Below are positions 1-64,000 of a stretch of DNA of 64,000 nt, piece after piece. Position 1 is the stretch's first letter, and every line of letters starts with the position of its first letter. The position numbers and the translations under genes are program-made. Below the pieces are notes generated by a model that was given only the letters and a program-made list of their open reading frames with translations, ran no database searches and was not told where the DNA came from. Source of the stretch: Natronorubrum halophilum (GTDB taxonomy: Archaea > Halobacteriota > Halobacteria > Halobacteriales > Natrialbaceae); the NCBI RefSeq assembly GCF_003670115.1, contig NZ_QQTY01000002.1, forward strand, positions 558,001 through 622,000, in the 5' to 3' direction.

Positions 1-59
1 CCAGAACGATTAGTATTGTCTGACGTACGTTTATGTGGACGGACGGACCCCTAGCAGAT

Positions 60-368
60 ATGTCGAAAAACCGCGTCGAGGAACTCGAAGCGACGGTTGC
101 GGAACTCGAGTCGACGGTAGAGGGACTCACGGACGAACTTGTCGAATCGAAGGAGCGCATTCGGGTTCTCGAGGCCGAACTCGATACCGAGACGCCGACC
201 CGCGTTCCGAAGCGGCGCACCGATAATGCGGACGCGGCGGACGTCGAAGAGACGCAGGAAGCGGCACCGGACGAGGTGGCCGAAGCGACCGCCGATGCGG
301 ACGTCGAAGAGGACGCGGCCCAGGACGAAGCGGAAGACTCAGGTAGCGACGACATTATTGTCGCATAA
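60..368 (+). CDS. Small acidic coiled-coil protein upstream of smc
   Basis: This predicted 102-residue protein starts at the ATG at 60; an in-frame ATG at 33 would add nine unconvincing residues. Residues 1-45 show a heptad-like pattern rich in Glu and Leu (VEELEATVAELESTVEGL), typical of a coiled coil. The rest is a very acidic, low-complexity tail ending in DDIIVA. It lies 80 bp upstream of smc on the same strand, so co-transcription and a link to chromosome organisation are plausible. That functional link is inference from position. Small proteins of this kind precede smc in other haloarchaea as far as I recall. No enzymatic motif is visible. Confidence 0.75.
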   Translation: MSKNRVEELEATVAELESTVEGLTDELVESKERIRVLEAELDTETPTRVPKRRTDNADAADVEETQEAAPDEVAEATADADVEEDAAQDEAEDSGSDDIIVA

Positions 369-448
369 CTACGTGGCGACGGCGCGGTCACGATCGATTC
401 GCGCTCGTCTCAGCCACGATCTCTGATGACGGAGGGCTCGCTAAGAGA

Positions 449-3400
449 ATGTATATCAAGGCACTCGTTCTGGACAATTTCAAGAGCTTCGGCCGCAAGA
501 CGAAGATCCCCTTCTACGAGGACTTCACGGTCGTCACCGGGCCGAACGGCTCCGGTAAGTCGAACATCATCGATGCCGTTCTCTTCGCGCTGGGGCTGGC
601 TCGCACCCGCGGCATTCGCGCCGAGAAACTGACCGATCTCATCTACAACCCCGGTCACGACGGCGGCGACGAGTCGTCGGGGCCGCGCGAGGCGACCGTC
701 GAAGTGATCCTCGACAACACGGACGAGACGCTCGAGCGCTCGCAGGTCGTCAACGCCGCCGGAAGCGAGGACATCGGCGATATCGACGAGATTCGCATCC
801 GTCGGCGGGTCAAGGAAACCGAGGACAACTACTACTCCTACTACTACCTCAACGACCGCTCGGTCAACCTCTCGGACATCCAGGACCTCCTCGCACAGGC
901 CGGCGTCACGCCGGAGGGGTACAACGTCGTCATGCAGGGCGACGTGACCGAGATCATCAACATGACGCCCCACGCGCGCCGGGAGATTATCGACGAGATC
1001 GCCGGCGTCGCCGAGTTCGACGCCAAAAAGGAGGACGCGTTCGAGGAACTCGAGATCGTCGAGGACCGGATCGACGAAGCCGAACTCCGGGTCGAGGAGA
1101 AACGCGATCGGCTCGCCCAACTCGAGGACGAACGGCAGACGGCCATGCGATACCGACGCCTCCGCCGCGAGAAGGAGGAGTACGAGGGCTACAAGAAGGC
1201 CAGCGAACTCGAGGAGAAACGCGAGGCGCTCGGGAACGCCGAGGATCGCGTCGAGAGCCTCGAGGACGAACTCGAGGGGCTCCAGCGCGAACTCGACGAG
1301 CGTCAGGGTACGGTCGTTCGCCTCCAGGAGGACCTCGAGGACTTAAACGCCGAAATCGAACGCAAGGGCGAGGACGAACAGCTCCGGATCAAAAGCGAGA
1401 TCGAGGAGATCAAAGGCGAGATCTCCCGACTCGAGGACAGGATCGAATCCAGCGAGGAACAGATCGAGGAGGCGGAGTCGAACCGCCGTGAGGCGTTCGT
1501 CCAGATCGACCGCAAACAGGAGCAGATCGAGGACCTCGACGGCGAGATGCGCGAGCACAAACTCGAGAAGGCCTCGATCAAAGGCGAGATTCAAGAACGC
1601 GAGCGTGAACGGGACGAACTCGAGGCCGAGATCGACGCCGTCGACACCGAATTCGACGAGTTGAAAGCCGACCTCGCGGAGCGCAAAGACGACCTCGAGG
1701 AGGCCAAAACGGCGAAAAACGACCTCCAGCGCGAGCAGGATCGCCTGCTAGACGAGGCGCGACGGCGATCGAACGCGATCAGCGAGAAAGAGGAGACGAT
1801 CGAGCAACGCCGCACGGAGCTTCCCGAAATCGAGAGCAAGCGCTCCGAACTCGAGCGGGAACTCGAGAAGGCGGAGAAGAATCGGACGAACATCGCGGGC
1901 GTCGTGGACGATCTCAAGGGCGAGAAGCGCCGCCTCCAGTCGGACGTCGACGATCTGGACGACGATATTCAGGCGAAACAACAGGAGTACGCCGAACTCG
2001 AGGCCAACGCGGGCGAGAGCGGCGACTCCTCGTTCGGTCGCGCCGTGACGACGATCCTCAACGCGGGGATCAACGGCGTTCACGGCGCGGTCGCCCAGCT
2101 CGGGACCGTCCCCGGCGAGTACGCCGTCGCCTGTGAGACCGCGGCGGGCGGTCGGCTCGCGAACGTGGTCGTCGACGACGACATCATCGGCCAGCAGTGT
2201 ATCGACCACCTCAAGTCGCGCAACGCGGGACGGGCGACGTTCCTGCCGATGACGGACATGAACCAGCGTCGGCTCCCGAACGCGCCGAGCGATCCCGGCG
2301 TCGTCGACTTCGCATACAACTTGGTCGAGTTCGACGGGCAGTACGGCGGCGTCTTTTCCTACGTGCTCGGCGACACGCTGGTCGTCGAGGATTTAGAGAC
2401 CGCCCGCTCGTACATGGGCGACTACCGGATGGTCACCCTCGACGGCGACCTGGTCGAGAAAAGCGGCGCGATGACCGGTGGCTCCGGCGGCGGTTCGCGC
2501 TACTCCTTTACCGGCGGCGGCGAGGGCCAACTCGAGCGCGTCGCCAAACAGATCACGGAGCTACAGGACGAACGCGAGAGTCTACGCGAGGAACTGCGGG
2601 GCGTCGAGGAGCGACTCGACGACGCCCGCGACCGGAAGACCGACGCGGCCGACGAGGTGCGCTCGATCGAGAGCGAGATCGAGAAACTCGACGATCAGCG
2701 CGATTCCATCGAGAGCGAGATCGAAACGCTCGAAAACGACCTCGAGGAGATCGAGGACGAACGCGAATCCGTCGACGAGCGGATGACCGAAATTTCCGCC
2801 GAGATCGAGGAACAGACGGCTGCGGTCGAGGAAATCGAGGCCGATATCGCGACCCTCGAGACCGAACTCGCCGACTCGAAGATCCCCGAACTGACCGAGC
2901 AGATCGAGACGCTCGAGGCCGAAATCGACGAGCGCGAGGACCGGATCGCCGATCTTGACGGGAAACTCAACGAACTGAGCCTCGAGAAGGAGTACGCCGA
3001 GGACGCGATCGAAGACCTTCACGACGATATCGAGACGGCCCAGAATCGCAAGGCGGAGCACGAGGATCGAATCGAGGAGTGCGAGGACGCGATCGAGGGC
3101 AAACGCGACGAACTCGAGGACAAACGCGAGGCCGTCGCGGACTTAGAGGAGGAACTCACCGAACTCAAGGCCGATCGAAGCGATCTCAAGGAGGAACTGT
3201 CCGAAGCGCGGACGAAACGCGACAAGCAACAGGATCAGGTCAACGCCGTCGAGAGCAAACTCGCGGACAATCGCAGCCGCGTGAGCGACCTCGAGTGGGA
3301 GATCGAGAGCCTGGAGTCCGAGGTCGGCGACTACGACCCCGAGGACGTACCGGATCACGAGACCGTCCTCGAGATGATCGACATCTTACAGGCCGACATG

Positions 3401-4033
3401 GAGGCGATGGAGCCGGTGAACATGCTCGCGATCGACGAGTACGACGAGGTCAGGGGCGATCTCGAGGAACTCGAGGACGCGAAGGCGACGCTGGTCGAGG
3501 AAGCCGAGGGAATCCGCGAGCGGATCGAGCACTACGAGACGCAGAAGAAACGGACGTTTATGGACTCCTACGAGGCGATCGCCGCACACTTTACGGAGAT
3601 CTTCGAGAAGCTCTCGGAGGGGACCGGGACGCTCCATCTGGAAAACGAGGAGGATCCGTTCGACGGCGGGCTGACGATGAAGGCTCAGCCGGGCGACAAG
3701 CCGATTCAGCGCCTGGACGCGATGTCCGGCGGCGAGAAGTCCCTGACGGCGCTGGCGTTCATCTTCGGGATCCAGCGCCACAATCCGGCACCGTTCTACG
3801 CGTTAGACGAGGTCGACGCCTTCCTCGACGCCGTCAACGCCGAGCGGATCGGCCAGATGGTCGACGAACTCTCCGAGAAGGCGCAGTTCGTCGTCGTCTC
3901 ACACCGCTCGGCCATGCTCGATCGTTCCGAGCGAGCGATCGGCGTGACGATGCAACAGGACAACGTGAGCGCGGTGACGGGAATCGACCTGAGCAACGAG
4001 GGTGATGGTGAGGAGGTGCCGGCGAGTGACTAG
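449..4033 (+). CDS. smc: Chromosome segregation protein SMC
   Basis: This 1,194-residue protein is the ATPase of the condensin-like SMC-kleisin complex that compacts and segregates chromosomes. The N-terminal head has Walker A GPNGSGKSN at residues 31-39. Two long coiled coils flank a hinge at roughly 527-680, which contains the Gly-rich GGSGGGS stretch. The C-terminal head has the ABC signature MSGGEKS near residue 1,090 and Walker B ALDEVDAF near 1,118. The length is normal for the family. The stop codon overlaps the start of scpA, its kleisin partner, which indicates one operon. No key residue is missing. Confidence 0.98.
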   Translation: MYIKALVLDNFKSFGRKTKIPFYEDFTVVTGPNGSGKSNIIDAVLFALGLARTRGIRAEKLTDLIYNPGHDGGDESSGPREATVEVILDNTDETLERSQVVNAAGSEDIGDIDEIRIRRRVKETEDNYYSYYYLNDRSVNLSDIQDLLAQAGVTPEGYNVVMQGDVTEIINMTPHARREIIDEIAGVAEFDAKKEDAFEELEIVEDRIDEAELRVEEKRDRLAQLEDERQTAMRYRRLRREKEEYEGYKKASELEEKREALGNAEDRVESLEDELEGLQRELDERQGTVVRLQEDLEDLNAEIERKGEDEQLRIKSEIEEIKGEISRLEDRIESSEEQIEEAESNRREAFVQIDRKQEQIEDLDGEMREHKLEKASIKGEIQERERERDELEAEIDAVDTEFDELKADLAERKDDLEEAKTAKNDLQREQDRLLDEARRRSNAISEKEETIEQRRTELPEIESKRSELERELEKAEKNRTNIAGVVDDLKGEKRRLQSDVDDLDDDIQAKQQEYAELEANAGESGDSSFGRAVTTILNAGINGVHGAVAQLGTVPGEYAVACETAAGGRLANVVVDDDIIGQQCIDHLKSRNAGRATFLPMTDMNQRRLPNAPSDPGVVDFAYNLVEFDGQYGGVFSYVLGDTLVVEDLETARSYMGDYRMVTLDGDLVEKSGAMTGGSGGGSRYSFTGGGEGQLERVAKQITELQDERESLREELRGVEERLDDARDRKTDAADEVRSIESEIEKLDDQRDSIESEIETLENDLEEIEDERESVDERMTEISAEIEEQTAAVEEIEADIATLETELADSKIPELTEQIETLEAEIDEREDRIADLDGKLNELSLEKEYAEDAIEDLHDDIETAQNRKAEHEDRIEECEDAIEGKRDELEDKREAVADLEEELTELKADRSDLKEELSEARTKRDKQQDQVNAVESKLADNRSRVSDLEWEIESLESEVGDYDPEDVPDHETVLEMIDILQADMEAMEPVNMLAIDEYDEVRGDLEELEDAKATLVEEAEGIRERIEHYETQKKRTFMDSYEAIAAHFTEIFEKLSEGTGTLHLENEEDPFDGGLTMKAQPGDKPIQRLDAMSGGEKSLTALAFIFGIQRHNPAPFYALDEVDAFLDAVNAERIGQMVDELSEKAQFVVVSHRSAMLDRSERAIGVTMQQDNVSAVTGIDLSNEGDGEEVPASD

Positions 4034-5165
4034 CGAGTCGCGCAGCGACTCGGAAGAGTCGAGCGAATCGCGGCGCTACGCGCCGCGGAAACGCGAACGG
4101 GGAGCGACGCGACCCGTGAGCGGGGAGTGTACCGATCCGCGAGGAGATCAGAGCGAGGAGATTCGAACCGATGGCGGCGACGACATTCCGCTGAACATCG
4201 CCGGCCACGACGACCGCGACCGCCCGGGAGAGTCGAACGCGGAGTCCGACGCCGACTCGAGCGGCGACCGGCGAGAGCCGGAGTCGACGGAGTCGGTCCT
4301 CGAGTTTTCGGAAGGCGACGAGATCGACCTGGGGGACGACGACGGCGCGGACGACGAGGACGAAGTCGAACCCGTCGAACTGCTGGTCCAACTCGCCAAA
4401 AACGGGGAGATCGATCCGTGGGATATCGACATCGTCGCGGTGACGGACAAGTTCCTCGAGATCCTGGACGACGCCGACCTGCGGACGTCGGGACGGGCGC
4501 TGTTCTACGCGAGCGTCCTCCTCCGGATGAAGAGCGACGAACTGTTCGCCCCGGACGAACCCGAAGAGGCGGAACTGCCGCCCTGGGAGGCCCCCTTCGC
4601 GGACGACGGAGCGATGGACGGCGACGGAGACGGCGGCTCGGTACCCGGATTCGACCCCGTCGAAGGACTCGAGGCGGAGATGGAGCGTCGCCTCGAGCGC
4701 AAACAGGCCCGGGGCAAGCCGGAGACGCTCGACGAACTGGTCAGGGAACTGCGAAGCGCCGAGCGCGGCACGCGGTGGAAGGAGTCCCGGAGTTACGACA
4801 CGAGCGACTCCCCGCGCGGGTACGACCGCGGGATGCAGGAGCTGAACTACCACTCGGGGGACGATTTCCGGGTCGACGACGAGCCGACGAGCGACGACGT
4901 CACGCACACGACCCACGAGGAGGACATCGAGACGGTCATCGAGGACGTCGAAGCCGAACTCGAGGGGCAGTACGAGCAGGGCCGCGAAGAGGTGCTGTAC
5001 GCCGAAATCGAGGCGGTCGGCGGGACGCGCGTGATGACGTACCTGGCGCTGCTCTTTCTCGCCCACCGGGGTCGGGTCCGCCTCGAGCAGGACGAACTGT
5101 TCGGCGATCTCTGGGTCCAGGATACGACGGTGGAGCGGGAGCCGAGCGAGGCGGTCGCCGACTGA
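4026..5165 (+). CDS. scpA: Segregation and condensation protein A (kleisin)
   Basis: ScpA is the kleisin that bridges the SMC heads. The core (PVELLVQLAKNGEIDPWDIDIVAVTDKFLEI in part, about residues 115-150) is characteristic, and the C-terminal winged helix (TYLALLFLAHRGRVRLEQDELFGD in part) is intact. I prefer the GTG at 4026, inside the smc stop region (379 residues); an ATG at 4002 is possible. The first ~95 residues are low-complexity and Ser/Arg/Glu-rich, and at the DNA level consist of palindromic repeats (4034-4121) related to intergenic repeats elsewhere in the window. They look like an acquired N-terminal extension. The kleisin call is firm; the true start is uncertain. Confidence 0.92.
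   Translation: MTSESRSDSEESSESRRYAPRKRERGATRPVSGECTDPRGDQSEEIRTDGGDDIPLNIAGHDDRDRPGESNAESDADSSGDRREPESTESVLEFSEGDEIDLGDDDGADDEDEVEPVELLVQLAKNGEIDPWDIDIVAVTDKFLEILDDADLRTSGRALFYASVLLRMKSDELFAPDEPEEAELPPWEAPFADDGAMDGDGDGGSVPGFDPVEGLEAEMERRLERKQARGKPETLDELVRELRSAERGTRWKESRSYDTSDSPRGYDRGMQELNYHSGDDFRVDDEPTSDDVTHTTHEEDIETVIEDVEAELEGQYEQGREEVLYAEIEAVGGTRVMTYLALLFLAHRGRVRLEQDELFGDLWVQDTTVEREPSEAVAD
4034..4121. repeat. Palindrome-rich repeat block inside the 5' end of scpA
   Basis: Three inverted repeats are packed in 88 bp: CGAGTCGC-GCA-GCGACTCG at 4034-4052, CGGCGC-TAC-GCGCCG at 4071-4085, and a GCGAACGGG...CCCGTGAGC unit at 4093-4121. The 15-mer CCGCGGAAACGCGAA (4083-4097) recurs exactly at 18342-18356. 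The block is translated as part of the scpA N-terminus. It belongs to the same repeat family as the blocks at 18311-18413 and 57481-57515. Confidence 0.75.
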
Positions 5166-5313
5166 CCCGACGGCGAACCTGCCACAAACGGTTACCGAAC
5201 GCCGCGCGCGGACGGAGGCGAGCCCCGAAGAGGGCGACACCGAACTCGTCCGCCGCGTCGATCTACACGACGAGACGACCGCACCCGAAATCGGGCGAGT
5301 CTTCGACAAATAG
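5164..5313 (+). pseudogene. Possible orphan C-terminal reading frame after scpA
   Basis: Directly after the scpA stop, the +1 frame reads about 49 codons without a stop to TAG at 5311-5313. The translation looks protein-like (TELVRRVDLHDETTAPEIG), with acidic composition and haloarchaeal codon use. I find no ATG or GTG start in this frame and no continuation upstream. It could be the remnant of a small gene that followed scpA, a gene with a damaged start, or chance. Comparison with scpA downstream regions in relatives would decide. Confidence 0.25.
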
Positions 5314-5371
5314 TGGTTGAAGATATCATATCTCACGGGTAATAAAGTAGATCGAGCGATAGTGTTCGTCT

Positions 5372-6823
5372 ATGTCCTCCGGTGAGTTGACGGACGAGGG
5401 GACCCTCACGGAGGGACCGCTCGTCCGACCGATGTTCAGGCTGGCCTGGCCGCTCGTGGTCATCCAGTTGTTGCAGGTCGCCTACAACGTCGGTGACACC
5501 TTTTGGCTCGGTGCGCTCTCGCCCGACGCCGTCGGTGCGGTGAGCCTCGCTTTTCCGCTCCTCTTCCTCGTGATCGCGGTCGGCGGCGGTTTCACGACGG
5601 CCGGCGCGATCTTGATCGCCCAGCACACGGGCGCTGAAAGCGGCGAGGGCGGTCTGATCGCCGGCCAAACGATCTCGTTCGTTTCGCTGGTCGCGATCGG
5701 TCTCGGTATCGTGGGCTATGTTGCGACCGATCCGATGCTCGCCGTGTTACCCGCCGATCCCGACACGCAGGCCGCGATCATCCCGCTCGCCGCCGACTAC
5801 CTGAAGATTTTCTTCCTCGGGGTTCCCTTCGTGTTCGGCTTTTTCGTCTTCGCCGCGCTCATGCGGGGCTACGGCAACACCCGCGCGCCGATGCGGGTGA
5901 TGATCATCAGCGTCGTGATCAACCTCGTGGTCGACCCGCTGCTCATCTTCGGCGTCGGTCCGCTGCCCCACCTCGGAATCGCGGGCGCTGCCGTCGCGAC
6001 CGTCTTCTCGAGAGGGATCGCGACGGCGGTCGGGTTCTATCTGCTGTACTACACGGACGTCGGTCCCGACATCCGGACGGAGCATCTAGTCCCGCGCTTC
6101 GAGTACGTTTCCAGGATCACCCGACTCGGCGTGCCCACGGCGCTCGAGCAGTCGATGACGGCGATGGCGTTGGTCGCGATGACGGCGATGGTCGTCACCT
6201 TCCCCCCGGCGGTCGTAGCGGCCTACGGGCTGGGTAACCGGCTGATTTCGCTCGCGTTCCTGCCGGCGATGGGAATGGGACAGGCGACGGACTCGATCAT
6301 CGGCCAGAACCTCGGCGCTGGCAGACCGGACCGGGCGGCGAAAGCCACGTGGATCGGCGCGGGCGTCGTCGCCGGGATCATGGCCGTCGCCGGCGCACTC
6401 GCCCTCCTCTTTCCGGAACCGTTCGTCTCGGTGTTCGTCACGGCGGACGAGGTGGGTCGAGCCGAGACGATCGAGTACGGGGTGACGTATCTCCGTTTCG
6501 CCGCGTTCGCGTTCGTCTTCATGGGCGTCATGCAGGTGATTCAGGGGGCGTTCCGGGGCGCCGGGAACACGAAGACCGCGCTCGTGTTCGCCGTCCTGGG
6601 GCTGTGGCTGGTTCGCGTGCCCGTCACCTACTACCTGATCTTCGTCGCCGGGTGGGGGACGACGGGGATCTGGACGGGCGTCGTTCTCGGCGACATCGTC
6701 GGCGCAGTCGCCGCCGTCGCCTGGTTCTCCCGCGGGACGTGGAAGGAGTCGCTGCTCGACGACGACGAGGAACCGGACGCGGAACCGGTCGACTCGAGCG
6801 AGACGGAAACCCTCGCGGAGTGA
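5372..6823 (+). CDS. MATE family multidrug/cation efflux transporter
   Basis: This 483-residue integral membrane protein has the MATE pattern of about 12 hydrophobic helices in two related halves. The N-terminal half opens with MFRLAWPLVVIQLLQVAYN and the family motif GDTFWLGALSPDAVGAVS. The second half repeats the pattern around PTALEQSMTAMAL and contains GAFRGAGNTKTAL. MATE proteins export cationic drugs or metabolites using Na+ or H+ gradients; the substrate cannot be told here. The C-terminal tail is acidic and cytoplasmic. The ATG at 5372 follows an AT-rich stretch (about 5330-5350) likely to be the promoter. It is monocistronic. Confidence 0.95.
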   Translation: MSSGELTDEGTLTEGPLVRPMFRLAWPLVVIQLLQVAYNVGDTFWLGALSPDAVGAVSLAFPLLFLVIAVGGGFTTAGAILIAQHTGAESGEGGLIAGQTISFVSLVAIGLGIVGYVATDPMLAVLPADPDTQAAIIPLAADYLKIFFLGVPFVFGFFVFAALMRGYGNTRAPMRVMIISVVINLVVDPLLIFGVGPLPHLGIAGAAVATVFSRGIATAVGFYLLYYTDVGPDIRTEHLVPRFEYVSRITRLGVPTALEQSMTAMALVAMTAMVVTFPPAVVAAYGLGNRLISLAFLPAMGMGQATDSIIGQNLGAGRPDRAAKATWIGAGVVAGIMAVAGALALLFPEPFVSVFVTADEVGRAETIEYGVTYLRFAAFAFVFMGVMQVIQGAFRGAGNTKTALVFAVLGLWLVRVPVTYYLIFVAGWGTTGIWTGVVLGDIVGAVAAVAWFSRGTWKESLLDDDEEPDAEPVDSSETETLAE

Positions 6824-6883
6824 CGAGTTGCAGTTGTTACGACGGACGAAGAGTTAACGGATTGTGGCCGGTATCAACCGGCA

Positions 6884-7503
6884 ATGGTCGACAAAGACGC
6901 CGTTCGTCGGGGGTACGATGACCTGGGGAAACGTACGCCGCACAGCGGTCCGCGGACGATCCGGAGATGGACGTCCTCGCGGCGCTTCTCGACTCGCTTC
7001 CGAACTCGGCGACGATCCTCGATGCCGGTTGCGGACAGGGGACGCCGGTTCTGGCGCGAGTCTGCGACTCCGGAAGTGCGGTCGGCGTCGATTTCTCGCG
7101 CGGGCAACTGAACTTGGCCGCGACGAACGCCCCGTCGGCGGCCCTCGTCCGAGGGGACATGACGACGCTTCCGTTCCGCGACGACGCCTTCGACGCCATG
7201 ATCGCCTTCCACTCGCTGATTCACGTGCCGGTCGACGAGCACCGGGCGGTCCTCGACGAGTTCGCGCGACTCTTGAGCCCCGGCGGGCGAGTACTGCTCT
7301 CCGAGGGCACCGAGGCGTGGACCGGCGAGAATCCGGACTGGCTCGGAACCGGCGTCGAGATGCAGTGGCACATCGCCGGCGCGGAGGCGACGCGAACGCA
7401 GTTGCGAGACGCCGGATTCGCGGTCGTCAACGAACGGGACGTTACCCACACGTTAGGCGCGGACGAGCGCTGGCGTTACTTCTTCGGTCGACTCGAGGAA
7501 TAG
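6884..7503 (+). pseudogene. Class I SAM-dependent methyltransferase with apparent frameshift
   Basis: The intact part (frame from 6967) has SAM motif I ILDAGCGQGTPVL and the post-motif DAMIAFHSLIHVP, typical of class I methyltransferases. The expected N-terminus MVDKDAVRRGYDDLG begins at the ATG at 6884 but lies in another frame. After the four-G run at 6925-6928, the correct frame reads ETYAAQRSADDPEMDV. One extra G would join the two into about 206 residues. This is either a sequencing indel, a recent null mutation or, less likely, a functional start at the internal ATG 6967. The substrate is unknown. Confidence 0.8.
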
Positions 7504-7563
7504 CCGGCGGCTGACCCCAGCGCGTCTCGAGCCGAGGACGCGACACGAGAGAAGGCGAGCGAG

Positions 7564-7578
7564 CGACGCTACGCGTCG
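7564..7578. repeat. TAC-loop mini-hairpin at phosphoribosyltransferase stop codon
   Basis: CGACGC-TAC-GCGTCG is a perfect 6-bp stem with a TAC loop, overlapping the stop codon of the minus-strand gene. The same design occurs as CGGCGC-TAC-GCGCCG at 4071-4085 and, in the opposite orientation, at 12781-12793. It may act as a terminator or belong to the repeat family. Confidence 0.5.
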
Positions 7579-8267
7579 ACCAGTTTCCACTCGCCGGGTC
7601 CGGCCGACTCGAGTACCGCGCGTCGCTCCATCTCGTTCAACACTTCTGGAACCCGGTCCGGCTGGGCGATTTCCATCTCGATGCGTTCGATGCCGTGGAA
7701 TTCGGCGAGATAGTGGCGGATCTCCTCCTGCGTGAACGTCCCCTGGTCGGCTTGGTCCATGACGCTCGAGATGAGATCGACCATGTCCTCGATGAAGTTC
7801 CACGGGTAGACGATCCACGTCCACTCCTCGAGGCGTTCGCCGACGTAGTCCGGCTGGTAGTCGCTGGTTCCGAGCAGTTGCAACGTCGCGGTGCGAACCT
7901 CGCCGGCGTCGCGGTCGGTGACGTACTCGTGGGCCCGCTCGATGGAGCCGCCGGTGTCGGCGATGTCGTCGATGATGAGCACGTCTTTCCCCTCGACGCT
8001 GCCCTCCGGCATCGGGTAGCGGACGGAGGGCTCGCCGCTCTTTTCGGCGGTTCCGACGTAGTGTTCCATCTTCAGGCTCGTCAGATCGTCCAGGCCGAGG
8101 AAGTCACAGAGACACCGGCCCGCGAACCAGCCCCCGCGGGCGAGGGCGACGACGACATCGGGTTCGAACGAGTCGCCTCGAACCTCGTCGCGGACGTCGC
8201 GACAGAGGCCGTAAATATACTCCCACGTGGTGATCGTACAGTCAAAATCGTCCGGTAGATCGGACAT
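7569..8267 (-). CDS. Phosphoribosyltransferase family protein (purine PRTase-like)
   Basis: This 232-residue protein has the type I phosphoribosyltransferase PRPP loop VLIIDDIADTGGS at about residues 96-108, plus ALARGGWFAG near 41-50 for the substrate pocket. It probably converts a purine base and PRPP to the nucleotide in salvage, but the base is not determinable. The C-terminal ~80 residues (from about 150) extend beyond the minimal PRTase domain and may form a helical or winged domain. It is transcribed divergently from the uppP homologue, with a 16-bp palindrome in the shared promoter. A TAC-loop mini-hairpin (7564-7578) overlaps its stop codon. Confidence 0.9.
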   Translation of the reverse strand: MSDLPDDFDCTITTWEYIYGLCRDVRDEVRGDSFEPDVVVALARGGWFAGRCLCDFLGLDDLTSLKMEHYVGTAEKSGEPSVRYPMPEGSVEGKDVLIIDDIADTGGSIERAHEYVTDRDAGEVRTATLQLLGTSDYQPDYVGERLEEWTWIVYPWNFIEDMVDLISSVMDQADQGTFTQEEIRHYLAEFHGIERIEMEIAQPDRVPEVLNEMERRAVLESAGPGEWKLVDA

Positions 8268-8381
8268 CTATTGCACCTACTCGAGGGAGGGAGCGCGGCC
8301 CTCATAAGTCGGCTGGAACCGGGCTGTGCTCACTCCGCGTGAAGCACCCACAACATGACCGTTCGTGGCAGTACACGATAA

Positions 8382-8397
8382 CGGACGATATCGTCCG
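8382..8397. promoter_or_regulatory. 16-bp perfect palindrome in divergent promoter region
   Basis: CGGACGATATCGTCCG is a perfect palindrome in the 205-bp space between the divergent phosphoribosyltransferase and uppP genes. A further half-site, TATCGTCC, follows at 8401-8408. This is the usual form of an operator for a dimeric regulator. The regulator is unknown, and no regulator gene is adjacent. Confidence 0.5.
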
Positions 8398-8472
8398 CTC
8401 TATCGTCCCACAGGCGTCTATGAGAACGTTTAATCCGTTGTCCTGTACAGTGTGCGTACACCGTTGGTGTCG

Positions 8473-9294
8473 ATGAAAGAGTACCTCATTGCGGTCATCG
8501 CCGGTATCGTGCAGGGAATCGTCGAATGGTTGCCGGTCTCGAGCCAGGGGAACGTGGCCCTCGTTCTGACGGGTCTCGGTACCAGCCCCGACGTAGCGTT
8601 GCAACTCGCGCTGTTCTTTCAGGTCGGTACGACGCTCTCCGCGGCGACGTACTATCGAGATGATATCGTCACCGCACTTCGGGCGCTGCCGAAGTGGCAC
8701 CCCGACGCCGCCTACAACGGGGACAGTGCGGTGACGTCCTATCTCGTCGTCGCGTGCCTGATGACCGGCCTCGTCGGGATACCCCTGTACGTGGTCGCGG
8801 TCGATCTCGCGGGACGGGTTTCCGGCGGCGTGTTCGTCGCCGGTATCGGCGTCCTGTTGGTACTCACCGGACTCGTGCAACTCGCCCCGAAATCGGGCTC
8901 GGCGGGGATGCGCGAGGACCCGACGCTGATCGATTCCGTGCTCGTCGGGGCCGTTCAGGGTATCGCGATCCTTCCCGGCGTGTCTCGATCCGGCGTCACG
9001 ACGAGTGCGTTGCTGTTTCGAAGCTACGATCCGCCCGCCGCGTTTCGACTCTCGTTCTTGCTTTCGATCCCCGCGAGCCTCGGCGCTGCCGCCCTCACCG
9101 TGGCGGATGCCGGCGGGCTTCCCGGGGTTAGCCCCGGTGCCGCGCTGACGGCCCTTCTCGTCAGCGCCATCGTGGGCTATCTGACGATCGACGCCCTGAT
9201 GCGGATCGTCGACCGGATCCCCTTTTCGCTCGTCTGCTTCGGTTTGGGCGGACTCGCCATCGTCGGCGGGGGTATCGTCTCCGTGGCCGTGTGA
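8473..9294 (+). CDS. uppP: Undecaprenyl-diphosphatase homologue (UppP/BacA family)
   Basis: This 273-residue polytopic membrane protein belongs to the BacA/UppP family, which dephosphorylates polyprenyl diphosphate to recycle the lipid carrier. In archaea the carrier is presumably dolichyl or another polyprenyl phosphate. The N-terminal motif GIVQGIVEWLPVSSQG (residues ~9-24) carries the catalytic Glu and the Pro-Ser-Ser region; the second motif LPGVSRSGVT lies near 165. The usual Thr-Gly-His after PVSS is Gln-Gly-Asn here, a notable change in an active-site-proximal motif. I chose the ATG at 8473; a GTG at 8452 is an alternative. The membrane helices match the family. Confidence 0.9.
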   Translation: MKEYLIAVIAGIVQGIVEWLPVSSQGNVALVLTGLGTSPDVALQLALFFQVGTTLSAATYYRDDIVTALRALPKWHPDAAYNGDSAVTSYLVVACLMTGLVGIPLYVVAVDLAGRVSGGVFVAGIGVLLVLTGLVQLAPKSGSAGMREDPTLIDSVLVGAVQGIAILPGVSRSGVTTSALLFRSYDPPAAFRLSFLLSIPASLGAAALTVADAGGLPGVSPGAALTALLVSAIVGYLTIDALMRIVDRIPFSLVCFGLGGLAIVGGGIVSVAV

Positions 9295-9440
9295 CGGGTT
9301 CGGACGACGGCGACCGCAGATCCACCGCGTTGTCCGCTTGCGTCGTCTTCCCAGAACGAGAGTCCCCCTCGTCGATCAGGGTATCCGACTCCGTCTCGAG
9401 GTCGGGCAACTGCGAACGTCCCCATCGGAACCGAGAGACA

Positions 9441-9470
9441 GGTTTATAACCCGATGGTATAACCTAGTTA
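9441..9470 (+). promoter_or_regulatory. thiC promoter with direct TATAACC repeat
   Basis: A TTTATAA box at 9443-9449 lies 25-31 nt before the thiC ATG at 9474, which implies a leaderless transcript. The heptamer TATAACC occurs at 9445-9451 and again at 9458-9464, 13 bp apart, each preceded by GG. The second copy lies between the TATA box and the predicted transcription start, a position suited to repression. No TPP riboswitch would fit in so short a leader. Confidence 0.5.
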
Positions 9471-9473
9471 TTG

Positions 9474-10988
9474 ATGGCGAAGACGCAGATAGCAGCCGCC
9501 CGAGACGGAACGGTCACCGCGGAGATGGAACGCGTCGCCGACCGCGAGAACCGCGATCCGGAGTTCGTCCGAACGCAGATCGCGGAGGGGCGGGCCGTGA
9601 TCCCGGCGAACACGAACCACGAGGTGCTCGATCCGATGATCATCGGCCGCGAGTTCGCGACGAAGGTCAACGCGAACATCGGCAACAGCGAGACGACGAG
9701 CGACCTTGAGGAAGAACTCGAGAAACTCCACACGGCGGTCCACTACGGCGCGGACACGGTGATGGATCTCGGCACCGGAAGCGATCTAGACGAGATCCGC
9801 GAGACCCACGTCGAGCATTCGCCGATACCGATCGGAACCGTGCCGCTGTACGAGCTCGTGAAACGGGCGGGGAGCCCCGAGGAGATTACGACGGACCTCC
9901 TCCTCGAGGTCGTCGAAAAACAGGCCGAGCAGGGCGTCGACTACATGACGATCCACGCCGGGATTCTGGCGGAGCACCTGCCGCTGACCGACGGCCGAAA
10001 GACGGGAATCGTCTCGCGCGGCGGCTCGATCGTGGCGAAGTGGATGGAGGCGAACGGCGAGCAGAATCCGCTGTTTCAGGTGTACGACGAACTCTGTGAG
10101 ATCTTCGCCGAGCACGACGTCACGTTCAGCCTCGGCGATAGCCTCCGCCCGGGCTGTCTGGCCGACGCCTGCGACGAGGCCCAGTACGCCGAACTCGACA
10201 CGCTCGGCGAGCTAACTCGCCGCGCCTGGGCACGCGACGTGCAGGTGATGGTCGAAGGGCCGGGCCACGTTCCGATGCACAAGGTCGCCGAGAACGTCGA
10301 ACGCCAGCAGGAGGTCTGTGATGGCGCGCCGTTTTACGTCCTCGGCCCGCTCGTGACCGACGTCGCGCCGGGCTACGACCATATCACGAGCGCGATCGGA
10401 GCCGCGATGGCGGCGCAGGCTGGCGCGGCGATGCTGTGTTACGTCACGCCCAAAGAACACCTCGGGCTTCCCGACGAGGACGACGTCCGCGACGGACTCG
10501 CCGCCTACCGGATCGCCGCCCACGCCGGCGATGTCGGGAACGAACGCCCCGGTGCACGCGACTGGGACGACGCCCTTTCGGAGGCCCGCTACGCGTTCGA
10601 CTGGCGCGAGCAGTTCGATCTCGCGCTCGACCCCGACCGCGCTCGCGACTATCACGATCAAACCCTCCCCGAGGATAACTACAAGGAAGCGCGTTTCTGC
10701 TCGATGTGCGGCGTCGAGTTCTGTTCGATGCGGATCGATCAGGATGCGAGGGAGGACGGGGAGATGAACCGTCTCGAGACGACGACGGACCTCGAGGCCT
10801 CCCCGGCAGCGGCGGTGAACCGTCCGCCCGTCGGAACGCACGAGTCGGGTACCCGCCGCCCGCTCGAGGACGACGAGCGAGCGGTCGAACGACCGGGCGA
10901 CGACTGGCCGAATCGGTTTCGTTCGACCGCGGACGCTCCGAGCAGACTGACCGTGTTCGTGAATCCCGAATCGCGGACCGAGGATTGA
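9474..10988 (+). CDS. thiC: Phosphomethylpyrimidine synthase ThiC
   Basis: ThiC converts aminoimidazole ribotide to HMP phosphate, the pyrimidine branch of thiamine synthesis, by radical SAM chemistry. The C-terminal [4Fe-4S] motif CSMCGVEFC (C-x2-C-x4-C) is present at about residues 408-416. The body contains typical stretches such as [14 protein letters not shown] and [12 protein letters not shown]. The 504-residue length includes a tail of about 85 residues beyond the cluster motif that is acidic and low-complexity. The ATG at 9474 is favoured over TTG 9471 by spacing to the TATA box. No other thiamine gene is adjacent. Confidence 0.97.
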
Positions 10989-11014
10989 TACGCCGCTCGT
11001 TCGATCGGTGTCGT

Positions 11015-11914
11015 ATGGAGACGATTCGGATCTTACAGGTCGACGCCTTCACCGACGAACCGCTGACCGGGAACCCGGCGGGTGTGGTCCCGAACGCGGA
11101 CGGCCTTTCGGCCGACCAGATGCAATCGATCGCCGCCGAAATGGCCGTCAGCGAGACGGCGTTTCTCCGCTCGAGCGAGCGCGCCGACCGACGGGTTCGG
11201 TACTTTACGCCGTCCCAGGAGGTCGACCTCTGTGGACACGCGACCATCGGCTCGTTCGCCCACCTCCGCGACGAGGGCCTCGAACCGGGGACGACGACGC
11301 TCGAGACGAACGTCGGGACGCTCGAGATCGAACTCGACGACGACGGCACGGTCTGGATGACACAGGACGCACCGCAGGTTCGAGAGGTCGACGTCGGCTA
11401 CGATCGCGTCGCCGACGCGCTGGGGGTGGATCAGGCCGCACTCGAGGGGGCGAGCGACGACATTCCGCTCGCGGTGTCCTCGACCGGGCTCCCGTTCCTG
11501 ATCGTCCCGATCACGTACCTCTCGGACCTCGGCAGCGCCGACCCCGACGTGCACGCGATCGACGAACTGGCCGAGTCGGTCGGTGCAACCGGGGTGTACC
11601 TCTTTACGTTCGACGCCCTCGATCGAGAGTCGACCCTTCACGGGCGCATGTTCGCGCCCGGCGCTGGCGTGCCCGAAGATCCGGTCACCGGGACCGCGAG
11701 CGGGGCCACCGGTGCGTACCTCGACCGCTTCGGGGCGTTCGACGACGATCTGCCGGACGAACTCCGCCTCGAGCAGGGTCACTACGTCGATCGGCCGGGG
11801 GTGGTTCGGGTTCGCGTCGACGGTGACGTACGGGTCGGCGGTCGCGGCGTGACGGTGCTGGACGGATCGCTCACGGTTCCGGACGACGAAGCGGACGAGA
11901 TTCTCGAGGCCTGA
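11015..11914 (+). CDS. PhzF family isomerase-like protein
   Basis: This 299-residue protein has the PhzF/DapF-fold signatures: VDAFTDEPLTGNPAGV at residues 9-24, MAVSETAFL with the conserved Glu (E47), CGHATIGS near 72, and PVTGTASGATGAYL near 225. PhzF proteins isomerise small substrates; the founding member acts in phenazine synthesis. There is no phenazine gene set here, so the substrate is unknown. The start is the ATG at 11015, 26 bp after thiC, which allows co-transcription but does not show a functional link. Confidence 0.92.
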   Translation: METIRILQVDAFTDEPLTGNPAGVVPNADGLSADQMQSIAAEMAVSETAFLRSSERADRRVRYFTPSQEVDLCGHATIGSFAHLRDEGLEPGTTTLETNVGTLEIELDDDGTVWMTQDAPQVREVDVGYDRVADALGVDQAALEGASDDIPLAVSSTGLPFLIVPITYLSDLGSADPDVHAIDELAESVGATGVYLFTFDALDRESTLHGRMFAPGAGVPEDPVTGTASGATGAYLDRFGAFDDDLPDELRLEQGHYVDRPGVVRVRVDGDVRVGGRGVTVLDGSLTVPDDEADEILEA

Positions 11915-12025
11915 CGTCGGGTTCGGAGCGCGTACGCGGTCCCGCCTTACCGTCGATCCCGGTCGCCGTTTCGACGATTGCGACCTATTGTTTGATGGGG
12001 ATCTGACTCTAACGTGGGAGTAACA

Positions 12026-14152
12026 ATGACGGACCACACATCGAAGCCGAGTCTCGAGGACGTCGACGAAATCGTTCACGAACCCGGCGAGGAGTTCGTC
12101 GAATCGACAAACGTCGCCGAGTTCATGCGGGAGTACGGGATCGACGACTACGACGAACTCATCGAGCGGACGACGACCGAACTCGAGGGCGAACCCGAAA
12201 GCGGGATCGAGTGGTTCTGGGACGAACTGGTCGAGTACCTCGACATCGAGTTCTACGAGCAGTACGAGACGGTCCGGGACAACAGCGAGGGACCGCAGTT
12301 CACCGACTGGTACCCCGGCGGCGAACTCAACCTGGCCCACAACGTCGTGGATCGCCACGCCGCCGTCGACGAGGAGCGCCGGAACAAGGTTGCGACCATG
12401 TGGGAGGGCGAAGACGGCGACGTTCGGGAGGTAACCTACCACGAACTCCACCGGCAGTCGAACCAGGTCGCGAACGCGCTCGAGGAACGCGGCGTCGAAA
12501 CGGGCGATACGGTCGGGCTCTACATGCCGATGGTTCCCGAGGTCGTCTCGATCCTCTATGGCTGTTTCAAGGCGGGAGCGATCGCCGTCCCGATTTTCTC
12601 CGGCTTCGGCGTCGACGCGGCCGCAACCCGAATCGCGGACTCGGCGTGTTCGGTGCTGTTCACGGGCGACGGCTTCTATCGCCGCGGTAGCCCGATCTTT
12701 CTCAAGTCCGCGGCCGACGACGCGATCGCGGAGGCGGGACACGTCGAACACACCATCGTCTTCGACCGGCTGGGGAGCGAGGCGCGTAGCGCCGGTGAAA
12801 TGCGAGCGGAGAGCGAAGCGGGCCGCGAGCGGAGCGATTCGACCGCCGAACACGAAATCCCGTGGGGCGACGACCGCGACGAGTGGTGGGACGACGCCGT
12901 CGAGACGCAAGCGGACGAGTACGAGTCGAAATCGCTCGACTCGAGCCAGGAGTCGATGCTCCTCTACTCGTCCGGAACGACGGGGAAACCGAAGGGAATC
13001 GTTCACACGCACGCGGGCGTGCAGGTTCAGTGCGCCAAAGAGGTCTACTTCGGCATGGATCTCAAGCCCTCGGACCGGTTCTTCTGGGTCTCCGACATCG
13101 GCTGGATGATGGGGCCGTGGACCCTCATCGGAACGCACACGTTCGGCGGCACCGTCTTCATGTACGAGGGCGCACCCGATCACCCGCAACCGGATCGGTT
13201 CTGGGAGATGATCGACCGTCACAAACTCACCCAGTTCGGCATCTCCCCGACCGCGATTCGCGCGCTTCGCAAGCACGGCAAGCGCCAGACTACGTCCGGC
13301 GAGCCATCCGGCTCCGACGGAGCCGACGACTGGCTCTCCGGCCACGACCTCTCCTCGCTCCGAATACTGGGATCGACCGGCGAACCGTGGGACCCCGAAT
13401 CCTGGCGGTGGTTCTACGAGAACGTCGGCGGCGGCGAGGCACCGATCATCAACATCTCCGGCGGCACCGAGATCTGCGGCTGCTTCCTGATGCCGATGCC
13501 GATCCAGCCGCTCAAACCCTGTACGCTCGGCGGACCGGGTCTCGGGATGGATATCGATATCGTCGATCCGGACGGCGAGTCGATCGAAGACGACCACGAA
13601 CGCGGCTTCCTCGTCGCTCGCGACTCCTGTCCCTCCATGACCAAGTCGCTCTGGTCGGGCGACGAGCGCTACCTCGAGGAGTACTGGTCGACCTTCGAGG
13701 ACATGTGGAACCACGGCGACTGGGCCCAGAAGGACGAAGACGGCTTCTGGTTCCTCCACGGCCGGGCCGACGACGCGCTCAACGTGGCGGGACGGAAAGT
13801 GGGGCCGGCGGAGGTCGAGGGTGCGCTGATCGACCACGAGGCGGTCAACCAGGCCGCCGCCGTGGGCGTCCCGGACGATACGACCGGAACCGCGGTCGCC
13901 ACCTACGTCATCCTCGAGGACGGCCACCAGGTCTCCGACGCGCTGCGCGAGGAACTGCGCGCCAAGGTCGGCGAGGAACTCGGCAAGCCGTTCCGCCCGC
14001 GCGAGGTGTTGTTCGTCGACGACCTCCCGAAGACCCAGTCGGGCAAGATCATCCGCCGAGCCATCGAGGCCACCTACACCGGCGAGGAACTGGGCGATAT
14101 GAGCAGTATCGAGAACCCGTCGGCGCTCGAGGGACTCGAGGACGCCCGCTGA
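12026..14152 (+). CDS. AMP-forming acyl-CoA synthetase (acetyl/propionyl-CoA synthetase type)
   Basis: This 708-residue adenylate-forming enzyme activates a short-chain acid to the acyl-CoA through an acyl-AMP. The A3 P-loop YSSGTTGKPKG is near residue 313. LGSTGEPWDPESW and NISGGTEICG mark the nucleotide site, and the C-terminal Lys lies in TQSGKIIRR near 675. The WFWDELVEY N-terminus fits the acetyl-CoA synthetase-like group. Two low-complexity insertions interrupt the usual sequence, near residues 250-275 and 425-440; both are encoded by palindromic DNA. I chose ATG 12026 over GTG 12014. Acetate versus propionate preference cannot be read from sequence alone. Confidence 0.93.
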   Translation: MTDHTSKPSLEDVDEIVHEPGEEFVESTNVAEFMREYGIDDYDELIERTTTELEGEPESGIEWFWDELVEYLDIEFYEQYETVRDNSEGPQFTDWYPGGELNLAHNVVDRHAAVDEERRNKVATMWEGEDGDVREVTYHELHRQSNQVANALEERGVETGDTVGLYMPMVPEVVSILYGCFKAGAIAVPIFSGFGVDAAATRIADSACSVLFTGDGFYRRGSPIFLKSAADDAIAEAGHVEHTIVFDRLGSEARSAGEMRAESEAGRERSDSTAEHEIPWGDDRDEWWDDAVETQADEYESKSLDSSQESMLLYSSGTTGKPKGIVHTHAGVQVQCAKEVYFGMDLKPSDRFFWVSDIGWMMGPWTLIGTHTFGGTVFMYEGAPDHPQPDRFWEMIDRHKLTQFGISPTAIRALRKHGKRQTTSGEPSGSDGADDWLSGHDLSSLRILGSTGEPWDPESWRWFYENVGGGEAPIINISGGTEICGCFLMPMPIQPLKPCTLGGPGLGMDIDIVDPDGESIEDDHERGFLVARDSCPSMTKSLWSGDERYLEEYWSTFEDMWNHGDWAQKDEDGFWFLHGRADDALNVAGRKVGPAEVEGALIDHEAVNQAAAVGVPDDTTGTAVATYVILEDGHQVSDALREELRAKVGEELGKPFRPREVLFVDDLPKTQSGKIIRRAIEATYTGEELGDMSSIENPSALEGLEDAR
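12781..12793. repeat. Mini-hairpin within acyl-CoA synthetase gene
   Basis: GGCGC-GTA-GCGCC is the reverse complement of the TAC-loop hairpin seen in scpA. It opens a stretch to about 12845 of GAGCGGAGAGCGAAGCGGG-type sequence that encodes a Ser/Glu/Arg-rich linker absent from typical family members as I recall them. The coding frame is maintained. Confidence 0.55.
13310..13324. repeat. Second palindrome in acyl-CoA synthetase gene
   Basis: GGCTCC-GAC-GGAGCC is a perfect 6-bp inverted repeat with a 3-nt loop. It encodes GSDGA inside a surface loop before the conserved HDLSSLR motif, where relatives usually have a much shorter connection. Confidence 0.45.
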
Positions 14153-14236
14153 GGGCCGGCCACTCCCGTCGACCGGTGGACTGGCTCCGAAGCGGAGTCC
14201 GGTACAGCTATGATCGTGACGTGGTAGAACGTGGCG

Positions 14237-14359
14237 ATGAAACCGATTATCCTGCGCCTTCTGGAGAACGAGGAGACACACGCCGAACTCGGTGCGGAAT
14301 CGCACGCGGACAGGCCCGCGGTGCTTCGTCGACTCGTCCGTCGAGGGATCGCCGACTAG
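14237..14359 (+). CDS. Possible 40-residue hypothetical protein
   Basis: An ATG-to-TAG frame encodes 40 residues (MKPIILRLLENEETHAELG at the start, ending RRGIAD). It could be a microprotein with one amphipathic helix or a fragment of a helix-turn-helix domain. No family is recognised and no clear promoter is seen. It lies 84 bp after the acyl-CoA synthetase. It is listed because of its helical, protein-like composition; it may be chance. Confidence 0.25.
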   Translation: MKPIILRLLENEETHAELGAESHADRPAVLRRLVRRGIAD

Positions 14360-14609
14360 CGCCGCGAACGGGCGCTCGACCGATTTCGGTGTGCCGGTAC
14401 GGTAGCGTTTCGAGCGCTTCGGGACGGATCGAGCACTTCGCTCGGATGGACCGCGTCGCGATGGAATCGCTTTCGACCGTGACCCGTAAGCGCGCCGCGA
14501 CGCTCGACCGTCGCGTTTCGCGACGTCTCCGCATCGAATGCGTTGTCGAGCGAAGACCGGCGTTAGGCTCTCGAAACCGATCGCCGATCTGGTTGAATTA
14601 TGTGAACGG

Positions 14610-14626
14610 TCGAAGATTATATATAG
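14610..14626 (+). promoter_or_regulatory. AT-rich promoter element upstream of lactate permease
   Basis: A TTATATATA box at about 14617-14625 is the only strongly AT-rich tract between 14360 and 14634. It implies a transcription start near 14645-14650, downstream of the first in-frame ATG (14634). The true translation start may therefore be one of the later GTG codons (14670 or near 14710-14728). Otherwise the 274-bp gap holds nothing I recognise. Confidence 0.45.
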
Positions 14627-14633
14627 TCATTTG

Positions 14634-16535
14634 ATGGTTTCCGCACTATGCCAGATCCAACTCCGCGCGGTGCCGGCACCGGTCGCTCCCGACGAGGTCC
14701 ACCGGCCGGGCGTCGAGGTGGTGTCCGTGGCTAGCCCGGTCGAAATTCTGCTCGCGGCGACGCCGCTCGTTCTCACGGGCGTTCTGCTCGTCGGACTGCT
14801 GTGGCCCGCAACGCGAGCGATGCCGATCGCGTGGCTCGCCGCGGTGCTCGTCGGCTACTTGGTGTGGGGGAACTCGGTGGAGTACCTCGTCGGCGCTTCG
14901 CTCGTCGGCGTCATCACCGCTCTCGAGATCCTGTGGATCGTCTTCGGCGCGCTCGTGTTGCTGTACACGCTGATGCAGGCGGGCGCGTTCGATCGGATCA
15001 ACGAAGGATTCGCCGCCGTCTCCGACGATCGTCGGGTACAGGTCGTGTTGCTGGCGTTCTTCCTCGCGACGTTCATCGAGGGGGCCGCGGGCTTTGGCAC
15101 CCCCGCGGCGGTCGTCGCGCCGCTGCTGCTGGCGCTCGGATTCCCGGCGCTCGCGGCGGTGATCGCGGCGCTGATCGGCCACGTGATCGCCGTCACCTAC
15201 GGCGCGGTCGGAACGCCGATCATCGTCGGCATCGAATCGCCGCTCGGAACGTACAGCGATGTGATCGCCGCCGGCGGCGGGATGAGCGTGGCGGAGTACT
15301 CGATGGCGGTCGCCGCCTGGGCCGCGACCTATCACGCGCTCGTCGGCTTCGCGATGCCGTTGTTCGCCGTCGGAATGGTCGTCTACTTCTTCGGCGAAGA
15401 GCGCTCGATCAAGCCCGCCCTCGAAGTGGCTCCGCTCTGTCTCTTCGCCGGCCTCGCGTTCGCGGTCCCGTACTGGGCCTCGGCGTGGTACCTCACGGCC
15501 GAGTTCCCCACGCTGATCGGCTCGATGGTGGGCGGCGCGATCACGGTGGCCGCGCTGCGCGCCGGCTACTTCCTGCCGGAGGAGGAGTGGGAGTTCCCGC
15601 CCCAAGAGGAGTGGCCCGCTCACTGGGTCGGAACGATCGAACCCGGGAGCGTCAACGAGGTCGACGTGCCCGCCGTCGGCGGTACCGGCGGGGACACGCC
15701 GGCCGCCGACGGCGGAACGCCGACGACGTCGTCGGCCGCGAGCGAACTGTCGCTGCTCCGTGCGTGGTCGCCGTACGTGTTGCTCGTCGCGTTGCTCGTC
15801 ATCACCCGCGTCTCCGACGGCATCAGCCGGTTCCTCACCGAGGGCGTACTGATCCCGATCGAGACCGGTTTCGGCGAGTTCGTCGTCGGCGTCGCCTTCG
15901 CCTGGAACGGGATCTTCGGCTACGACGGGCTCGAGGCGAGCGTCGGGTGGCTCAACGTTCCCGGCTTCTGGCTGCTCGTGAGCGCCCTCGTCGCCATCCC
16001 GCTGTTCGGGATGAGCGGGCGGCAGGTGAAAGACGCCTGGCTCGAGGCCGGCGAAAAGATCGTCTCGCCGTTCATCGCGCTGGTGTTCGTCATCGCGATG
16101 GTGCAGGTGATGATCAACGCCGGTTCCTACCCCGGAGCGGCGGTCGAAGAGAGCATGATCGAACTCCTGGCGGTCGCGACGGCCACCGTGACCGGAGCCG
16201 CCTATCCGGCGATTGCCGCGTTGATCGGCGCGCTCGGCGCCGCGATGACCGGGTCGAACACCGTCTCCAACATCACCTTCAGCGGCTTCCAGTTTACGGC
16301 CGCCCAGGAACTGGGGCTGCCGACGCAGATCATCGTCGGTGCCCAGGCCGTCGGCGGCGCGATCGGCAACCTCGTGGCGATCCACAACGTCGTCGCCGCG
16401 CTCGCGACCGTCGGCCTCGTCGGCCAGGAAGGCCGCGTGATGCGGCTGAACCTGATCCCGCTGGTGTACTATGCGATCGGGGTCGGTATCGTCTCGATGC
16501 TGTTCAGCTACGTCCTCTTCCCGGGCCTCTTCTAG
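14634..16535 (+). CDS. lctP: L-lactate permease family transporter
   Basis: This membrane protein of up to 633 residues has the LctP family pattern: LLVGLLWPATRAMPIAWL, FLATFIEGAAGFGTPAAVVAP, GHVIAVTYGAVGTPI, and near the C-terminus ALGAAMTGSNTVSNITF and AIGNLVAIHNVVAA. Such proteins import lactate or glycolate with H+ or Na+. A hydrophilic loop of about 60 residues (near 340-400) is Gly/Thr-rich and separates the halves. The start is uncertain: ATG 14634 is given, but a TATA-like box at about 14617 favours a downstream GTG. It is monocistronic, with gatB following after 240 bp. Confidence 0.93.
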   Translation: MVSALCQIQLRAVPAPVAPDEVHRPGVEVVSVASPVEILLAATPLVLTGVLLVGLLWPATRAMPIAWLAAVLVGYLVWGNSVEYLVGASLVGVITALEILWIVFGALVLLYTLMQAGAFDRINEGFAAVSDDRRVQVVLLAFFLATFIEGAAGFGTPAAVVAPLLLALGFPALAAVIAALIGHVIAVTYGAVGTPIIVGIESPLGTYSDVIAAGGGMSVAEYSMAVAAWAATYHALVGFAMPLFAVGMVVYFFGEERSIKPALEVAPLCLFAGLAFAVPYWASAWYLTAEFPTLIGSMVGGAITVAALRAGYFLPEEEWEFPPQEEWPAHWVGTIEPGSVNEVDVPAVGGTGGDTPAADGGTPTTSSAASELSLLRAWSPYVLLVALLVITRVSDGISRFLTEGVLIPIETGFGEFVVGVAFAWNGIFGYDGLEASVGWLNVPGFWLLVSALVAIPLFGMSGRQVKDAWLEAGEKIVSPFIALVFVIAMVQVMINAGSYPGAAVEESMIELLAVATATVTGAAYPAIAALIGALGAAMTGSNTVSNITFSGFQFTAAQELGLPTQIIVGAQAVGGAIGNLVAIHNVVAALATVGLVGQEGRVMRLNLIPLVYYAIGVGIVSMLFSYVLFPGLF

Positions 16536-16775
16536 GCCGGCAAGGTGCTTTCCGCGCCGATCATCTGTTTTCGAAACCGTTTCCGATCCGGCTTCGGTGC
16601 CGAGCGCTATCTCGAATTTTAGCAGAGCCAGCGTCGCAACCGCTCCGGCTGGGTTTGAGATCTGGGATGGTACGTTACGAACCGACCACGGTGTACCGGT
16701 CGCTCGCGAGCGGATCGAACGCTCCCGTGAGTCCGTCCCGTTACGTTTTACCCCCACGGGCCCGAATCGCCTCCA

Positions 16776-18266
16776 ATGACTGCCCAGACCGTCCAGCAGG
16801 GCGACCTCGTGACCGTCATCGGCCTCGAGGTCCACGTCCAGCTGGAGACCGACACGAAGATCTTCTGTGGGTGTTCGACCGACCAGACGGACGAGCCGAA
16901 CGAGAACGTCTGTCCGGTCTGTCTCGGCCTCCCCGGCGCACTCCCGGTCCTCAACGAGGCCGCCGTCGAGGCCGCCGTCAAGATCGGCAAGGCCATCGAC
17001 GCCGACATCCCCGCAGAGACCCGGTTCCACCGGAAGAACTACTACTACCCCGACCTGCCCAAGAACTTCCAGATCACCCAGTACGACGAACCGGTCTGCG
17101 CCGACGGCGACCTCGAGATTTCCGTCGAGGGCGAGCGCCGAACCGTCGCGATCGAGCGCGCCCACTTGGAGGAGGACCCGGGCAGCCTCCAGCACGTCGG
17201 CGGCGGCATCGACTCCGCCGACTACACGCTCGTCGACTACAACCGCGCCGGCACGCCGCTGATGGAGATCGTCACGGCACCCGACTTCCGCAGCCCGGAC
17301 GAGGTGCGGGCGTTCCTCGCCGAACTCGAGGAGGTCCTCGAGTACCTGGGCGTCTTCGACGCCGAGCGAGACGGCAGCCTGCGGATCGATGCCAACCTCT
17401 CGATCATCCCCGAAGACGAGATCGAGAGCGACGACGTCACCGAGATCGGCGCGGAGGCGCTCGCGGCCGCCAACCGCACCGAGGTCAAGAACATCTCGAG
17501 TCACAAGGGGGCTCAGAAAGCCCTGGCATACGAGGAAACCCGCCAGAAGAACGCGATCCGGCGCGGCCGCGCGGTCGAACAGGAGACCCGCCACTGGGAC
17601 GAATCTCGAGGGATCACGGTCTCGATGCGTTCGAAAGAAGAGGAGAAGGATTACCGCTACTTCGAGGAGGCGGACCTGCCGCCGCTTCGCGTGTCTCACT
17701 GGAAGGACGAGATCTCGATTCCGGAACTCCCCTCCGCGCGACGCGAGCGGTTCCAGACCGAATACGACCTGAGCGAGGAGGCGGCCTCGAAGCTCACCTC
17801 GACGAAACAGGTCGCGGACTTCTACGAGGACGTCGCTGGCGAGTTCGACCCCGACCTCGCCGCCACGTGGGTCGCGGATAACCTGCTCGGCGAACTCAAC
17901 TACCGCGACATGGAGATCACGGGAATCGAGGGGCGACTCGAGGAGGTCACGCGCCTCGTCGAACTCGTCGCCGAGGACGAGATCACGGCGAAAAACGCCC
18001 GCGAAACGGTGTTGCGCTCGATGCTCGACGATGGAAAGACGCCGGACGAGGTCGTCGCGGACGAAGGACTGGGTAAGACCGACGGGGACGAAGTCCAGCA
18101 GGCTGTCGTCGACGCGATCGACGAGAATCCGGACGCCGTCGCGGACTACGAGTCGGGCGACGACGGCGCGATCAACTTCCTCGTCGGCCAGGTCATGCAA
18201 CGGACCGGCGGCAGCGCGGATCCCGGTGACGTCAACCAGTTGTTGCGAGCCGAACTCGAGAGCTAG
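16776..18266 (+). CDS. gatB: Asp/Glu-tRNA amidotransferase subunit B
   Basis: GatB is the kinase/tRNA-binding subunit of GatCAB, which amidates mischarged Asp-tRNA(Asn) or Glu-tRNA(Gln). The N-terminus has GLEVHVQLETDTKIFCGC and CPVCLGLPGALPVLN, with the zinc-binding Cys residues. HRKNYYYPDLPKNFQITQYD follows, and HLEEDPGS and VDYNRAGTPLMEIVT are family signatures. The C-terminal YqeY-like tail binds tRNA. At 496 residues it is of normal length. In haloarchaea GatCAB is thought mainly to make Asn-tRNA, with GatDE making Gln-tRNA. gatA and gatC are not in this window. Confidence 0.98.
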   Translation: MTAQTVQQGDLVTVIGLEVHVQLETDTKIFCGCSTDQTDEPNENVCPVCLGLPGALPVLNEAAVEAAVKIGKAIDADIPAETRFHRKNYYYPDLPKNFQITQYDEPVCADGDLEISVEGERRTVAIERAHLEEDPGSLQHVGGGIDSADYTLVDYNRAGTPLMEIVTAPDFRSPDEVRAFLAELEEVLEYLGVFDAERDGSLRIDANLSIIPEDEIESDDVTEIGAEALAAANRTEVKNISSHKGAQKALAYEETRQKNAIRRGRAVEQETRHWDESRGITVSMRSKEEEKDYRYFEEADLPPLRVSHWKDEISIPELPSARRERFQTEYDLSEEAASKLTSTKQVADFYEDVAGEFDPDLAATWVADNLLGELNYRDMEITGIEGRLEEVTRLVELVAEDEITAKNARETVLRSMLDDGKTPDEVVADEGLGKTDGDEVQQAVVDAIDENPDAVADYESGDDGAINFLVGQVMQRTGGSADPGDVNQLLRAELES

Positions 18267-18310
18267 CGTACCCACTGACAGTCACTGCGCACTTGACCGC
18301 ACGAGGGAAG

Positions 18311-18413
18311 CGCGGTTCGGAGCGAACGGAGTGAGCGAGAACCGCGGAAACGCGAATAGCGCGGGATCTCCGATCCCGCGAACCATGCGAACGGGCGCTG
18401 TGCGCCCGTGAGC
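18311..18413. repeat. Composite palindromic repeat block
   Basis: The first unit (18311-18346) has arms CGCGGTTC and GAACCGCG around GAGCGAACGGAGTGAGCGAG; 35 of its bases (18312-18346) recur exactly at 57481-57515. It runs into CCGCGGAAACGCGAA (18342-18356), which is shared with the scpA repeat. Next come CGCGGGATC-TCC-GATCCCGCG (18360-18380) and GCGAACGGGCGCTGTGCGCCCGTGAGC-type sequence (18387-18413), whose 8-bp stem is perfect. The alternation of GCGAAC and GTGAGC around variable self-complementary arms suggests a repeat family. Confidence 0.75.
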
Positions 18414-18535
18414 AGACGGCGAGCCCTTTGAGCCGTGAGTAAGCGAGCGAGAACCGCGGACCATTCGATCGGTGTGTGAATCGTTTCAGGTGTTACGATA
18501 GGCGCTGTTCTCCGATCGGTGTCGGGTTTGGAACC

Positions 18536-18552
18536 CCCGGTTAGGAACCGGG
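18536..18552. other. Stable 7-bp hairpin of unknown role
   Basis: CCCGGTT-AGG-AACCGGG forms a perfect GC-rich stem with a 3-nt loop about 130 bp before the importer operon. There is no T-run after it, so a simple terminator is not obvious. It could be an operator. Confidence 0.35.
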
Positions 18553-18610
18553 AGACGTCCGAACGGTAAGTGTGAACGTTTCTTCGGCGACCTCGAGCTG
18601 TGGTTCTGTG

Positions 18611-18660
18611 GTACCCACCCTCATCTTTAATAGGGGTGAATAGAAAGAGTGGGTTGAGAT
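18611..18660 (+). promoter_or_regulatory. Probable promoter of branched-chain amino-acid importer operon
   Basis: A TTTAATA box at about 18626-18632 is bracketed by ACCCACCC on the left and GGGGTG plus GTGGGT on the right. This makes an imperfect inverted repeat across the TATA region, where a regulator could compete with TBP. The spacing gives a leader of roughly 25-30 nt before the ATG at 18682. Confidence 0.45.
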
Positions 18661-18681
18661 TCGGTAACTGAGTGATGGTCA

Positions 18682-20013
18682 ATGGCTAACAACGATAACT
18701 ACAAAACCGGAGTGAGAAAATATGGTAAGGGAGAGGTCGGGCGACGGACGTTCCTCGGAGCGGCCGGGGCCGGTGCGATGACGACGGTGCTTGCGGGCTG
18801 TCTCGGTGGCGATGACGACGGGTTAACGATCGGACATCTCGCGCCCATGAACAACGTGCTCGGAGTCGGTTCCGATCGAACTGCACAGATGGCCGTCGAG
18901 GAAATCAACGACAACGGTGGGTTCAACGGCGAAGAAGCGACGCTCGAAACGAGGGACACGCGGACGGAACCGTCCGAAGCGCAGAGCGTTACCGAGGAAC
19001 TCATCCAGCAGGAGGACGTGGACGTGCTCGTCGGGACGTTCAACTCCGAGACGACGCAGTCGATCTTGGACCTCACGTCGGAGTTCGACGTGCCGTTTAT
19101 GATCACAGGATCGGCCGACCCCGGGCTGATCACGGACTACGTCGGTGACGACTACGAGGAGTACAAGAACGTCTTCCGAGTCGGACCGATCAACTCGAAT
19201 TTTCAGGCGGAGTCGATCGCGGATTACTGTGCGTATCTCTCCGACCGTCACGGCTGGGACGAGGTCGCGTTCCTCCGTGACAACGCCGCGTGGACGGAGC
19301 CGTTCGGGGAGCACATCCCGGACCTGCTCGACGAGCGCGGATTATCGATCGTTCACGAGGATGCGCTCTCGATCGAGATCGATGATTTCAGCTCGGTACT
19401 GAGCGACGTCAACGATTCGGACGCCGACTTCGTTCTGCGCTTTTTCGCTCACATAGACGCCGGCGAGATGTTGGGCCAGTGGGCCGAAGCGGAGTACGAA
19501 TTCGGGATCGAAGGCGTGTCGGTCCCCAGTATGCTCCCGGTGTACAACGCCGGTGCCGAAGGGGCCGCAACCTACGAAACGACGTCGCAGTCCGGTGCCG
19601 CCGGCGTGTCGCCGATCACGGACCGAACACAGCCGTTCGTTCAGGATTACGCCGATCGCTACCAGGACGAGGAGGATTACCCGACTCGAGCGCCGATGTA
19701 CATGGGATTCAACACTTATGACGGGATCTCCGTCTTCAAGGAGGTCGTCGACGAAATCGAGACGACGAACACGCGAGACAATCTCGACGACTTCGTCGCC
19801 GCGATGCTCGGCATCGACTTCACTGGCGTCGCCGGTCAGGTTACCTTCTACGGAGAGGATTCCGACTATCCCCACGATGTTCAGGAGGAACGCGAAGACG
19901 GCACCATTACGAACTACCCCATGACTCAATGGACGGGGATCGAAGAAATCGAGTGCGTCTACCCCGAGAAGCACCGCACTGCAGAACACCAGATGCCTCG
20001 CTGGATGCAGTAA
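18682..20013 (+). CDS. livK: Branched-chain amino-acid ABC transporter substrate-binding lipoprotein
   Basis: This 443-residue periplasmic-binding-protein-like lipoprotein begins with a Tat motif RRTFLGAAG (residues 21-29) and a lipobox LAGC with the lipid-anchored Cys at 40. Export is therefore folded, via Tat, with anchoring on the outer face. The mature part matches the LIV-BP fold (IGHLAPMNNVLG, LVGTFNSETTQSILDLTSEFDVPF in part). It feeds the two permeases and two ATPases encoded directly downstream. Ligands in the family include Leu/Ile/Val, but also amides, urea and aromatic compounds, so the true ligand is not settled. Confidence 0.94.
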   Translation: MANNDNYKTGVRKYGKGEVGRRTFLGAAGAGAMTTVLAGCLGGDDDGLTIGHLAPMNNVLGVGSDRTAQMAVEEINDNGGFNGEEATLETRDTRTEPSEAQSVTEELIQQEDVDVLVGTFNSETTQSILDLTSEFDVPFMITGSADPGLITDYVGDDYEEYKNVFRVGPINSNFQAESIADYCAYLSDRHGWDEVAFLRDNAAWTEPFGEHIPDLLDERGLSIVHEDALSIEIDDFSSVLSDVNDSDADFVLRFFAHIDAGEMLGQWAEAEYEFGIEGVSVPSMLPVYNAGAEGAATYETTSQSGAAGVSPITDRTQPFVQDYADRYQDEEDYPTRAPMYMGFNTYDGISVFKEVVDEIETTNTRDNLDDFVAAMLGIDFTGVAGQVTFYGEDSDYPHDVQEEREDGTITNYPMTQWTGIEEIECVYPEKHRTAEHQMPRWMQ

Positions 20014-20016
20014 GCA

Positions 20017-20910
20017 ATGCTCGGAGACATTGGGACGTTGGTACTTCAGGGGGCGATGATCAGCGCCGTCTACGCACTGATCGCCATCGGGTTTACCATG
20101 ATCTTCGGCGTCGGGGGTATTCTGAACCTCGCCCACGGTGCCTTGATCATGGCCGGTGCGTACCTGTTTGCGATCCTCGTGAGGGAGACGACCGTTTCCT
20201 GGATCTCGATACATCCCGTGATCGCGTTCCCTCTCGCAGTCCTGGGTATTGCGGGTCTCTCGTGGGGGCTGTATCAGGGACTCGTTCGATGGGTCGAAGA
20301 GAACGTCGTGATAACGTTCCTGGCGACGGTCGTCGTGGCGGTCGCCTCGACGGAACTCGTCATCTACTGGTTCGGCAGTTCGCCGATCGGAATGACGTTG
20401 ATCGGGGGAGCGATAAATCTCGAGCCCTACGGGTTCAACGCTCGACCCCGGTACGTCGAGTTCGCCGGATTCGTCGTCTCGTGGATCGTGATCGGGCTAC
20501 TGTGGTATTACATCACAAATACCGACGACGGCCGGTCGATTCTCGCGGCCTCGATGAGCGAACGTGGCGCGCAACTGACCGGCGTCGATCTGCACTCGGT
20601 CCGTTCGAAGACGTGGCTCATCGCCGGAGCGCTCGCCGGGATCGCCGGTATCTTCCTCGGTTCGACGGGGAGCGCAACGCCACTCATGTGGCTCAACCCG
20701 CTCGCACTGGCGTTCATCATCGTCGTTATCGGCGGGATCGGATCGATCAAGGGGTCCGTCATCGCGGCGTACTTCATCGGATTCCTAGAACAGTTCACGG
20801 TCACCTTCATCGGACAGGGTTTCAGAGGCATCCTCTCGCTGGTTGTTCTCGTCCTGTTCTTGCTCCTGTTGCCACAGGGTCTCTACGGGAGGGAGTTCGT
20901 CCATGATTAG
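20017..20910 (+). CDS. livH: Branched-chain amino-acid ABC transporter permease LivH
   Basis: This 297-residue inner-membrane permease has eight or so helices. It has the LivH signatures GGILNLAHGALIMAGAY near residue 32 and GIAGIFLGSTGSATPLM in the C-terminal half. It forms the channel with LivM. It begins 3 bp after livK, and its last 8 bp overlap the livM start. This tight coupling suits stoichiometric assembly of the complex. Confidence 0.95.
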   Translation: MLGDIGTLVLQGAMISAVYALIAIGFTMIFGVGGILNLAHGALIMAGAYLFAILVRETTVSWISIHPVIAFPLAVLGIAGLSWGLYQGLVRWVEENVVITFLATVVVAVASTELVIYWFGSSPIGMTLIGGAINLEPYGFNARPRYVEFAGFVVSWIVIGLLWYYITNTDDGRSILAASMSERGAQLTGVDLHSVRSKTWLIAGALAGIAGIFLGSTGSATPLMWLNPLALAFIIVVIGGIGSIKGSVIAAYFIGFLEQFTVTFIGQGFRGILSLVVLVLFLLLLPQGLYGREFVHD

Positions 20911-22093
20911 CACGATTCTACTCTTCACGACGGTACTCTCGACGGTGTCGGGACGCCTCGATACCGCCGGCAGCGCGGTGCAACGGTTCGCACAAACCAT
21001 CGGCGGCACGGCTCGACGGCGGGTCTTGCTGCCGATCGGCCGAGCGCTCGATCGCCTGCTTGCGCCGGTCGATCGGGCGTTCGAGCCCGCCTCGAACGCA
21101 TACAACCGACTGCTCGGACCGTACTTCGGAGCGATGACGGGACTGCAGTTCGCGCTGATCCTCGTCAGCGTCGTCGCGCTCCTTACCGCGGGCGTCTGGG
21201 CACCGGCGGTCGGCCCGCTGGTCGGCGGCGGCCTCTTGCGGACGCTGGCGCTCGCCAGCATCTGGGCCATCTTCGCGATGAGTTGGGACATCCAGAGCGG
21301 CTACACCGGCTACATCAGCTTCGGCCACTCCGTCCTGTCGGGAGCGGCCGGCTACACGACGGCGCTCCTCATCGTTCACGTCGATCCGGAGCTGTCGATC
21401 TGGATTACCGGACCGCTTTCGGTCCTGGCGGCGCTCGTGGTCGGCCTGCTGGTCGCACTGCCGACGCTTCGGCTCGAGGGACCGTACTTCTCGCTGATCA
21501 CGTTCGTCGCCGTGCTCCTGTTCTACAGGTTGACGACCGCGTACGGCTGGCTGGGTGGGATCCCCGGCTTCGGCGACCCGGATGTCTTCACCTGGGATCC
21601 GGTCGTGCGGTACTACTACATGGTCATCCCGATGCTCCTCATCGCGCTGGCGCTGACGTTCATGGCGCGGTCGAACCTCGGGATGATCCTCGTTGCCATT
21701 CGGGAGAACGAAGCGGCGGTCTCCGCCGCCGGGATCAACCCCACGAAGTTCAAGATCTGGTCGTTCGCGCTCAGTTCGATTCCGATGGGGATCGGCGGGG
21801 TGCTCCTCGTCGGCTTTACCGGCAACGTCGATCCGGATACCTTCGTCATCGTCGACAACAGTATCGAGATGATCGCAATGGCCGTCATCGGCGGCATGAG
21901 TTCGATCCTGGGACCGCTCGGGGGCGCGTTCTTCTTCGAGTTCCTCAACCACCAGATTTTCCACGGATTCTCGACGCCGGTTCGATACCTCTTCCTCTGG
22001 GGACTGGTCTTACTCGTGCTCGTGTTCGCACGGGACGGCCTGTTCAGAATGATCTGGCATCGGCTCGGAGCCGTTCGAGGTGAGTCCGAATGA
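20903..22093 (+). CDS. livM: Branched-chain amino-acid ABC transporter permease LivM
   Basis: This 396-residue permease is the LivM partner. It has the typical SWDIQSGYTGYISFGHS stretch and the late AIRENEAAVSAAGINPTKFK loop that contacts the ATPase, followed by MIAMAVIGGMSSILGPLGG. The N-terminal ~75 residues before the first core helices are longer than usual and partly polar. I take the ATG at 20903, which overlaps the livH stop. The stop overlaps the livG start (ATGA). Confidence 0.94.
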   Translation: MISTILLFTTVLSTVSGRLDTAGSAVQRFAQTIGGTARRRVLLPIGRALDRLLAPVDRAFEPASNAYNRLLGPYFGAMTGLQFALILVSVVALLTAGVWAPAVGPLVGGGLLRTLALASIWAIFAMSWDIQSGYTGYISFGHSVLSGAAGYTTALLIVHVDPELSIWITGPLSVLAALVVGLLVALPTLRLEGPYFSLITFVAVLLFYRLTTAYGWLGGIPGFGDPDVFTWDPVVRYYYMVIPMLLIALALTFMARSNLGMILVAIRENEAAVSAAGINPTKFKIWSFALSSIPMGIGGVLLVGFTGNVDPDTFVIVDNSIEMIAMAVIGGMSSILGPLGGAFFFEFLNHQIFHGFSTPVRYLFLWGLVLLVLVFARDGLFRMIWHRLGAVRGESE

Positions 22094-22818
22094 GCGTCCT
22101 CACGGTCGAGAACCTGACGAAACGATTCGGCGGACTCGTCGCCGTCGACGACGTCTCGCTCGACGTCGAAGCGGGCGAGATCGTCGGCCTGATCGGTCCG
22201 AACGGCTCGGGCAAGTCGACGGTGTTCAACTGCATCATGGGTATCTACGACGTCACCGAGGGGACGGTCACGTTCAACGGGGACGAGATCACCGACGACA
22301 GGACCCACAAAGTCGTTAACAAGGGTCTGTCGCGGGTCTCTCAGGAGTCGAATCCGATCGATCTCTATCCCGTCGCCGGCAACATCAAGCTGTTCACGCT
22401 TCCGAACAGCGTCCGCTCGTTGCACGGTGGTGCCACCGACGAAGAGATCTACGAGTACGCCGCGCGAATCGACATCGAAGACAAACTTCACGAGATGCCC
22501 GACGAGTTGGCCCACGCGGACGTGCGACGGCTCGAGATCGCCAAGGCGCTGGCGACCGAGCCGGAGATGCTGTTGCTCGACGAGCCCTTCGCCGGGATGA
22601 ACCAGGCCGAGATCGACGAACTCGCCGCGCAGATCGAGCGCTTCCGCGAGGAAGGGATGACGATGGTCGTCGTCGACCACAACATGGGGGGACTGATGGA
22701 CCTCGTCGATCGCGTCGTCGTGCTCAACAACGGTGAAAAACTCGCGGCGGGCTCCCCCGAGGAGATCGCCGAGAACCAACGCGTCCAGAAGGCCTACCTC
22801 GCCGGGGAGGGGATATAA
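22090..22818 (+). CDS. livG: Branched-chain amino-acid ABC transporter ATP-binding protein LivG
   Basis: This 242-residue ABC ATPase has Walker A GPNGSGKST at residues 36-44 and Walker B MLLLDEPFAGMN. The C-terminal LivG-type tail ends AYLAGEGI. The usual LSGG signature is replaced by LAHADVRRLEIAKAL, a degenerate signature seen in some LivG-like proteins; the partner LivF keeps MSGGEQQ. The gene is coupled to livM by ATGA and to livF by TAATG. Confidence 0.95.
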   Translation: MSVLTVENLTKRFGGLVAVDDVSLDVEAGEIVGLIGPNGSGKSTVFNCIMGIYDVTEGTVTFNGDEITDDRTHKVVNKGLSRVSQESNPIDLYPVAGNIKLFTLPNSVRSLHGGATDEEIYEYAARIDIEDKLHEMPDELAHADVRRLEIAKALATEPEMLLLDEPFAGMNQAEIDELAAQIERFREEGMTMVVVDHNMGGLMDLVDRVVVLNNGEKLAAGSPEEIAENQRVQKAYLAGEGI

Positions 22819-23537
22819 TGACGGACACGATACTCGACGTTCGGGATCTCGACGTCTACTACGGCAAGTCACACGCGCTGCACGGCATCTCGCTGTCGAT
22901 CGAACGGGGAGAAATCTACGGCGTGATCGGCCCGAACGGTGCCGGCAAGACGACGATGCTGAACGCCGTCGCCGGGTTCCTCGACTACGAGGGAACGGTC
23001 CGGTACGACGGAACGGATCTGGCGACGGTCGGCCCGCAACAGCGCGTCCACGACGGACTGATCTACTGCACCGAGGATCGGGATCTGTTCCCGTTCTTCT
23101 CGGTCCACGAGAACCTCCTGATGGGGGCGCAGTTCCGCGACGACCGCGAGGCGGTCCAGAACGACCTCGACATGGTTTACGACCTGTTCCCGCGGCTGGA
23201 CGAACGCCGCGAACAGGAAGCCGAAACCATGAGCGGCGGCGAACAGCAGATGCTCGCCGTCGGGCGGGCGCTGATGAGCGACCCCGAACTGCTGATGCTC
23301 GACGAACCGACGCTCGGCCTCGCGCCGGTCATCATCGAGGACATCGGCAACGCACTCGAGACGCTAAACGAGGAGGAGGGGCTCACGATCTTGCTCGCCG
23401 AACAGAACTCGACGTTCGCGCTCCGTCACGCCGACCGCCTCTCGCTGATCGAAACTGGCGAGATCGAACTGGCGGGAACGCACGAGGAGTTCCACGACAA
23501 CGAGTACGTTCGCGAGGCGTACGTCGGCGTTCACTGA
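22818..23537 (+). CDS. livF: Branched-chain amino-acid ABC transporter ATP-binding protein LivF
   Basis: This 239-residue ABC ATPase has Walker A GPNGAGKTT (38-46), signature MSGGEQQMLAVGRALM, Walker B LLMLDEPTLGLAP and the switch region ILLAEQNS. It pairs with LivG to power the importer. It closes the five-gene operon; its start overlaps the livG stop by one base. About 50 bp separate its stop from the convergent thioesterase gene. Confidence 0.95.
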   Translation: MTDTILDVRDLDVYYGKSHALHGISLSIERGEIYGVIGPNGAGKTTMLNAVAGFLDYEGTVRYDGTDLATVGPQQRVHDGLIYCTEDRDLFPFFSVHENLLMGAQFRDDREAVQNDLDMVYDLFPRLDERREQEAETMSGGEQQMLAVGRALMSDPELLMLDEPTLGLAPVIIEDIGNALETLNEEEGLTILLAEQNSTFALRHADRLSLIETGEIELAGTHEEFHDNEYVREAYVGVH

Positions 23538-23589
23538 TCACGGTGCTTCCTCTGCTATCGGTCGACCCGAATTCCGCGTCGCCCAGCCG

Positions 23590-24048
23590 TTAGTCGTCCG
23601 TCTCGAGACTCCCCTGAAACGCCGCGACCGCCTCGCGAAATTCCTCGGGCACGGCGATCGGCTCCTCGGTCTCGAGGTCGACGGCGACCTGCGTGACGCT
23701 GCCGTCGGCGAGCAGGCGGCCGTCAGCGCTCCGTTTCACGCGGTACTCGAACGCGATACTTGCCGTCCCCATCTCGGCGACGCGCAGTTCGTTGACGAGC
23801 ACGTCGCCGAACTCGGCCGCGTCGCGGTAGTTTAGTTCTGCGTTGACGACGTGGACCTGCCAGCCGTCGGCCGCCATCCGCTCGTAGCTGTAGTCGATCT
23901 CTCGGAAGAACTGGGAGACGGTCTCGTCCTGAAAGGTGAAGTACTCGCCGTAGAAGACGATTCCCTGCTGGTCGGTTTCGGCGAATCTGACGCGGTTCTC
24001 GAAGACGGGCTGAAACTCGGGATCGGTCTGACCGTCGGCGCTACCCAT
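23590..24048 (-). CDS. Acyl-CoA thioesterase (4HBT hotdog family)
   Basis: This 152-residue single hotdog-fold thioesterase has the 4-hydroxybenzoyl-CoA thioesterase signature FAETDQQGIVFYGEYFTF, with the catalytic Asp at residue 26. Such enzymes hydrolyse short- or medium-chain or aromatic acyl-CoAs in the cytoplasm. The length is standard. It runs convergently to the liv operon. The substrate is not predictable. Confidence 0.92.
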   Translation of the reverse strand: MGSADGQTDPEFQPVFENRVRFAETDQQGIVFYGEYFTFQDETVSQFFREIDYSYERMAADGWQVHVVNAELNYRDAAEFGDVLVNELRVAEMGTASIAFEYRVKRSADGRLLADGSVTQVAVDLETEEPIAVPEEFREAVAAFQGSLETDD

Positions 24049-24151
24049 ACTGCTACCGTCGTCGGGAGAGGCAAAGCCGTATCGGCCTCGAAACGGCGTG
24101 AGTTCGTGGTTCGTTCGAACCGTGACTCCGGCGTTACGCTCGAGCGGCGGA

Positions 24152-24943
24152 CTACAGCCCTCGTAGCGTCTCGAGGTCGTCGCCGTCGTGGCCGCAGATG
24201 ACGGTCGCGTCGTGGCGACGCTCGAGGTCCTTGACGGTGCGCAGGCTCTCGAGCCAGTGGCGTTTGCTCCAGAGCAACTGACCGCCCATCGGTCGTTCGT
24301 CGCGGTAGTTCGCCCGCGTGTAGGCCTGATCGCCGGCGAGGATCACGGTTCCCGCGTCGTCGAGTTCGAGTCGCACGCCGAGCAGACCGGGCGTGTGGCC
24401 GGGCAGGTGGACGAACTCGAGGTCTTCGAAGTGCTGTTCGCGGTCGCCGTGGACGACCTGCCAGTTCAGATCGTAGTCGAAGTCGCCAGCGACGTAGGCC
24501 TCGTCGCCCGCGTCGGTCTTGGCGCTGTAGTAGGCGTACTTGAGTTCGCGCTCGTGGACGTAGATCGGGACGTCGGTGTCCGCGAAGGCGGAGAGACCGC
24601 CCGCGTGGTCGAGGTGGAGGTGGGTCTGGATCACCGCGTCGATGTCCGAAACGTCGTAGCCGGCGTCGGCGAGGTCGTCCTCGAGCGGTCGGAGACCGGT
24701 GTGCTCGAAGGCGGCGTAGAGGTCGGCGGGCCAGTGGCCCGAATCGGCCTCCGGGTGAGAGCCGGTATCCCAGAGGATCGTCGCCTCGGGATGGTCGATC
24801 ACGACGTTGTAGACCGGACCGTCGCCCATCGTCGTCTCCGGGTTCGGGTCGTCCGCCGTCCCCAGCGTACCCCCTTCGATGATGTTGTTCGTATCGGTGG
24901 TGATCGTGCCGCGATCGATCGGCGTGATGGCTGCGTCGACCAT
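24152..24943 (-). CDS. MBL-fold hydrolase, N-acyl homoserine lactonase-like
   Basis: This 263-residue metallo-beta-lactamase-fold protein has the dinuclear metal motif THLHLDHAGG (H108, H110, D112, H113), a third-ligand region HLPGHTPG, the bridging Asp in LAGDQAY, and a late His in ICGHDGDD. The arrangement and N-terminal IDRGTITTD fit the AHL-lactonase-like family. In archaea without AHL signalling the substrate may be another lactone or ester. The start ATG at 24943 is the first in-frame Met. Confidence 0.9.
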   Translation of the reverse strand: MVDAAITPIDRGTITTDTNNIIEGGTLGTADDPNPETTMGDGPVYNVVIDHPEATILWDTGSHPEADSGHWPADLYAAFEHTGLRPLEDDLADAGYDVSDIDAVIQTHLHLDHAGGLSAFADTDVPIYVHERELKYAYYSAKTDAGDEAYVAGDFDYDLNWQVVHGDREQHFEDLEFVHLPGHTPGLLGVRLELDDAGTVILAGDQAYTRANYRDERPMGGQLLWSKRHWLESLRTVKDLERRHDATVICGHDGDDLETLRGL

Positions 24944-25080
24944 ACGTCGGCCACGGCACGCGGGAGTATAGGGATGATCGATCTCCGCCGAAAAATCTCG
25001 AGATCCCCGGACCGAGTCGTCTTTTGTACCGCTGGTAATGCCGGCCGTAACGCTATCTGTCGCCCCACCCGAAACTCCGT

Positions 25081-25215
25081 ATGGTCAGACTGTCGACGAT
25101 CGTCATCCTCGCCGGTATCGTGCTGCTGTTCATCCCGATTCCACCGATCGCGACGATAGCCGGCGCGGTCGTGATCCTGATCGGTCTCGCGTTACGGCTA
25201 CTGACCGATCACTGA
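25081..25215 (+). CDS. 44-residue small membrane protein
   Basis: The ATG at 25081 opens a 44-codon frame ending at TGA 25213-25215. The protein is almost entirely hydrophobic: one or two helices joined by IPIPPIATIAG, with a short polar N-terminus MVRLS and a basic-acidic end RLLTDH. The Pro-rich turn between hydrophobic runs is a pattern seen in small haloarchaeal membrane proteins. The function is unknown. It has its own short upstream space and is followed by the FAD oxidoreductase after 124 bp. Confidence 0.7.
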   Translation: MVRLSTIVILAGIVLLFIPIPPIATIAGAVVILIGLALRLLTDH

Positions 25216-25339
25216 ATCGCCTGGACACCGTCGGAGGTGGCGATCCGGATACCGAAGCAACGTACCGCGTGGATACCCCAACCCGAAGTGTGGGTCGTTT
25301 GGCTCTACGGTTTTGTGCATCGATCCCGTCCATCCGCGT

Positions 25340-26641
25340 ATGCAGTCGACGCCACGGGTGATCGTCGTCGGCGGCGGACTCGCCGGACTCGTCGCCGCGC
25401 GCCACCTCGCCGGCGGCGGGGTCGGCGCGACCCTCCTCGAGCGCGCCGAGTCCGTCGGCGGTCGCGTCCGAACGCTCGAGCGAGACGGATACCGGTTCGA
25501 CCGGGGTTTTCAGGTCCTCTTCCCCGCCTATCCAGCGGTCGAGCGGGAACTCGACCTCGAGGCGCTCGACCTGCGGCGGTTCACCTCGGGTGCGACCATC
25601 GCGCGACCGGGTCGCCGCTCCGTGCTCGCCGACCCGCGCCAGCGGCCGGGAACGATACCCGCGACGCTGCTCAATCCCGATATCACGATCGGTGACCGAC
25701 TCCGCGTCGCTCGCCTCTGGTGGGAACTGCGCGGAACCGATCCGGATCGGTTCTTCGACGGCGACAATCGTGCGCGCGATGCGGACGAGTCGATCGAGCG
25801 CTATCTGCTCGAGCGCGGCTTCTCGGCGGGGTTCATCGACCGTTTCGTCGCCCCCTTCTACGGCGGGATCACCCTCGATCGGTCGCTGTCGACCTCGAGT
25901 CGCGTCTTCGAGTACACCTTCCGAACCCTCGCGGCGGGCGGGGCTGCGGTCCCGGCCGCGGGGATGGGAGCGATTCCGGCGCAACTCGCCGATCGCGTGC
26001 GGGCCGTCGGCGGACGGATCGAGACCGAAGCGGCTGTCGACGCGGTCTCGAGCGCCGGTTCGTCACCGAGAGTCACGACGGCCGACGGCACCAACTACGA
26101 GGCGGACGCGGTCGTCGTCGCGACCGATCCGCCGGCCGCCCGAGAGCTGACGGGGGTCGAGTCGATCCCGACCGCCGCGCGGGCCTGCGTCACGCAGTAC
26201 TACGCGCTGTCGGGAGACGAATCCCTCGAGACCGGCAAACGACTCCTGCTCAACGCGGTCGACGACGACGGGCCGAACCACGTCGTCCCGCACAGCGCCG
26301 TTGCTCCCGAGTACGCGCCCGCCGACGCGACCCTTATCAGCGCGACGTACCTCGGCGAATCCGAAGCGAGCGATTCGGAACTGGCTCGGCGGACGCAGAT
26401 CACCCTCGAGTCGTGGTATCCGGACCGACGGTTCGACGCCCTCGAGACGGTCCACACCGACCGAATTCCGTTCGCTCAGTTCGACCAGCCGCCGGGGATC
26501 CACGACCGACTTCCGGACGCTCGTTCCCCCGACGGGACGGTCTATCTGGCCGGCGACTACACCCGCTGGTCGTCGATCCAGGGGGCGATGCGAAGCGGTC
26601 GAGACGCCGCGAAAGCGGTGCTCGAGGATCTATCACGGTGA
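25340..26641 (+). CDS. FAD-dependent oxidoreductase (amine oxidase/phytoene desaturase-like)
   Basis: This 433-residue flavoprotein begins with a Rossmann FAD motif VIVVGGGLAGLVAARHL. It has RFDRGFQVLFPAYPA in the substrate region, and the C-terminal FAD contact VYLAGDYTRWSSIQGAMRSG that is typical of protoporphyrinogen oxidase, amine oxidase and carotenoid desaturase relatives. The reaction is not identifiable from sequence. I chose ATG 25340 over GTG 25313, since the FAD motif then falls near residue 6. It converges with the following membrane gene, overlapping by 9 bp. Confidence 0.9.
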   Translation: MQSTPRVIVVGGGLAGLVAARHLAGGGVGATLLERAESVGGRVRTLERDGYRFDRGFQVLFPAYPAVERELDLEALDLRRFTSGATIARPGRRSVLADPRQRPGTIPATLLNPDITIGDRLRVARLWWELRGTDPDRFFDGDNRARDADESIERYLLERGFSAGFIDRFVAPFYGGITLDRSLSTSSRVFEYTFRTLAAGGAAVPAAGMGAIPAQLADRVRAVGGRIETEAAVDAVSSAGSSPRVTTADGTNYEADAVVVATDPPAARELTGVESIPTAARACVTQYYALSGDESLETGKRLLLNAVDDDGPNHVVPHSAVAPEYAPADATLISATYLGESEASDSELARRTQITLESWYPDRRFDALETVHTDRIPFAQFDQPPGIHDRLPDARSPDGTVYLAGDYTRWSSIQGAMRSGRDAAKAVLEDLSR

Positions 26642-27069
26642 CGGTCGCCAACTTCGACCAGCGGTGACGATGCACCCGGAAGCGGTGCGCCTGTGGTACT
26701 CGAGCGAACCGAGATACGCCAGCAATCCGGTCCACAGGTAGATCGCGGCCGCGTTCGCTCCGAGCACATCGAACGTCGCGTCGGAGCCGATCACGACGAA
26801 GAGGACGACGAACGCGACGTACCCGGCCCGGTAATGCGAGCGGCGCGTTCGCCCGTCGAGAAGGAGCGTTCCCCGTCGAGCAAGGATCACGTCGCGCATG
26901 CCGACGGCGACCAGAACGCCCGTGACGAGGAAGACGCCGAGCAACGGGTCCACGGGTCGCCGGCGGTGACATTTCGGACGGTGAACGCGATAGCGAGGAC
27001 GATACCCGTCCCGACCAGCAGATGGCCGTATCGCTTTTGCTGGGCGGTCGTGGACGGCGGGGTCAGCAT
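26633..27069 (-). pseudogene. Membrane protein interrupted by an apparent frameshift
   Basis: Reading on the minus strand, the ATG at 27069 gives MLTPPSTTAQQKRYGHLL and two hydrophobic runs up to NVTAGDP near 26957. A second frame then continues with DPLLGVFLVTGVLVAVGMRD and two more membrane segments to 26633. The frames meet in GACCCGTGGACC (minus strand) at about 26950-26960; one added C would join them into about 145 residues with four helices. It could also be two overlapping genes, the second starting at GTG 26953. A lost base or sequencing error is the simpler reading. Confidence 0.65.
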
Positions 27070-27100
27070 AGCCGATTGGTTCCCCTACACGTCTATAAAT

Positions 27101-27811
27101 TCACAGGAACCGTCGGCACGCCCCGAGCGGTGGAAACCACAGCGCCTCCTCGCTCGAGTCGTCCCAGACGGCGGGATGAAACGAGTCCGGGTCGGCGACC
27201 AGCGGCGACTGAAAATCCCGAGCGCGCATGCCGTTGACGGTCGCACCCGCCGCGAGCGTCGTGAACGCGGGGCAGACGATCACGTCTGCCCCCTCGGAAG
27301 CGTTGGGGCCGTAGAGGAAACACGGGCGCTTGCGCCCCTCGATGGAGAGCGCCGGGTGGTCGTGGCCGATGACGTACCGGGCTGCGTCCATCTCCGGGCG
27401 TTCGTGGCCGTGGCAGACGACCGTCTCGCCGTCCGCGAGGCGATACGCGGCGGCCGCGTTCCCGTCGAAGACGTCCTCGAGCATCGTGTCGTGGTTGCCG
27501 GGCGTGACGACGAGCGATGCACCGGCCGCCTCGACCGCCGCCTCGAGCGCGGCCAGGTCGCGCTCGACGCCCCGCGGCACCCGGTGGAAGGCGTGTAACA
27601 GGTCGCCCGCGACGACGACCGTGGACGGCTCCGTTCGGGAGAGGAGAGATTCGAGGCGCTCGCAACTGTCCGCCCCGTCGGCGATCGGTGCGTCGACGCT
27701 CGAGGCGGCGGCCCGTCCGAGGTGGATGTCCGCGATGACGAGCGCGTCGGCGTCGGGGACGAACAGCGCGCGTTCGACCGGCGAGACGGCGAGATCGACG
27801 GGGGCGGTCAC
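27101..27811 (-). CDS. Metallophosphoesterase (calcineurin-like)
   Basis: This 236-residue protein has the calcineurin-like phosphoesterase series: ADIHLG, AGDLLH, TPGNHD, CHGHE and IGHDHP, giving the expected Asp, Asn and His metal ligands. Archaeal members of this type act on phosphodiesters or nucleotides; some are linked to ligase-like DNA repair proteins, which are not seen here. The GTG start at 27811 overlaps the artA stop (GTGA), so translation is coupled to ArtA. A functional link with ArtA is only inferred from this overlap. Confidence 0.9.
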   Translation of the reverse strand: MTAPVDLAVSPVERALFVPDADALVIADIHLGRAAASSVDAPIADGADSCERLESLLSRTEPSTVVVAGDLLHAFHRVPRGVERDLAALEAAVEAAGASLVVTPGNHDTMLEDVFDGNAAAAYRLADGETVVCHGHERPEMDAARYVIGHDHPALSIEGRKRPCFLYGPNASEGADVIVCPAFTTLAAGATVNGMRARDFQSPLVADPDSFHPAVWDDSSEEALWFPPLGACRRFL

Positions 27812-28842
27812 TGCTGTTGATCGGGGTCGGCGCGTCCGGAGCCGCCGTCGGCGCGCACATCCGTCTTGCCGAGCGCGTCGAAGAGGTCGTACTCGGTGCC
27901 GGTGAGGATGAAGAGCACCTCCTCGAGGGGCTCTAAGATCTCGGGCACGATTTTGATGAGGAGGTACGTAATTCCGATGAGCGCGACGACGGACAGCGTC
28001 TGGGCGATGTAGTTGTGCGCGACGAGGAAGGAGACGCGGCTCGGTTCCGCGCCCATGTAGGTCGTCATGAACGAGACGAGCCACCCCTGCTGGAACCATC
28101 CCCACGGTGACGCCAGTCCGATGAAGACGTTGCGAATGAGGTTGAGAAACCAGATGACGCCGATAGCCATCGAGAAGGCCGTCACCTTCCGCTTGAGGGG
28201 GGCCTTGACGGCGGCGATCAGGCCGCCGAAGATGGCCATGCTCCCGATCCCGGTGCAGGCGAGGATGATGTAGGTCGTCCGTCCCGTCACCGTCTCCTCG
28301 GGGTCGAAGTCGAACTTGCTCTCGTAGCCGTTTGCGCCCTCGACCAGGCCGGGGCTGTGACCCAGTAGCTCCATCCCGTAGTGGGTCTGGGCCGCCGTCG
28401 TCTCGATCAGCCACGTTCGGACGAACGGGATCGTTTCCACCGGCAGATAGATCAGCCCCATGAACGCGATGGCCTTCGTCAAGAGGAACAGCGAATCGCG
28501 GCCACCCCACAGGAGGTAGCCGGCGTAGGCACACAGCGGGAGCGCGGCGACCGCCAGCAGCGTCTGCAGGGGACTTTGCATCTCGTAGTAGTAGTACGGC
28601 ACCATCGTCAGCCAGAAGACGCCGAAGGCGACCCACGCGCCCGTCGCGAGCGCGCGCGCTGGCTCGAGTGCGCCCTGCCACCGGAGGAGCAACGCCCCGA
28701 AGAACGCGGCGATCGCGACCCAGGCCAGCACGTCAGTCAGCTGGATCGAACCGAAAATCGCCGGTGTCAGTGTCGTACTTGCACGCTCGATGCCGACGAC
28801 CGACGCCGCGTCGGTCGCGACAGGAACTGACGGCATATTCAT
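27808..28842 (-). CDS. artA: Archaeosortase A (ArtA)
   Basis: ArtA is a membrane transpeptidase-like enzyme that processes PGF-CTERM proteins such as the S-layer glycoprotein and is needed for their lipid anchoring. This roughly 344-residue protein has several helices, the catalytic Cys in ILACTGIGSMAIFGG (about C196), the conserved Arg in LIRNVFIG and a second basic site around HNYIAQTLS. The start is uncertain: ATG 28842 (MNMPSVPV) is chosen, but 28836 and 28887 are in frame. The C-terminal tail is polar and cytoplasmic. The next gene is translationally coupled. Confidence 0.92.
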   Translation of the reverse strand: MNMPSVPVATDAASVVGIERASTTLTPAIFGSIQLTDVLAWVAIAAFFGALLLRWQGALEPARALATGAWVAFGVFWLTMVPYYYYEMQSPLQTLLAVAALPLCAYAGYLLWGGRDSLFLLTKAIAFMGLIYLPVETIPFVRTWLIETTAAQTHYGMELLGHSPGLVEGANGYESKFDFDPEETVTGRTTYIILACTGIGSMAIFGGLIAAVKAPLKRKVTAFSMAIGVIWFLNLIRNVFIGLASPWGWFQQGWLVSFMTTYMGAEPSRVSFLVAHNYIAQTLSVVALIGITYLLIKIVPEILEPLEEVLFILTGTEYDLFDALGKTDVRADGGSGRADPDQQQ

Positions 28843-29036
28843 GAAAGACTGAAGCACGCTTGCGCTATCAACTTGACGCCTCATCGATCGCCCGACCGCG
28901 GCCGCGAGCGTGCAGCCGGGACCGAGACCGAACGTCCGAGGGACTCTCACTCGGGGGACGCTCGAGCGACGTTCGACGTGCGCAGAGCCGTCCGCGACCG
29001 CGTACCTTTTTGTCTCGGTCGGGCAAGGGTAGGCGT

Positions 29037-29816
29037 ATGGTCGACGTCCTCGACAACAAGCGAGCCGCGACGCGCTTTCGGATCCTCGTCCAGATCGCCG
29101 AGCGCCAACCGGCCGTCAGTCAGGGTGAGATCGCCGAGGAAGTCGGCGTGACGAGCCAAGCCGTCAGCGAGTACATCCGCGAACTCGTCGACGAGGGCCT
29201 CGTCGAGAAAGAGGGACGGTCGCGCTACCGCGTCACGCAGGAGGGCGTCGACTGGCTCTTTCGGGCCGCCGACGACGTCCGTCGATTCGCCGATCACGTC
29301 ACGGGGGACGTCCTCGGCGCGATGAGCGAGGCCGCCTACATCGCGACCGAGGAGATCACGGAGGGCCAGACCGTTTCGCTCTCCGTCAGGGACGGCTTGC
29401 TCCACGCGAGCCCCGGCAGCGACGGACCGGCAACCGGCGTCGCGACGACCGACGCCGAGGCCGGCACCGACGTCGGCGTGACGAGCTTCGAGGGCGTCAT
29501 GGAGTTGGCACCCGGCTCCGTGACGGTCTTGCAGGTGCCGACCGTCCGCACCGGCGGGAGTCGCGCCGTCGCCCAGGAGACCGTCACCGACGCCTGCGGC
29601 GACGCGGACCTCGTCGCCGCCACCGGCGTCGAAGCGGTCGTCGCCTGTCGACAGGCCGGAATCGAACCGGCCATCACGTTCGCAGCGGGCGACGTCGCCG
29701 CCGAGGGCGCTGAACGGGGCCTCGAGGTAACCGCGGTTGTGACGACCAACGAGGTCGGCCGCGTCACCGACGCGCTCCGGGACGCGGACGTCTCGTATGA
29801 AGTTCTCGAGGCCTGA
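29037..29816 (+). CDS. Winged-helix transcriptional regulator with C-terminal sensor-like domain
   Basis: Residues 1-75 form a MarR/TrmB-like winged helix: TRFRILVQIAERQPAVSQG, then EIAEEVGVTSQAVSEYIREL as the helix-turn-helix and YRVTQEGVDWL as the wing. The remaining ~180 residues are alpha/beta, Ala/Gly/Val-rich and repeat TGVEAVVACRQAGIEP-like segments, probably ligand binding. The length is 259. It is divergent from artA across 194 bp, so it may regulate artA or itself; that is inference. The ATG 29037 is chosen because the wHTH begins at residue 10. Confidence 0.85.
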   Translation: MVDVLDNKRAATRFRILVQIAERQPAVSQGEIAEEVGVTSQAVSEYIRELVDEGLVEKEGRSRYRVTQEGVDWLFRAADDVRRFADHVTGDVLGAMSEAAYIATEEITEGQTVSLSVRDGLLHASPGSDGPATGVATTDAEAGTDVGVTSFEGVMELAPGSVTVLQVPTVRTGGSRAVAQETVTDACGDADLVAATGVEAVVACRQAGIEPAITFAAGDVAAEGAERGLEVTAVVTTNEVGRVTDALRDADVSYEVLEA

Positions 29817-29916
29817 GCACGCGTCGTCCCGTCACATCCAGAACCGAATGCCGGAGTTCTTCGGTCGCTACTGCTCCCAGCACGGCGGAGTATCGGTATC
29901 GAGGACGAGAGAAGCG

Positions 29917-30816
29917 CTACCGCCAATCGTACAGCTGCACCGCTCGGTCGTGTCGGGCCGAGAGCCCGTTCGGGTTCCGTTGAGCCGACCGATCGGCGTA
30001 GCGAGCGCGGAGTCCGTCGCGCACCCCGCGGGCAGCGCTCGAGATGACGTCGGTACCATTGGAAATCCACCCCGTCGGCGTTTCGTCTCCGCTGAGGACG
30101 CCTCGAACGCCCGCGAAGCCGTCCCGGAGGGCACTTCCGACTACGCGAGCGCCGACGGTCGGTCGCGGCCCGTAGTTCTTCGCGAGTCGATACGAGAGTG
30201 AGCAGTAGGTCGCGCCCCAGTCGGGATCGGGCTGGCCGCCGTCGGTTCCGACCTCGCATCTCGCGGCCAGTTCCGCGTCCCACACGGTGTCGAAGCCGAA
30301 CCCGGCAACGCGATGCGCACAGTCCCGTTCGCCGCCGACCTCGAGATACTCGTCGAACCCGTCGAGGGCCTCGAGGACGGTTCGGTCGAACGCGACGTTG
30401 TCGCCGTCGAAGTGAATCACGTCGCGGCCGGCGACGGTCCGCGGCGTCCGGAGATCGTAATCGGTGCCCCCGCCGGTCACGGGGCCGGTGACGACGTCCG
30501 CCCCGTCGGCGATCGACCGATCGATGGCGTCGTACCAGCTGTGTTCGACGGCGTACTCGCCGTCGAGGAAGGCGACGGTGTCGCCCGTGGCGGTCCGAAA
30601 GCCCGTGTTCCGCGAGACGTTGGGGTTCCGTTCGGAGATTTCGACGAGCACGTCGACGTCGGTTCGTTCGCGGACCACGCCGGTCGTACCGTCCGAGGAG
30701 GGGCCGTTGACGACGATGACCTCTGTTGACGGTGGCGTTCGTTCCGCGAGCGCGTCGAGACACGACAGCAATCGCTCCCGGTCGTTGAGCGTCGATACCA
30801 CTACCGAGAGCTCCAT
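29917..30816 (-). CDS. Family 2 glycosyltransferase
   Basis: This 299-residue GT-A fold protein has the N-terminal VVVSTLNDRERLLSCLDAL, VIVVNGPSSDGT and the DXD-like FLDGEYAVEHSW. Family 2 enzymes transfer sugars from nucleotide or dolichol donors onto glycans or lipids. No membrane helix is evident, so it is probably peripheral or cytoplasmic. No glycan cluster surrounds it apart from the divergently placed methyltransferase region. The acceptor is unknown. Confidence 0.9.
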   Translation of the reverse strand: MELSVVVSTLNDRERLLSCLDALAERTPPSTEVIVVNGPSSDGTTGVVRERTDVDVLVEISERNPNVSRNTGFRTATGDTVAFLDGEYAVEHSWYDAIDRSIADGADVVTGPVTGGGTDYDLRTPRTVAGRDVIHFDGDNVAFDRTVLEALDGFDEYLEVGGERDCAHRVAGFGFDTVWDAELAARCEVGTDGGQPDPDWGATYCSLSYRLAKNYGPRPTVGARVVGSALRDGFAGVRGVLSGDETPTGWISNGTDVISSAARGVRDGLRARYADRSAQRNPNGLSARHDRAVQLYDWR

Positions 30817-30985
30817 ACCCCGTGATAGAATTCGTTGATAGTAAAATTAGGGGGGTTCGTCGCCGAGAGCAGACGCCACTGGCTACCATTCGTCACGCCG
30901 CTGGCAGTGAACCCGGGAACCGCCACACCATCCCGGCAGAAGAACTCGTTTCGGCACTCGGGGCTGCAACGGGCTCGCCTGCCGT

Positions 30986-31693
30986 CTACCGCACTCGCGT
31001 GTTCCAGTACGAGACCGATGCGAGGTGGTCGCTCACGGGGAGGTTGCCGATCGCCTCGTCGAGCGTTCGAATCGGCGAGGCCAGGCTGTTCGGTATCGAT
31101 CGGTAGAGTCCGTAGGGAACGATGAAATCGTCCTCGACGTCGACCAGCGTGAGGTTCGTCTTTGCAAGCAGGACGGCCACTTCGCTCTTCGAGTAGAGTC
31201 GGGACCCCATCGGCAACGCCCAGTTGTAGACGCTGCGGGAACTAAATCGGTTGAACGTATCGAAGACGATCTGCTCGGAGGACACCCGGTTCATCTCCTC
31301 GAGAAACGCCTCCGGGTCGTCCGCGAGGTGGAAAAACCGCATCGCGATGACCGTATCGAAGTGATCGTCCGGAAACGGCAGTCGCCCCGCGTCGCCGCGA
31401 AGGAACTCGAGCGTCCCCTCGAGTGCGACGTTCTGGGTCTTCTTGCGGCCCTGCTGTAACATCGCCGCCGAAATATCGAGTCCGACAACGTCAGCGCCCT
31501 GCTCGGCAAGCATCACCGAAAACCGCCCGGTACCACAGGCGATTTCGAGGATGTTCTGGTCCTCGACGGGCATGATGGCCTCGAGGACGGCTTCTTTCTC
31601 CCGGCGGTCGATCAGCTGTCCGCCCTTGGAGAAGCGCTTGTTGTCGTATTCCTCGGCGACATCGTCGGCTTGGTACCACTCCTGTCCTTTCAC
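30986..31693 (-). CDS. Class I SAM-dependent methyltransferase
   Basis: This 235-residue methyltransferase has motif I ILEIACGTGRFSVMLAEQG and post-I VVGLDISAAML, then FDTVIAMRFFHLADDPEAFL. The resemblance is to UbiE/methyltransferase type 11 proteins. The likely start is GTG 31693 (VKGQEWYQADDVAEEYDNKRF), since residues just before it do not look conserved. An upstream GTTTTATCC-like element on the minus strand could be its TATA box. The substrate is unknown. Confidence 0.88.
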   Translation of the reverse strand: MKGQEWYQADDVAEEYDNKRFSKGGQLIDRREKEAVLEAIMPVEDQNILEIACGTGRFSVMLAEQGADVVGLDISAAMLQQGRKKTQNVALEGTLEFLRGDAGRLPFPDDHFDTVIAMRFFHLADDPEAFLEEMNRVSSEQIVFDTFNRFSSRSVYNWALPMGSRLYSKSEVAVLLAKTNLTLVDVEDDFIVPYGLYRSIPNSLASPIRTLDEAIGNLPVSDHLASVSYWNTRVR

Positions 31694-32018
31694 ACTGGGC
31701 GCAACTACAGTAGCCGGAGGATAAAACGATACTGGAGTCCATCTACGAACAGCCGATACCCGGCACCGGGTTGGCCGGCAGATCCAACGGGGATCTCGAG
31801 ACGCCATTCGATTCCAGTGACCAGTCAGCGTCCGTGGTTGTTGACAGCTCTCCGGGGAAGTCGCGCACGCTGAGCGAGGCGTATATAAACGCAATCGAGA
31901 GACGACGCGTCGATCTAACGACCTGTGTTAATACCTCATTCATATACCTTATACAAACTGGATTATTCGTATCTACATATAGGGAAGCTTTACCACTGCC
32001 GATTCCGCTGACGTAGGT
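31694..32018. other. Intergenic region with AT-rich promoter tract
   Basis: This 325-bp gap separates the divergent methyltransferase and wHTH genes. I see no gene in it. From about 31910 to 32000 it is unusually AT-rich for this genome (for example TTCATATACCTTATACAAAC and ATCTACATATAGGG), which suggests the wHTH promoter and perhaps regulator sites. Confidence 0.6.
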
Positions 32019-32297
32019 ATGAGCATGAGTACAGCCGAGGACCGTGCCGCCGCCGAGGAAACCCTCTCCGAAGACGAATACCGCGATCGGCTTCGCGAGT
32101 TGCCGCCGAGCGCGAAACTCGTCGCGAAGGTTTTAGAGACCGATTCGCCGCTCTCGCAGGGACAACTCGCCGAGGAATCGCTGCTTCCCGACCGTACCGT
32201 TCGCTACGCGCTCAACCGACTCGAGGACGTCGGCCTCGTCGGATCTCGATACAGCTTCCGCGACGCCCGCAAACAGGTCTACTTCCTCACGCACTGA
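32019..32297 (+). CDS. Small winged-helix DNA-binding protein
   Basis: This 92-residue protein consists of a short acidic N-terminus and one MarR/ArsR-like winged helix: LRELPPSAKLVAKVL, helix-turn-helix SQGQLAEESLLPDRTVRYALNRLE (in part), and a short wing ending QVYFLTH. It is probably a transcription factor; small single-wHTH proteins of this type are abundant in haloarchaea. An in-frame ATG two codons downstream is possible. The AT-rich DNA upstream may include its own operator. Confidence 0.85.
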   Translation: MSMSTAEDRAAAEETLSEDEYRDRLRELPPSAKLVAKVLETDSPLSQGQLAEESLLPDRTVRYALNRLEDVGLVGSRYSFRDARKQVYFLTH

Positions 32298-32409
32298 TCG
32301 GCTATCCGGCGACTCGATCTACATCCCACGGGACGGACGGGGTGGTCCGCCGGCACCGGTCACGTCGATCTCCGACACACGTTTTTTCGCGCGGCGGTAT
32401 CCTCGAGAC

Positions 32410-33222
32410 ATGGACGTCAAACGGTGTTCGGTCCCGGTCGCGACGCGCGCTCCGACCGGAACGACCAACGCGTATTTGCTCGGCCGCGACCCGGCCGTAC
32501 TGGTCGATCCCGCAGCGAGGACGGACGAACTCGACCGGTTGGTCGGCGAGCGGACCGTCGCACACATCCTCGTCACGCACACCCACCCCGACCACGTGGG
32601 TGCCGTCGCGGCGTACGCCGACGAAACGGACGCGACGGTGTGGGCGCGATACGGTCGCGTCGAGCGCTTTCGTGACGCAACTGGTCTCGAGCCAGACCGG
32701 ACGGTTACGCCGGGGACGACGATCGCGCTCGGCGACGACCGCGTTCGGATCCTCGACGCACCCGGACACGCGCCCGACCACGTCGCCCTCGAGGCCGGTC
32801 GCGACGGACCGATCCTCTGTGGCGACTGCGCCGTCCGCGAGGGAAGCGTCGTCGTCGGCGCGCCCGAGGGCGATATGCGCGCGTACGTGACGACGCTGCG
32901 TCGGCTCCGGGCGAAAAAGCCGCCGGTTCTGTGGCCGGGCCACGGTCCCGAGATCGACGCGCCTCGAGAGACGCTCGATCGACTGCTCACCCATCGCCAG
33001 CGCCGGGAGGAGCGGATCCTCGAAGCGGTCGAAAACGGCGCGGAGTCGCTCGAGCAGATCCTCGAGGCGGCCTACGAGAAGGAGCTCTCCGGCGTCCGTG
33101 ACCTCGCGAGAGCGACGGTCGCGGCACACCTCGAGAAACTCGCCGTCGAGGGGCGAGTGACGTGGAGCGATGGGCGAGCGAGACCGCGTCGAGTCGAGGC
33201 GGACGCTACTCGTTGCTCGTGA
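32410..33222 (+). CDS. MBL-fold metallohydrolase (LACTB2-like)
   Basis: This 270-residue protein has the metal motif THTHPDHVGA (about residues 57-66), PGHAPDHV, the bridging region LCGDCAV and PGHGPEI. The C-terminal ~75 residues form a helical winged-helix-like tail (RRLRAKKPPVLWPGHG then RREERILEAVENG) as in LACTB2-like nucleases and glyoxalase-II relatives. Either RNA hydrolysis or thioester hydrolysis is possible. The C-terminus overlaps the convergent small gene at 33206 by 17 bp. Confidence 0.9.
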   Translation: MDVKRCSVPVATRAPTGTTNAYLLGRDPAVLVDPAARTDELDRLVGERTVAHILVTHTHPDHVGAVAAYADETDATVWARYGRVERFRDATGLEPDRTVTPGTTIALGDDRVRILDAPGHAPDHVALEAGRDGPILCGDCAVREGSVVVGAPEGDMRAYVTTLRRLRAKKPPVLWPGHGPEIDAPRETLDRLLTHRQRREERILEAVENGAESLEQILEAAYEKELSGVRDLARATVAAHLEKLAVEGRVTWSDGRARPRRVEADATRCS

Positions 33223-33469
33223 ACTGGAACTCGAAGCGCATCTGATCGTCCATCTTCACCTTCACGCCGCCGAATCGCTCCGAGAGCTGCGTCCGCGCTT
33301 CGGAACTGGGCTCGACGGTGGCGGTCACGCTGTTGTTGTTCGTATTGTAGTCGATCGTTCCGACGACGACGTCGAAGTCGAAGAGTTGGGGAACGTCCTC
33401 TCGGATGCGTTCTCTCACCTCGTCGATTTCCGCCTGGACGTCGGCCATCTCGTCGTTCAGTGAGGGCAT
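33206..33469 (-). CDS. Conserved small protein, coiled-coil plus beta domain
   Basis: This 87-residue protein begins MPSLNDEMADVQAEIDEVRE, a short coiled coil. A beta-rich part follows with NTNNNSVTATVEPSSEART and ends DDQMRFEFQFTSNE. I do not recognise a named family with confidence. The start is the ATG at 33469; the Met-containing upstream residues look non-coding. It overlaps the end of the convergent MBL gene by 17 bp. The function is unknown. Confidence 0.65.
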   Translation of the reverse strand: MPSLNDEMADVQAEIDEVRERIREDVPQLFDFDVVVGTIDYNTNNNSVTATVEPSSEARTQLSERFGGVKVKMDDQMRFEFQFTSNE

Positions 33470-33640
33470 TAGCCACCATAGGCCACGAGGGATGGTAACG
33501 GTTTTGCCGGGGGCTGGCGGGTCAGTGCGTCTCGCCCCGAGCGACAGTCGCAGGTGGAAACCGACGGCGAGCCCGTCGGTTTCCTCACGACGGACGGCCG
33601 TGAGCGACCGACTTATCCGCGTCGAGGCGTAGGTGTAGTC

Positions 33641-34312
33641 GTGCAATCGCTCGAAGCCGAACTCGAAGACGCGCGCCAGCTCGCGGTCGAGGATCTCGCG
33701 GACGCTATCGAGTCGATCGGCTTCGAATGTACGCGGTGTGGCGCGTGCTGTACGGGGACGGACGAGGACGAACACACCGCGACGGTGTTCCCCGACGAGG
33801 TGCGCGACCTCGAGGCGAGCGACGACTACGAGGGGGAGTACGACTGGCGCGACGTCGCCCGTCCGATGCCGTACGGCCTCTCGGAGAGCGACGACGGGGG
33901 CCTCGAGGGCGAGACGTTCGAGTGGGCGCTCCAGACCGACAGCTGCGGCGACTGTACGTTCTACGAAGAGAACGACGGCGTCGGTGCCTGCGCCGCCCAC
34001 GACGACCGCCCGCTGATCTGCCAAACGTACCCCTTCAGCGTCGCCCTCGCGGGAACCAGCCAGCCGATGGGCGAGGCCGTCGACGAGGCCGGCGTCGTTC
34101 GCGCCCACGAGTGCGAAGGGTTGGGCCGGGAGATCTCCCGCGAGGACGCCGAGGATCTCGCCCGCGCGCTGAAAACGCGCGCAGTTCGGGAACTCGAGGA
34201 AGCGATCGACGTTCGGGATACGTACGAGCCTGCGGTCCCGGATCCGGGCGAGGTCGTCGTCCACGACTCCGAGGGAGCGAAGGGGATCGACGGGACGCCG
34301 CTCGAAGAGTAA
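33641..34312 (+). CDS. YkgJ-type cysteine cluster protein
   Basis: This 223-residue protein has the CxxCxxCC-type cluster in FECTRCGACCTG (residues ~29-40), a second pair in SCGDCTFYEE, and DDRPLICQTYPFSV. These are the hallmarks of the YkgJ/Fe-S or zinc cluster family (UPF0153). The biochemical role of the family is poorly defined. GTG 33641 is chosen because it begins VQSLEAELEDA. The C-terminal tail is acidic. Confidence 0.88.
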   Translation: MQSLEAELEDARQLAVEDLADAIESIGFECTRCGACCTGTDEDEHTATVFPDEVRDLEASDDYEGEYDWRDVARPMPYGLSESDDGGLEGETFEWALQTDSCGDCTFYEENDGVGACAAHDDRPLICQTYPFSVALAGTSQPMGEAVDEAGVVRAHECEGLGREISREDAEDLARALKTRAVRELEEAIDVRDTYEPAVPDPGEVVVHDSEGAKGIDGTPLEE

Positions 34313-34376
34313 CCGGGGTCGCCCGCCGTTCGCCGAAACCGACAGGAAATTCAGCTAGTTCTTCGAAGGTGTGTCC

Positions 34377-35141
34377 ATGGATATCGACTGGGACGGGATC
34401 ACCCACGTCACGAAGGTCGATCCGGCGAAGCCGCTACCGTCGGATCTCACCGTCCTCTCCGGGACCGATCTGGTGATCGTCGGCGGCTCCGACGACGTTA
34501 CCGAGGCGAACACGCTCGAGGCGATTCGGGCGATGAAAGAGCGGTTTCCGGAGCTGCCCGTCTTTCAGGAACCGTACAGTTCGGCGCACGTTTCTCGGGA
34601 GACGATCGAGGCGGCCGATTACCTCTCGATTCCCGCCGTCTACAACGGTGATCGGGAGCATTTCGTGGGGAAACACGTCGATCTCTTCACGCAGGTCGGA
34701 CGCAAGCCCGGTGAACTGATCGGCTCCAGTCTCCCGGTCGTCGGCGACCTCATCGCGTCGAAAGGTATCGACGCGATTTCCGAACTCGCGACGAACCTGA
34801 TCGGCGAGGGGTACGTGGTCCAGCACCTCGAGTCGGCGGCGGCGACGACCTCGGGGGTCGATACCACCTACACGCCCGAACAGGTCGCCGGCGCTGCGCT
34901 CGCCACGGAGACGTTCTACGGCTTCCCGATCTTCTACGTCGAGTACTCCGGCACCTACGGCGGCCCCGAAGACGTCGCGGCCGCCGCTCGCTACCTCGAG
35001 GAGACGACGCTGCTCTACGGCGGCGGGATCGACAGTCAGCAGAAAGCGACGGAGATTCTCGAGGCCGGCGCGGACGCCGTCGTCGTCGGCGACTGTTTCC
35101 ACGACGATCCGGAGACGTTCCGCGACACGATTCCCGAGTAA
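34377..35141 (+). CDS. Geranylgeranylglyceryl phosphate synthase
   Basis: GGGP synthase makes the first ether bond of archaeal membrane lipids, joining geranylgeranyl diphosphate to sn-glycerol-1-phosphate. This 254-residue TIM-barrel protein has THVTKVDPAKPLP and VIVGGSDDVTEANT near the N-terminus, YLSIPAVYNGD in the middle, and the phosphate-binding LLYGGGIDSQQKA and ADAVVVGDCFH at the C-terminus, as in the PcrB/GGGPS family. ATG 34377 is chosen; GTG 34371 is an alternative. The following hairpin may end the transcript. Confidence 0.92.
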   Translation: MDIDWDGITHVTKVDPAKPLPSDLTVLSGTDLVIVGGSDDVTEANTLEAIRAMKERFPELPVFQEPYSSAHVSRETIEAADYLSIPAVYNGDREHFVGKHVDLFTQVGRKPGELIGSSLPVVGDLIASKGIDAISELATNLIGEGYVVQHLESAAATTSGVDTTYTPEQVAGAALATETFYGFPIFYVEYSGTYGGPEDVAAAARYLEETTLLYGGGIDSQQKATEILEAGADAVVVGDCFHDDPETFRDTIPE

Positions 35142-35278
35142 CGACGGTATCGGGGGTGGTCCACGCACTGGAGAGTCAGGGACGCTCGAGCGGAAAGCGA
35201 TGGCGACCCGACGGACGAGTGAACCGGTCAAACGGCGCTCCGCGCCTTCGGCATCGCTCGGCCTTTTTCGGTCCAGAT

Positions 35279-35331
35279 TTTTTGTCGGGGTCGGGCTTGC
35301 GATTTCGACCCGGCCGATTTCCCGACAAAAA
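35279..35331. terminator. Inverted repeat between convergent genes
   Basis: TTTTTGTCGGG (35279-35289) and CCCGACAAAAA (35321-35331) are perfect 11-bp arms around a 31-nt loop. They lie 8 bp past the stop of the minus-strand TRAM gene and about 140 bp past the GGGP synthase. On the minus strand the second half yields a T-rich tail after a GC stem, as expected of a terminator serving both genes. Confidence 0.55.
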
Positions 35332-35338
35332 GTGATTC

Positions 35339-35782
35339 TTAGAAGGTTTCCTCGATAATCTCGCCGACGGCGAAGTTCGACTTGACCTCGGTGACTTCGA
35401 CCTTGACGCGGTCGCCGACGTCGGCACCGGGAACGATGATGACGTAGCCGCGTTCGACGCGAGCGATGCCGTCGCCCTGTTTGCCGATGTCTTCGATCTC
35501 GACGTATCGCGTTTCGCCGACGTCGACCGGTGGCTGCGGTTCCGACGGTGCACTCTGTGGCTGTGCCGGTGTCGTCGTCCCCTCGGTGTCCGTCGACTCA
35601 TCGCGGGAGATGAGTGCGACCCGGTAGACTTCCTCCGGGTCGATGTCGCCGGTTTCGACCTCCTGACGTGGTACCTCGATGACGTATCGGTCCTCCTCTG
35701 CTGAGACCTCCGTACTGAACAGACACAGGAGTTTTTCAGATATTTCCACAGGTAGACCCTCAATTTCACCTCTGACGGCCAT
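35339..35782 (-). CDS. TRAM domain-containing protein
   Basis: This 147-residue protein ends in a TRAM domain: YVEIEDIGKQGDGIARVERGYVII (in part) and VGDRVKVEVTEVKSNFAVGEII (in part), a small beta-barrel that binds RNA. The N-terminal ~60 residues are a separate acidic module (MAVRGEIEGLPVEISEKLL), joined by a Pro/Gln/Ser-rich linker. Haloarchaea carry several small TRAM proteins thought to act as RNA chaperones or cold-shock-like factors; that role is inference here. The start ATG is at 35782. Confidence 0.9.
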   Translation of the reverse strand: MAVRGEIEGLPVEISEKLLCLFSTEVSAEEDRYVIEVPRQEVETGDIDPEEVYRVALISRDESTDTEGTTTPAQPQSAPSEPQPPVDVGETRYVEIEDIGKQGDGIARVERGYVIIVPGADVGDRVKVEVTEVKSNFAVGEIIEETF

Positions 35783-35903
35783 CCATAATAGAACTACCGA
35801 CTGAGTCCCATTTTTTCAGGAGTTTCGCCCGTGATCTCCGCTCGAGGCGCGCCGATTCGAAATTTCATCGCCGATTCGTGCACGCTGCATCAGTTCGAAC
35901 GGG

Positions 35904-37688
35904 TCAGTCGGCGGGTTCGAACGTGCGCGTCGTCATGAACTGTGCGAGGTCGAACTCGGTCTCGAGGTCGGCGTCCGCGACGGAGTCGTAGGGCCGGTTG
36001 ACGACGATATCGCCCGCGGTGCGGTCGCCGACGCCGGGGATGGCGGTGAGTTCGTCCATCGACGCGTCGTTGAGGTCGAGCGGGTAGGGGACGCCGGTCA
36101 CGGACCGATAGCCGTGATCGACGACGGCGACATCGATGGTCTCCTCGAGTTCGCGCTCGCCCGGGATCCCGACGAGCAGCGGGTAGGTTCCCAACTGGCG
36201 ACCGAAGGTCTTCCCGTCCTGGTGGTACTCGAGGTGGATGTTCGGGAGGACGGTTCCGGGCGGGGCGACGCGCTCGAGCATCGGCTGGTCGATCTCCTCG
36301 CGGACCTGCCGTTTGTACCGCTTGAAGAGTTTCTTGTGCTCGTTGGCGATCTCGGCCCCGGTGTCGGCCATGTCGGTGCCGTCGAAGGCCATCACCTGCC
36401 GGATGTTGATCCGCCGGAGCATGTAGCCCTCGTCGTAGACCCGTTGGAGGAACTCGCGGTTGCGCTCGTAGGTCTCTTCGCGCTCGCCCTTGAGGCCGTG
36501 TAGAAGGTTGATTCCGGGAAGGAGTTTCGGGAGGCGGCGCGGGGTGTCGTCGCCGAAGGTGGGCGCGTCCGCGGGGTCTTCGCCTGCGCTCGCGGCCGGG
36601 ACGCGCTCGGATTCGGACGGTCGCGGATCGTTCGGTCCTCCCGGCCGCCAGCCGGCTTCCTCGTTGACGATCTTGACGGCCTCGAAACACTCCTCGGCGC
36701 TGACGTTCAGGTTGTTCTCCTCCTGAACGACGGGGTCAGCCGACTCGAGGCCGAACGCGGCCGTGTCGCCAGCCGTGTTGTGCTCCGCGATGATCCGAAT
36801 CCCCTCCCGGCTCTTCTCGGGCCAGTTGACGATGGTGATGGGGTTCATGTTGTCCAGGTGCAGCGTCTCGAGGTCGGGCGCGACCTCCCGGATACCGCTG
36901 TACAGCTGGCGGAGCGCGTCGGGGTTCGGCGCCTCGCCGTCGCCGCCGTAGGCGAGGATGTCGGCCTGCCGGCCGATCCGGAAGTGTTTGACGCCGCAGT
37001 TCGAGAGCGCGTCCACCTCGCCGACGACGCTCGGCGGCGGCCGGAACGTGGGGTTGCCGTAGAGGGGCTCCGTACAGAACGAGCAGCGGTAGGCACAGCC
37101 CCGCGAGGTCTCGAGTTCGGCGATGAGGTACGCCGGGTGGTTCGGGTGCTGTTCGACGATGAAGGCACCGTCCTGAGCCCACCGGGATACCTCGTCGACG
37201 TCTCGCATTCGGTTGTTGAATCCCTCGAGACCGCTCTCGACGAGATCGTGGACGGCGGCCTCGACGTCGCCTTTGGCGACGAAGTCGAAATCCAGGTCCT
37301 GGCGTTCGGTCTCGGTCGCGCCGGCGTTCTCGTCGCCGACGCCGAACTTGACGGGGCCGCCCATCAGGCTCGTGCCGGTGGCCGTCCAGGCGAGCTTTCG
37401 CACTTCGTCGGGTTCGGCGGGCGTGCCGCCGACGTACTTGCCGGGAACGGTCATCCCGCCGAGGTAGATCAGAAGGTCGGCCTCGTCGACGTTCCGCCAG
37501 TAGTCCGGTTCGTCGCGGAGCCGGTCGATCGTGTGGTACGTGATCTGCTCGCGGGCCACGCCGGCGTCGACGAGCGCCCCTGCGGTGTACCGCGGGTACG
37601 TCGAAATGTACGGCGGCACCCCGAAGTGAGCGGGTTCGTCGACGTAGCCGTCGACGATCGTCACCGACAGCGTCTCGGGGTCAGTCAT
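35904..37688 (-). CDS. Radical SAM protein with C-terminal helix-hairpin-helix
   Basis: This 594-residue protein has an N-terminal ~190-residue domain (SVTIVDGYVDEPAHFGVPPY), reminiscent of cobalamin-type or UPF0313 N-termini. The radical SAM Cys motif CAYRCSFC lies near 215, and LEDs such as LHLDNMNPITIVNWPE follow. A low-complexity insert rich in Pro/Ser/Glu occurs near 340-370. The end has a helix-hairpin-helix, LTAIPGVGDRTAGDIV, that could bind nucleic acid. The architecture matches a family of uncharacterised archaeal Fe-S oxidoreductases. The substrate is unknown; tRNA is a guess from the HhH. Start ATG 37688. Confidence 0.88.
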   Translation of the reverse strand: MTDPETLSVTIVDGYVDEPAHFGVPPYISTYPRYTAGALVDAGVAREQITYHTIDRLRDEPDYWRNVDEADLLIYLGGMTVPGKYVGGTPAEPDEVRKLAWTATGTSLMGGPVKFGVGDENAGATETERQDLDFDFVAKGDVEAAVHDLVESGLEGFNNRMRDVDEVSRWAQDGAFIVEQHPNHPAYLIAELETSRGCAYRCSFCTEPLYGNPTFRPPPSVVGEVDALSNCGVKHFRIGRQADILAYGGDGEAPNPDALRQLYSGIREVAPDLETLHLDNMNPITIVNWPEKSREGIRIIAEHNTAGDTAAFGLESADPVVQEENNLNVSAEECFEAVKIVNEEAGWRPGGPNDPRPSESERVPAASAGEDPADAPTFGDDTPRRLPKLLPGINLLHGLKGEREETYERNREFLQRVYDEGYMLRRINIRQVMAFDGTDMADTGAEIANEHKKLFKRYKRQVREEIDQPMLERVAPPGTVLPNIHLEYHQDGKTFGRQLGTYPLLVGIPGERELEETIDVAVVDHGYRSVTGVPYPLDLNDASMDELTAIPGVGDRTAGDIVVNRPYDSVADADLETEFDLAQFMTTRTFEPAD

Positions 37689-37946
37689 GATCCGGAGTAG
37701 CGCCTCGAGTGGTAAAACGGTGACTAACGAACGCCCCTGTCGGTCACGCCGCTTTGTGGCGGACCGGCAGCCCTTCTCAATCCCGCCCGCGTCGGCTGGT
37801 CGGTCGTCCGCCGGCTGGAACTTTCGGAGTACTTCTGGCCGAATCGGAACGATCGCACCGGCCAGCGACACGGATTCGAGTATACACCGTCGATCCGAAA
37901 CGCCGAAACCCCGACGTTGATGGTCGTCGTCCGCGTACCGGCGAGT

Positions 37947-38105
37947 ATGCCACCGACGGAGGAAATCGTCTGCACCGCCGAGGACTGTTTTCTCGACCTG
38001 TTCGAGAACCACTACACGTACGACGCCCCCGAAGACATCGAACTCACGTCGCTGTCCTGTCCCGTCTGCGGGGGGAGTGACTGCCTCGAGCGGGTCGAAC
38101 TGTAG
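37947..38105 (+). CDS. 52-residue zinc-ribbon-like protein
   Basis: This small protein starts at ATG 37947 (MPPTEEIVCTAEDCFLDLFE) and has CTAEDC and CPVCGGSDC pairs that would form a four-Cys zinc site. Its middle is acidic and aromatic (NHYTYDAPED). An in-frame ATG at 37920 is possible. Such microproteins are common in haloarchaea and usually of unknown function. It is transcribed divergently from the radical SAM gene. Confidence 0.75.
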   Translation: MPPTEEIVCTAEDCFLDLFENHYTYDAPEDIELTSLSCPVCGGSDCLERVEL

Positions 38106-38211
38106 ACGAGCGGCGACGCGCCGATAGTTCCCTTCAGGCGGAACGCGTCAGACGTTTATTTTGTCCCATCCAAAGGGATATGAACGTGGGTCGTGTAACC
38201 TATGGTAAGCC

Positions 38212-38280
38212 ATGTCCTCGACGTACCTCCAGGTCCCCACCGTGGCTCCGAGCAACGCCGGCAGGGGTGACTCCGCGTGA
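38212..38280 (+). CDS. Possible 22-codon leader ORF overlapping the hsp20-like start
   Basis: ATG 38212 opens a 22-codon frame (MSSTYLQVPTVAPSNAGRG at the start) that ends at TGA 38278-38280. The next gene starts at GTG 38277, so start and stop overlap as GTGA. This geometry is what translation coupling looks like. There is no protein evidence; it may be chance or a regulatory upstream ORF. Confidence 0.3.
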   Translation: MSSTYLQVPTVAPSNAGRGDSA

Positions 38281-38726
38281 GCCTCAGCGACCTCCGCAAG
38301 TCGGTCGGCAACGCCCTCTATCGACAGGTCGGTCGCGCGCACAGTCACGTCCAAAAACACCGCACTCTCCCCGTCGACGTCCTCGAGAACGATACGACCT
38401 ACCGCGTCGTCTTCGACGCTCCCGGCGTCGAACCGGACGACGTACAGGTCCGCTACCTCGAGGGCAACGTCAAGATCCGAATCGATCGGTTCCGCCAGTT
38501 TCGCGACGGCTACGAGATGCGTTTTCCCGGCCGCGGGATGGAACTCGACGGCGAAGCCGAACTGCCCGACGACGCGCTCGTCGATCCGGACGCGGGACGC
38601 GCGGCGCTCACCGAGACGGGAACGCTACGAATCGACATCCCGAAGGATCCGTCGGCCGGAAGCGGTGAGTCCGAAGTAGATTCGGACGCCGAAATCGAGA
38701 CCGACGAACTGACAGTCGACGAGTGA
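38277..38726 (+). CDS. Hsp20/alpha-crystallin-like protein
   Basis: This 149-residue protein begins at GTG 38277 (MSLSDLRKSVGNALYRQVGRA). A beta-rich core follows: LPVDVLENDTTYRVVFDAPGV, VRYLEGNVKIRIDRFRQFRDGYEMRFPGRGME (in part), and ETGTLRIDIPK. The pattern of DAPGV with a late L-x-I-x-I-P-K strand is that of the small heat-shock protein fold. The insertion between strands is longer than usual, and the tail is acidic. The chaperone role is inference; divergence from canonical Hsp20 is notable. Confidence 0.75.
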   Translation: MSLSDLRKSVGNALYRQVGRAHSHVQKHRTLPVDVLENDTTYRVVFDAPGVEPDDVQVRYLEGNVKIRIDRFRQFRDGYEMRFPGRGMELDGEAELPDDALVDPDAGRAALTETGTLRIDIPKDPSAGSGESEVDSDAEIETDELTVDE

Positions 38727-38741
38727 GCCGTTTCGACCGGG

Positions 38742-39926
38742 TTAGGACTCGGAATCGATCGCCATTCCGTCGACGATCGCGAACGACTCGTCGCCGTCGA
38801 ATCGAGTGGGATCGAACGCGTCGATCCCGCCGCCACCGAGAACCTGTTTCGCAAGCCGCTCGCCGACCGCCGGCGCGCGCATGAAGCCGTGTCCCTGAAA
38901 CCCGGTTGCGACGTACAACCCCGATAGCAATTCGCCGACCAGCGGGTCCCGATCCGGCGTCGCCGTACAGAGTCCGGCCCACGCCCGATCGAGTTCGAGG
39001 TCCGCCCCGGGGAGTCGTCGGTGGACGCGCTCGAGCAGGTCCTTTGCGAAGTCGGGATCCGCACCGCGCTCGTAGTCGTCGGGATCGGCTTCGACGTGTT
39101 CCGTCCCGTCGCCCGCGAGGAGTCCCTCCGGGTGCGGCCGCAAGTAGAACCCGCTGCTCGCGTCGTAACACATCGGTTCCTCGAGAGCCGCGCGCGCGAC
39201 GAGCGCCTGCACTCGGTAGGGTTTCATCGCGATGGGGACGCCGGCGTCCGCAAGCACCCGCTTGGTGTGTGCGCCGGCGGTGACGACCACTGCGTCGACC
39301 TCGCGTTCCGTGCCGTCCTCGAGAACGACGCGCGAGGGATCGGTGCGAACCCGAACGGAGGTGTTCGGCTCGAGGCTCGCGCCCGCGCCGGATGCGGCAG
39401 CGGCGAGACAGGCGGTGTATCTTCCGGGGTCGGTGTATCCCGCCCCGCCGGCGATTCCCGCGACGGCGACGTCGTCCGTCCGGAGCGTCGGAAAGCGATC
39501 CTCGAGCGCGTCGGCGTCGCCCTCGAGCGCGACGACGCCGTTCTCTTGCATCCGCTCGATCTGGTCGCGGATGGCATCCGCTCGGTCCGCGTCTCCCTCG
39601 CGGGCGAGCCAAACGTACGGACACTCCACGAAGGGGAAGGTATCGTCGCCCGAAAACGCCCGAAACCGTTTGATGGCGTCGCCGCCGATTTCGGCGTCGA
39701 CCGGGTCCGCGAAGGCGTCATAACAGAGGCCCGCCGCCCGGCCGCTCGCGCCGCTTGCGACCTGGCCCCGATCGTACAGCGTTACGTCCACACCCTCGCG
39801 CGCGAGGTCGTAGGCCGTCGTCGCGCCGACGGCACCCGCGCCGACGACGGCGACCTCGAGCCCTTCTCCCTCCCGAACGAACGCGTCCGCTCCGACGGCG
39901 AGTTCCGCCTCGAGGGAGTCGGTCAT
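38742..39926 (-). CDS. FAD-dependent oxidoreductase (DadA/glycine oxidase-like)
   Basis: This 394-residue flavoprotein has the Rossmann start VAVVGAGAVGATTAYDLAREG at about residues 25-45, VVTAGAHTKRVLADAGV in the middle and a C-terminal LYVATGFQGHGFMRAPAVGE as FAD contact. This is the DAO family, which oxidises amines of D-amino acids, glycine or sarcosine. The first ~20 residues precede the FAD motif, so a start slightly downstream cannot be excluded. It converges with the Hsp20-like gene, 15 bp apart. The substrate is unknown. Confidence 0.9.
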   Translation of the reverse strand: MTDSLEAELAVGADAFVREGEGLEVAVVGAGAVGATTAYDLAREGVDVTLYDRGQVASGASGRAAGLCYDAFADPVDAEIGGDAIKRFRAFSGDDTFPFVECPYVWLAREGDADRADAIRDQIERMQENGVVALEGDADALEDRFPTLRTDDVAVAGIAGGAGYTDPGRYTACLAAAASGAGASLEPNTSVRVRTDPSRVVLEDGTEREVDAVVVTAGAHTKRVLADAGVPIAMKPYRVQALVARAALEEPMCYDASSGFYLRPHPEGLLAGDGTEHVEADPDDYERGADPDFAKDLLERVHRRLPGADLELDRAWAGLCTATPDRDPLVGELLSGLYVATGFQGHGFMRAPAVGERLAKQVLGGGGIDAFDPTRFDGDESFAIVDGMAIDSES

Positions 39927-40105
39927 CGTCGATCACGCGCCGGCGCGACTCGAGTCATCGGCTGGCGGTTCGTTCGATCGCGAGCGTGGCGTCGGCTCCG
40001 AGCATCGATCGCGTACGCGAAAGTCCTCGTCATAGCGGCTACTGGGAACGGCTGACACTTACCTCTGGGTGGTTGCCGCGTCCGGTCCGGTGATTCGGAT
40101 GCCGA

Positions 40106-40885
40106 TCACGCCAGAAACGGCTCGAGGCCCTGCGCCGGGTAGCCGACGACCGTCGTTGCGCCGGTCGCGCGGAGCGAATCGGTCTGCTTGCGTAGCTCGG
40201 CGGCGGTCCCGGCGAGCGCGTAGTCGGCGACCGCCTCGAGCAGGATCTCTCGAGCGCGTCCGGTAGCGCTCGCGTCGGTCGCGGTGTCCTCGGGCAGCGC
40301 CCGTGCGACGGGCTGTCGCCGAGCGACGTAGGTGCCGACGGCGTCGAGGAGGGCGTTTTCGTCGTCGGTCAACACCGTGGGGGCGTAGACGGCGATATCG
40401 CCGTCGAACCCGGCCGACCGAAGCGCGCGCAGTTCCCGGTCGGTGCTCCGCGAGAGCAGATCGTACTGCGTCGCCCCCGTCGCCATCGCGATCCGTTCGA
40501 CGCTTTCGGTCCCCACCCACGCGTCCGGTTCGGCCTCGAGGGCCGCGCCCAGTCGTGGTGCGACGGCCCGCTCGCGTTCCTCGTCGGTGAGGTAGGCGGG
40601 GTGGCCCGCGACGAGGACGCGGCCGACCGCGTCGGGCAGGTCCGCGACTAGCGAGTCGTCGCCCAGCGGATCGAAGCCGTCGGCTCGGACGGGCGTCGTA
40701 AGGAGGACGTTCGCACCCCTCGAGAGGGTTCGAAGGGTCTCCGCGGCGGGTAGATGGTCGCGACCCTCGTAGTCGATCGCGATCGTGTCGACCGGGATCG
40801 ACGCGGCGTCCGAGACGGTACACTCGGCGGGTTTGAGAGCGATCGCATCCAGTCCGGCACGGGCGACGGTGTTCGTTGTGAGCAT
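40106..40885 (-). CDS. Conserved protein with a luciferase-like monooxygenase-type C-terminus
   Basis: This 259-residue protein has no recognised catalytic motif. Its N-terminal half is alpha/beta (IPVDTIAIDYEGRDHLPAA, VLVAGHPAYLTDEERERA), and the last 40 residues (YALAGTAAELRKQTDSLRATG and GATTVVGYPAQG) resemble the C-terminal end of F420-dependent luciferase-family enzymes such as Mer, where an AGT-x-E-x-x-x-x-L-x-x-x-G pattern recurs. I infer a distant, possibly inactive relative of that TIM-barrel family. The start ATG is at 40885. Confidence 0.75.
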   Translation of the reverse strand: MLTTNTVARAGLDAIALKPAECTVSDAASIPVDTIAIDYEGRDHLPAAETLRTLSRGANVLLTTPVRADGFDPLGDDSLVADLPDAVGRVLVAGHPAYLTDEERERAVAPRLGAALEAEPDAWVGTESVERIAMATGATQYDLLSRSTDRELRALRSAGFDGDIAVYAPTVLTDDENALLDAVGTYVARRQPVARALPEDTATDASATGRAREILLEAVADYALAGTAAELRKQTDSLRATGATTVVGYPAQGLEPFLA

Positions 40886-41081
40886 CGGGTGATGGTCCTC
40901 GCGCGACGAGTCGGTCGCCGATTCGTCACTCGGGACTCGTCTACGCGACTATAGCCGTGTTGTGGGGCCTGTGTGCAAAAATCTGGCGTTCCGCGACCAC
41001 CGCCGATCCCGTCTCCGGTCGACGCGAGTCCACAATCTACTCGTAGGTGGCCCTCCAGATTCGGACCGTGAGCGTTGCTCT

Positions 41082-41765
41082 ATGAGTTCGGTAAAAGGGG
41101 ACTTCGGACGGGGACTCATCGTCATCGTCCCCGTTCTCGTGACGCTGTTTATCCTCTACGCGCTCTACTCGTTCATCGCGAACGTCACGCCCGGCGTGTT
41201 GCTCAACTCCGAAACGCTCGGGGCGGTGGTGCCGGGCCTCGGTGAGTACGCCCTCGAGCGACTCGCCGGCTTCCTTCGCGTCCTCTCGTTCGTCGGGTTT
41301 CTCGCCCTCCTGATGTACGTTATCGGCCAGTTTATGGAGACGACGATCGGCGAGGTTCTCGAGGCGATCGTCGACTACGCCGCGAACCGTATTCCCGGCG
41401 TTCGGGTCGTCTACAACGCGTCGAAAACCGCGAGCGAGACCACGTTCGGATCGGAGAAAACCCTCCAGACGCCGGTCAAAGTCGAGACGTGGGATGGGCT
41501 CTGGATGACCGCGTTCAAAACGGGACAGACGACGCGCGAGGGGCGAATGACGCTCTTTTTGCCGACCTCGCCGAACATCACCACGGGATTCGTCCTCGAG
41601 GTAGCCGCCGACGAGATCATCGAACTGGACGAAACCGTAGAGGAAGCACTCACTCGAGTCGTCAGCGCCGGCTTCGGCGATGCGGACCACGCTGAAACCG
41701 AGGGTGGCGACGTCTCGTTGAACGTTATCGGCGAGCTACAGCCGGAACGAGAGCGGCGGGACTAG
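41082..41765 (+). CDS. DUF502 family integral membrane protein
   Basis: This 227-residue protein has two N-terminal hydrophobic helices (GRGLIVIVPVLVTLFILYALY and RVLSFVGFLALLMYVIGQF) followed by a soluble domain. Its landmarks are IPGVRVVYNASKT, GLWMTAFKTG, MTLFLPTSPNITTGFVLEV and EEALTRVVSAG. These are signatures of DUF502 proteins, conserved across prokaryotes; their function is unclear. A membrane role is certain, the biochemical role is not. Start ATG 41082. Confidence 0.9.
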   Translation: MSSVKGDFGRGLIVIVPVLVTLFILYALYSFIANVTPGVLLNSETLGAVVPGLGEYALERLAGFLRVLSFVGFLALLMYVIGQFMETTIGEVLEAIVDYAANRIPGVRVVYNASKTASETTFGSEKTLQTPVKVETWDGLWMTAFKTGQTTREGRMTLFLPTSPNITTGFVLEVAADEIIELDETVEEALTRVVSAGFGDADHAETEGGDVSLNVIGELQPERERRD

Positions 41766-41793
41766 GATCGATTTTCACTCCATCCGATGGACG

Positions 41794-42372
41794 CTATCCC
41801 TGCGACCGGTCGACCCGAATCGGGGCCTCGAAGTCGGTCGTCAACTCGAGTAGCTGGACGAGAATGCGGCCGGTCGCCCCCCAGACGGTGTAGCCGTCGA
41901 CGTGGAAGTAGTGGATGACGATGTCGCCGTAGTAGGGGTGGTCGCGGCGTTCGTACTCGTAGTTTGCGGGGTCGAGTAGTCCCGAGAGCGGGAGGACGAC
42001 GATTTCGGCGACTTCGGAGCCGTCGCGCACGTACTCGCGGTCGGGAACGCGGGCGACGAAGGGAGTGACGGCGTACTCCGTGATCGTTCGGATATCGTCC
42101 AGTTGGCCGATGATCTCGGTCTCGTGGGCCTCGAGACCGATCTCCTCGTTCGCCTCTCGGAGCGCGGTCTCGAGAATGGTGTCGTCGATCGGTTCGGCTC
42201 CGCCGCCGGGGAAGCTCATCTGCCCGGGGTGCTCGCCGAGGTGGTCGGCCCGTCGGGTAAACAGCAGGTGATCCTCGCCGTCGCGCTCGATGATCGGCGC
42301 GAGGACGGCCGCATCGTATTCCTGGTCGTCGATCTCGAGCGGGTCGTACGCCGCGACCGGCTCGAGGGTCAT
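41794..42372 (-). CDS. Nudix CoA pyrophosphatase-like hydrolase
   Basis: This 192-residue Nudix hydrolase carries the UPF0035 pattern LLFTRRADHLGEHPGQMSFPGG, followed by the Nudix box. The box ends REANEEIGL with all catalytic Glu residues; its first Glu is replaced by Asp (G-x5-D). The upstream motif is characteristic of CoA pyrophosphatases such as NUDT7/NUDT8, which cleave CoA to phosphopantetheine and 3',5'-ADP. ATG 42372 is chosen over 42387. It converges with the DUF502 gene, 28 bp apart. Confidence 0.9.
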   Translation of the reverse strand: MTLEPVAAYDPLEIDDQEYDAAVLAPIIERDGEDHLLFTRRADHLGEHPGQMSFPGGGAEPIDDTILETALREANEEIGLEAHETEIIGQLDDIRTITEYAVTPFVARVPDREYVRDGSEVAEIVVLPLSGLLDPANYEYERRDHPYYGDIVIHYFHVDGYTVWGATGRILVQLLELTTDFEAPIRVDRSQG

Positions 42373-42504
42373 GGTCGTCCGTGGCATTCGATTACACAGT
42401 TCCCGCAGCCGCTCGGTGTCGGCTCGTCGGGTGCGGTTCGGGGATCGATCGTCGGTGCTGATTCGTTCGTTTGCGCTGTCCGGTCGGCCGCCCGCTCGAG
42501 ACGG

Positions 42505-42984
42505 TCATTCGAGCGTCGCCTCCAGCCGGTCCCGGTCGGCCGCGAGATCGACGGGTGCCCACGCTTCGATGTCGTAGCTGACGTCGAGCAAGTGACGGAG
42601 CCGGTCGTCGTCGCCGGCAGCGACGGCGTCCTCGAGTTCCTCGGTGAACTGCCCGTGGACCGTCTCGCCGAGGGCGTCGCGATCGAGGTGTCGTCGGTCG
42701 ATGTCGAGGATGTGTGGCACGTCCTCGGCGTGTTCCGGAACCGACGGAAACGCCGTCGGGCCGGCGACCAGCAACGATTGGCGCGTGCCGTCGTGGCGTC
42801 GCTCGTACCGGACGAGCGCAAACGACTCGAGGGCGTCGTCGATCGCCGTCTCGAGCGCCGTCTCGTCGACGGACTGGCCGTCCGCGCGGAACGCCGCCTC
42901 CGAGAGCGCCCGCTCGAGTTCCGGGCGCGTCAACCCGCCGAAGAGGTCGACGATGCCCGCCAGTTCGTCGCCGGTCGCGTTCAT
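42505..42984 (-). CDS. Conserved haloarchaeal hypothetical protein
   Basis: This 159-residue acidic protein starts MNATGDELAGIVDLFGGLTR at 42984. The first ~50 residues look helical with a possible HTH-like pattern (TRPELERALSEAAFRADGQS). A middle beta stretch (LVRYERRHDGTRQSLLVAG) and a helical end (EELEDAVAAGDDDRLRHLL) follow. I recognise no catalytic motif and would not assign a function. It is 26 bp downstream (in transcription order) of the GT-like gene. Confidence 0.75.
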   Translation of the reverse strand: MNATGDELAGIVDLFGGLTRPELERALSEAAFRADGQSVDETALETAIDDALESFALVRYERRHDGTRQSLLVAGPTAFPSVPEHAEDVPHILDIDRRHLDRDALGETVHGQFTEELEDAVAAGDDDRLRHLLDVSYDIEAWAPVDLAADRDRLEATLE

Positions 42985-43010
42985 AGTCGCCACAACGAAG
43001 GGTGGGCAGA

Positions 43011-44186
43011 TTAGTCTTGTGCGCGAGAGTCGATCGGATCGCGCCGGGTCCGCCGGCCGTCTTCGGCCGGGGGAGCGGGACGAGCCGCCTCGAGGACGGC
43101 AGCCGGTTCGAACGGTGCGTCGGTCCACCGCGGCAGGCGACGGTCGGGTCCGGGCGGCGCGATAGCGGCGGCGTAGCGAGCGAGTTGGTCGCGCTCGCTC
43201 GCCGAGTCGTACGCGAGGCCGTTGAACGCCGCGTCGGCCCGGTACTGATCGATGAGTCGGGCACCGGTCGCGCGATACCGGTCCTGAAGGGTTTCGTAGT
43301 CCGGTTCGACGCCGCCGTCCTCGACGACCCGCAGCAGCTCCGCGGCCACCTGGCGGCTCATCCCCTCGAGCCCGGTTTCGCCCGCCACCGCGCGGTGGTC
43401 GTGTTCGTGGCGACCGAGGTCGACCTGGGCGGAGCCCGCAAAGCCCGCGACGTCGAAGGCGTCGCCCAGGGTCCCGACCTCGAGCCCCCAGGCGCGAGGG
43501 GCGCGAAGCCGTCGGGCGAGCGAGGCGGTAGCGGCGAACTCCCCGGCCAGCGCGTACCGGAACGCGCCGAGGTAGTCGAGAACGGGCGCGTCGTGACGAG
43601 TCGCGAGCGTCCGGACGAGGGGGGCGTAGAACAGCCGAAAGAGCCGGCCGTAGAGCCGGTCGTCTTCGATGCGGGCGTAGTACCCCTTCGAGAAATCGAA
43701 CCGCATCGTGAGTGGGGCGAGGAGTCGGTGAACGTGCTCGGCCTCGTAGCTCTTCGCGTCGGCGTCGTGAACGACGACGTACTCGCCGGTCTCGGCGGCG
43801 GGACCGAGCGCGAGCCAGACGTCCCGGCCCTTGCCGAAGCCGTTCGCCAGTCCGGCGTCCGCGAGGAGGTCCGTGACGGCGGGCGCGTTACACCAGAGGA
43901 CGCGAATCGGCAGGGCGAACGACTCGAGCCACTCCCGAAACGGCTCGATCCGATCGGCGTCGGCGCGAACGGGGACGATGACTGCAGCGGGTTCGCGCGT
44001 CAGACCCTCGAGTTCCGAGAGCACGCGCTCGGCGGCGGGGCTCTCGTGTTCGCGGCCGGCCATCGGAACGACGACGGCAGTCTCGGCGACCGCGTCGGCT
44101 GCGTCGCAAGCGAGGCTGTCGCCCGACGCTCCGGCCGTCCCGCCGAACTCGTGGAGCGTGGCGATTCGCTCCTGTACGTACTCCAT
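43011..44186 (-). CDS. GT2-like glycosyltransferase (glucosylglycerate-synthase-like)
   Basis: This 391-residue GT-A-fold protein has AVVVPMAGREHESPAAERVLSEL (in part), WLALGPAAETGEYVVVHDADAKSY with a DAD metal-binding motif, and FSKGYYARIEDDRLYGRLFRL. The KGYYAR element and the metal triad resemble glucosyl-3-phosphoglycerate synthases, enzymes of compatible-solute synthesis. The acceptor is therefore a plausible but unproven guess. The start ATG is at 44186. It is followed by the conserved gene at 42505 on the same strand. Confidence 0.82.
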   Translation of the reverse strand: MEYVQERIATLHEFGGTAGASGDSLACDAADAVAETAVVVPMAGREHESPAAERVLSELEGLTREPAAVIVPVRADADRIEPFREWLESFALPIRVLWCNAPAVTDLLADAGLANGFGKGRDVWLALGPAAETGEYVVVHDADAKSYEAEHVHRLLAPLTMRFDFSKGYYARIEDDRLYGRLFRLFYAPLVRTLATRHDAPVLDYLGAFRYALAGEFAATASLARRLRAPRAWGLEVGTLGDAFDVAGFAGSAQVDLGRHEHDHRAVAGETGLEGMSRQVAAELLRVVEDGGVEPDYETLQDRYRATGARLIDQYRADAAFNGLAYDSASERDQLARYAAAIAPPGPDRRLPRWTDAPFEPAAVLEAARPAPPAEDGRRTRRDPIDSRAQD

Positions 44187-44292
44187 CGGTGGAGTGTTCG
44201 GCCGGACCGGTAAAACGGCCACGACTCCGGCAGATCATCCGATCGGTTTTCGGAGCGTCGCGACGGGCGCAGGGAACCGTCGCCGAGCGTCG

Positions 44293-45513
44293 TTATCCGT
44301 TTTCGCCGGTCGGGAGGCGGCCCGCGGCGGTAAGCGCGACGAGGACGAGCAAGACCACGCTGATGGCGACCGCGAACAGCCGGAAGGCCTCGTCGAAGCC
44401 GACGCCGGCGTCGACGAGCGCTCCCAGGATGGCGCTTCCGGTCGCCTGGATCGGCATCATCAGCCCGATGAACAGGGCGTAGGCGCTGGCGCGGTTCTCG
44501 TCGGGGACGGACGCGAGTACGTAGGTGTCCGACGCGGGGAACACGCCGTGGATCGCGAAGCCGAGAATCGCCGTGACGAGCAGGATCGACCAGCCGCTCT
44601 GGACGACGGTCAGCGCGAGCAGCGAACAGACGAACGCGCCGACGATCACGTGCAACAGCGGCAAGAACGGAACCCGATCCGCGATCCAGCCGGTGAGTGC
44701 GAACGACGGCACCCCAGCGAGAAAGAGCAGAGTGAGGAGAGTCCGCGAGTAACTCGCAGAGAGCCCCTTCGCCTCGACGAGGTACGTCACGTAGAAGTTG
44801 AACACGCCGTTCCAGACGAGCCCCGCGAGGCCGACGATCGCGACGGCAGTCACGATGATCGGCCACTGCCGGCGCAGGGCCGCGAGGAGATCCTGATCCG
44901 ATCGCCCGGCCGTCGGCAACGTTGCGCGCCTCGCAGCGACGAAGAAGACGACCGTCGCGCCGACCGTCACGACCGAGATCGCGAGAAAGAGGGCGCGCCA
45001 GGCCGCGATCGGCCACGTCAGTGCGAAGAACGCGCCGACCAGCAGCGGAGCGACCACCGCGGCGGTCTGGCTCGACATCCCGTGAACGCCGACCGCGCGG
45101 CCGACCCGCGCCGGAAACAGTTCGCTGACCAGCGGGTTCGCCGCGACGAAGTACGCGCCGCTCGCGACGCCCATGCACAGCGCACCCGCGTACAGCGCCT
45201 CGAGGTTCGCCGCCGTCGCCGCGAACGCCGAAGCGGCGGCGAGGATCCCGCCCGACGCGAGCACGACCCAGTGACGCGGCACGCGCGTCAGGAGGTAGCC
45301 CGTCGGAATCAACAGCGACGCGCTTCCGACCCACGCCAGCGTCGCGAGCAGCCCGACGGCCCCCGCGCTCGCGTCGAACGTCGTTCGAAACGGCTCGAGC
45401 AGCGGCGCGTAGATCACCCGACCGAGATTGACGAGGAAGACCATCGCACACAGCGACCCGAACACGCCCACTCGACCCGGGAACCGCTCCTGTCGGGTCG
45501 TCGTCTCGCTCAT
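44293..45513 (-). CDS. Major facilitator superfamily transporter
   Basis: This 406-residue protein has 12 predicted membrane helices. An MFS-type loop motif lies between helices 2 and 3 (GYLLTRVPRHWVVLASG) and a central cytoplasmic loop near 200 (RRATLPTAGRSDQDLLAAL). Such proteins exchange solutes, drugs or sugars with protons; the substrate is not predictable. The ATG start is at 45513. Upstream, across 127 bp, is the divergent zinc-finger gene. Confidence 0.92.
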   Translation of the reverse strand: MSETTTRQERFPGRVGVFGSLCAMVFLVNLGRVIYAPLLEPFRTTFDASAGAVGLLATLAWVGSASLLIPTGYLLTRVPRHWVVLASGGILAAASAFAATAANLEALYAGALCMGVASGAYFVAANPLVSELFPARVGRAVGVHGMSSQTAAVVAPLLVGAFFALTWPIAAWRALFLAISVVTVGATVVFFVAARRATLPTAGRSDQDLLAALRRQWPIIVTAVAIVGLAGLVWNGVFNFYVTYLVEAKGLSASYSRTLLTLLFLAGVPSFALTGWIADRVPFLPLLHVIVGAFVCSLLALTVVQSGWSILLVTAILGFAIHGVFPASDTYVLASVPDENRASAYALFIGLMMPIQATGSAILGALVDAGVGFDEAFRLFAVAISVVLLVLVALTAAGRLPTGENG

Positions 45514-45640
45514 ACCGCCTCTGTATCGTCGGGAAGGTCAACGCTTTCGACACGACCGCGAGCGAACCTGTCGAAGCGGTGACGGCACAGTGCTCGATAA
45601 AGCCCCGGTCTTTTTCTTCTCTACCTTCGTGAGGGGGAAC

Positions 45641-45811
45641 ATGAGATCCGTCCGGAAGGCGCTCCGCGAGGGCGAACTCGAGAAAGACACCTACGATCGA
45701 CTCGTCTGTGGCGAGTGTGAAAAGCCCCTGAAGACCGAAAACGACCCGGATCAGATCAAGACCGTCCGCATCTGTCCGGACTGCGACGCGGAGTGGAAAG
45801 AGATCCGATAG
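45641..45811 (+). CDS. HVO_0758-type zinc finger microprotein
   Basis: This 56-residue protein has CGEC at the middle and CPDC at the end (RLVCGECEKPLK and RICPDCDAEWKEIR), forming one four-Cys zinc finger. The N-terminus MRSVRKALREGELEKDTYD matches the haloarchaeal HVO_0758 zinc-finger family. ATG 45641 gives the expected length. Microproteins of this type are widespread in haloarchaea; the partner is unknown. Confidence 0.88.
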   Translation: MRSVRKALREGELEKDTYDRLVCGECEKPLKTENDPDQIKTVRICPDCDAEWKEIR

Positions 45812-45853
45812 TTCTGCGTTCCGCGTCGCTCCGGACTCGGAAGGGATCCTACA

Positions 45854-46408
45854 CTACCCGGGCGTCGGTCGAACCCGCTCGAGCGCTGCGCGAAGCGCCG
45901 CGAGACCGGGATACCCGTGCTGACGCCAGAGGGTGAACGCGATAGCGGCGAGGACGAATTCCAGAAGGAAGTACGGGTCGGTCGCCGAGTCCCGTAAGAG
46001 CCCGAGAACGGTCGGCGGTCCCTGTTCGTACTCCTCGACCGGAATCGCCGGCCAGAGGAGGTGGTTCGCGTCCGCTTCGGGCCGCCAGATGACGGGCAGG
46101 GCGTCGACGACGACGTGCGAGAACGCGCCGATCGCGAAGGCGATGCCGTACTCTCTACGATCGTAGTGACTTGCGAGCGCGTACGCCGCGATCGAGAGCG
46201 GTACCAACAAGAACAGCGAGTGTGCGAGCGTCCGCCCCGTCGGGATCACGCGCAGATACCACGCTAACGGCTTATCTACGAGGTCGGGGAACTGACTCCC
46301 GAGTACGAGGATTAGCGCCGGAACGTGCGCCGGCGGGGCGTCGAACCGGGCTCGAGTCGCGAGGGTGTAACAGAGGTACGCGACGGCGACGTGTCCCAGT
46401 GGCCACAT
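45854..46408 (-). CDS. DUF457-like membrane-bound metal-dependent hydrolase
   Basis: This 184-residue membrane protein has the family landmarks: an N-terminal LGHVAVAYL, LGSQFPDLVDKPLAWYL with acidic residues for metal, GRTLAHSLF and FSHVVVDALP. The His and Asp pairs within helices match the YdjM/DUF457 group, often annotated as inner-membrane hydrolases. The start is the ATG at 46408. A paralogue follows upstream at 46485, and together they seem part of a four-gene membrane block. Confidence 0.85.
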   Translation of the reverse strand: MWPLGHVAVAYLCYTLATRARFDAPPAHVPALILVLGSQFPDLVDKPLAWYLRVIPTGRTLAHSLFLLVPLSIAAYALASHYDRREYGIAFAIGAFSHVVVDALPVIWRPEADANHLLWPAIPVEEYEQGPPTVLGLLRDSATDPYFLLEFVLAAIAFTLWRQHGYPGLAALRAALERVRPTPG

Positions 46409-46484
46409 GTACGTCGGGCTGATGTGAGGGCGGAATATAACTGGCGCGGTTGGGAGTCGCGGGGGGTCGAAGACGGTATCGCGG

Positions 46485-47003
46485 TCACTCGATCTTCGAC
46501 GCTCCCGTTCCAGTCGGGTCGTCTCGGTACCGAGCGATCGTCCAGACGAGCGCCGCACAGAGGCCGGCGACGGCCGCCGGCCAACGGTCGCTGCTCAGGA
46601 AGAGCCCGCCCGCGGGCAGCCGGTACTCCGTGAGCGGCCAGAAGACGGCGTACGCCTCCCCCGTCGGCGTCATGAGAAGCACGTCGAGGACGTGGTGTGA
46701 CAGGGCACCGATCGCGAACAGCGCGATCGCTTGCGTCCGGTACTCGGGGGCGAGCAGGAGCGAGCAGAGGCCGACGACGAGCACGGAGCCGACGAGCGTG
46801 TGCAACGGCGACCACGAGAACGGTACGCCGAGCAGCGCCGCCACGAGGCCGTCCGGGACGAACAGATCGATTTTGGCGAAATCCGGCGAGAGCGCGCCGA
46901 TCATCGCGAGCGTGACGCGGGCCGAGCGCAGTCGCTCGTATCGAAGCGAGAGGAGCATGCCGATGACGTAGCCGACGAGCACGTGCGTGAGCACGTCAGG
47001 CAC
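46485..47003 (-). CDS. DUF457-like membrane-bound metal-dependent hydrolase (paralogue)
   Basis: This 172-residue membrane protein has MPDVLTHVLVGYVIGMLLSLRY, GALSPDFAKIDLFVPD, SPLHTLVGSVLV and GALSHHVLDVLLM, the same arrangement of metal-like His and Asp residues as the neighbouring gene. It is shorter, and its N-terminus is more typical of DUF457. The overlap with the OB-fold gene (8 bp) suggests co-transcription. The presence of two divergent paralogues side by side is notable. Confidence 0.85.
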   Translation of the reverse strand: MPDVLTHVLVGYVIGMLLSLRYERLRSARVTLAMIGALSPDFAKIDLFVPDGLVAALLGVPFSWSPLHTLVGSVLVVGLCSLLLAPEYRTQAIALFAIGALSHHVLDVLLMTPTGEAYAVFWPLTEYRLPAGGLFLSSDRWPAAVAGLCAALVWTIARYRDDPTGTGASKIE

Positions 47004-47613
47004 GGCGATCCCCTCCGTCCGTCCGGGCTCGTTGGTTCTGTCGGGTTCGTGCCTGCTGACTCCGGCCCGACCGGTCCGATCCCTGTCGTCTCGAGGACTG
47101 GTCGGCGGTTTTCGACGACCGTTCCCGCGGGATGAACGCGAGCGTCGCTCGATCGAAGCGCCAGCCGCGGATGAATCGACCGGCGACCCAGAGCCCGGCG
47201 ATCGCCGAGACGGCGAGCATGTAGCCCGTCTCGGACGATTTTCGGGTCGTCGTCCGCTCGACGACGAGCGTCGAGTCGGCCTCGAGCGTGCCGAAGGCGG
47301 TCACGCGGTCGCCCCGCTCCAGCGGCCCGTCGGCGTTCTGGAGTCGATCGTCCGCGTTTACGAGCGTGAATCGGCCGTATCCGCTGGCGCGCGTCGCGAT
47401 CACCACGGGGTCGGTGTCGACGACCCGCCCGCCGAGGACGACCTGCTCGCCGACGTATGCCTCGGGCGTCGGCGTCACTTCGACCTCGTCCGGATACGCG
47501 CTCTCAAGCGGATCGCCGGGCGTCGCGCCCGCCCAGAGCAGACAGCCGCCCAGAAGCGCGCCGAGAACCACGCCGGCGAGGAGACGACCGCGTTGTCCAG
47601 CGAAAAACTGCAT
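46996..47613 (-). CDS. Membrane-anchored OB-fold-like protein
   Basis: This 205-residue protein begins with a membrane segment LLAGVVLGALLGGCLLWAG. It then has an OB-like beta region: AYVGEQVVLGGRVVDTDPVV, GYGRFTLVNADD and DRVTAFGTLEADSTLVVER. A second hydrophobic segment (GYMLAVSAIAGLWVAGRFI) lies near 145, and the C-terminal tail is basic and Gln/Arg-rich. This suggests a soluble domain between two helices, with a cytoplasmic nucleic-acid-like tail, but the function is unknown. Start ATG 47613; it overlaps the next gene by 8 bp. Confidence 0.75.
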   Translation of the reverse strand: MQFFAGQRGRLLAGVVLGALLGGCLLWAGATPGDPLESAYPDEVEVTPTPEAYVGEQVVLGGRVVDTDPVVIATRASGYGRFTLVNADDRLQNADGPLERGDRVTAFGTLEADSTLVVERTTTRKSSETGYMLAVSAIAGLWVAGRFIRGWRFDRATLAFIPRERSSKTADQSSRRQGSDRSGRSQQARTRQNQRARTDGGDRRA

Positions 47614-47737
47614 GTGTGTCGCTCGAGGGGAAGGGCTACCCGGAGGAAAGGTCTTCTGTTCTCGTTCGGGTCGGCCCGGAGTGAGGCGGAACGACGAACC
47701 TTCGTGGACACGCGTTGGTGCGTCGTTCAACGCGTAT

Positions 47738-48574
47738 CTACGAATTCGAGGCCCGCGTCCCGCTCTCACCGTTCGGCGGTGGACCGACGACCCGTCTGAG
47801 CGGCGGGTAACAGAGGCCGAAGACGAACCCGAAGACGAGCAGCCCGATCAGGCTCTGCCAGTGCAGGTACGGGAAGGGACGTGAGGAATCGAAGACGACC
47901 CGCATCCACAGCGGGAGTGCGATCGCGATACCGAAGAGCCACCCGAAGATGGCGATCAACAGCCCGACGGACAGCCCCGCCGCCGGATCGGTCGCTCGCA
48001 TCGTCGAGTTCGCGGCCGCGATAATTCCGTCGATACCCATTCCGGTGAGGACGCTCCACGCGAGCAGTAGTGCGATCCCGGCTCGGGCGCTCTCGCGGCC
48101 GTAGAGCGAAGCGACCGACTCGAGTCGGCCGGTCGCGTACACCCCGGTACCGACGACCGCGCCGGCGAGGAGCGCGGCCACGGCGATGCAGACGACGGTC
48201 GCTACTACCCGCGCGAACCGCGACGCGAGACCGTTCTCTCGAGGGACTCCCGCGACCGTAACGACGGCCGTCGCGACCAGAAAGGCGAGTATCGACGCGA
48301 AGACGGTCTCGAGGTACAGATCGGCGAGCGGTGGCTGATCGAGGGTGTAGTGAACGGCGAACAGGTCGGCCCACGACGAATCGTGGACGATCCGAAGCTG
48401 ACCTCGAAAAACGGGAGCAATGTTGTAAAGGTCCGGCGCAAGGCCCCACAGGCCGCCGATACTGACGATCCAGAGTCGCCCGCGGCGGACGAGACCGGAC
48501 CGAAGCGCGAACGGCGCTGCGAGGACAAGGAGGAGGGATGCGCCGACGAGGAAGTGGACGATAGCTGGTGCCAT
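47738..48574 (-). CDS. Polytopic membrane protein of unknown function
   Basis: This 278-residue protein has about seven hydrophobic segments, beginning MAPAIVHFLVGASLLLVLAA and ending GLLVFGFVFGLCYPPLRRVV. The segment LWGLAPDLYN together with HDSSWADLFAVHYTLD recalls a DUF457-like metal region, so it could be a distant member of the same family. The gene lies at the head of the block on this strand, 124 bp before the OB-fold gene. No substrate or partner is known. Confidence 0.75.
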   Translation of the reverse strand: MAPAIVHFLVGASLLLVLAAPFALRSGLVRRGRLWIVSIGGLWGLAPDLYNIAPVFRGQLRIVHDSSWADLFAVHYTLDQPPLADLYLETVFASILAFLVATAVVTVAGVPRENGLASRFARVVATVVCIAVAALLAGAVVGTGVYATGRLESVASLYGRESARAGIALLLAWSVLTGMGIDGIIAAANSTMRATDPAAGLSVGLLIAIFGWLFGIAIALPLWMRVVFDSSRPFPYLHWQSLIGLLVFGFVFGLCYPPLRRVVGPPPNGESGTRASNS

Positions 48575-48892
48575 GGGAGTCGACGTGTGAGTACGGATAC
48601 TTCGGATCCGTCCTTTAGTAGGGTCGCCGTACGGCCCGGTACGAACCGCCGTGCAGTACCCGGTGTCGCACTCGGTTTGATCCGTCGAGCGGGGCGTTCG
48701 GCGTCCGCCGGCGATCCGACGAATTCGTCGTGGAAATCGCGTCGCGTCCCTCGCTCTCGAGGCAATCTCGAGTAATATCGCTGGAACGCCGATTCGCGGC
48801 GTGCTCCACCTGATGGAACTCGCGGCGGGTACGCTCGACGGATCAGTGTGAGTGGAACCGCAGTCAGGATAAATCCACGGGCCGCGATCGAC
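48575..48892. other. Intergenic region with no recognised feature
   Basis: This 318-bp gap between the membrane gene and the nucleotidyltransferase contains no gene I can support and no RNA pattern. CGGATACTTCGGATCCG near 48593-48609 (minor inverted repeat) is the only structure noticed. It may include the promoter of the membrane block. Confidence 0.5.
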
Positions 48893-50074
48893 TTATCGAT
48901 CCCGCTCGACGGTCTCACCGGGTCGCGTGGTCGCGCCGGTATCGAGTTTTAACCCGGGAGAGAGGCTCGAGTTGATGCCCGTTTTGGCCCCGTCGCCGGC
49001 GACCACGCCGAACTTGCGCCGGCCCGTCGAGACGCGCTCGCCTTTCACGGTGAACTCGATGTCCGCGTCGTCGTGGCGGAGGTTCGCGACGTTCGTCCCC
49101 GCGCCGAAGTTGACGTCCCGGCCGAGAACGCTGTCGCCGACGTAGGAGAGGTGGCTGACCGACGTGCCTCGAGAGAGCACGCTGTTTTTCACCTCCGCGG
49201 CGTGGCCGATCTTCGCGCCGGACTCGACCAGCGTCGCACCGCGGACGTAGGCGTTCGGCCCGATCGTCGCGCCCGAACGGATCAGCGCCGGCCCCTCGAT
49301 GACGACGCCCGGTTTCACCGTCGCGCCGTCCTCGACGACGATATCGCCCTCGAGCGTCGCGTCCTCGCTCACGTCGCCGTCGATCCGTCGCTCGAGGTTG
49401 CCGATCTTCCACTCGTTGGCTTCGAGCAACTCCCACGGGCGGCCGACGTCCAGCCAGCGCTCGAGCGTCACGGGGGTGACGTCGAACTCGTCGATCACGG
49501 TCGCCACCACGTCGGTGATCTCGTGTTCACCGCGGTCGCTCTCGGGGACCTCGAGCCACTCGCGTGCCTCTGCGGGGAAGGCGTAGGCACCGGCGTTCGC
49601 GAGGTTCGTCGGCGGATCGTCAGGCTTCTCGACGATACCGGTGACCGAGCCGGCGTCGGTACTGAGAACGCCGTAGTTACGCGGGTCGTCGACCTCGATC
49701 GCGCAGACGGCCGGACACTGATCGAAGAGTCGAGCGACCGCCGCCGGGTCGTACAGGTTGTCGCCGTTCAGCACGGCAAAGGGTCCCTCGATGTGGTCTC
49801 GAGCGGTGTTGACGGCGTCCGCCGTGCCGGCCTGTTCGGTCTGGACCGCGTAGGAGACGGGGACGCCGCGGTACTCCGAACCGAAGTACTCGCCGACGGT
49901 TTCGGCCTCGTATCCCACGACGAGGACGATCTCGTCCGCTCCGGCGTCGATCGCCGCGTCGATCGTGTGAGCGACGAGCGGCCGATCGGCGACCGGTAAC
50001 ATCGGCTTCGGGACCGAATCGGAGAGTGGTCGAATACGCGTGCCCTGCCCCGCCGCAAGAACGACTGCTTTCAT
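48893..50074 (-). CDS. Sugar nucleotidyltransferase with left-handed beta-helix (GlmU-like)
   Basis: This 393-residue bifunctional-type protein has an N-terminal nucleotidyltransferase, AVVLAAGQGTRIRPLSDSVPKP, with the catalytic Lys region. LNGDNLYDPA and GIVEKPDDPP complete the active site. The C-terminal half is a hexapeptide-repeat left-handed beta-helix (EDATLEGDIVVEDGATVKPG, GATIGPNAYVRG). It ends TGINSSLSPG, as in archaeal GlmU/Sugar-1-P nucleotidyltransferase-acetyltransferases. It may make UDP-GlcNAc or dTDP/UDP-glucose. ATG 50074 is chosen; 50092 is in frame. Confidence 0.92.
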   Translation of the reverse strand: MKAVVLAAGQGTRIRPLSDSVPKPMLPVADRPLVAHTIDAAIDAGADEIVLVVGYEAETVGEYFGSEYRGVPVSYAVQTEQAGTADAVNTARDHIEGPFAVLNGDNLYDPAAVARLFDQCPAVCAIEVDDPRNYGVLSTDAGSVTGIVEKPDDPPTNLANAGAYAFPAEAREWLEVPESDRGEHEITDVVATVIDEFDVTPVTLERWLDVGRPWELLEANEWKIGNLERRIDGDVSEDATLEGDIVVEDGATVKPGVVIEGPALIRSGATIGPNAYVRGATLVESGAKIGHAAEVKNSVLSRGTSVSHLSYVGDSVLGRDVNFGAGTNVANLRHDDADIEFTVKGERVSTGRRKFGVVAGDGAKTGINSSLSPGLKLDTGATTRPGETVERDR

Positions 50075-50308
50075 GTACTCGGTGTCTTCCATGAACGGTC
50101 GGATAAGCGATTCGCTCGCCGGTCGATTTCGTGTGAATCGGGGGCATTCCGGAACGCGATCACGGTCGTCGTCGGCCGCGGCCGAACTGACCGTTCGTCC
50201 CGTCCGTCGGTCGGGAGTACGAGATCGCGGCCGAATCGGTGCCTGTGACGGATGCGATCCGTCCTCGCGGAAGCGGCTCACGGCGTGTTCCCGATCGGAG
50301 AAAACGAC

Positions 50309-50322
50309 ATATCATTTATATA
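50309..50322 (+). promoter_or_regulatory. TATA-like promoter element for lipoprotein gene
   Basis: ATCATTTATATAATG at about 50311-50325 is an AT-rich TATA-like element. It is about 35 nt upstream of the chosen ATG at 50356 and directly upstream of an alternative ATG at 50323, which it would make non-initiating. Confidence 0.4.
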
Positions 50323-50355
50323 ATGGGCGTTCGTCGTGGCAGACGAACGACACCG

Positions 50356-51477
50356 ATGACTATCCGACGATTCACAGCGGTCGTTGCCGTCTCTCTGTTG
50401 CTGGTCACCGCGGGCTGTCTCGGCGCGGTTTCCTTCGACGACGGCGACGCCGACCCCGACGAGGATGCTGACGATGAACTGCCCGCTACGAACGAGCTAC
50501 CCGACGCGGACGAACTGCTCGAGCAGACGATGGAAGCCGAATCGTCCATCGACGACGTCCACGGCGTCCAGACGGTGACGGTGGACGACGGCGACGACGT
50601 CGTCACGTCGACACACGAAGTCTGGCAGCGCTCGTCCGGCGAGTACCGAAGCGAACTCCTCGAGACCGACGACTCCGAGGAGTTCGACGTCACGGTCTCG
50701 AACGGAACGACGACCTGGATGTACGATGAAGCCGACAACGAGGCCGTGCGAACGGACCTCGAGTTCGACGCGGAGGAACTGGAAGCGCTGAGCGAGGAGA
50801 TGGCCGATTCCCTCTACGCCAACATGACCGCGACGGTCGACGGGACCGCCACCGTGGCCGACCGCAAGGCCTACGTCCTCGAACTCACGCCCGACGGCGA
50901 CGACGCGATCTACGAGTCGGTTACGCTCTGGATCGATCAGGAATCGAAGTACCCGCTGAAACAGGAGAGCACGATGACGGCTACCGGGAACGTGACGGTA
51001 ACCATCGCGTTCGAAGAAGTCACCTTCAACGAGGGTATCGACGACGAACGGTTCGCGTTCGAACCGCCTGCGGACGCCGAGATCATCGACACTAACGACT
51101 TCGCGTTCGAACAGTTCGACGACATCGGGCCGGCCGCGGACGCGACACCGTTCGAACTCCCCGATCCCGACGTTCCTGCCGAGTACGCACTCGAGGGCGT
51201 CACGGTCTCCGAGGGTCTCAACGGATGGAGCGCATCCCTCCAGTACGCGGACGACGCCGAAACGTTCCTGTTCGTCAGCGTCACCAATGGCGAGACCGAC
51301 TCCGTCGTTGACCCGGACGGCACGCCGGTCGAGATCGGCGAAACCGACGCGATCGTTCGCGAGTTCGGACCGGAGACGACTGCGATCGAGTGGAATGACG
51401 GCGGGCTCAGCTACACCGTGAGCGGCGACCTCGAGACCGACGAGCTGACCGCGATCGCCGAGTCGATCGTCGACTAA
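50356..51477 (+). CDS. Lipoprotein with LolA-like/outer-envelope fold
   Basis: This 373-residue protein starts with a lipoprotein signal MTIRRFTAVVAVSLLLVTAGC; the lipid-anchored Cys is residue 21. An acidic linker is followed by a beta-rich domain (HGVQTVTVDDGDDVV, YRSELLETDDSEEF, VTLWIDQESKYPLKQESTM in part), resembling the LolA/DUF2092-like fold of haloarchaeal surface lipoproteins. A second, smaller beta domain follows (YALEGVTVSEGLNGWSASLQ). The ligand is unknown. The start is fixed by the lipobox and by the promoter. Confidence 0.8.
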   Translation: MTIRRFTAVVAVSLLLVTAGCLGAVSFDDGDADPDEDADDELPATNELPDADELLEQTMEAESSIDDVHGVQTVTVDDGDDVVTSTHEVWQRSSGEYRSELLETDDSEEFDVTVSNGTTTWMYDEADNEAVRTDLEFDAEELEALSEEMADSLYANMTATVDGTATVADRKAYVLELTPDGDDAIYESVTLWIDQESKYPLKQESTMTATGNVTVTIAFEEVTFNEGIDDERFAFEPPADAEIIDTNDFAFEQFDDIGPAADATPFELPDPDVPAEYALEGVTVSEGLNGWSASLQYADDAETFLFVSVTNGETDSVVDPDGTPVEIGETDAIVREFGPETTAIEWNDGGLSYTVSGDLETDELTAIAESIVD

Positions 51478-51556
51478 CGAGACGCGTCTCGCGAAGTACC
51501 TGTTTTCGCCGTACGCTGGCACGCTGCCGAAAAATATCGTCAGCACCGAGCTGCCG

Positions 51557-53089
51557 TCAGTCCTCGCCCGTCGTGATATCCGCCGACAGCCCCTGTGCCA
51601 TCTCGATCTCTTTCGAGTTGTTCATCGTCCAGGCAGTCCGCTCCGTGACGGCCTCGATGGCCTCTCGAGCGCTCGGATAGCCGTTACCCGACTTCTTCAC
51701 GCCGCCGAAGGGCAACTGCACCTCCGCGCCGATACACGGCAGGTTCGCGTACGCGAGGCCGATCTCCGCCCGATCGCGGAACGCGTGGAGCTGACGGTAG
51801 TCCTCGGAGATGATCGCCCCCGCGAGCCCGTAGGGCGTGTCGTTGTGGATCTCGAGCGCGCGCTCGATGTCGCCCTCGTATTCTATCAGGGCGACGTGCG
51901 GGCCGAAACACTCCTCTTGCAGACAGCGCAGGTCGGAATCGTAGTCGATCTCGTAGACGAACGGCCCGACCCAGTGGCCCGCGTCGGAGCCGTCCGGAAT
52001 CTCGCTCTCCTCGAGTTCGAACCGGTCGACGAGTACCTCCGCGCCTTCCTCCCGGGCCAGTTCGTTGTGCTGGCGAATCTTCTCGACGTGGTCGGCCTCG
52101 ATCGCCGGCCCCATGAACGTGTCATCCTCGAGCGGATCCCCGACCGAGACGTCCTCGGCGATGTCGACGAACCGGTCTTTGAACTCGTCGTAGACGTCCG
52201 TGTGAACGATCAGGCGCTCGCTCGAGACGCAGCGCTGCCCTGTCGTCTTGAAGCTGGACATGATCGCGGAGTGGACCGCGATGTCGAGATCCGCCTCCTC
52301 GGTGACGACGATCCCGTTTTTCCCGCCCATCTCGCAGGCGGCGAGTTTGCCGGGTTCGCCGCCGACCTTGCCCGAGATTTCGTGGCCGACCTCCGCGGAG
52401 CCCGTAAAGAGGACGGTGTCGACGCGGTCGTCTTCGGTGATCGCCGCGCCGGCGTCGCCGAAGCCCTGGACCATGTTGAACACGCCCTCCGGGATTTCGG
52501 CGTCGTCCATCATCTCGGCGATGACCTGCCCGCACCACGGCGTCTGTTCGGCGGGCTTCCAGACGACGGTGTTGCCCTCGACCAGCGCGATGGCCATGTG
52601 CCAGAACGGGATGGCGACGGGGAAGTTCCACGGCGTGATACAGCCGATTACGCCCCGCGGTTTTCGGCGCATGTAGGCGTCCTTGCCCGCGACTTCCGAG
52701 GGGACGACGTCCCCGTGAGGGTGACGGGCGTTGCCCGCAGCCCACTCGACCATGTGCCAAGCTTCCGTGACGTCCGCCTTCCCTTCGGAAATCTCCTTGC
52801 CGCACTCCTTCGAAACGATTTCGCCCAGTTCCTCGTGGCGCTCGCGGAGTTCGTGGTAGATATCCCAGAGGTACTCCGCGCGGTCGATGTAGGACAGGGA
52901 GCGCCACTCCTCGGAGGCGTTCTCTGCGGCCGCGAGTGCGGCGTCGACGTCGTCGACCGTTCCGCGACGGAACGTCGCCAGCGTCTCGCCCGTAGCGGGG
53001 TTTCGACTCTCGAACGTGTCGCCGTCGTCGTCGCTCCACTCTCCGCCGATGTAGTGGCCGTACATCTGTTCGGTGGCTTGCTGACTCAT
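51557..53089 (-). CDS. Aldehyde dehydrogenase family protein
   Basis: This 510-residue NAD(P)-dependent aldehyde dehydrogenase has the catalytic Cys in TTGQRCVSSERL (about residue 286), the general-base Glu in CEMGGKNGI near 253, GVIGCITPWNFPVAIPFW, and FTGSAEVGHEI for the cofactor. Sequence style fits the semialdehyde dehydrogenase group, including alpha-ketoglutaric semialdehyde dehydrogenases of sugar degradation, but no sugar-catabolic gene is near, so the substrate is open. Start ATG 53089 gives MSQQATEQMYG. Confidence 0.93.
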   Translation of the reverse strand: MSQQATEQMYGHYIGGEWSDDDGDTFESRNPATGETLATFRRGTVDDVDAALAAAENASEEWRSLSYIDRAEYLWDIYHELRERHEELGEIVSKECGKEISEGKADVTEAWHMVEWAAGNARHPHGDVVPSEVAGKDAYMRRKPRGVIGCITPWNFPVAIPFWHMAIALVEGNTVVWKPAEQTPWCGQVIAEMMDDAEIPEGVFNMVQGFGDAGAAITEDDRVDTVLFTGSAEVGHEISGKVGGEPGKLAACEMGGKNGIVVTEEADLDIAVHSAIMSSFKTTGQRCVSSERLIVHTDVYDEFKDRFVDIAEDVSVGDPLEDDTFMGPAIEADHVEKIRQHNELAREEGAEVLVDRFELEESEIPDGSDAGHWVGPFVYEIDYDSDLRCLQEECFGPHVALIEYEGDIERALEIHNDTPYGLAGAIISEDYRQLHAFRDRAEIGLAYANLPCIGAEVQLPFGGVKKSGNGYPSAREAIEAVTERTAWTMNNSKEIEMAQGLSADITTGED

Positions 53090-53220
53090 ACCAAAATAAA
53101 CGACGAGCGCCGTGAAAACCCTAATGGTGGGTTCCGGACGGACGCACCACCCGGCGAAGGCGTCGGTTGGCTCGAGCACCAACCTCGAAATCGAAGTCGC
53201 TCCGACCGTCGTCGATGAGG

Positions 53221-54162
53221 TTACTTCGATCGTCGCGGATGTCGTGTTCGTGCGAACAGGTCTCGGACGCGCTCCGAGTGGCGAACGACGGGGAGCACGA
53301 CGATCGCACCCGTTACGAACCCGACGATCCCGGCGACGGCGGAGAGCGATACGAGCGCCACGCCGAGCGGAATCGACGCGACGACCGCACCACCAGCCCG
53401 CAACAGGATCGAGCGGAGCGCCCTCGAGAGCGACGAGACGGCGACCGCGTCCCGACCGAGCATAACGAGTTGCCAGCCACCGAAGGCACCCACCGAGCCG
53501 GCACAGAGGAGCACCGCGTCCGCCGTCCAGTCGCTCGCAACGAGAAAGAACGCGCTGAAACCGATTCCGAGCGCGAAGGTGATCGTCGGTCGGTCGGCGA
53601 ACTCGCGGGCCAAAAGCGCTCGAGTCGCGAGCAACAGAGCCAGTCCGATCCCGACTCCGGCGACGACGTCGACGACGTAGTGGACGCCGAGTGCGACTCT
53701 GGTGAAACTGACCAGCGAGACGAGCGCGGCGGCGAGGCCGAACCGCAGGTGTTTCGTTCCGATCGAGAGCACGCCCGCCAGTCCGACGTAGACGATCGTG
53801 GTGTTGACGGCGTGGCCGCTCGGAAAGCCGTAGCCGCCGGCCGTCGCCGTCGCCTCGTACAACGGCTGGACGAGCCGCGGCAACAACATCGGATCGAGCA
53901 GCGGCATCTTGGGACGGGGCAAACCGAACAGCTCCTTGAGTCCGTTGTACAGCCCCATTCCGGCCAGCGCGACGCCCGCGACGGTGGCGATGTCGTCGCG
54001 AGTCGGCGCGTCGGCCCAGTAGAGAATCGTGAGGACGAGCGCGAGAAACCAGACGTCGCCGAGTTGCGTCAGCAGGGCGATGAGCACGGCTCCCCACTCG
54101 GGGATCGACTCTCGAAACAGATCGAACTCGCCGACGCCGCGGGACGAGGGTACGCGGATCAC
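53221..54162 (-). CDS. PAP2-family phosphatase (membrane)
   Basis: This 313-residue membrane protein has all three phosphatidic-acid-phosphatase-2 motifs: KELFGLPRP, YGFPSGHAVNTT and SFTRVALGVHYVVD. The catalytic His lies in the third motif. Eight or so helices follow the N-terminus. Such enzymes dephosphorylate lipid phosphates or polyprenyl diphosphates. The start is GTG 54162, with MIRVPSSRGVGEFD; the C-terminal tail is basic. Together with uppP at 8473 it may serve carrier-lipid recycling, a guess. Confidence 0.92.
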   Translation of the reverse strand: MIRVPSSRGVGEFDLFRESIPEWGAVLIALLTQLGDVWFLALVLTILYWADAPTRDDIATVAGVALAGMGLYNGLKELFGLPRPKMPLLDPMLLPRLVQPLYEATATAGGYGFPSGHAVNTTIVYVGLAGVLSIGTKHLRFGLAAALVSLVSFTRVALGVHYVVDVVAGVGIGLALLLATRALLAREFADRPTITFALGIGFSAFFLVASDWTADAVLLCAGSVGAFGGWQLVMLGRDAVAVSSLSRALRSILLRAGGAVVASIPLGVALVSLSAVAGIVGFVTGAIVVLPVVRHSERVRDLFARTRHPRRSK

Positions 54163-54220
54163 GCGGCCGAGAAACGGATCGAGGCAGGAGCGAGACGGTC
54201 GAGGGATACCGAACCGCCGG

Positions 54221-54748
54221 TCACCGGTCTTCCTCCTCCCCGCGCTCTTTCGTCACGGTCCGGTCGCCCTCCGGCGGTTGGTCCTCGCTATCGGGGTGGC
54301 GTTCCGCTCCCGACTCGTCCATCTCCTCCGTCGCGGGCTCCATTCCCTCGCCGGACCTCCCTTCGCCCGTCGCCGACATCTCGTCCGCCTCGTCTTCTTC
54401 ATCGGTCGGCGCACCGGCTCGTTGCCGTTCGCTCCCCTCGTTCTCGCGGACCGTGGTTTCGTTGCGCTCGATGACGAGGTCGGTTCCCTCCTCGAAGTCG
54501 TTCCGTGTGGTCTCTCCCTCCAGACGAACCGCGTCTCCGGTCACCTCACGGACGGCATCCACGCCGATCGGGACGATGTCTTCGGTGTCCCCGTCCCAGT
54601 CGAGAACGGCCGTGACAGAGTCCATCACGCCCTCCTCGAGAGCGACGTACGCCGTTTCGTCCCCGGTCATCTTGACGACGCCGATCGGTTCACCGGCGGC
54701 CGTCTCGACCCGTTTGCCGACGTCACCATCCGCAAATCCCGAACTCAT
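54221..54748 (-). CDS. PRC-barrel-like acidic protein
   Basis: This 175-residue protein starts MSSGFADGDVGKRVETAAGE. The first ~85 residues resemble a PRC-barrel (GEPIGVVKMTGDETAYVAL, VTAVLDWDGDTEDIVPIGV, VRLEGETTRNDFEEGTDLV in part). The rest is a very acidic, low-complexity tail with Glu/Asp repeats, common in haloarchaea. PRC-barrels bind proteins or RNA in various contexts. Start ATG 54748; 54766 is in frame. The function is unknown. Confidence 0.75.
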   Translation of the reverse strand: MSSGFADGDVGKRVETAAGEPIGVVKMTGDETAYVALEEGVMDSVTAVLDWDGDTEDIVPIGVDAVREVTGDAVRLEGETTRNDFEEGTDLVIERNETTVRENEGSERQRAGAPTDEEDEADEMSATGEGRSGEGMEPATEEMDESGAERHPDSEDQPPEGDRTVTKERGEEEDR

Positions 54749-54840
54749 GTACGACAGTAACGGCATCCGCTGAAAGCGTGTGGTGCCTGCACAAGCCAGC
54801 GGTCCGAACGGGCTGGACGGTGGTACTCGAGTCCGCAACG

Positions 54841-55086
54841 CTACCGCTCTAGCGGTTCGTCACAGTAGCCACAGCGGTTCGATTCGACGGGTATGCGAGC
54901 ACCGCACAACGGACAGTTGGTTTTCGTCCGTGCCGCGGAGCCGTCGTCGCTGAACGCCGCCCGTATCAACTCGAAGTCGAAGAGTATCCGCGCGAGTACG
55001 AGCACTCCGAACGCTGCGAGGAAGAGATACCGCCACAGCGGGGACGAACCGTCGGGGAGAGAGATCGGTACGCTAACGGGGTCCAT
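54841..55086 (-). CDS. Small membrane protein with C-terminal zinc ribbon
   Basis: This 81-residue protein has one hydrophobic helix (SPLWRYLFLAAFGVLVLARIL) and a C-terminal zinc ribbon with two pairs of Cys (CPLCGARIPVESNRCGYCDEP). The design is a membrane-anchored zinc ribbon of unknown role. Start ATG 55086 (MDPVSVPISL). It is followed at 54748 by the PRC-barrel gene on the same strand. Confidence 0.75.
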   Translation of the reverse strand: MDPVSVPISLPDGSSPLWRYLFLAAFGVLVLARILFDFELIRAAFSDDGSAARTKTNCPLCGARIPVESNRCGYCDEPLER

Positions 55087-55160
55087 CAGTACGATCGAAC
55101 TGTCACTCGAACAAATAATTTTCCCTGACGGCGTCGACTGTCGGTTTGAACGGGACCGAC

Positions 55161-55970
55161 TCAGCCCTGGCCCAGCTCCGCCGCCCTCTCGAGTTCGGTT
55201 CGGAGCGTCATCGAATCGAACTCGTGGTCGGGGCGCAGCCGAACGAAATCGAGGAACCGCCGCGTCGAGAGCAGTTCCTCGGCGTCGTAGACCGTCGCGG
55301 CCGCGCCGACGGCGTCTCGAGCGCCGATTCGCGGCTCGAGGACAGCCAGTGCACACGCGAGGTCGTACGCGGTGGTCTCGGCGACGCGGTCCTCGTGGAC
55401 GTTGGTGGCGTCGATGAAGTAGAACTCGCCCTCACACAGCAGGATGTTCTCGGCGCGCAGGTCGCCGTGAGCCATCCCGTGGTCGCGTAGCGTGGCCAGC
55501 ATCTCGAACAGTTCCGGCGCGCGCTCGGCGACGAGCCAGTCGGGGGCGTCGTCTAACGAACGGAACTTCGGCAGGTACTCGAGGACGAGCACGCCCAGCC
55601 CGTTGACCTCGAAGGCGTCGATCGGTTGGGGCGCGTTGATGCCGATCTCGCGCATCCGCTCCGTCGCCTCGTACTCGTGTTCGACCATCTCTCGCGGCGT
55701 GTCGAACCGACCGAAAAAACCGCCGGTGCCCGCCGATACCGCGCCGACGTTACGTCCGGTCGTCAACACGGCATGGACGAGCGCGTTCTGCCTCGAGACG
55801 ATCTTGACGAACCACTCCTCGTCGATGACGCAGGGCGTCGACAGCCAGTTGTCGGCCTCGAGAAACTCCACGCGAACCGCCTCGCGGTCGTATCGATCCG
55901 CCAGCGTCTGGACAACACGCTCGAGGCGGTCCCACTCGACAGTCCCTCGCGCGAGCCGGCGGATGTCCAT
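55161..55970 (-). CDS. RIO/Bud32-like atypical protein kinase
   Basis: This 269-residue protein has an atypical kinase domain: the catalytic loop HGDLRAENILL near residue 168 and the metal-binding FIDATN in place of DFG. The ATP-binding Lys is likely in EEWFVKIVSRQN near residue 54. This resembles RIO and Kae1-associated (Bud32) kinases, but the ~45-residue N-terminal extension and the absence of Kae1 distinguish it. The target is unknown. The start is ATG 55970. Confidence 0.85.
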   Translation of the reverse strand: MDIRRLARGTVEWDRLERVVQTLADRYDREAVRVEFLEADNWLSTPCVIDEEWFVKIVSRQNALVHAVLTTGRNVGAVSAGTGGFFGRFDTPREMVEHEYEATERMREIGINAPQPIDAFEVNGLGVLVLEYLPKFRSLDDAPDWLVAERAPELFEMLATLRDHGMAHGDLRAENILLCEGEFYFIDATNVHEDRVAETTAYDLACALAVLEPRIGARDAVGAAATVYDAEELLSTRRFLDFVRLRPDHEFDSMTLRTELERAAELGQG

Positions 55971-56229
55971 ACGTCGACTGTGGGTGCTTCGGGGTTAAAT
56001 GCCTCCCGAACTGTCGCCCTCGAGACGTGTTTCCGTCTCGGCGGGTCTCGCATCCGGTCGTCACGTCATCCGTCGGCGATCGAGACCGGGGCCCGGCTGG
56101 TTTCGAGTTTTTCACCAGCGCCTCACGGCGGGGGTGATGAGGCGAGCAACTCCAATCCGGCGTATTCGCGCTCAATCGGTGTCACGAACAGCATTCTTAT
56201 CAGGATTGCAACGAAATATCTGGGCTGTT

Positions 56230-57402
56230 ATGGATGCGATCGACGACCTCAGTGATGCGATCACCGTCACGCGAAACTTTCTGACGCCGATACGGGTGGG
56301 AATGTGGGTCAAACTCGCGATCATCGTCTTCTTCGTGAGTTCGCTCGGGTTCAATGGGGCGGCTCCCGGCGGCGACTTCGGGTCCTTCGCCGGCGATCCG
56401 GCGTTCGAGAACGGGCAGACCGACCAGGTCGAGGGGGACGTCCCGACCGATGAGCTCGTCCTCGGGCTGGTCATCATCGGTGCGATCGCGCTGGTCCTCT
56501 GGCTGGGCTACTCGCTCATCGCCGGAGTCATGGAGTTCGTCTTCCTCGAATCGTTACGGACGGGCGAGGTCCACGTGAGACGCTACTTCTCGGCGAACCT
56601 CGGCAACGGGATTCGGCTGTTCGCGTTCCGAGTCGGCGTCACGCTCGGTATCGGACTCCTCGCGGGTGCCCCCGTAGCGATCGTCTGGTTGCAAGGAACC
56701 CTCAGTGACGTTTCGGCCGCGTTGATCGGGTTGTACGCGCTGTACGCCTTCGGACTGTTCCTGGTGTACGCGCTCGTCGACCGCTTTACCAGCGAGTTCG
56801 TCGCCGCCATCATGCTCCTCGAGGATCGCGGCGTTCTCAGCGCGTGGAGTCGATTCTGGGGGACGTTTCGGGCTAACTGGACGGAGTACGTCGTCTACCT
56901 CGTGTTGGTCTGGATCCTCTCGCTCGCGATCACGATCGCCGCCGGGTTCGTGATGGTGCTCGGCATCCTGGTGCTGGCCATCCCCTTTGGTATCGTGATA
57001 TTCCTGTTGTCCCTCCTCGGAGACGTCGGCATCGTTCTGGCCCTTCTCGTCGTATTGGTGGCGTTCGCAGTCGTCCTGCTCTTCGTGGCGCTCGTCTGGA
57101 CGCCCATCACCACCTACTTCCGGTACTACGCGCTGTTGGTGCTCGGCGATACGAACGCCGAACTCGACCTTATTCCCGACCAGCGTGCGGCGGCGCGGTT
57201 CGACGGCGGCGAACCGACCGGTCGCGACGATCACTGGAACGACGGACGTGGCGACGAGCGGGATCGATCGGATCGCGGCGACGGCTGGTCGACGGACGAC
57301 GGCGACGCGTGGGATAACGACTCGAGCGCGTGGGACGACCCGAACGACGCCGCCGACCCCGATTCGGACGACCGCGACTCGGATGACGATCGGGGCTGGT
57401 AA
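56230..57402 (+). CDS. Multi-pass membrane protein, DUF4013-like
   Basis: This 390-residue protein has about six hydrophobic helices. An N-terminal amphipathic start (MDAIDDLSDAITVTRNFL) is followed by IIGAIALVLWLGYSLIAGVM, IGLLAGAPVAIVWLQ, IGLYALYAFGLFLVYALVDRF and two long C-terminal helices. SAWSRFWGTFRANWTEYVVYLV recalls DUF4013-type membrane proteins. The last ~70 residues are a highly acidic tail. The function is unknown. Start ATG 56230 is the first in-frame Met near the promoter-like AT tract at 56195-56225. Confidence 0.8.
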   Translation: MDAIDDLSDAITVTRNFLTPIRVGMWVKLAIIVFFVSSLGFNGAAPGGDFGSFAGDPAFENGQTDQVEGDVPTDELVLGLVIIGAIALVLWLGYSLIAGVMEFVFLESLRTGEVHVRRYFSANLGNGIRLFAFRVGVTLGIGLLAGAPVAIVWLQGTLSDVSAALIGLYALYAFGLFLVYALVDRFTSEFVAAIMLLEDRGVLSAWSRFWGTFRANWTEYVVYLVLVWILSLAITIAAGFVMVLGILVLAIPFGIVIFLLSLLGDVGIVLALLVVLVAFAVVLLFVALVWTPITTYFRYYALLVLGDTNAELDLIPDQRAAARFDGGEPTGRDDHWNDGRGDERDRSDRGDGWSTDDGDAWDNDSSAWDDPNDAADPDSDDRDSDDDRGW

Positions 57403-57480
57403 CGGCATCGATCGGTGACGTTCCGCCTCACTCGAGGCATCTAGTAGCCACTGGAACGAATTTACACTGATCGCAACGCC

Positions 57481-57515
57481 GCGGTTCGGAGCGAACGGAG
57501 TGAGCGAGAACCGCG
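57481..57515. repeat. Second copy of the 35-bp inverted repeat
   Basis: This is identical over 35 bp to 18312-18346. The arms GCGGTTC and GAACCGC enclose GAGCGAACGGAGTGAGCGAG. It is in the 217-bp space before the acyl-CoA dehydrogenase gene, while the other copy is 39 kb away. The identity in otherwise non-coding DNA argues for a dispersed element or shared regulatory site. Confidence 0.75.
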
Positions 57516-57597
57516 CTGCCCTCGTGCGATCAGGTGTGTATTGACTTTCAGTGACTACTATAACTGTCGACGACCGCGTCTGTCGGTGCGTTTATTT

Positions 57598-57622
57598 CAT
57601 ACGGCGGCAAGTATTGCGTATG
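57598..57622. promoter_or_regulatory. Inverted repeat across acyl-CoA dehydrogenase start
   Basis: CATACG (57598-57603) and CGTATG (57617-57622) form a perfect 6-bp inverted repeat with 13 bp between arms. It includes the ATG at 57620-57622. A TTTATTT box sits just upstream at 57591-57597. The repeat could be a regulator site or chance. Confidence 0.3.
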
Positions 57623-58762
57623 GACACCGATCTGCCTGACGAACACCGAATGATTCGGGAGTCCGTCAGGGACTTCTGCGAGACCGAGATCGAGCCGATC
57701 GCTCAGGAGATCGAGGACGAGCACCGTTTTCCCGCCGAAATCTTCGAGCAACTCGCGGATCTCGACATGATGGGTGTCCCTATCGCGGAGGCAAACGGCG
57801 GTCTCGGGGGAGACACGCTCATGTACGCGCTCGTCGCCGAGGAACTCGGTCGCGTTTCCGGCTCCATCGGTCTGTCGTACGTCGCGCACACGTCGCTCGC
57901 GTCGAAACCGATCGAACTGTTCGGAACCGATGCACAGAAAGAGCGCTGGCTGCGCCCGCTCGCGGAGGGCGAGCACCTCGGCGGCTGGGCGCTGACCGAA
58001 CCGGCCAGCGGCTCCGACGCGTCGGACATGGACACGACCGCACGGAAGGAGGGTGGAGAGTGGGTGTTAAACGGCACCAAGCAGTTCATCACGAACGCCT
58101 CCGAGGCCGGTTCCGTCCTGGTGAAAGCCGTTACGGACCCCGACGCGGGCTACGACGGCATCTCGACGTTCATCGTTGATCCGCGCGAAGACGACGGCTT
58201 CGAGGTCACGACGATCTGGGAGAAGATGGGACTGAACGCCTCGCCGACCTGCGAAATTCACCTCGAGGACGTTCGACTCCCCGAGGACCGCCTGCTCGGC
58301 GGGGAAGGCGAGGGCTGGGACCAGACCAAAAAGACGCTCGACGGCGGACGGATCTCCATCGCCGCGCTCTCGACCGGACTGGCCCAAGGAGCCTACGAGC
58401 ACGCGAAGACCTACAGCAAAGAGCGCGAGCAGTTCGGTCAGCCGATTTCGAAGTTCGACGCCATCCGGGACAAGATCGTCGATATGCATCGGAAAACCGA
58501 GCGCGCACGCCTGCTCACCTACCGCGCTGCCCGCACGTACGACAAGGGAGAACCGGTGACTCGAGAGTCCGCCCTCGCGAAACTCGACGCCAGCGAGGCC
58601 GCCCGCGAAGTCGCCGAAGACGCCGTACAGGTGCTCGGCGGGTACGGCTACACCACCGACTTCGCGCCCCAGCGGTTCTACCGGGACGCCAAGCTGATGG
58701 AGATCGGCGAAGGAACCAGCGAGATCCAGCACCTCGTGATCGGCCGGGAGCTAGGGCTCTAA
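57620..58762 (+). CDS. Acyl-CoA dehydrogenase
   Basis: This 380-residue flavoenzyme carries out the first step of beta-oxidation or of amino-acid acyl-CoA breakdown. FAD/acyl-CoA sites are seen in GWALTEPASGSDASDM and FITNASEAGSVLVKAVTDP (in part). The catalytic Glu lies in the motif IGEGTSEIQHLV (about residue 364), as in short-chain dehydrogenases. VQVLGGYGYTTDFAPQRFYRD is typical. The length is standard. The start ATG at 57620 is preceded by a TTTATTT box. Confidence 0.95.
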   Translation: MDTDLPDEHRMIRESVRDFCETEIEPIAQEIEDEHRFPAEIFEQLADLDMMGVPIAEANGGLGGDTLMYALVAEELGRVSGSIGLSYVAHTSLASKPIELFGTDAQKERWLRPLAEGEHLGGWALTEPASGSDASDMDTTARKEGGEWVLNGTKQFITNASEAGSVLVKAVTDPDAGYDGISTFIVDPREDDGFEVTTIWEKMGLNASPTCEIHLEDVRLPEDRLLGGEGEGWDQTKKTLDGGRISIAALSTGLAQGAYEHAKTYSKEREQFGQPISKFDAIRDKIVDMHRKTERARLLTYRAARTYDKGEPVTRESALAKLDASEAAREVAEDAVQVLGGYGYTTDFAPQRFYRDAKLMEIGEGTSEIQHLVIGRELGL

Positions 58763-58793
58763 TCCGGACGCGAGTCGTCGCGCTCACAACACC

Positions 58794-59021
58794 ATGTTCA
58801 CACTCGCCGTCAGCCTCGTGCTCGTCGTCCTCGGAACCGCCGGAATCCGATACGCGCCGGCCGTCGTCGCCGCTCAGCACCGACAGGGGATGGCCCCGCT
58901 CGAGGACGACGACCACGGCGTTCTCGACGAGACCGACCGGAAACGGGCCACGAGAGGAACGGGCGTCGTCTTCGTGGTCGTCGGTTTCGCACTCCTCGCG
59001 TACGGATCTGGCGCTATTTGA
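58794..59021 (+). CDS. Small two-helix membrane protein
   Basis: This 75-residue protein has a first hydrophobic stretch LAVSLVLVVLGTAGIRYAPAV and a second GTGVVFVVVGFALLAYGSGAI, with a polar acidic-basic middle (PLEDDDHGVLDETDRKRATR). It begins at ATG 58794, 31 bp after the acyl-CoA dehydrogenase, which suggests co-transcription. I do not recognise a named family. The function is unknown. Confidence 0.75.
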   Translation: MFTLAVSLVLVVLGTAGIRYAPAVVAAQHRQGMAPLEDDDHGVLDETDRKRATRGTGVVFVVVGFALLAYGSGAI

Positions 59022-59034
59022 GGAGAGACAAACG

Positions 59035-59835
59035 CTACTCGAGCGCACCGAGTATACCGCCGTCGTCGCTACCGTTGTCGTCCGCGTCGTTCCCGTCGGT
59101 ATCGTCGTTTCCGCTTCCATCGGCGTCGTCCCCCTCAGTGTCGTTACCGCTATCCTCGTCGGTATCGCCGTCGTTCGACTCCGCGTCGTCCGTCTCGATA
59201 TCCGTAACTACTCCCTCCATGAGAGCGACGATGTTCGCCTCCTCCTGCCCGCGGAGCTGTCGGGGGTAGACGCCGATCGTCACGAGCAGGTCGTCGCCCG
59301 CCTCGACGGCCTCGCTGACGTGGAGGTCGACCTCGAGGCTCTGCCCGGAGAAGACCGCATCGGCGCGAAACCGCGACCGGGTCGCCGTCTGCTCGAGGGA
59401 CGTGACGTCGGCGTCTTCCTCGTGAGAGATATCGCTGATGTCGTCGTAGTTGTGCTGGATCAGTTCGACAAGCTCCGCAGCCGACATATCCTCGACGGGG
59501 TTGAAATTACGGCCCACCAAGCTGACCTTCGGCGTTGTGAGCACCATGAAGACGGCTCCGCGCTGACGACCGAGGGGGCCCATGTCCACCGCCTTCTCGT
59601 GTTCGGTGAGGTAGTTCGTGACGACGATGGTCTCCGACGCGGGTCCGATGCCGACGTCCTCTTCGACGACGATCTCGTCGACGTTCGTCTGGTCGTATCC
59701 CGTCTCCGAACGAACGTTTGCGTCGACGCCCGCTGGCGACGATTCGTGTTCGGCCATTCCGATCAGGCCGAGACAGCCGGAGAGACCGGCGAGTCCCGCG
59801 ACGCCGAGTCCGCCGAGAAGCGTTCTGCGATTCAT
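59035..59835 (-). CDS. DUF6517 family lipoprotein
   Basis: This 266-residue lipoprotein begins MNRRTLLGGLGVAGLAGLSGC, with a twin-Arg and a lipobox Cys at 21. It therefore looks Tat-exported and lipid-anchored. The core (VEEDVGIGPASETIVVTNYL, AVFMVLTTPKVSLVGRNFNP, DMSAAELVELIQHNYDDI) fits the haloarchaeal DUF6517 family. The last ~60 residues are an Asp/Asn/Gly-rich low-complexity tail that is probably surface-exposed. The function is unknown. Confidence 0.85.
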   Translation of the reverse strand: MNRRTLLGGLGVAGLAGLSGCLGLIGMAEHESSPAGVDANVRSETGYDQTNVDEIVVEEDVGIGPASETIVVTNYLTEHEKAVDMGPLGRQRGAVFMVLTTPKVSLVGRNFNPVEDMSAAELVELIQHNYDDISDISHEEDADVTSLEQTATRSRFRADAVFSGQSLEVDLHVSEAVEAGDDLLVTIGVYPRQLRGQEEANIVALMEGVVTDIETDDAESNDGDTDEDSGNDTEGDDADGSGNDDTDGNDADDNGSDDGGILGALE

Positions 59836-59948
59836 TTTCGAACTAATGGATGTTCATTTCATAAATGTGTATTGAATCGGTGATTGTCTGTTGAACCGTG
59901 AACACATTCTGCTCGAACTCGGTCACGCTCTGTCTACGCCGGGACGAC

Positions 59949-60452
59949 TTACTCCCGCCGGAAGAATCCCAGTATCTCCGAAGCGAGTGACGAACCGGAC
60001 TGTCGGCTGAACCGTTCACGATGTACGCGCGTCAGGTACAAGACGAGGACGTATCCGAGCGACGAGAGAATAACCGCGATAACGACGTTTCCGAGAAGCA
60101 GTTGCTGAATCGCGACCCACGCCGTCTCTGTGTTTATCGCGTCGCGCGAACGAACCGAATCCGAACCCAACAAGAACGCCCCGGTCTGAAAACTCGCGAG
60201 GTACACCAGGGGTTTGATGATCGGGTTGAGCACGGCAACGGAGGCGAAAATCGCGGGTTTGCTGATCCACGACCATATCGCGACGAGAACGAAAAACAGA
60301 CCGATCCCGAGACCGCCGGTCGGGAGCGACGTGATGAAGATGCCGATGGCAAAGCTCAGGGCAACCTGTTCTGGGGTGTGTTCCTCGCGGAACGCCGCGA
60401 GGAGCTTTCGACGGACTCGATCGCGATACTGGGCGAGCCGTTCCCCTACCAT
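59949..60452 (-). CDS. DUF2062 family membrane protein
   Basis: This 167-residue protein has the DUF2062 layout: an N-terminal FREEHTPEQVALSFAIGIFIT, a helix pair SLPTGGLGIGLFFVLVAIWSW, and the conserved NPIIKPLVYLASFQTGAFLLG. A third helix LLGNVVIAVILSSLGYVLVLYL ends the core. DUF2062 proteins are often near glycan genes and may be membrane scaffolds; the role is unclear. The ATG start is at 60452 and it lies just downstream of the gdh gene on the same strand. Confidence 0.9.
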   Translation of the reverse strand: MVGERLAQYRDRVRRKLLAAFREEHTPEQVALSFAIGIFITSLPTGGLGIGLFFVLVAIWSWISKPAIFASVAVLNPIIKPLVYLASFQTGAFLLGSDSVRSRDAINTETAWVAIQQLLLGNVVIAVILSSLGYVLVLYLTRVHRERFSRQSGSSLASEILGFFRRE

Positions 60453-60510
60453 TCACTCTACCCGTCGGTAACCAGCAATCGGGAAAAAGATACCGAGTTC
60501 CCCCGGTATA

Positions 60511-61767
60511 TCAGGGGAACGAACCGGCTTCCTCGAAGGCGTCGGCGACGCGCTGGATCGCTACCACGTACGCCGCGGTCCGCGGATTGTCGAGTGCGTT
60601 CTCCTCGAGCGTCTCGACGAGCGCGACGAAGGCGTCGACGATGATCTCCTCGAGTTCGTCGTTAACTCGCTGTTCGGTCCAGGAGAAGCGCTGCCGGTTC
60701 TGGACCCACTCGAAGTAACTGACCGTGACGCCGCCGGCGTTGGCGAGAATGTCCGGAACGACGAACACGTCCCTGCGTTCGAGGAGCGCGTCGGCCTCGG
60801 GCGTCAGCGGCCCGTTCGCGGCCTCCGAGATGACGTCCGCCTCGACCGCGTTGGCGAGATCGGCGTCGATGGCGTTCTCGAGCGCGGCGGGGATGAGCAA
60901 GTCGACGTCCATCGTCAGAACCTCCTCGTTCGTCACGTCCTCCTCGCTCTCCGCGTAGCCGACGATGCTGCCGGTCTCGTTCTTGTGATCTTTGGCCGCG
61001 ACCGGATCGAAGCCGTCGGGGTTGTAGATCCCACCGCTCGAGTCGCTGGCGGCGACGACGGTCGCGCCCATCTCGTCGATCAGCTTCGCGGCGATCCAGC
61101 CGGCGTTACCGTAGCCCTGAACGGCGACGGTCGCTCCCTCGAGATCTTTGTCGAGGTAGTCGAAGGCCTCGCGGGCCGCGATTACCGTCGATCGACCGGT
61201 CGCCTCGACGCGTCCCTCGCTGCCGCCGCTGGCGATGTTCTTGCCCGTGATGACGCCCGGTTCCGTGGTGTTCTCGAGCGTCTCGTAGGTGTCTTTGATC
61301 CAGTTCATCTCCCGCTGGCCCGTGTTCACGTCGGGGGCGGGGATGTCGCGGTCTTCACCGATCATGGGGCGGAGTTCCGTTGCGAACGCGCGAGTGACGC
61401 GCTCGAGTTCGCTCTCGGAGTAGTCGTCGGGATCGATGACGATCCCTCCCTTTCCGCCGCCGTAGGGAATCCCGACAGTTGCACATTTGTACACCATCCA
61501 GCCCGATAGCGCCTTCACTTCGTCGCGGGAAACCTGTGGATGGTAGCGGATGCCACCTTTGTACGGGCCGCGATCGCCGTTGAACTGCGAGCGGAAGGCT
61601 TTGAAGCGCTCGAGTTCGCCGTCGTCCCGTTCGATCGTGAGGTTGGTCTCGAGAACTCGCTCCGGGTGTTTGAGCCGCTCGATCACGTCGCTGCCAATCT
61701 CGAGGTGGGCTGCAGCCTCGTCGATCTGTGACTGCAGGCTTTCGAATGGGTTCACGCCCTCGGTCAT
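60511..61767 (-). CDS. gdhA: NAD(P)-dependent glutamate dehydrogenase
   Basis: This 418-residue hexameric-type glutamate dehydrogenase interconverts glutamate with 2-oxoglutarate and ammonium. It has [23 protein letters not shown] with the catalytic Lys, [17 protein letters not shown], and the Rossmann [16 protein letters not shown]. Archaeal Glu/Leu/Phe/Val dehydrogenases of this length are usually glutamate-specific, but cofactor preference is not assigned. ATG 61767 ([11 protein letters not shown]) is chosen. The upstream palindrome at 61841-61855 may regulate it. Confidence 0.95.
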
Positions 61768-61840
61768 AGTAGCCCGTTTACGGGACGCAAGGATAAGCAT
61801 AGCGAATATCTATCATGCCATACTGTTGGCAATGTTACAC

Positions 61841-61855
61841 CATCGTTTAACGATG
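61841..61855. promoter_or_regulatory. Palindrome upstream of gdhA
   Basis: CATCGTT-T-AACGATG is a perfect 7-bp inverted repeat around one T. It lies about 75 bp before the minus-strand gdhA start. It might be an operator for nitrogen regulation or chance. Confidence 0.35.
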
Positions 61856-62105
61856 ATTAGATACTGGTCGATCGGTCGTTTTTCGTCGCCGTCGGCCGTC
61901 CGCCTGATTCGCGTGAGCAGCGTGGTATCGGTGGTCCCACTGGTGCTCGCGCTATTGACGCTGTTCGGCGCATCTCGAGACAGTCGACGGGATGTACGAC
62001 GCGCGTTCGCGAACCACGATCCCGTCGACTGTCTCGACGTCATCTCTGATCGCTGTCTCGCAGAAGACGTCCTCGGTGAGAACTGGCGTCGCGAGTATCG
62101 ACGGC

Positions 62106-62130
62106 CACCCCTCGTTCAGAGTGAAAAACG
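62106..62130 (+). repeat. Origin recognition box 1 (forward)
   Basis: CCCCTCGTTCAGAGTGAAA is followed by AACG. It is separated from the second box by about 200 bp and is the farthest from the AT-rich tract. Confidence 0.8.
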
Positions 62131-62307
62131 TTCGATGCGCTTCGCGTGGTCAGCGTGGAACTGATGCACCCGACCGGACCGATCGACTGCGGACGCGTCC
62201 TCGACGGTCGCTCGAGTTCGCCGTCGAAGGATCTCGAAGGTATGGCGTCGGTCGGTTTTGGAGCCGCCATCGGGACCGATGACGGTCTCAGTTGACCACC
62301 GGAGGGT

Positions 62308-62334
62308 GACACCCCTCGTTCAGAGTGAAACGGG
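62308..62334 (+). repeat. Origin recognition box 2 (forward)
   Basis: ACCCCTCGTTCAGAGTGAAA followed by CGGG, the same 5' half as box 1 (ACCCCTCG). It lies in the same orientation. Confidence 0.85.
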
Positions 62335-62450
62335 CGCGACGGTGTCGCCTGCGTTCGAGGGAAGGTATCCAACGTTCGGTTCGAACGGGAACTAGGAGAA
62401 ATCGGACGCTGAAATTCTACGCTGAGAGACGATCCGTGGAACGCTGGTAC

Positions 62451-62478
62451 CCACACCCCCCGTTCAGAGTGAAAACGG
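62451..62478 (+). repeat. Origin recognition box 3 (forward)
   Basis: CCCCCCGTTCAGAGTGAAAA followed by CGG. It carries the longest C-run of the forward boxes and is the closest to the AT-rich stretch on the left. Confidence 0.88.
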
Positions 62479-62518
62479 AACGCGATGGGGTGCCCCGAAA
62501 ACGAGTAGCGGGACTCGA

Positions 62519-62646
62519 GACTAATTCTCACTATCTCTGTCGAGATATGATATCCAATTCGAAGAGATCTTCCGGAAACAACATCCGGTATTAGAAGACA
62601 TAATACTACTATGTTAGCTAGACAAGTGTTTCTAGAAGAAAGAGTG
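62519..62646. other. AT-rich tract, candidate unwinding element
   Basis: This ~130-bp stretch is clearly AT-rich in a GC-rich genome (for example GATATGATATCCAATTC and ATTAGAAGACATAATACTAC). It sits between box 3 and box 4, where haloarchaeal origins have their duplex unwinding element. Confidence 0.75.
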
Positions 62647-62770
62647 GTAAAAAACGGAGGCTGCGCTCCTCGAACTGCCGCTTCGATCGTTACCACTGTG
62701 ATCGGAGATTAGACGCCGTTACGACGACAACCGCGTTCATAACCCGACGGCAGTCGCCGCAGCTTCGATC

Positions 62771-62793
62771 CCGTTTTCACTCTGAACGGGGGG
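62771..62793 (-). repeat. Origin recognition box 4 (inverted)
   Basis: The reverse complement of the forward boxes: CCGTTTTCACTCTGAACG followed by GGGGG and then CGTAGGGG. Its G-run faces the orc1 gene, so G-strings on both sides of the AT-rich tract point away from it. Confidence 0.88.
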
Positions 62794-62941
62794 CGTAGGG
62801 GTTCGACTCGAGACCATCACCGAGGTGGCAGTACAGTCTGCATGTGGGGTATCTCCCGATCGGGAGGAGACGGCCGAAAAGCCGGACAACGAAACGTCTG
62901 GCGAGCCGTTATCAGTCTGAACTACCTTCCATAGTTTTATT

Positions 62942-64000
62942 ATGTCTGTCTCCAAGAACGGAGACATGGCTGAACAGGCTGGGGACCCGCTCTTCCACTC
63001 TCACGACCCCATCTTTAATCGGAAGGAACTCCTCCACGTCGGTCACGTGCCCGACGAAGACCGCATCGTCGGTCGCGACGACGAGATTGAATCCGTCGCC
63101 GCCGAAGTCGGCGCGATCACGCGCGGTGATCCGCCGAACAACGTGATGATCTACGGCAAGACCGGCACCGGAAAGAGTCTTATCTCTCGACACGTGGCCA
63201 CTCGAGCGCAAAACGCCGCTCGAGGCAACGACATCGACTGCGGTGTTCTCTACGTCGACTGTTCCGAAGCGAACACGGAAACCCGTACGACGCGCCAGTT
63301 GGCGCTCAGTCTGAAAGATCAAACCGGCTATCAGGAGAGCATTCCGGTCCGCGGTGTCGGAACGATGGAGTACTACCAGCACATCTGGCAAATTCTCGAG
63401 GAGTGTTTTAACGCGATCATCGTCATCCTAGACGAGATCGATAAGCTGGACAACAGTAACATCCTGATGCAGCTCTCGCGCGCTCGAGAAGCCCAGAAGA
63501 CGGACGCATACATCGGCGTTATCGGAATCAGTAACAAGGTCAAGTACCGCGAGACGCTCGACGAGCGCATCGACAGCAGCTTCGGTCACCGGGAGCTGTT
63601 TTTCCACCCCTACGACGCCTCGCAGCTCCGCGAAATCATGCGCAACCGCGAGGACGCCTTCCAGCCTGACGTCCTGGAGGGCGGCACGATCGAACTCTGT
63701 GCGGCGCTGGCCGCCAAGAAACACGGCGACGCTCGGAAGGCGATCGAGATCCTCAAGGAAGCCGGCGAACTCGCTCGTCGCACCGGTTCGGAAACCGTCT
63801 CCGAGAGCCACATCCAGCAGGCCCAGGAAGTCGCCGAGATCAACCGGATCGAAGAACTCACGAGCGGCGCGACCGTCCACGCGAAACTCGCCCTGTACGC
63901 GCTGGCGAGTCGCATCATCACCGGCGACCGCGAGACGCATAAGACGCGGAAGATCTACGAGCGATACGTCAGTATCTGCGACCTAGTCGCCACCGATCCG
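62942..64000 (+). CDS. orc1: Orc1/Cdc6 replication initiator (3' end beyond window)
   Basis: The open frame from ATG 62942 runs to the window end (353 residues so far). Walker A is YGKTGTGKS near residue 75, Walker B is IIVILDEIDKL near 165, and sensor-type IGVIGISNKVKY and DARKAIEILKEAGELAR follow. This is the AAA+ domain of archaeal Orc1/Cdc6, which binds the origin boxes upstream and helps load MCM; the C-terminal winged helix is only partly in view. ATG 62966 is an alternative start. Its direct location next to the boxes identifies it as the origin-linked paralogue. Confidence 0.97.
   Translation, partial: MSVSKNGDMAEQAGDPLFHSHDPIFNRKELLHVGHVPDEDRIVGRDDEIESVAAEVGAITRGDPPNNVMIYGKTGTGKSLISRHVATRAQNAARGNDIDCGVLYVDCSEANTETRTTRQLALSLKDQTGYQESIPVRGVGTMEYYQHIWQILEECFNAIIVILDEIDKLDNSNILMQLSRAREAQKTDAYIGVIGISNKVKYRETLDERIDSSFGHRELFFHPYDASQLREIMRNREDAFQPDVLEGGTIELCAALAAKKHGDARKAIEILKEAGELARRTGSETVSESHIQQAQEVAEINRIEELTSGATVHAKLALYALASRIITGDRETHKTRKIYERYVSICDLVATDP

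Follow-up and report, generated by a model that had tools for sequence, protein, structure and literature searches.

The Locus and Its Genes

The window analyzed here, a 64,000-nucleotide stretch of the Natronorubrum halophilum genome (4.67 Mb in 8 contigs), holds four consecutive membrane-protein genes on one strand, flanked by genes for a GlmU-type enzyme, a zinc-finger micro-protein and a glucosyl-3-phosphoglycerate synthase-like protein (Table 1). The last of these scores below the equivalog cut-off of its model, so that its product may differ in exact function from glucosyl-3-phosphoglycerate synthase. A codon-usage gene caller returned the same limits for three of the four genes, placing the start of P0002 at 46994 instead; the limits of the GlmU-type gene are likewise from this caller, its profile scan having begun at 50281.

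Table 1. Features of the locus, with positions counted from the first letter of the window.
Feature	Position	Strand	Details
P0004, polytopic two-domain fusion	47738–48574	−	278 aa
P0003, OB gene, first of the conserved pair	46996–47613	−	205 aa, ATG; listed ORF start 47769 is longer
8-bp coding overlap P0003/P0002, GTGCCTGA	46996–47003	−	
P0002, DUF457/YdjM, second of the pair	46485–47003	−	172 aa, GTG; PF04307 50.6 bits
P0001, separate DUF457/YdjM gene, MWPLGH type	45854–46408	−	184 aa, ATG; listed start 46558 is longer; PF04307 53.2 bits
HVO_0758 family zinc-finger micro-protein, beside the four genes	45641–45811	+	109 bits, cut-off 70
Archaeal GlmU-type sugar-1-phosphate nucleotidylyltransferase/acetyltransferase, neighbor	48893–50092	−	TIGR03992 526.9 bits
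Glucosyl-3-phosphoglycerate synthase-like protein, neighbor near glmU	43011–44186	−	NF040724 213 bits, equivalog cut-off 700

An earlier note on this DNA had read the four genes as a single membrane block containing two DUF457 paralogs. The second part of that reading is borne out: both P0001 and P0002 score above the curated PF04307 cut-off of 29 bits, the two being distant paralogs (BLASTP E 6e-5 over 39 residues) with the same ligand order, H..PD..H..HxxxD, as read from their sequences. DUF457/YdjM proteins make up a common family of membrane proteins whose function has yet to be settled, and searches with this family also match control genomes, e.g., those of E. coli, B. subtilis and Haloferax volcanii. 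Since the host genome itself has 13 PF04307 matches, 12 of them above the cut-off, the proximity of two such genes is unremarkable.

A Conserved Gene Pair

The conserved unit at this locus is the inner pair, a probable two-gene operon in which the gene for a predicted OB-fold membrane protein is followed by one for a DUF457 protein. Across 146 genomes of the host's order, P0003 (E ≤ 1e-3) has matches in 45, and these are exactly the 45 matched by P0002 (E ≤ 1e-8), so that neither occurs alone. A P0002 match lies directly downstream and on the same strand for 55 of the 58 P0003 matches in these genomes, the three exceptions all being weak. By coordinates, seven of the 62 P0002 matches are unpaired; both of those that were inspected (L127 and L131) do have a divergent P0003 relative. 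Scanning genome contigs with a single pattern based on the P0002 alignment turned up 68 named loci, 65 of which have the OB gene directly upstream, and all 40 further loci chosen by P0002 and held out from the first analysis are paired. The held-out loci were hand-picked from the listed matches with few-contig assemblies favored, and at least two come from species already among the named loci. Of 392 genomes of the host's order, 169 have a match to the P0002 profile at E ≤ 1e-25.

The three unpaired named loci (L185, L188 and L190) are all from Halonotius. At about 8000–9500 in each of them there is a paired-type DUF457 gene with no recognized OB gene upstream and, in that place, a regulator-like ORF that by eye is of the HTH type.

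The coupling extends to the junction itself. The 8-bp overlap that had been pointed out between the genes at 46996–47613 and 46485–47003 is real and is the commonest junction of all, found in 45 of the 65 named pairs (12 have a 1-bp overlap), with 44 of the 45 fitting [AG]TG[GC]CTGA; no RNA structure was detected at the P0003/P0002 junction of the window (z 0.45). Further, the distance matrices of the P0003 and P0002 families correlate with r 0.85, uncorrected for species relatedness, the highest value from 500 permutations being 0.12. For the DUF457 residue counts given below we used a 109-row set, from which the three Halonotius loci, L127, L132, L134 and L219 had been dropped for an absent or doubtful partner or short length, followed by five near-duplicates among the remaining 114.

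We could find no name for the OB–DUF457 pair and no named system that fits the combination, in agreement with the earlier note; it is an unusual core in an otherwise ordinary juxtaposition of genes. No description of the pair turned up in the titles and abstract openings covered by an open-access literature search, nor did the open-access papers searched, in the parts so covered, yield an OB partner for DUF457. One lead retrieved with the term DUF457 (PMC12642688) was discarded, as its retrieved passages concern DUF4579, a prefix match of the name. In five annotated plasmid regions, the first gene of the pair is labeled 'hypothetical protein', whereas the label of the second is 'metal-dependent hydrolase' in four regions and 'alpha/beta hydrolase' in the fifth; 'metal-dependent hydrolase' is an annotation name only, and the activity of P0002 is one that we infer.

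Duplicated arrangements were seen as well. L265 has one OB–DUF457 pair at 190–1189 and another, some 5 kb on in the same genome, at 5478–6504; contig G420:C8, scanned for DUF457 alone, has two matches, near 23660 and 28349.

The Outer Genes

The outer two genes behave differently from the inner pair. Relatives of P0001 occur in 116 of the 146 genomes (E 1e-8), usually away from the pair; they lie within about 1 kb of it in six of 165 loci (L139, L140, L142, L144, L150 and L284), all from Natronorubrum/Natronolimnohabitans or the window's own genus. P0004 relatives, mostly partial, are found 2–9 kb from the pair in seven of the 165 loci (L112, L183, L196, L198, L199, L280 and L294) and adjoin it in none. 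The genes of Natronorubrum bangense run glmU, OB gene, DUF457, second DUF457 and the HVO_0758 zinc-finger gene, with no counterpart of the gene at 47738; L140 and L142 agree with this order, and glmU is syntenic with the pair in Natronorubrum.

Hence, the proposal that all four genes constitute one functional system is highly improbable. Their common strand and close spacing in the window speak for it, as does the presence of DUF457 or DUF457-like sites in three of the four products. Against this, the six loci with P0001 nearby belong to one clade, relatives of both outer genes occur elsewhere in other genomes, and we reject the proposal because co-occurrence fails for these two genes. The gene-neighborhood survey that the earlier note had named as a check therefore upholds the inner pair and dissolves the block of four; P0001 and P0004 are local neighbors of the pair rather than parts of one system.

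P0004 is a fusion of an N-domain (about 1–112) and a C-domain (about 113–278), each half of which also occurs as a separate small protein in other haloarchaea. It has matches in 53 of the 146 genomes, near full length in five including that of the window and mostly confined to one half in the rest. The stand-alone relatives of the C-domain are weakly DUF6789/DUF1440-like. The N-domain displays the ligand order H7-D48-H64-H75xxxD79, which is that of DUF457 with shorter spacing; in its family H7, G11, D48, H75 and D79 are invariant and H64 nearly so. The HMM comparison that had been suggested for this gene gave an hhalign probability of 81.6% against the P0002 family (single-comparison E 1.1e-5), the alignment spanning 65 columns and taking in both H7 and the PD motif. 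P0004 itself has no PF04307 match in Pfam, and three of the four stand-alone N-domain relatives scanned match that family below the cut-off (E 0.023–0.11). Judged from its sequence, the N-domain is a distant, shortened DUF457 relative, in line with the possible distant site that had been suspected there.

Distribution Beyond the Host's Order

When 294 genomes from across the phylum were searched, 47 had a match to the OB profile, and 26 of the 47 lie outside the host's order. From 15 of these 26 we inspected 17 stretches, the other 11 genomes having weak matches. Twelve of the 13 loci outside the order are paired, one of the 12 pairs (L219) being fragmentary; L215, at a contig edge, has a partial P0002 match. 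L220–L223 are weak OB matches without the pair, among which L220 is a CcmE protein (53 bits against a cut-off of 24.6) and L222 has no Pfam match. The pair is also present in five named MAGs placed in Thermoplasmatota (L180, L184, L187, L192 and L194), where binning errors are possible. In the tree, the nearest named relatives of P0002 are from Natronorubrum; the outgroups OUT_L001, OUT_L006 and OUT_L008 are probably in the wrong reading frame, and no claim is based on them.

Haloarchaeal plasmids carry the pair too, with P0002 matched on nine records (one weakly) and P0003 on seven. The phage collection yielded no match to P0002, and the three stretches of viral contigs that fit one peptide pattern include no P0002 relative. 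Likewise, the PADLOC models returned no family for P0001–P0004 at E 0.1. On these grounds an anti-phage defense system was rejected.

The OB-Fold Protein

P0003 consists of a transmembrane (TM) helix (7–30), a set of barrel strands (57–124), a second TM helix (126–150) and a C-terminal WRFD...PR motif. Its AlphaFold2 model has a mean pLDDT of 79.4, with ten-residue means of 85–96 over residues 41–120, and the five-stranded barrel matches solved OB domains with Z-scores of 8.6–10.2 among the best 50 matches listed. The model thus supports the presence of an OB fold, as the earlier note had anticipated in calling the protein membrane-anchored and OB-like. Across 36 members, R10, G62, G108, S136 and W151 are invariant. 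The family has no name, P0003 having a sub-threshold match only in Pfam. Weak matches to the OB region came from Slp lipoprotein (PF03843), DUF5666, DUF5818 and DUF4131 in 5, 12, 16 and 11 of the 36 members, respectively, but with best E-values of only 0.00018 to 0.005. A reading of P0003 as an Slp lipoprotein was rejected on its score (13.3 against a cut-off of 22.5 bits) and on the lipobox Cys, which is present in two of 39 members.

The known protein that calls for comparison is CcmE (PF03100), a membrane-anchored OB-fold chaperone of cytochrome c maturation that has a single anchor, at its N-terminus, and binds haem through a conserved His or Cys. It raises the alternative that the OB protein is dedicated to maturing the DUF457 enzyme or loading it with metal, taking no part in catalysis. 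Both proteins belong to the same architectural class, the best two solved-sequence matches of the OB profile are CcmE (8ce8, E 0.037; 1sr3, E 0.066), CcmE (8ce8_E) is the seventh Foldseek match of the P0003 model, and strict pairing would suit such a role. Unlike CcmE, however, P0003 has two TM helices and no histidine, and its sole cysteine, in the first TM helix, occupies a column that is Cys in two of 39 members, leaving it without the haem-binding residue. In the reverse direction, the CcmE profile matched two of the 36 family members without reaching its cut-off (best E 0.19) and did not match P0003 itself, the structural neighbors of which include many general OB folds. We regard the maturation-factor role as decidedly unlikely.

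The DUF457 Partner

P0002 has five putative metal ligands, H7, D41, H68, H103 and D107. In the 109-member set both aspartates are invariant, and H7, H103 and H68 are kept in 106, 98 and 87 members, respectively; the complete H-D-H-H-D set is present in 86, and the P0002 of the window is intact. S137 (94/109) and D139 (96/109) are also well kept, these counts being from the paired subfamily alone. The AlphaFold2 model is helical with a mean pLDDT of 92.9, and has no convincing match among solved folds (Foldseek best E 0.28; VIA best Z 4.5). Zinc-dependent phospholipase C (PF00882) gives weak profile matches to P0001 (E 0.012, 16.0 bits) and P0002 (E 0.29, 11.5 bits), short of its cut-off of 26.8 bits; it is not among the Foldseek/VIA-align matches listed for P0002, an absence that excludes nothing.

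Mean loop charges over the 109 members favor the outer face for the OB domain (17.0 acidic to 5.5 basic) and for the ligand-bearing helix ends of P0002, which, by the positive-inside rule, suggests that both are extracytoplasmic. What sets the paired subfamily apart from DUF457/YdjM at large is its obligate OB partner. Unlike a solitary orphan, a subfamily with such a genetically coupled partner presents a defined candidate complex of two proteins for purification and mutagenesis.

Gene Neighborhood and Proposed Function

Genes within 5 kb of the pair were compared with control loci hand-picked on the same contigs, 0.1–0.6 Mb away, using a six-frame ORF scan for ten glycan families with the same queries and threshold in both arms. 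In the 40 held-out loci, NTP-transferases (NDP-sugar transferase genes) were found near 10 pairs and no control (p 0.0005), UDP-sugar dehydrogenases near seven and none (p 0.006), and any of the ten families near 21 and six (p 0.0004); ABC exporters (3/40 vs. 3/40) and epimerases (3/40 vs. 2/40) scarcely differ, and 19 of the 40 have none of the ten families within 5 kb. In the first set, which was the source of most queries, the figures for any family are 21/35 against 4/35.

A version based on gene calls is weaker in the held-out loci (NTP-transferase 7/40 vs. 0; UDP-sugar dehydrogenase 5/40 vs. 0; any family 15/40 vs. 7/40, p 0.039) and gives 21/35 against 5/35 in the first set, from whose loci most queries had been picked. 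The gene caller finds few genes in low-GC loci and none in seven of the 12 loci outside the host's order; in the six-frame scan, five of these 12 loci have a glycan match, a figure with no control arm. In Pfam scans of 173 genes near 35 pairs (34 of which gave genes), NTP-transferase is listed in 11; the 35 control loci (33 of which gave genes) supplied 186 genes, and it is absent among the top 25 families listed for each half of these, where a count of one could hide. We take the neighborhoods to reflect a real link, in roughly half of the loci, with genes for nucleotide sugars and surface glycans.

Based on the above, we propose the following. The DUF457 protein would be an integral-membrane metallohydrolase with its five ligands at the extracytoplasmic ends of the helices. 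The OB protein, held by its two-helix anchor, would place the OB domain on the same outer face as these ligands and act as an obligate partner, either binding the substrate or holding the enzyme in place. Of this model, the pairing, the overlap and the ligand conservation are observed and the OB fold is predicted; the topology, from the positive-inside rule, the physical complex and the hydrolase activity are parts that we infer, and a role in cell-surface glycan metabolism is probable from the gene neighborhood; the most likely substrates would be lipid-linked or surface glycan intermediates. Taken as a whole, this model of an outward-facing membrane metallohydrolase with an OB partner, encoded by a two-gene operon and acting on glycans, seems to us about evenly balanced between right and wrong. 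If the glycan link is true, the pair would be an added component of archaeal cell-surface glycan metabolism.

Lipid-Carrier Genes and Members with Altered Ligands

A set of lipid-carrier genes (UppP, PAP2, AglB-like and sugar transferase) was found near 8 of 35 pairs against none of 35 controls in the first set, and near 2 of 40 against none of 40 in the held-out loci, a link that we read as confined to some lineages. At least one ligand is changed in 23 of the 109 members, and 11 members retain one histidine of the three or none, with the partner still present. With the window left out, ligands are altered in all 11 pairs that have an AglB-like gene within 5 kb (L119, L124, L126, L131, L135, L136, L196, L197, L198, L199 and L202), as against 12 of the 97 others. 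A reading of the enzyme as a lipid-carrier phosphatase was rejected, the lipid-carrier genes being nearly absent from the held-out loci and the AglB-adjacent members all ligand-altered; it is a weak lead only.

These altered members, with their retained partners and their association with AglB-like genes, are what would be expected if the pair were a non-enzymatic membrane complex, acting as scaffold or sensor, whose DUF457 ligands have become partly vestigial. On the other hand, most members keep the entire HDHHD set, both aspartates never vary, and 18 of the 23 altered members sit on one 22-row branch (support 86/95), so that the association with AglB does not represent many independent events. 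We consider a scaffold or sensor somewhat unlikely. The metallohydrolase model can be taken further, to a two-subunit, outward-facing archaeal enzyme for lipid-linked or surface glycans with the OB protein as the substrate-binding subunit, and with one branch, having lost the catalytic histidines, recruited next to an AglB-like oligosaccharyltransferase as a pseudo-enzyme partner; in this specific form it would be unlikely. The altered-ligand branch beside the AglB-like genes would provide a natural test between enzyme and scaffold.

Finally, L151, L154, L156 and L157 (from Natronococcus and a Natrialbaceae MAG) have a further gene upstream of the OB gene, ending 6 bp short of it. In L151 it codes for a PAP2-type phosphatase by Pfam, and the genes from the other three loci cluster with it.
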